From NCBI GenBank assembly GCA_016926475.1, contig JAFGON010000045.1, positions 1 through 18,944 of the forward strand: a DNA stretch of 18,944 nt, read 5' to 3'. Under the pieces are notes generated by a model that saw nothing but the letters and a program-made list of their open reading frames with translations, did not search any database and was not told the DNA's origin. Below are positions 1 through 18,944 of the stretch, piece after piece. Position 1 is the first letter of the stretch; each line of letters begins with the position of its first letter. This DNA is from a candidate division WOR-3 bacterium (GTDB taxonomy: Bacteria > SDB-A). The translations under genes and the position numbers were made by a program.

Positions 1-2233
<2,233 letters not shown>

Positions 2234-3469
2234 TTATTCTATCTGATTATCAGGAAGCTGTAGAACATTTGAGGTTTCCATTTCCTTTCCTGCAATTCCT
2301 TTTATTGCGCCGAACAGAGCAGAAACATTCTCTTGAACTGCCCAAATTTGTTTTTCTCTTAGAGCCCAAATTTTATACATAGCTTTTTTCTCTGAATTCA
2401 GCTGTACAACCATATCATCATAGTTCTCAACTATTCTTTTGATGTTTTGAACGAACTCATTGCTTGTCAAATAAGTGTAAAGAAGCTCCATTTTATCCCC
2501 TTTGTTTTCTTGGGATATTTTTACGGACTGTGTTTTTATCAACATTTCTCTCAGAACAAATGAAAGACCCCGAACTTCGTGAAAGCCGCAGATCCAAACT
2601 CCGTTTCTTTCGCCGAATCTGTCCATATCGCCCGGCATTGCCTCTGTGACTAAAACTGCCAGGTCAGCTTTGCATGTAACTTGATCCTGCTTCAATTTAT
2701 CAATCCAATCATTGGAATAGTTTTTGGTTCTTTTGCTCTCATAGACAATAGAGCCGCATTCCTGCTGTATTGAATTGATTACTGTTTGAATGCAGTCCGC
2801 CCCGCGAACTCCTTTTGGAACTTCCTGGATTTTATCAAAGGGATACGTCTTTGAAAGCAAATCTTCAATTGCAAGTTCTTGAACCTCACCCTGTAATTGC
2901 ATTGAACCTTGTTCTGCCTTGCGCTTCATTTCTTCAGCGAGTTTTTTATTGTCTTCGATTTGCTTTAGGAGTTTGATTTTTTCCAATTCAAAACTCTCCC
3001 GCTCTTTTGCCCGTGCTTTGTCTTCTATTTCCTTTTGTTTTTCAAGGATCTGCTTTTCGACTTGGAGATATAGATCTTCTTGTTTTTCCTTTAGTTCTGC
3101 TTCTTGTCTCATCAATGCGACTTCTTTTTCCCGAAGAGTTTTGTTTTCAGATTTTCGTTTTTCATTTTCTTCTTTTAGAGATTTAATTGTCTCTTCGTAG
3201 CTTTCAGAAGTAAGTTTTTCAATTTTCTTGCTTTCAATTTCCAAAGCTTTGGAAAGCTCTTTCTTTAACAATTCTTCCTGCTTTTCTTTTTGTTCAGCTA
3301 CAATATTCCGTTCTTCTTCAAGTTTCTTTTTTTCCGCGTTGAATTTTTCAATTTGCTCGGCCACTTTTCGCTCATACTCCGACTTGAAATGAGCTTCAAG
3401 TTTTCCTGATATCGCTTCTTCAACATCAAAGCTGTGTCCGCAATTTGGGCAGGTTATTTTATCTTTCAT
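2234..3469 (-). CDS. Zinc-ribbon / coiled-coil / DUF2130 protein, PD-(D/E)XK nuclease-like
   Basis: A 411-residue protein with three parts. Residues 1-20 form a half zinc ribbon (CPNCGHSFDV, Cys7 and Cys10). Residues about 25-190 are a long charged coiled coil rich in Lys and Glu. Residues about 193-390 match the DUF2130 family. The C-terminal domain holds a pattern typical of PD-(D/E)XK nucleases: Glu202 in QELAIEDLL, Asp225 in GADCIQTV, then Glu244 and Lys246 in GSIVYESKR on the next predicted strand, with a conserved KLKQDQ helix at 259-264. The nuclease assignment is inferred from this motif; no biochemical role is known to me for the family. The start has GAGG about 7 bases upstream. It is probably monocistronic, with 143 bp to the toxin fragment upstream. 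The domain name is secure, the function is not. Confidence 0.88.
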   Translation of the reverse strand: MKDKITCPNCGHSFDVEEAISGKLEAHFKSEYERKVAEQIEKFNAEKKKLEEERNIVAEQKEKQEELLKKELSKALEIESKKIEKLTSESYEETIKSLKEENEKRKSENKTLREKEVALMRQEAELKEKQEDLYLQVEKQILEKQKEIEDKARAKERESFELEKIKLLKQIEDNKKLAEEMKRKAEQGSMQLQGEVQELAIEDLLSKTYPFDKIQEVPKGVRGADCIQTVINSIQQECGSIVYESKRTKNYSNDWIDKLKQDQVTCKADLAVLVTEAMPGDMDRFGERNGVWICGFHEVRGLSFVLREMLIKTQSVKISQENKGDKMELLYTYLTSNEFVQNIKRIVENYDDMVVQLNSEKKAMYKIWALREKQIWAVQENVSALFGAIKGIAGKEMETSNVLQLPDNQIE

Positions 3470-3612
3470 ATATTGCCTCTTGAAAATTCATGTCAATGCC
3501 TCCGATTTGAGAGGTTATTTACCGAATTTCTAACAAATGCAGGTCTCACAACGCATTATTCCGAATCAAGTAAAGAATCATCGCCTCTTATACTTTTAAT
3601 AATATCATTCAT

Positions 3613-3741
3613 TTATCTTTTGTAAGCATCTTTCCTGGGACCGATTCTCAGAATGATTACTTCATCATCTGATATTACGAACATAACTCTGAAATTTCCA
3701 TTCAGCGACACAGAAGGCGTTTTCTGAATTTGTTCTGTCAT
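3613..3741 (-). pseudogene. C-terminal fragment of a RelE/ParE-type toxin
   Basis: A 42-codon open frame ending in ISDDEVIILRIGPRKDAYKR, which resembles the last two strands of RelE/ParE-superfamily mRNA interferases (compare the usual DDEVVILRIGHRKDVYR-type ending). Full-length members have about 85-95 residues, so the N-terminal helical half is missing, and no matching half is seen in any frame upstream, where the VOC gene sits. Its ATG overlaps the VOC stop codon as ATGA, so it could be translated by coupling, but no partner antitoxin is adjacent. Most likely a remnant of a decayed toxin-antitoxin module. A short expressed peptide cannot be excluded. Confidence 0.55.
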
Positions 3742-4298
3742 ACTTCGCTTGGGTCAATGGAAACCTCTATCGCTCCTGCAGTTATAGCGATTTTCTGGAT
3801 ATCGCCGGTCGCAATAGTGAGGTTGGACGACAATTTGACTGCAAAAGGTGGAATCCGAGTCCCAGCAGGCAGACGGATCGTCTCTTTATCGAAGAGTATC
3901 TCGCTCTGTTCAGGATTTTCCATCAATTCTACAAGGTACGGTACTCCCGGACGGCATAGCCAAACAACACCATACTTGCGGGTTAGCAGTGAAATCGGAT
4001 GCAGTAGCAATCCCAGTATAGAACACCTGGAAACTTCCTTCTCAATGTCACCGCAAACGCATCCAATGTGATGAAGACCCGGCCCTCGCTTCTCCAAAGC
4101 TCTTGAATAAGGTCCGTCCGCTATTGCCTGGATTAGCAACAACGCCGGTACATTTTCACCGCCAAATGTTACGTATCGCTCTCTCGTTCCCTCCGCGGGT
4201 TGTTCTTCAGGGGCATGAAGAATGCATGCCGGTGGTAACGATTTTGAAACGGATTCAAGATTTCGCACAAGAATCGCAATATGGTTTGTTTGCATCAT
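3738..4298 (-). CDS. VOC-fold (glyoxalase / methylmalonyl-CoA epimerase-like) protein
   Basis: A 186-residue protein built from two beta-alpha-beta-beta-beta halves of the vicinal oxygen chelate fold. The first half begins NHIAILVRNLESV (His6 at the usual first metal position). The second contains EKRGPGLHHIGCVCGDIE (His76/His77) and ends with YLVELMEN (Glu124), as in methylmalonyl-CoA epimerases. The remaining metal position, usually Gln or Glu in the strand before the EKRG helix, appears to be Leu (PALLLIQAI), so one ligand may be lost. About 55 extra residues follow Glu124, more than is usual for this family. The start is the first ATG of ATGATG, with GGAGG 10 bases upstream. The substrate cannot be inferred, and no mutase or propionate genes are nearby. 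Fold assignment is confident; epimerase activity is doubtful. Confidence 0.75.
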   Translation of the reverse strand: MMQTNHIAILVRNLESVSKSLPPACILHAPEEQPAEGTRERYVTFGGENVPALLLIQAIADGPYSRALEKRGPGLHHIGCVCGDIEKEVSRCSILGLLLHPISLLTRKYGVVWLCRPGVPYLVELMENPEQSEILFDKETIRLPAGTRIPPFAVKLSSNLTIATGDIQKIAITAGAIEVSIDPSEV

Positions 4299-4415
4299 CT
4301 CATCATCCCCTCCAGCGTCCCGTTAAAGTGGCTCAATTTCAAAATACCATTTTTTAGCTCGATTTATCATAACTATTTACATGAGGTTTTATACATTATT
4401 TGATTGAAAATTACT

Positions 4416-5084
4416 TTATATGAATATTAATTTTTCTTTTACAATATTTAAACTTTCATTTTTTTCTCTATCAATATGAATTCCTTTCATACCTATGGCT
4501 TTAGCAGCCTCAACATTTATAATTTTATTATCAATAAATAAGCATTCACTGGCTTCAGAATTTATTTTTTCTAAAGCTTTTTCATAAATTGATTTTTCTG
4601 GTTTTGCTTTTCCAATAAATGCTGAGATTATGATAGTATCAAAATATTTTCTTATATCCAGTTTATCAAAAATCCAATCTAAACTTGGGTACGCGTTGGA
4701 TATTACTCCTAATTTATAATGTTTTGATATACTATCTAAAACATCGATTACTTCTGGATATAAAGTGCAATGATTTGCATAATGAGTAAGGTAAAATAGC
4801 TTTTCACTTAAATAAACATCAGAAACATTAATTTCTTTTGCAATAACAGAATAATAATTTAAAAATAGTTCTTTTTCTTCATCCCAATTATTTATCCATC
4901 TTCCACTCTCATTAAAAACAGAAAAGAATTCATTTCCTTTTTTTAATGCGCTATCAATAATATCCTTGTTTAATCTCATTGATCTTAGGATTGCTTTTAT
5001 TCTCTCGTCCCTGGGAATTCCGGCCGTAAATAAAATTCCACCTGCGTCAAACATTATCACTTTTATTTCACTTTTTAAGCTCAA
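4416..5084 (-). CDS. HAD-superfamily (subfamily IA-like) hydrolase
   Basis: A 222-residue haloacid-dehalogenase-like protein, probably a small-molecule phosphatase or a relative. Motif I is IMFDAGGIL with nucleophile Asp13; the usual second Asp at +2 is Gly15, as in the FDxGG subgroup that includes epoxide-hydrolase N-domains. Motif II is VISNAYPS (Ser129, Asn130), motif III is GKAKPEKS (Lys161), and motif IV is CLFIDNKIINVEAA (Asp185, with Asn186 where a second Asp is common). A helical cap fills residues about 20-110. The start overlaps the stop of the upstream TPR gene by four bases (ATGA), so the two are likely translationally coupled. The gene is markedly AT-rich compared with katG. The substrate is unknown. 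Confidence 0.85.
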   Translation of the reverse strand: MSLKSEIKVIMFDAGGILFTAGIPRDERIKAILRSMRLNKDIIDSALKKGNEFFSVFNESGRWINNWDEEKELFLNYYSVIAKEINVSDVYLSEKLFYLTHYANHCTLYPEVIDVLDSISKHYKLGVISNAYPSLDWIFDKLDIRKYFDTIIISAFIGKAKPEKSIYEKALEKINSEASECLFIDNKIINVEAAKAIGMKGIHIDREKNESLNIVKEKLIFI

Positions 5085-5710
5085 GCAATCCTCCCCCAGC
5101 GGAGATGTGATTTATTTTTTCTTTCTTTTTTATAATATTCGTCGGCTTTTTCCTTGTCATTTAGCTTCAAATATAAATCTCTAATTTCCTGATAGATAAA
5201 ATCACTGGTAACTCCGTATTTTTCAGAAATCAAAAATGCATCCAATGATTCGGTATATCTTTGCTCGTCTCGCAATATATATCCCAAATCTTCGGCAGCA
5301 CTTGTTTTATTTTCCGAAATTTTCAAACCTTGTTTTAGAATATCTATCCCAACGCCAGGATTTTTCTTTGAATAATATATGTTATAATCGCCGTAAGCGT
5401 CACTTGCTATTGCAGGTATCACTTCGCTGTCGACGAGTGAATAAATCTCTTTATATTCAAATCCTCTATCTGATTTATATATAACATAATCTATAATCCT
5501 TTCGGGAAGTGATATATTTACCAAACAATCTGAAACATTATTATGTGAATCAATCATTTTTACTCTTGCAATACACTGAATCTCAGCGTTAGGAATCAAT
5601 TTATCTGTCATGGCTGTAATTTCCCAGTCGAGCGGACTTTCTGAATTATTCTTAACAACCTTAAACAGAAAAATGTCTGTGTGTTTAGAAACTACATCAA
5701 TAATTTTCAT
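5081..5710 (-). CDS. TPR-containing protein of unknown function
   Basis: A 209-residue protein without signal peptide. The first about 105 residues look beta-rich (alternating hydrophobic pattern) and match no family I recognise. Residues about 120-200 form two to three tetratricopeptide-like helix pairs, for example AAEDLGYILRDEQRYTESLD followed by a second unit ending EKADEYYKKERK. TPRs usually mediate protein binding. A GAGAG ribosome site lies just upstream of the ATG. It is the first gene of a tightly overlapping pair with the HAD hydrolase downstream, which suggests a shared process, perhaps the TPR protein recruiting a partner for the hydrolase. AT-rich like its neighbour. Confidence 0.7.
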   Translation of the reverse strand: MKIIDVVSKHTDIFLFKVVKNNSESPLDWEITAMTDKLIPNAEIQCIARVKMIDSHNNVSDCLVNISLPERIIDYVIYKSDRGFEYKEIYSLVDSEVIPAIASDAYGDYNIYYSKKNPGVGIDILKQGLKISENKTSAAEDLGYILRDEQRYTESLDAFLISEKYGVTSDFIYQEIRDLYLKLNDKEKADEYYKKERKNKSHLRWGRIA

Positions 5711-5817
5711 CTCTTGGCTCTCGGTTTTATATGAAATTAATAAGCATTTAATAACATGTTAGTGGTTTTTTTGCATGAGCCACTGGGATTAATTGGATTT
5801 TCCGCTTTATGCAATTT

Positions 5818-6369
5818 TCAGAAAATCCTCTTCTTCATGAAAACCGCCATTTCGTGTTTTTCCAAATCATCGTTTGTATAGAACGATATATCAATTCCCT
5901 CTATCCTGTAGCCATTCTTTTTATAGAAATCTATTGCTACGCCGTTACTCGTCTGTGTTTCAAGGTTTATTAATCTAAAGCCCTTTTCCCTCGCAATTTT
6001 ATCTATTTCTTTCATCAAATAAGTACCCAAACCTTTTCCTCTTTCTTTCCGGATTATTTCTATTGATTCAATATAAAGAGTATTGTTCCAATCCCGTCTT
6101 TCAAGCAGAAAATGACCAACTGGGAAATCATCTTTAAATAAAGTATATGACAATTCCTGATCTATTATTTCAGTGAGCCTGTCTTTCTCATCATCTGTTC
6201 TGATCCATTTTTTGATGAATGGTTTCTGATTCGTTTGTCTTGTCAAGATGAACTTGGTCCGGTCCTCTTCATCAGTGTAGTCGACTCTATATCTGATGTC
6301 AGAGACATATCCTGATTCGGGTAAAAGATCGAGATCACAATATATTTCGATTCTCTTTAATCTCAACAT
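5818..6369 (-). CDS. GNAT-family N-acetyltransferase
   Basis: A 183-residue protein whose C-terminal half carries GNAT signatures. Motif A has the acetyl-CoA pyrophosphate loop in IRKERGKGLGTYLMKEI, and motif B is NGVAIDFYKKNGYRIEG. The N-terminal about 65 residues (beta-rich, DYTDEEDRTKFILTRQ) are outside the typical fold and may help define the acceptor, which cannot be named. GAGG lies 5 bases before the ATG. The gene follows the iron-sulfur protein gene after only 18 bases, so the two are probably co-transcribed. Family assignment is secure. Confidence 0.85.
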   Translation of the reverse strand: MLRLKRIEIYCDLDLLPESGYVSDIRYRVDYTDEEDRTKFILTRQTNQKPFIKKWIRTDDEKDRLTEIIDQELSYTLFKDDFPVGHFLLERRDWNNTLYIESIEIIRKERGKGLGTYLMKEIDKIAREKGFRLINLETQTSNGVAIDFYKKNGYRIEGIDISFYTNDDLEKHEMAVFMKKRIF

Positions 6370-6387
6370 ACTAACCTCACAAGTTTT

Positions 6388-7086
6388 TCAGAGAATTAAC
6401 GGTGCTGTCTTTATCCCAAACACACTCGGACATCTTTTTCTACATTCAAAGCATTTTTTTATCGTATATCCTTTTTCAGTCTTGAAATTTGAAATTGGTC
6501 TGCATTCCTTTTGAATAACTGTTTCTCCTGTCAATGCCTTTTGAGGGCAAATATCCAGACAAATCCTGCAATTCGGGGGGCAAACTTCATAATCCGCCAT
6601 TGGGTTCGATTCATATCTCACAGAAGTCAATAATGCGCCGATTTGAATCATATTTCCATAATCCTTGTTTATCAACAGATTATTTTTTCCAAGTTTTCCC
6701 AATCCTGCCAAATATCCGACATGCCTGAGCGATAATATCGCACGGCCTTCCTGTTTTTTATTGTCCCAATACAAATATGGGTCATCAGTCGGTATCAAAA
6801 CGTTTTTTACACCCAATTTGTCAAGTTCGGTAGAAATGTCATACGTTATCGTATCCATTTTCTGCATGGCCAAAGTATTCGTATGAGAAAAGGGCACGGG
6901 ATTTTCCGCGAATAAAGATTCTTTGGGCAGTCGAATCGCAAAAGCAATTACTGTCTCGGTCTTTGAATAAATGTCCTTGGGATGAAATCCTTTGGGCGCA
7001 TTTTCGAACCTGTCCACAGATGCGACTCCAAATAAATCAACACCTTGTCTAAATGCAATCTCTTTTATTCTGTCTTTTGTGATCAT
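6388..7086 (-). CDS. Short QueG-like double [4Fe-4S] cluster protein
   Basis: A 232-residue protein related to epoxyqueuosine reductase (QueG/COG1600). The N-terminal part shows the family pattern, including YLAGLGKLGKNNLLINKDYG (about 125-144). The C-terminal part has two 4Fe-4S cluster sites: Cys169, 173, 176 and 180-Pro, then Cys195, 212, 215 and 219-Pro, as in the double-cluster ferredoxin domain. QueG proper is about 350-380 residues with a C-terminal HEAT-like region, which is absent here. Short relatives are common in anaerobes and often receive the QueG name, but their reaction is not established to my knowledge. No obvious ribosome site precedes the ATG. Probably in an operon with the downstream GNAT gene. 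A redox role is likely; queuosine synthesis is unproven. Confidence 0.75.
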   Translation of the reverse strand: MITKDRIKEIAFRQGVDLFGVASVDRFENAPKGFHPKDIYSKTETVIAFAIRLPKESLFAENPVPFSHTNTLAMQKMDTITYDISTELDKLGVKNVLIPTDDPYLYWDNKKQEGRAILSLRHVGYLAGLGKLGKNNLLINKDYGNMIQIGALLTSVRYESNPMADYEVCPPNCRICLDICPQKALTGETVIQKECRPISNFKTEKGYTIKKCFECRKRCPSVFGIKTAPLIL

Positions 7087-7182
7087 GGTTCAATTTTCCG
7101 ATTTTGTTTTTTCTGCCATGCACCCTGCCGTTCGCGGATATTTAAAGTTGCGAACGAAATAGTGAGGGCGCAATTCGATATC

Positions 7183-7199
7183 AATCTATATGATAGATT
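7183..7199. repeat. 7-bp inverted repeat downstream of the methyltransferase gene
   Basis: AATCTAT, a 3-base ATG loop, then ATAGATT, a perfect palindrome 27 bases past the methyltransferase stop. It could be a transcript-end hairpin for the minus strand, but no T-run follows it on that strand. A second 6-bp inverted repeat (GTTCGC...GCGAAC) lies at 7130-7155. Neither can be assigned a role. Confidence 0.3.
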
Positions 7200-7225
7200 T
7201 TCCTTATTTCTTAAATAAAACACAT

Positions 7226-8014
7226 TCACTGTTTAACTGCTCTGGTCGCAATGTACGAAGGGATGAATTTTGAAAGAATGCCCTCATTATGATAATCTTC
7301 ATAAAATCCGTTAACTACAAATCCCGCTTTTATCTGCCCGCCGATCTGGTCATCAAGCGTATGACTGAATTCAAGCGCATATCCTTTTTCAAAATAAATT
7401 TTCTTCTCTTCATCTGTTAACTCCTGCGCAGAACTGTATGGAATCTTGTGTTTGACTTCAAGAACATCTTGTTCCATTTTCTCTGAATCAAAAAGATATA
7501 CAAGAGGATTCGCAAAACCGGATAAAAGGATTCCGTTTCTCTTCAATACACGATATGTTTCCATCCAAACCGGCAATATGTCCGGCACAAATGAATTTGA
7601 AACCGGATGGAAAATTAAGTCAAACATTTCATTTTCAAAACATGATAAATCAGCCATGTCTCCTTCGACTGTTTTAATTTTCAATGAATCTCGTTCGGCG
7701 ACGTATTGGTCCTGCATTAATTGCTTGGGAGAATTGTCAAAAACAGTCACATCGGCGCCAAGAGCAGAAAATAAAGGCCCCTGCTGTCCTCCGCCAGACG
7801 CCAGACATAAAACTTTCAAGCCCCTCAAGTCCCGAGACCATTCTTTCGGAACCGGTTTTAAAGGCGTTAAAAATATTTTCCAGTTGCCTTTTTTTGCTTC
7901 TTCGATTATTTCCCTGCTCACAGGGACAGTCCATTCGTCGCCCGAATCCACAGCCTTATTCCAAGCATATTTATTATGCATTAAAATATCGTTATAAATT
8001 CTTTCTTTTCCCAT
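7226..8014 (-). CDS. Class I SAM-dependent methyltransferase
   Basis: A 262-residue Rossmann-fold methyltransferase. The SAM-binding motif I is LKVLCLASGGGQQG (residues 66-79), followed by the acidic end of strand 2 (VTVFDNS, Asp93), motif II/III at VEGDMADL (Asp119) and motif IV at FDLIFHPVSN, then a VLKRNGILL post-I segment typical of the Methyltransf_11/25 group. The substrate is unknown. The ATG at 8014 is preferred because GAAAGAG lies about 8 bases upstream; a GTG at 8023 would add three residues. There is no signal peptide. It lies downstream of higA on the same strand with a gap of about 66 bases, so read-through from the higBA promoter is possible. Family secure, target not. Confidence 0.85.
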   Translation of the reverse strand: MGKERIYNDILMHNKYAWNKAVDSGDEWTVPVSREIIEEAKKGNWKIFLTPLKPVPKEWSRDLRGLKVLCLASGGGQQGPLFSALGADVTVFDNSPKQLMQDQYVAERDSLKIKTVEGDMADLSCFENEMFDLIFHPVSNSFVPDILPVWMETYRVLKRNGILLSGFANPLVYLFDSEKMEQDVLEVKHKIPYSSAQELTDEEKKIYFEKGYALEFSHTLDDQIGGQIKAGFVVNGFYEDYHNEGILSKFIPSYIATRAVKQ

Positions 8015-8080
8015 AATAATCACTCTTTCATTTTATTTGCCGGTGAACGCCGCGTACTTGGAATGGAACGTTTTTCAATA

Positions 8081-8371
8081 TTATGCAATTGCTTTTGGTA
8101 TATCTTCCAACTCTTTTTTTAGCCGCTTCTTTTCTTTTCGCAGATCATACTCATCCTGGATACCTAACCAGAATTCAGCAGAATTTCCAAAATATTTGGA
8201 TAATCTTAATGCTGTGTCTGCTGTAATTCTTCGTTTTGCCTTTAATATTTGCGATACTCTCGTTGCCGGTATATGAGTATCTTTTGCAAGTTTATAAGCA
8301 CTGATATTTAAAGGAGAAAGAAATTCTTCAAATAAAATTTCTCCGGGTGTTACATCAGGTATTTTATTCAT
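8081..8371 (-). CDS. higA: HigA-family antitoxin (XRE helix-turn-helix)
   Basis: A 96-residue antitoxin of the HigA/VapI group. The N-terminus DVTPGEILFEEFL is the family hallmark. The helix-turn-helix spans about 23-60 (ISAYKLAKDTHIPATRVSQI), followed by FGNSAEFWLGIQDEYDLRK, also characteristic. It neutralises the HigB toxin encoded upstream and represses the operon by binding the promoter. AGGAGG lies 5 bases before the ATG and overlaps the toxin stop codon (TTAGGAGG), with 8 bases between the genes. The order is toxin first, as in other higBA loci. Length is normal for the family and all parts look intact. Confidence 0.93.
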   Translation of the reverse strand: MNKIPDVTPGEILFEEFLSPLNISAYKLAKDTHIPATRVSQILKAKRRITADTALRLSKYFGNSAEFWLGIQDEYDLRKEKKRLKKELEDIPKAIA

Positions 8372-8379
8372 AATTCCTC

Positions 8380-8661
8380 CTAATGATAATCTATAATTTC
8401 AACTTCTGATGCAATTCCATTTTTCCAGTTAAAACATATCCGCCATTGATTGTTAATCCGTATACTGTATTGACCCATCCTTTTTCCAGATAATATTTCA
8501 AGTTTATTACCTACTGGGATTCTTAAATCATTTAAATCTTTTGAACGGTGCAAGATAATTAACTTTCTATATCCAATTTTCTGGATATTTATAGGAAATC
8601 GCTTAGAATATTTCTGGTTCCAAATTTTTTCCGTTTCTTTATCTTTAAACGATCTAATCAC
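8380..8661 (-). CDS. higB: HigB-family toxin (RelE superfamily mRNA interferase)
   Basis: A 93-residue toxin beginning MIRSFKDKETEKIW and ending WRICFNWKNGIASEVEIIDY plus His, the usual HigB frame (family members begin MIKSFKxKGLE and end near DYH). HigB toxins cleave mRNA on the ribosome. The middle segment (LEILSGKRMGQYSIRINNQW) carries the basic residues expected near the active site. The start is a GTG without Shine-Dalgarno sequence; it is chosen because the family N-terminus begins exactly there and the promoter places the transcript start on it (see 8667-8695). Likely active and partnered by HigA downstream. Confidence 0.92.
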   Translation of the reverse strand: MIRSFKDKETEKIWNQKYSKRFPINIQKIGYRKLIILHRSKDLNDLRIPVGNKLEILSGKRMGQYSIRINNQWRICFNWKNGIASEVEIIDYH

Positions 8662-8666
8662 AATTA

Positions 8667-8695
8667 AGTTTAACGCATTGCGTTAATAACGTCAA
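8667..8695 (-). promoter_or_regulatory. higBA promoter with start site at the GTG codon
   Basis: On the minus strand a -35 TTGACG (8690-8695), a 17-base spacer and a -10 TAAACT (8667-8672) precede higB. The -10 ends 5 bases before the GTG, so the expected transcript start falls on the start codon, which explains the missing ribosome site. A second TTGACG lies at 8697-8702. The box match is good, but the start site is inferred, not observed. Confidence 0.65.
8670..8686. promoter_or_regulatory. Palindromic operator of higBA
   Basis: A perfect 17-bp palindrome (TTAACGCA, central T, TGCGTTAA) sits mostly in the spacer between the -35 and -10 and overlaps the -10 box. This is where HigA dimers would block polymerase. 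HigA-type antitoxins are known to autoregulate by binding such inverted repeats; binding here is inferred. Confidence 0.7.
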
Positions 8696-8702
8696 GCGTC
8701 AA

Positions 8703-9200
8703 TATATAGGATTGCTATAAAATAATTGTCCCATAACCCTCGGATATCTCAGAAGAATATTACTTCAGTATTTTTAACCATTTCGTTGTTGAAATTTCTT
8801 AAATTCATTATTTAAAATCTGAATGAAAGAGATATCAACAACGGTTAAGAGAATATAAACGAACCGCGAATACGATTTTTGAATCTAAGATTCAAAATAT
8901 CGTCGATATTTTTTTGATTAAAAAACTGTAGTACAATAAATACCTTAACCGCTAATGGACACGAATAAACGCGGACACAATTAATTGCAATCATCATAAT
9001 TGACCAAATAAAAGATATTTACGATAAGCTGTAATTAAAAATATTATAAAGGATTGAATATTGCCCTTTCCAGGAAGAAGGGAAGAATATGACCTCGAAC
9101 CGATTGACAGATCATTTTCAATTTTTTTGAACAACTCTTTATCCACCATTTTTTTTTACAATAATTTTTTGCTTTTATTCGTAGCAAAAACTTCTCTTAT
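8703..9200. other. Gene-free AT-rich intergenic region with many short repeats
   Basis: About 500 bp lie between the divergent higBA promoter and the secreted repeat protein at 9252. No gene with domain and ribosome-site support is present. It holds two adjacent hairpins at 8877-8910 followed by a T-run, and a GC-richer patch near 8944-8980 with the phrase CCGCTAATGGACACGAAT followed by AAACGCGGACAC. A similar AACCGCGAATACG phrase sits at about 8864-8876. Patches of this style recur between genes of many environmental bacteria, but origin and role are unknown to me. Confidence 0.5.
8877..8917 (+). repeat. Two adjacent hairpins followed by a T-run
   Basis: TTTTGAATC, loop TAA, GATTCAAAA (9-bp perfect stem, 8877-8897) is followed directly by AATATCG, T, CGATATT (7-bp arms, 8896-8910) and then about six T residues. 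It resembles a plus-strand terminator, but no plus-strand gene lies upstream in this window, and the stems share two bases so only one may form at a time. Confidence 0.45.
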
Positions 9201-9242
9201 TTGATAATTGTTAATTACTAGTTGTTGATTGATAATTGTTAA
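9201..9242. repeat. 14-bp direct repeat upstream of the secreted repeat protein
   Basis: TTGATAATTGTTAA occurs at 9201-9214 and again, identically, at 9229-9242, a 28-base period, with a related TTGTTGATT between them. The second copy abuts the AAGGAGG ribosome site of the gene at 9252. It may be a duplicated promoter element or a regulator site, or AT-rich slippage. Confidence 0.5.
9208..9236 (+). promoter_or_regulatory. Possible promoter of the 9252 secreted protein gene
   Basis: TTGTTA (9208-9213), a 17-base spacer and GATAAT (9231-9236). The expected start would be near 9243, inside the ribosome site, giving a leader of about 9 bases. The match is moderate and lies inside the direct repeat, so chance is possible. 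Confidence 0.3.
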
Positions 9243-9251
9243 GGAGGAAAT

Positions 9252-10724
9252 GTGAAAACTTTTCAAGTTATTGCTTTTTTTCTCCTGATTAGTGCTAATC
9301 AGTTGTTTCTTCAAAACCCGGACACTCTTTGGCTAAAGCATTACGGCGGGCCGCTGGGCGATTACGGAAATTCAATAGCACTGACGAATGACGGAGGTTT
9401 CGTTCTGGCAGGTTTTACTTTTTCTTATACTCCGAGTTTTTGTGACGCCTGGATTCTGAGGTTCGACAGTTCAGGAGAATTGTCATGGGACTCGACCTAC
9501 GGCTACGAATCCTACGATTACCCTGACGACATAATCCAGACATTTGACGGTGGATTCGCATTCGCTGGGACAAGCTGTCCGCCGGCAAATTATTACGGTG
9601 ATTTCTACATTGCAAAAATTTCCGGCGATGGCAACTTTCTCTGGGATCTTAGAATCGGCGACAGCCAGTGGGAGGAAGGCGCATCAGCTCTCCTTGAAAC
9701 TCAGGACAGCGAAATTGTAGCGGTTGGATTTACGTATTTTCAGACAGCGGGATTGTGCGACGCCTGGCTCGTCAGGATCGACAATGACGGCAACCTTCTC
9801 TGGGACTCCACTTACGGCGGATCAGGTTCGGAACTGCCGACTTGCATGGTTCAGAGCAACAGCGGAGATTTCGTAATTGCGGGACACAAGAAGCTGACAA
9901 GTTCATCCAATTCTATGGGTTGGTTTCTAATCATTGACCGGTACGGTGTCGTAACACACGAAAAAACATTTCCGGGAGCCCAAAGCGCCTGGTTTGAAAA
10001 CATAACCAGGACTCAAGACGGCTGTTACATTCTGGCCGGGACAATGGTTTCATCCACCAACGGCAAATTCGACGGATGGATAGTAAAAGTTGACTCTCAG
10101 GGCAACGAGATGTGGAGCAAAGTACTGGGCGGTCCGGAGAGCGACGACTTCTGGAGCGTTGAAGAACTGCCCGGCGGCGATCTTCTTTTGACGGGGACCA
10201 CATCTTCTTATCCTGCGAATTCAGCCGACGTCTGGATCGTCAGGACTGACAGCGCGGGAAATCAGATTTGGTCCTATTCCTTCGGAGGCGCCGAAATCGA
10301 CGAGGGTCACGACATCAAGGCCGTCACTTCAAGCATATTTTTAGTGACGGGGTCGTCCGAGACGTTCTGCAACGGAATATCCGATCTGATAGTCGCTAAA
10401 ATAACCGACGCGGTGACGATTGTCGAGGAAAATCCTTTACACGTTTTCTCACCGGAATTTCTGACCGTCTCTCCCAATCCTTTCAGAGGGTCGGCTCAAA
10501 TAGAGTTTTTTCTTAGAAATGAAGATGAAGTCCAGGTTTCAGTTCTGGACCTATCCGGGAGAATTGTTAAAATCATTTCAGATTGTACCTTGGGAAGCGG
10601 ATCTTTATATTTTTCCTGGGACGGCACAGACGAAACCGGAATGCCCGTCCATTCAGGGATTTATTTTTTGAACGTCATGACAGAAGAAAGCGCTGTGAGT
10701 GAGGAATTGATACTTATCAGATAA
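9252..10724 (+). CDS. Secreted seven-repeat beta-propeller-like protein with C-terminal sorting-like domain
   Basis: A 490-residue exported protein. Residues 1-20 are a signal peptide (MKTFQVIAFFLLISANQLF). Seven imperfect repeats of about 52 residues fill about 23-390; each has the pattern D/N-G-G-F-x-L-A-G-T, then D-A-W-I-x-R-x-D-x-x-G-N-x-x-W-x-x-x-Y-G-G. Seven such units suggest a seven-bladed propeller. Residues about 405-490 (SPNPFRGSAQIEFF ... GIYFLNV ... LILIR) match the FlgD-like / type IX-like C-terminal domain that targets proteins to export or surface attachment in FCB and related bacteria. The start is GTG because the overlapping ATG is followed at once by TGA; AAGGAGG lies 4 bases upstream. 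No catalytic motif was seen. Likely a surface or extracellular binding protein; the ligand is unknown. Confidence 0.85.
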   Translation: MKTFQVIAFFLLISANQLFLQNPDTLWLKHYGGPLGDYGNSIALTNDGGFVLAGFTFSYTPSFCDAWILRFDSSGELSWDSTYGYESYDYPDDIIQTFDGGFAFAGTSCPPANYYGDFYIAKISGDGNFLWDLRIGDSQWEEGASALLETQDSEIVAVGFTYFQTAGLCDAWLVRIDNDGNLLWDSTYGGSGSELPTCMVQSNSGDFVIAGHKKLTSSSNSMGWFLIIDRYGVVTHEKTFPGAQSAWFENITRTQDGCYILAGTMVSSTNGKFDGWIVKVDSQGNEMWSKVLGGPESDDFWSVEELPGGDLLLTGTTSSYPANSADVWIVRTDSAGNQIWSYSFGGAEIDEGHDIKAVTSSIFLVTGSSETFCNGISDLIVAKITDAVTIVEENPLHVFSPEFLTVSPNPFRGSAQIEFFLRNEDEVQVSVLDLSGRIVKIISDCTLGSGSLYFSWDGTDETGMPVHSGIYFLNVMTEESAVSEELILIR

Positions 10725-10796
10725 ATTATTTATTCGAATGCAGAGCCAGTTTATTGGTACAACTGTGAATAATGCTTGACGAGAGCTTGATATTTT

Positions 10797-11162
10797 TTAT
10801 TCTCCGTATTTGACCAGTATTTTATTTGTGCTCAATTCCACTTCTATGAATATCTCTCCCCCGCTTCCAATAATTTCTTTTGAAGGATCTTGAGGCAAAA
10901 GAGAGACGGGCTTATATGTAGTCCTCCAAACATACATCCCGTCTCTGTACAATTGCTCCACTCCAATGAGTTTGTAATCCCATGGCTCGGGAGTTAATTC
11001 CTTCAGCTTTTCGAGACTTAATGAAACCGCCTTATTGTGATCCTCGGTTATGCTCTGGACCGAACCGGTCCCATGTGTGTCCACTTTTCAAGTAGAAAAA
11101 GAACATGAAGAAAAAGATAATACAAAAAATAAAATTAACACAGTTCCATAAATTGCTTTCAA
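10797..11162 (-). pseudogene. Small lipoprotein gene interrupted by one in-frame TGA
   Basis: From a TTG at 11162, with GGAGG 5 bases upstream, the frame reads MKAIYGTVLILFFVLSF then SSCSFST, a lipoprotein signal peptide with Cys20 in a lipobox-like context. Codon 25 is TGA (11088-11090), and the same frame then continues without a stop for 96 codons to 10797 (beginning KVDTHGTGSVQS, ending KILVKYGE). The body, about 95 residues, has no family I recognise; it has a helix (NKAVSLSLEKLKEL) followed by beta-strand-like stretches (YVWRTTYKPVSLL, GGEIFIEVELS), a layout seen in small lipoproteins. Either a recent nonsense mutation, a sequencing error, or readthrough. Translation from GTG at 11084 would give the body without a signal. 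Confidence 0.7.
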
Positions 11163-11256
11163 TTTGACCTCCCAAGTAAAAAGTTCCCGCAATTAAACAA
11201 TTCATAAATTATTTTACTTGAGATTATAAGATAAAATTCAATTTTTATACATGGTC

Positions 11257-11281
11257 CGCACAGAATTTTCGTGCGTTTTTT
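11257..11281 (+). terminator. Hairpin plus T-run, orientation unexplained
   Basis: CGCAC, a 9-base loop, GTGCG, then six T residues on the plus strand. The arms are 5 bp and GC-rich. No plus-strand gene ends just before it; the nearest, at 10724, is 530 bases away, beyond a minus-strand gene. It might end antisense transcripts. It also lies within 90 bases past the minus-strand gene ending at 11342, but has no T-run on that side. Confidence 0.3.
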
Positions 11282-11341
11282 ATATATCTTATCTATAACA
11301 GACCTCCCGGTGCTGTCACTTTTCTAAAAATTTGCTAAAAA

Positions 11342-12739
11342 TCATCTTAGGACTGATATTTTTTCTGATCTCACTTCGCCCTGGGATTGTATTCTGACGT
11401 AATACATTCCGTTTTGAACTTCTTTCCCTTCGGTGTCCTTTCCATCCCAGTTCAGGCAATAATTTCCCTCATCGAGATAACTTTCAGCGAGAGTGATAAT
11501 TTTCTGTCCAGCGAGGTTGAAAATCTCAACTGTAGTTCTTCCGCCGGATAAAATCCCGAAAGATATCGCCAAGAAGTGTGACATAGGATTGGGGTAAACT
11601 GAATAAATAATGGGCGAAAATAAATCTTCTGTCTCTTCAACTCCTGTAGATGGAACCCACTTTGCGATAAAATCAGCGTTGGGGTTACCTCCGGCGTCCG
11701 TGAAAGCTCCACCGACGTAAATATCAGTTCCTGAAACGGCTATACTTAAAACATAATAATTCAAACCGCTCCCCAACGCCTCCCATGAAGACCCGTTCCA
11801 TTTTGCGATATAGTGGGCGTTTGGCACTCCCCCAGCGTTCGTGAAGATTCCTCCTACAAGTAAATCCGTACCGACCGCTTCCATATCGAAAACATAATTG
11901 TTCAGTCCGCCTCCTACCGATTGCCAGTTTTCCCCATCCCATCTGGCTATGTGGTCAGCGTCAGGATTGCCTCCGGCGTCTGTAAAATAACCGCCTATGT
12001 AAAGGATTGAGTCCCAAAAAACCATTTTACTAACAAAACTGTCTATAGGATTTCCTACAGTTTCCCATAAAGAACCGTTCCATCTCGCTATATAATCGGC
12101 ATCGGGATTGCCCCCGGCGTTAGAAAATGTCCCGCATGCATATACATCCGAGCCAGAAATGATTATATCTAAAACCAAACCATTCAAACCAGATCCAAGC
12201 GCTTCCCAAGAGGAACCGTTCCATTTTGCGATGTTATCAGCGTTGGGATTTCCTCCGGCGTTCGTAAATTCACCTCCGGCATAGATATCCGAACCTGAAA
12301 TTGCTATTGCCCACACTACTCCATTCAATCCTGTCCCGAGTGCTTCCCACGAAGATCCGTTCCATTTGGCTATGCAGTCAGCGTTGGGATTTCCTCCGGC
12401 GTTTGTGAAAACTCCGCCGACATAAACGCCGGTGCCTGAAACTTTTATCTCTACGGCATAAGAGTTAAGACTTGTCAGGGGAGACCAGGAAGTTCCATTC
12501 CAACTTGCAATATAATCTGCGGCAGGATAACCTCCGGCATTTGTAAACATACCACCTGCGTATAAGGTCGTGTTCATAAAATCCAAGGCATAGACGGTGG
12601 TGTCCAACCCTGTACCCAGCGCTTCCCATGTTCCATCAACCTGGGGTGAATAAAGAAGCGTCTCACTGTTTATAGCGCTGGAAACAGTCGGATTTGTAAA
12701 GAAAGACAGAACTGCTATTACAAAAGTGCAGGTTCCCAT
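11342..12739 (-). CDS. Secreted protein with seven 47-residue repeats and C-terminal sorting-like domain
   Basis: A 465-residue exported protein. The ATG at 12739 is chosen because AAGGAG lies 6 bases upstream; an upstream TTG would add eight residues. The signal peptide is MGTCTFVIAVLSFF and following residues. Seven near-identical units of 46-47 residues follow, with consensus SWEALGSGLNxxV-x-x-I-x-x-SGTDIYVGGxFTNAGG, then NPNADxIAKWNG. Such W/G-rich units probably form a seven-bladed propeller. The last about 85 residues (VYPNPMSHFLAISF ... GMYYVRIQ ... ISVLR) are a FlgD-like / type IX-like C-terminal domain, as in the protein at 9252. The gene is read towards that relative. No enzymatic motif. 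Function unknown; likely on the cell surface or released. Confidence 0.85.
   Translation of the reverse strand: MGTCTFVIAVLSFFTNPTVSSAINSETLLYSPQVDGTWEALGTGLDTTVYALDFMNTTLYAGGMFTNAGGYPAADYIASWNGTSWSPLTSLNSYAVEIKVSGTGVYVGGVFTNAGGNPNADCIAKWNGSSWEALGTGLNGVVWAIAISGSDIYAGGEFTNAGGNPNADNIAKWNGSSWEALGSGLNGLVLDIIISGSDVYACGTFSNAGGNPDADYIARWNGSLWETVGNPIDSFVSKMVFWDSILYIGGYFTDAGGNPDADHIARWDGENWQSVGGGLNNYVFDMEAVGTDLLVGGIFTNAGGVPNAHYIAKWNGSSWEALGSGLNYYVLSIAVSGTDIYVGGAFTDAGGNPNADFIAKWVPSTGVEETEDLFSPIIYSVYPNPMSHFLAISFGILSGGRTTVEIFNLAGQKIITLAESYLDEGNYCLNWDGKDTEGKEVQNGMYYVRIQSQGEVRSEKISVLR
11657..12631 (-). repeat. Seven tandem about 141-bp coding repeats
   Basis: The DNA encoding the seven 46-47-residue units is visibly repeated, with phrases such as TTGGGATTTCCTCCGGCGTT (plus-strand reading) recurring at regular spacing. 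Units 3, 4, 6 and 7 are most alike; unit 5 is the most divergent (LWETVGNPIDSF). One unit (the second) is one codon shorter. High nucleotide likeness points to recent duplication or gene conversion between units. Confidence 0.8.
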
Positions 12740-12873
12740 TTTAAACTCCTTTTTTTTAAACAAAAATAGTAATCCTATGGCGTTAAAAAAACATTAAATG
12801 CCTCATTTTAGTCCCGCTTTTTTTCATTTCTGCTGCCAAAAACCGCACTCCTTGTAATATTTTTCGGAAGTAA

Positions 12874-13680
12874 CTAAACAAACAAAAGCAAGCTGACTGC
12901 CATTACTACCATTCCGGCAATCAGCCCTCCTATGGCAAGATGGTGTTCGCCGTACTCCTCAGCTGTCGGCAAGAGTTCGTCCAGCGAGATATAGACCATA
13001 ATACCCGCGACCGACGCGAAAACGAATCCGAAAGTCGCTTCGGTAAAAAAAGATCGAAGAAGAAAATACCCGATCAGAGCGCCGACAGGTTCTGCCAGTC
13101 CCGATAAAAATGAAAGCGTAAACGCCTTTTTTCTGCTTTTTGTTGCAAAGTAGATAGGAGCAGATACAGACAATCCTTCCGGAATGTTGTGAATGGCTAT
13201 CGCAACGGCTATGCTGACGCCCAGTGAGGGATCGGCCAATCCGCTCATGAAAGTAGCAAGTCCCTCTGGAAAGTTGTGAACGCTGATTACGAGAGCGGAA
13301 AACATTCCCATTCTCATCAGTTTTTTCCTGTCCTTCTCGGAAGATTTTTTAATTTTTTCTGCGACGTTCAACTCGTGCGGATTCTCGTAAAACGGTATTA
13401 TTTTATCAATCAGCGCAATGACTAATATGCCCGTGAAAAATGCCACGACGGTCCATACATAACCGGGTTTTTCGCCAAGAGCTGTGGTTAGCGAATCCCT
13501 AGCCTTTGCAAATATCTCTACAAGCGAGACGTAAATCATGACTCCGGCGGAAAAACCGAGAGAAACAGTCAATACTTTTGGATTGAATTTTTTCGACAAC
13601 AGCCCGATAAAGCTTCCTATACCGGTCGAAAGCCCCGCGAAAAGGGTCAGGGCAAAGGCGAAGATGAAATTTTCGGTCAT
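12874..13680 (-). CDS. zupT: ZIP-family metal transporter ZupT
   Basis: A 268-residue inner-membrane importer of zinc and probably other divalent metals. Eight membrane segments are expected. The two metal-site helices are clear: VHNFPEGLATF (His135, Asn136, Glu139) and IHNIPEGLSVSAP (His164, Asn165, Glu168), followed by LSGLAEPVGALIGYFLL, all typical of ZupT. A charged cytoplasmic loop covers about 95-122. Its length fits the family. The gene has its own promoter (13745-13773), with a leader of about 58 bases and only a poor AGGA ribosome site. No Zur-type palindrome was recognised. The neighbour at 13911 is divergent. Identification is secure; metal preference is not. Confidence 0.93.
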   Translation of the reverse strand: MTENFIFAFALTLFAGLSTGIGSFIGLLSKKFNPKVLTVSLGFSAGVMIYVSLVEIFAKARDSLTTALGEKPGYVWTVVAFFTGILVIALIDKIIPFYENPHELNVAEKIKKSSEKDRKKLMRMGMFSALVISVHNFPEGLATFMSGLADPSLGVSIAVAIAIHNIPEGLSVSAPIYFATKSRKKAFTLSFLSGLAEPVGALIGYFLLRSFFTEATFGFVFASVAGIMVYISLDELLPTAEEYGEHHLAIGGLIAGMVVMAVSLLLFV

Positions 13681-13744
13681 GAATAGATGATCCTAAATTT
13701 CTACATAACAGTTAATCCGTCTTTCGTCGTCATTATTTCAGTTA

Positions 13745-13773
13745 ATTATCTTTTATTCTCTGTCACTTTTCAA
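13745..13773 (-). promoter_or_regulatory. Promoter of zupT
   Basis: On the minus strand TTGAAA (13768-13773), a 17-base spacer and GATAAT (13745-13750). Both boxes match the sigma-70-type consensus at five of six positions, and it is properly placed upstream of the zupT ATG at 13680. Confidence 0.6.
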
Positions 13774-13871
13774 CATATACTACTCGGATATATTTTCAAA
13801 ACTAACTTATTTATTTTTCAAGCAACATTGTTAAGCCAATAATATTTACTGTCAGTCCAGAAAACGAAATA

Positions 13872-13901
13872 TTGGACGACTTCCTGGGAAATCGGTAAAA
13901 T
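13872..13901 (+). promoter_or_regulatory. Possible promoter giving a near-leaderless transcript
   Basis: TTGGAC (13872-13877), an 18-base spacer and TAAAAT (13896-13901). The expected start is about 13908, three bases before the ATG at 13911. The gene has no ribosome site, which fits a leaderless start, as for higB. Confidence 0.4.
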
Positions 13902-13910
13902 AAATTTCTT

Positions 13911-14528
13911 ATGAAAATATCAGTTAAACCTTTGGACAAAAATACCTGGCCTGATCTCGAAACCCTTTTCATGTCAGGAGGATGCTCCGCCGCACGGACC
14001 TGCTGGTGCATGTATTACAGGAAATCCGGCAAGGTCGATTTACCCCATGGCGTGAAGATGAGCGATTACAACAAGCGGCAGTTGAAAAAACTAGCCCAAA
14101 AGGGACCGCCTCCCGGACTTATCGGCTTTTCCGGCAAAAAACCTGTGGGCTGGGTTTCTCTGGGGCCGAGGGAAGATTTTCCAAAACTCCAGAAATCACC
14201 CGTCATGAAACCCGTCGATGAAAAAAAAGTATGGTCAATCGTCTGTTTTGTCGTTCCAAAAGAATTTCGAAACAAGGGAGTCGCAACCGAGATGCTCAAC
14301 GCCGCAGTTAAATACGCGAAGAAAATGGGGGCATCCATTGTCGAAGCTTATCCTGTTGACAAAAATAAAAGGGGAAACGACGAATGGTTCTGGTTCGGAG
14401 CGAAATCAATGTACGATGGGGCTGGTTTTTACGAAGTTGCACGCAGATGCAAAGAAAGACCTATTGTGCGTTTAGATCTCAGGATTAAAAAATATACAAT
14501 AAAACAGACATCTAAAGGAGAACAATGA
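13911..14528 (+). CDS. GNAT-family N-acetyltransferase with N-terminal Cys cluster
   Basis: A 205-residue acetyltransferase. The acetyl-CoA loop is in IVCFVVPKEFRNKGVATEML (about 109-128), followed by the helix NAAVKYAKKMGASIVEAYPV, and a C-terminal part with MYDGAGFYEVARR (motif B). The N-terminal segment GGCSAARTCWCMYYRKSG (Cys25, Cys31, Cys33) recurs in a GNAT subgroup; whether it binds metal is not known to me. The acceptor is unknown. There is no ribosome site. The stop overlaps the ATG of the next gene by four bases, so the small membrane protein is likely made with it. Divergent from zupT. Confidence 0.85.
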   Translation: MKISVKPLDKNTWPDLETLFMSGGCSAARTCWCMYYRKSGKVDLPHGVKMSDYNKRQLKKLAQKGPPPGLIGFSGKKPVGWVSLGPREDFPKLQKSPVMKPVDEKKVWSIVCFVVPKEFRNKGVATEMLNAAVKYAKKMGASIVEAYPVDKNKRGNDEWFWFGAKSMYDGAGFYEVARRCKERPIVRLDLRIKKYTIKQTSKGEQ

Positions 14529-14728
14529 ACGCGTTTAAAACACTGAGCTATTTTGTTTTTATTCTTGTGCTGAGCTATGTGATCAACCTCACCGTCACAT
14601 TTCTGTACAACTTGATATCACACGGAGTCACGGTTTTTGAGTGGGAAAAATCAATACCATTCTCGATCGTCCTGAGCATTGTTCTCACCGTCCTGAGGAT
14701 ATTACAAAACAGAAAAAACCCGCAGTAA
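14525..14728 (+). CDS. Small two-helix membrane protein of unknown function
   Basis: A 67-residue protein with two predicted membrane helices: about 8-33 (YFVFILVLSYVINLTVTFLY) and 44-60 (IPFSIVLSIVLTVLRIL), and a basic tail (QNRKNPQ). AAGGAG lies 6 bases upstream of the ATG, and the start overlaps the acetyltransferase stop. No family is recognised. The convergent cytidylyltransferase gene ends only 3 bases beyond its stop. Real by overlap and ribosome site; role unknown. Confidence 0.7.
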   Translation: MNAFKTLSYFVFILVLSYVINLTVTFLYNLISHGVTVFEWEKSIPFSIVLSIVLTVLRILQNRKNPQ

Positions 14729-14731
14729 TAA

Positions 14732-15448
14732 TCATCTTTTTTTTGTGGGGTAATTTTCCCGGGCGAACCTGTAAGCTTCGGGAGTGTCTATGTCTATCCA
14801 GGATTCGCCTTCTTCCATAAATACGGCATCCATGTTTTTTTGTTCTATAAGTTTCTGGATTCCCGCACTTATTGATTCATTTCCTCTGTTTACCTGAAAA
14901 GCCATGGCGTCAAAAAAACTTTTCGCCAATCTGAAGACGCCGCAGTCCAAGCAGTTGTAATTTTTAATTTCTTTTCCTATATCGATGATTCTATTCTTCT
15001 CGGTCAGCACTTTTGTCGCGTCGTCTATGTCGAAGTTTTTGTCAACTTTTTTATCTACTAGTAAAAGGTTTTTATTACAGTCTGAATTTACGACCCGGCT
15101 TATTGCCCACGGATCGACTATGTGATCCGACATGCTTAAAATGAAATTTTCTTCACCGACGGCTTCTTTGGCCTTGAGAACTGATATTCCGTTTCCCCTG
15201 TTGAATTCGTCGTTGATAACTGTCGTCGATTTAAAACCGAAGGATTTATTGTTTTCAATATAGTCAACAATCATTTCAGACTTAAATCCGAGGACGAAAA
15301 CAAATTCCCGTGCGCCGGCACAGGCAATGTTGTGCATAATTGTAGATAAAATAGTGCCTTTTCCAAAAGGAAGGAGAGTCTTCGGTGTCTTGTTTGTCTC
15401 AGGCCATAGGCGACTGCTGTTTCCCGCCGCTATTATGACGGCCTTCAT
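14732..15448 (-). CDS. Sugar/polyol-phosphate cytidylyltransferase, inositol-1-phosphate cytidylyltransferase-like
   Basis: A 238-residue nucleotidyltransferase. The N-terminal signature is KAVIIAAGNSSRL followed by KTPKTLLPFGKG. The rest tracks inositol-1-phosphate cytidylyltransferase (IPCT, first step of di-myo-inositol-phosphate synthesis in hyperthermophiles) better than sugar pyrophosphorylases: FNRGNGISVLKAKEAV (about 82-97), FILSMSDHIV (Asp108 metal ligand), DDATKV (142-147), IDIGKEIKNYNCLDCGVF (155-172) and SWIDIDTPEAY with the second metal Asp. The probable reaction is CTP plus a polyol phosphate giving a CDP-polyol and pyrophosphate. The CDP-alcohol phosphatidyltransferase domain fused to IPCT in some organisms is absent. 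It follows the glycerophosphotransferase-like gene by 12 bases, so one operon is likely. Nucleotidyltransferase is certain; inositol specificity is inference. Confidence 0.8.
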   Translation of the reverse strand: MKAVIIAAGNSSRLWPETNKTPKTLLPFGKGTILSTIMHNIACAGAREFVFVLGFKSEMIVDYIENNKSFGFKSTTVINDEFNRGNGISVLKAKEAVGEENFILSMSDHIVDPWAISRVVNSDCNKNLLLVDKKVDKNFDIDDATKVLTEKNRIIDIGKEIKNYNCLDCGVFRLAKSFFDAMAFQVNRGNESISAGIQKLIEQKNMDAVFMEEGESWIDIDTPEAYRFARENYPTKKR

Positions 15449-15460
15449 ATTTTCACCGCA

Positions 15461-16576
15461 TTACTTGGGAATATTCTCATGTCCGCCTTCCTGGAAAAGT
15501 TGTTCCATTTTTATAACAAATCGTTCCGAGGCTTTTCCGTCGAGTTTATAGAAAAGTTTTTGCCTGTATTCGTCCGCCAGTTGTTTCATCTCCTTTGTAG
15601 GATCGAGCGCTCTTTCTATGGCTGAACATATATCTTTACCTCTGTCGACGTGGACGAAAGCACCTTTCAGAAACTCGCGATTGTCAATCTCGAGAAGAGG
15701 TTCGCCGTCGGAATGGTTGAGGCGTTCGCACGGCAGGTCGTAGACAATGCCGAATTTATTGAGGGCGAGAAAATCGAAAACAGTGCTCGATGCCTCGCTT
15801 ATGAGAGTGTCTGCAACAGCGTAAAAAGGAACTATGCTGTAGGATTCAAACGGCAGTAAAACCGCGTGGCTGTACTTTTTTACACGGTCCTCGTAAATCC
15901 TGTGCTGTTTGTGCGGGGCGTATTTTCCCATCCAGCTGTAGGGGTGAAGTTTGACAATCAGGTTGTAATCACGGGTCTGATCAAAAAGATCGTCTTTTAA
16001 ATAATACAGGGACGTCGGTTTGTAAGTAGGCGCGTAGACAACGGTTTTTTTTGACGGGTCAAGTCCCAAATCTTTAAGAATCTTTTCCCTGTCGCTGAAT
16101 TTACCCTGAAAATAATAATCTAATTTGGGAAGGCCGACGAGATGGATCTCGTTTTTACCAAGGCGCCCGGAATTTCGGAGTGAATCGACTCTGTGTTGCC
16201 CTTCGACGAATATCTGGTACTTTTGGTCTGACACTTTTGCCAATTCTCTGTAGAGAATATTCTTTATGCCGGTTCCGTGGTTTAAAAAACAGAGTATTGT
16301 TTTTCCGTAATCGGGTGCGTTTTTGAGCGTGTCGCCCGTAATGATTATGTCAAAACCTTTTGTCTCCCCGGTGAATCTGTAACCGCGTTCTTTCCATTCT
16401 TCAATGATCGGCTGTTGATATGGGACATCGAAAAGGAAGAACTTGCGCTTTTTTTCCATGTCGAGAGTAAAAAAAACGTCGTATTTATTGTTGTCTATGA
16501 GCAGATCGATGACGGGATCGAAAGCCGCCTTGTGGTAGGCATAACCTATTTTAAATAACAATTTTATTTTTGGCAT
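15461..16576 (-). CDS. CDP-glycerol glycerophosphotransferase-family protein
   Basis: A 371-residue GT-B-fold enzyme of the family (PF04464-like) that moves glycerol phosphate or related polyol phosphates from a CDP carrier to an acceptor, as in teichoic acid synthesis. Motifs in order: FLNHGTGIKNI (His100, Gly101, Lys105; the family HGTxxK site), HLVGLPKLDYY (145-155), VVYAPTYKPTS, LIVKLHPYSW (His211), then ADTLISEASSTVFDFLAL (Glu261, Ser263, Ser264) for nucleotide-phosphate binding. There is no signal peptide or membrane helix; such enzymes act at the inner membrane face. The ATG at 16576 is used; a TTG at 16588 would add four residues. Neither has a good ribosome site. Operon with the cytidylyltransferase downstream, which probably makes its CDP donor. 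Confidence 0.8.
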   Translation of the reverse strand: MPKIKLLFKIGYAYHKAAFDPVIDLLIDNNKYDVFFTLDMEKKRKFFLFDVPYQQPIIEEWKERGYRFTGETKGFDIIITGDTLKNAPDYGKTILCFLNHGTGIKNILYRELAKVSDQKYQIFVEGQHRVDSLRNSGRLGKNEIHLVGLPKLDYYFQGKFSDREKILKDLGLDPSKKTVVYAPTYKPTSLYYLKDDLFDQTRDYNLIVKLHPYSWMGKYAPHKQHRIYEDRVKKYSHAVLLPFESYSIVPFYAVADTLISEASSTVFDFLALNKFGIVYDLPCERLNHSDGEPLLEIDNREFLKGAFVHVDRGKDICSAIERALDPTKEMKQLADEYRQKLFYKLDGKASERFVIKMEQLFQEGGHENIPK

Positions 16577-16715
16577 TTTTCTGTTCAATTTCGTCGTGAA
16601 TCATAGCAATTAGAATATATATGGATTAGTTTTATCAAAAATATAGAAAAAATGCTAAATGTTTTGATACTGGTTTCAAATCTCTTCAATCATAATAAAA
16701 TCATCTGAGTGTTTT

Positions 16716-16744
16716 TTGACAACTGCAATATCCGGTTGTAATAT
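16716..16744 (+). promoter_or_regulatory. Promoter of the 16764 gene
   Basis: A consensus TTGACA (16716-16721), a 17-base spacer and TAATAT (16739-16744) lie just before the ribosome site AAAGGAG (16751-16757) and the ATG at 16764. The predicted leader is only about 13 bases. It probably also drives the hydrolase at 17381. Confidence 0.6.
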
Positions 16745-16763
16745 CTGATCAAAGGAGACTTGA

Positions 16764-17324
16764 ATGCTCAAAATATTTTTTATTTGTTTTATGATGACTT
16801 CCGGAACTTTTTTGACCGGACAGCCTTTTTCATACGAATTTTCATTCGATGAAATTCACTGGGAATTCAAAAAAGCCGACGTAATAGAAACCCAGACCAG
16901 CACATTAGTCGAAGAAGGCGAGAATTACCTGTTTTACGAAACTACCTTGTTGGGTGAGAAAGTGACTTCGTCTTATTTTTTCGATACCGACGGCAAACTG
17001 AAGTCTTTCGATTACATTTTTGTAGATCAGTTCGACGATCAGACATACAAAAATATGTACGACAACCTTAAAAATATGCTCACAGAAAAATACGGTCCGA
17101 TTCATTCTGAAGATATTCAACCTGCAAATGGATTGTACAGTATAGACAACTGGGAAGAATTGATGGAAGCTGTTTCCACGGATCATGCATTTATAAATGC
17201 CGTATGGATATCCGAAGAACATCAAATGATTTGTTATCTGTCCATCGTTCACTACGAAAACTCCAAAAAGTTTTTTTGTCTGGAATTTATCCGATATGAC
17301 CCATTTGACGGAATCTTTGAATAA
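16764..17324 (+). CDS. Exported protein of unknown function
   Basis: A 186-residue protein with a signal peptide (MLKIFFICFMMTSGTFLTGQ) and no later membrane segment. The mature part has alternating beta-strands and a helix (YKNMYDNLKNMLTEKYG, about 93-109), with aromatic strands (YLFYETTLL, SSYFFDTDGKLKSFDYIF). This resembles small periplasmic proteins or lipoproteins that carry a helix ending EKYG between strands, but no family can be named. AAAGGAG lies 6 bases upstream of the ATG. The hydrolase gene follows after 56 bases on the same strand. Acidic and poor in Cys after the signal. Confidence 0.75.
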   Translation: MLKIFFICFMMTSGTFLTGQPFSYEFSFDEIHWEFKKADVIETQTSTLVEEGENYLFYETTLLGEKVTSSYFFDTDGKLKSFDYIFVDQFDDQTYKNMYDNLKNMLTEKYGPIHSEDIQPANGLYSIDNWEELMEAVSTDHAFINAVWISEEHQMICYLSIVHYENSKKFFCLEFIRYDPFDGIFE

Positions 17325-17380
17325 AATACTTTGGCAAAATTTCAACTTGAAAATACCGATTTGAGAATTTTTCAAAAAAC

Positions 17381-18280
17381 ATGAGAGTGAATAGAATACT
17401 TTTTATCTTTTTGTTTATTAGCGCTCTTTTGACGCTTAGTTTCAGATGCAATTCAAAAACAAATGATTTGGACAATAGGATCGAATCCTTAATTAAGATT
17501 CGGCAAATAAACGAAAAAACCGTCCTTGTCACATTCGGCGGAGACGCAATCACCGCGATAAACACACGAAAAGGAATAGTTGTAATTGATGCCGGAATAT
17601 CGACAAGCCTTACATCAAGATACAAAACAGTCATCGAAGATCAATTCGGAAACAGTAATTTTGCTCTTTTGATAAACACTCACGGTCACAACGACCACTG
17701 CGGTGGAAACGGAGTTTTTACCGGTGCAACCGTTATCGCGCACAGGAACGCCGAAGAGGAGATGTCTCAACGGTATAAAAACCGTGATAAAACAATTTCA
17801 CGGTTGCAAAGCATCATAGAATCATTCGACTCCGTTATGTCTCCCCTTGTGAAAGAAACAGAAGACTGGAACAGAGAGTTTGCCGACAAAATGCGCTATC
17901 AGAGCGCTCTTGAGGATGTATTAAACAACGTAGAAATCAAAGCTCCAGACACGACTTTCTACGACACGATGTCAATAGACATGGGAGACGTCAGATTCGA
18001 TTTGTTTTATTTCGGCAAATGTCATTCACAAAGCGATATATATATCCATGTTCCGAAGTTCAAGATACTCTTCACAGGCGACCTTTTTTTCAAAGGAGGC
18101 CGGCTGAGCTTACGGGACACATTAATGACCGATAAGGACAGATGGAATGAAGCCGTAAAATGGACCGAAGAACGCATTGACAATATTGAGACAATTATCA
18201 CCGGTCACGGTGAAATTCTGACAAAAAACGACCTGACCGCTTTTAACGAAAATATGAGATATATTATTAATGACGAATAG
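17381..18280 (+). CDS. Exported metallo-beta-lactamase-fold hydrolase
   Basis: A 299-residue MBL-superfamily enzyme. The N-terminus is a signal sequence (MRVNRILFIFLFISALLTLS) followed by FRCNSK; the Cys is not in a canonical lipobox, so a lipoprotein is uncertain. Metal ligands: LINTHGHNDHCGGNG (His101, His103, Asp105, His106), FGKCHSQSDI (His215), FTGDLFF (Asp234) and ITGHGE (His276), a complete two-metal set. An inserted helical stretch (about 123-190) lies between the HxHxDH motif and the next ligand. The layout fits subclass B1-like or quorum-lactonase-like secreted hydrolases rather than RNase J or ELAC types, but the substrate cannot be told. No good ribosome site precedes the ATG. Likely co-transcribed with the exported protein upstream. 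Confidence 0.85.
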   Translation: MRVNRILFIFLFISALLTLSFRCNSKTNDLDNRIESLIKIRQINEKTVLVTFGGDAITAINTRKGIVVIDAGISTSLTSRYKTVIEDQFGNSNFALLINTHGHNDHCGGNGVFTGATVIAHRNAEEEMSQRYKNRDKTISRLQSIIESFDSVMSPLVKETEDWNREFADKMRYQSALEDVLNNVEIKAPDTTFYDTMSIDMGDVRFDLFYFGKCHSQSDIYIHVPKFKILFTGDLFFKGGRLSLRDTLMTDKDRWNEAVKWTEERIDNIETIITGHGEILTKNDLTAFNENMRYIINDE

Positions 18281-18298
18281 ATATATCTATTATGTTTT

Positions 18299-18781
18299 TC
18301 AATTCATTTCAATACATTTGGCGTCAATTCTCGGCAGTTGTTGATCCTCAACCTGTGGCGAAGGGCAGACATCCGTTCCAAAAACAGTTCCGTACACAGT
18401 GACATTGTCGTTTATAAAAGCAGGCGTAGAACCTCTGAAATATATGTACACGGGCAATTTTCCGCTCGGGAGAGTGTTTGTCGCGTCTGCGACTCCAATG
18501 ATTAGATAAGTGATTTTGCCTTCGGAGTCCGACTCCTCATAATATACGACGACTTCTCCTGATACTTTTACCGGTTCATTTTTAAAATCGTCTGAGTTTT
18601 CAGTGAGTTCATCAACCGGGATTTCGCGGCATATATCTTTGAACTCATCAACTGAAAGAATGTCAGTCTCGGGAACTATGTCTTTCGTCTTTTCGCTTTT
18701 ACCTTGAGAACAGAACAAAACTGTCAATGAAACCCCAAAAAACACGATCACACTTTTTTTTAAAATTCTCATAAAAACCAT
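18299..18781 (-). CDS. Lipoprotein with probable OB-fold domain
   Basis: A 160-residue protein with a basic N-terminus and hydrophobic stretch ending in Cys24 (SLTVLFCSQGKSEK), a non-canonical but plausible lipoprotein site. A charged linker (about 25-65) leads to a beta-rich domain of about 85 residues (VKVSGEVVVYYEESDS ... PVYIYFRGSTPAF ... DNVTVYGTVFGTD), an OB-fold-like pattern seen in small bacterial lipoproteins and tRNA_anti-like domains. Two more Cys (139, 156) near the end might pair. AGGAGG lies 4 bases before the first ATG; a second ATG three codons on has worse spacing. Convergent with the MBL hydrolase, 18 bases apart. Role unknown. Confidence 0.7.
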   Translation of the reverse strand: MVFMRILKKSVIVFFGVSLTVLFCSQGKSEKTKDIVPETDILSVDEFKDICREIPVDELTENSDDFKNEPVKVSGEVVVYYEESDSEGKITYLIIGVADATNTLPSGKLPVYIYFRGSTPAFINDNVTVYGTVFGTDVCPSPQVEDQQLPRIDAKCIEMN

Positions 18782-18944
18782 TTTTCCTCCTGATATTCAG
18801 TTGAAACATAATTTTCAGATTATTTTTGTTAAATTTCAATAAATTTAGTTCATAACGAAAATCACTAGTGTCCTATAAAAAATAAAAAGAAAAAGACTGG
18901 TTCCTAAAAAGAAAATATAATCAAAAAAAGCTAAAAAAAGGAAC

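Follow-up and report, generated by a model that had tools for sequence, protein, structure and literature searches.

The CTP:inositol-1-phosphate cytidylyltransferases (IPCTs) characterised so far all serve, to our knowledge, the synthesis of di-myo-inositol phosphate. In TagF, H444 and H584 are catalytic (PMC5974469), and in the cytidylyltransferase CpgD, N90 and T93 bind ribose and cytosine, and the glycerate is contacted by N110, two positions before the catalytic D112, and, through water, by S170 (PMC13228409). A search of titles and abstracts, with most subscription journals outside its scope, returned no work joining CDP-inositol to a TagF-type transferase, which speaks weakly for novelty. 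Here, we describe two adjacent genes that combine an IPCT-like cytidylyltransferase with a TagF-fold transferase in the window, i.e., the whole stretch of 18,944 nucleotides from a candidate division WOR-3 bacterium that was analysed. Our reading, to which we give a probability of roughly 0.6, is that inositol-1-phosphate from its synthase (MIPS) is converted to CDP-inositol and that phosphoinositol is then placed on a surface glycan, probably the LPS core.

Layout of the gene pair

The initial annotation described two open reading frames 12 bases apart; both are present in the sequence on the minus strand, the cytidylyltransferase gene downstream of the transferase gene (Table 1). The short gap is consistent with a single transcript for both genes. 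We took ATG at 16576 as the transferase start because homologues begin at this position; TTG at 16588 is a possible alternative. The pair stands alone in the window, since its neighbours are genes for a ZIP transporter, an acetyltransferase, and hypothetical proteins or hydrolases, and no glycan genes were found among them.

Table 1. Positions of the gene pair and of other features in the window, the same genome, and related loci.
Feature	Position	Strand	Evidence or remark
TagF-type (PF04464) phosphotransferase, 371 aa, first gene of pair	window 15461..16576	-	ORF, Pfam, AlphaFold model
IPCT-like cytidylyltransferase, 238 aa, monofunctional, second gene of pair	window 14732..15448	-	PF00483, residues, tree, model
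12-base intergenic gap	window 15449..15460	-	sequence
Two small adjoining genes, 93 and 96 aa	window 8081-8661	-	HigB/HigA toxin-antitoxin-like
Secreted repeat protein	window 9252-10724	+	C-terminal end like that of the next protein; sorting- or FlgD-like domain
Secreted repeat protein	window 11342-12763	-	C-terminal end like that of the previous protein; sorting- or FlgD-like domain
PIP-synthase-like CDP-alcohol phosphotransferase	C27:31295-31732 (L009 7218-7844)		beside MIPS
Transferase relative with cytidylyltransferase-aminotransferase fusion	L018 1-2592		genome G002
Transferase-MIPS	L035		truncated frame
Transferase-MIPS-cytidylyltransferase	L037		
MIPS-transferase-cytidylyltransferase	L040, L041, L043, L045, L047		L041 with assembly gap
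Decayed MIPS C-terminal remnant	L064 3381-3563	+	third forward frame
IPCT-like gene next to MIPS remnant	L064 3572-4321		

The cytidylyltransferase carries IPCT-type residues

The cytidylyltransferase matches PF00483 with 66.8 bits, far above the cut-off. Its top PDB sequence match is the IPCT 2xme (E 4e-22; profile 5e-35), and the closest solved structures by sequence are the IPCTs of Archaeoglobus (2XME) and Thermotoga (4JD0). Against NCBIfam NF041135, a model of 419 positions that includes the DIPP synthase domain, it scores 128 bits (cut-off 580). The catalytic R, K, and D of the NTP-transferase fold (R13, K23, and D108) are invariant. So are N86 and S89 across 43 window-type sequences; both are the same in 2XME and 4JD0, whereas sugar enzymes have T/I and A/G at these positions, and by comparison with CpgD they would form a cytosine-type base site. 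The window enzyme is identical to both solved IPCTs at D140, A144, K146, G158, K159, D168, G170, and F172, six of which differ in PntC; residue 145 is T or S, and M106 and H109 agree with the Archaeoglobus IPCT only. For the most part, enzymes for phosphocholine, phosphonate, and hexose phosphates do not have the IPCT-type residues.

The AlphaFold model (pLDDT 94.8) has the IPCT 4JD0 as its top fold match (Z 29.1), with PntC close behind (28.9) and IPCT, PntC, and GalU-type structures all at Z 27-29. The structure comparison proposed in the initial annotation thus places an IPCT first but leaves the substrate undecided, and because fold comparison alone does not separate substrates, we judged the substrate from the residues and the tree. 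In the maximum-likelihood tree, a 99/98 branch lies between the window enzyme on one side and, on the other, 2GGO, a sugar nucleotidyltransferase, and the RmlA-like enzyme of the same genome; the genome's HddC/MurU-like enzyme is a very long branch without placement. LicC, PntC, and the cytidylyltransferases of distant transferase relatives form a 98/92 clade that does not include the window enzyme. 2XME and 4JD0 lie outside the sugar and LicC/PntC groups and not inside the window clade, beside which their branching is unsupported; 4JD0 is a long branch. We rejected a hexose-1-phosphate nucleotidyltransferase identity on the 99/98 branch and the residues, and a LicC/PntC substrate identity on the 98/92 clade and the residues. 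The placement with hexose-1-phosphate enzymes, which the initial annotation had named beforehand as refuting its call, did not occur, and the view that the enzyme is more IPCT-like is supported by its residues and by solved IPCTs as its top sequence matches. Synthesis of CDP-inositol (CTP + inositol-1-phosphate -> CDP-inositol + PPi) is a well-supported prediction for this enzyme.

A different small phosphate could be activated instead (phosphoglycerate, as by CpgD, glycerol phosphate, or another polyol phosphate), with the transferase adding that group. CpgD is related to the IPCTs (24% identity to 4JD0), but its substrate is phosphoglycerate (PMC12275187); homology by itself is thus no sure guide to the substrate. 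When matched to CpgD by motif position, however, the window enzyme has M106 at the position two ahead of D108 and has D168 close to the second site, which agrees with the A. fulgidus IPCT, and another phosphate would leave the MIPS linkage described below without explanation. We consider this alternative quite unlikely and prefer CDP-inositol as the product.

The transferase has the fold of the TagF catalytic domain

The transferase matches PF04464 with 65 bits (cut-off 22.1), the match covering its C-terminal half only. Its AlphaFold model (pLDDT 93.8) aligns from end to end with the catalytic domain of TagF (3L7K, residues 351-722; Z 26.2, rmsd 3.3, 323 residues), followed in the fold ranking by TagF-like capsule enzymes and TarL, above UDP-GlcNAc 2-epimerases (best 22.6). 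In 46 relatives, both H100 and H211 are conserved without exception; H211 aligns with the KMHP-motif histidine of TarL, and H100 would correspond to TagF H444. The label "CDP-glycerol glycerophosphotransferase-like" given to this gene stands as far as the TagF-type family is concerned, on PF04464 and the fold, but probably not for the glycerol donor, in whose place CDP-inositol is likely. From sequence and model, we predict a CDP-inositol-dependent phosphoinositol transferase.

TagF and TarL share this fold and are polymerases, and the transferase might likewise build a teichoic-acid-like poly(inositol phosphate) chain. It consists, however, of a single domain of 371 aa, without the N-terminal region that precedes the catalytic domain in TagF (729 aa); same-fold capsule polymerases (>1,000 aa) also carry further domains, and no exporter or capsule cluster is present within the window. 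We hold a polymerase to be the least probable of the explanations weighed here. Since the transferase is not extended by any further domain, a single addition or a few would be likelier than a long polymer.

The pair is kept together across phyla

A scan of genomes of GTDB species yielded 80 loci with transferase relatives, in Calditrichota, Cloacimonadota, Zixibacteria, KSB1, Krumholzibacteriota, Gemmatimonadota, Delongbacteria, Eisenbacteria, WOR-3, Fibrobacterota, Marinimicrobia, and others. An IPCT-like enzyme is encoded within 400 bases of the transferase on the same strand in 30 loci and in the two pairs of the window's own genome; in the 30 loci, the cytidylyltransferase is downstream in 24 and upstream in 6. 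Paired loci occur in at least 10 phyla, and the gap or overlap is of similar size in most relatives (a value of -508 at L050 is an artefact of an over-extended reading frame). Shared function can be argued because gene order changes while adjacency is kept.

The second pair in the genome (2.15 Mb, 106 contigs) is paralogous and located on contig C82, where the genes have the same order, a 4-base overlap, and 82% (transferase) and 61% (cytidylyltransferase) identity to those of the window. The two transferases are the only PF04464 genes in the genome. No glycan genes were found near the C82 pair, which may serve another acceptor or another position. Given this paralogous pair and the pairing in 30 further loci, the association goes beyond chance. 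The idea of a donor-making and a donor-using enzyme, put forward in the initial annotation, is supported by the IPCT-type residues, the TagF fold, and the pairing in at least 10 phyla.

Conservation does not extend to the nearest relatives. One genome of the same genus (G001) has no transferase, and a family-level relative (G003) has a transferase without a cytidylyltransferase. Another genome of the genus (G002) encodes a 39% transferase relative that overlaps by 4 bases with a PntC-AEPT-like cytidylyltransferase-aminotransferase fusion, which suggests aminoethylphosphonate as the head group there. Among outside relatives, a locus of Krumholzibacteriota is the nearest (transferase 81% identical), and this, together with the patchy distribution among close relatives, makes horizontal transfer or repeated loss likely. 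The gene pair, whose conservation in related genomes was to be checked, is thus kept among phyla, in both orders, but not among the closest genomes; the lack of conservation that the initial annotation had named as refuting was not observed.

Transferase relatives of other clades adjoin LicC/PntC-like cytidylyltransferases, TagD-like and LicD genes, or a fusion of cytidylyltransferase and PEP mutase; this fusion is accompanied by a TPP enzyme and an iron alcohol dehydrogenase, a set that recalls phosphonate synthesis. Such neighbourhoods agree with a single transferase family whose head group varies. Four Marinimicrobia loci (L073, L076, L077, and L078) have transferase relatives by a TagD-like/PEP mutase fusion, a phosphonopyruvate decarboxylase-like TPP enzyme, an iron alcohol dehydrogenase, and LicD-like genes; they are likely phosphonate decoration clusters, and their genomes have no MIPS.

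MIPS genes cluster with the pair in some loci

We found MIPS in the same gene cluster as the transferase in seven loci from two phyla, in three arrangements (Table 1). PF07994 and PF01658 confirm four of the seven, and sequence similarity covers all seven; by our estimate, chance would give well under one such case. The inositol reading thereby gains evidence beyond that available to the initial annotation. Among genomes with an IPCT-type partner, 34 of 36 have MIPS, compared with 5 of 13 in which the partner is a different cytidylyltransferase (Fisher p 1e-4, rows not independent); the figures are 43 of 98 for background genomes and 30 of 32 for searchable closest-relative genomes. A phylogenetic sign test of the association, which had only two to three independent contrasts and no power, was not significant. 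In a locus from a third phylum (L064), a decayed MIPS remnant lies downstream of an MsbA-like gene and is directly followed by an IPCT-like gene; the genome as a whole gave no match to MIPS.

The genome search for inositol-1-phosphate synthase proposed earlier found MIPS on contig C27, apart from the pair (523 bits to the inositol-3-phosphate synthase model). It adjoins the only CDP-alcohol phosphotransferase of the genome, which probably uses a lipid CDP donor, as it scores 133 bits against archaetidylinositol-phosphate synthase and 113 against PIP synthase versus 58 against the IPCT/DIPP synthase model. No further PF01066 gene of PgsA or PssA type was found in the genome, and because its sole PF01066 gene is PIP-synthase-like and beside MIPS, inositol lipids may be a main phospholipid of the host. 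MIPS may here serve phosphatidylinositol; since it adjoins the PIP-synthase-like gene, and since G001 has MIPS without the pair, its presence is permissive and no proof of the inositol link.

This arrangement bears on the possibility that the product of the cytidylyltransferase goes into the synthesis of di-myo-inositol phosphate or phosphatidylinositol and that the role of the neighbouring transferase is unrelated, for which the adjoining MIPS and CDP-alcohol phosphotransferase genes could be cited, as could the role of the characterised IPCTs. The probable lipid donor of that phosphotransferase speaks against it, and close pairing in at least 10 phyla, whichever gene comes first, weighs against adjacency by mere chance; we regard it as highly improbable. 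Di-myo-inositol-phosphate synthesis in particular was judged unlikely, the sole CDP-alcohol phosphotransferase being PIP-synthase-like. No CDP-alcohol phosphotransferase domain of the IPCT/DIPP synthase type was found in either gene of the pair, and a pathway distinct from di-myo-inositol-phosphate synthesis, as first suggested, is the favoured reading.

LPS-type neighbours suggest a role at the cell surface

Of the 37 loci that include an IPCT-like partner, 12 have LPS-type genes (heptosyltransferase-type GT9, MsbA-like, or GT2/GT4) in the same-strand stretch; in the remaining two thirds or so, and in the window, this stretch is without glycan genes. In L037 and L038, heptosyltransferase II exceeds its curated cut-off; the MsbA-like genes score 500-529 bits, below the cut-off of 602. 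LpxC was found in the window's own genome. Because GT9, MsbA-like, and other GT genes lie near the pair in other genomes, the LPS core or a related glycolipid is the most likely acceptor. Of the "decoration or polymer" on a Gram-negative-type surface that the initial annotation envisaged, decoration is favoured by these neighbours and polymer disfavoured by the single domain.

With the same CDP-inositol donor, the acceptor could instead be a lipid (diacylglycerol, ceramide, or a glycolipid), which would make the pair a soluble-enzyme version of the CDP-inositol lipid route that has been put forward for some Bacteroidetes. CDP-inositol-dependent inositol lipids have been proposed (PMC9246714), as has a TagF-like donor logic for ceramide diphosphoglycerate in Caulobacter (PMC12275187), and the many pairs standing apart from glycan genes agree with this. 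Yet the known CDP-inositol lipid routes rely on a membrane CDP-alcohol phosphatidyltransferase and not on a TagF fold, the genome already has a PIP-synthase-like enzyme beside MIPS, and LPS-type genes recur beside the pair. A lipid acceptor is in our view unlikely, and we favour the LPS core or a related glycolipid.

In the favoured pathway, MIPS on contig C27 would make inositol-1-phosphate, which the cytidylyltransferase would join with CTP to give CDP-inositol, a step strongly supported by homology and context. The TagF-fold enzyme would then move inositol phosphate from CDP-inositol to an acceptor hydroxyl with release of CMP, using the two conserved histidines typical of the fold. Transfer would take place at the inner membrane, on its cytoplasmic side, most likely onto a growing LPS core or related glycolipid that MsbA, to judge from neighbouring genes elsewhere, would afterwards export. 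More tentatively, and at somewhat less than even odds, the pair may belong to a widespread undescribed surface-modification system. In it, TagF-fold transferases of many uncultured phyla of the Gram-negative type would decorate the LPS core or a related glycan of the outer membrane, and the head group would have been switched via the cytidylyltransferase partner (inositol phosphate in the window clade; in related clades, phosphonate, LicC-like, or TagD-like).

If correct, this would be a third use of CDP-inositol, surface glycan decoration, besides compatible solutes and inositol lipids, and it would employ a fold hitherto linked with teichoic acids and capsules. Many little-known phyla would then possess a new type of anionic group on their surface, and the presence of MIPS in some of these bacteria would be accounted for. 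The finding would also suggest that the transferase family changes its head group together with its cytidylyltransferase partner. The enzyme pair would also be available for making phosphoinositol glycans.

Comparison with known systems

The cytidylyltransferase shares with the IPCTs of A. fulgidus (2XME) and T. maritima (4JD0) the fold, the catalytic R, K, and D, the cytosine-type N and S, and the residues of the substrate half. It differs in sequence (~25-30% identity), in being a stand-alone enzyme, and in having a TagF-fold partner instead of a DIPP synthase domain. The transferase in turn has, like the TagF/TarL/TagB type (PF04464), the TagF catalytic-domain fold (Z 26.2) and conserved histidines, of which H211 aligns with that of the TarL KMHP motif, but shows ~13% identity, has a single domain and an IPCT-like partner instead of TagD, and occurs in LPS-type genomes. 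Gram-negative capsule polymerases (PMC5974469; 8QOY Cps3D) likewise place a TagF-like domain in the making of a Gram-negative surface glycan, yet those of PMC5974469 are multi-domain proteins that transfer glycerol phosphate or hexose phosphate, and inositol is absent from that paper.

Several functionally related routes resemble the pair in their logic. In the lic and pnt pathways, with LicC/LicD and PntC (PMC6697681), the head group, a small phosphate or phosphonate, is likewise activated by a cytidylyltransferase before being placed on a surface glycan, but the cytidylyltransferase subfamily and the head group are different, and the LicD-type transferases belong to PF04991. The proposed CDP-glycerate route of Caulobacter (PMC12275187) follows the same logic. 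The putative CDP-inositol lipid cluster of Bacteroides vulgatus and Prevotella (PMC9246714) also combines MIPS with a nucleotidyltransferase, the proposed source of CDP-inositol, and its host is likewise Gram-negative; it acts on lipids through a CDP-alcohol phosphatidyltransferase and a HAD hydrolase, whereas the pair described here has a TagF-fold enzyme, which that cluster does not contain.
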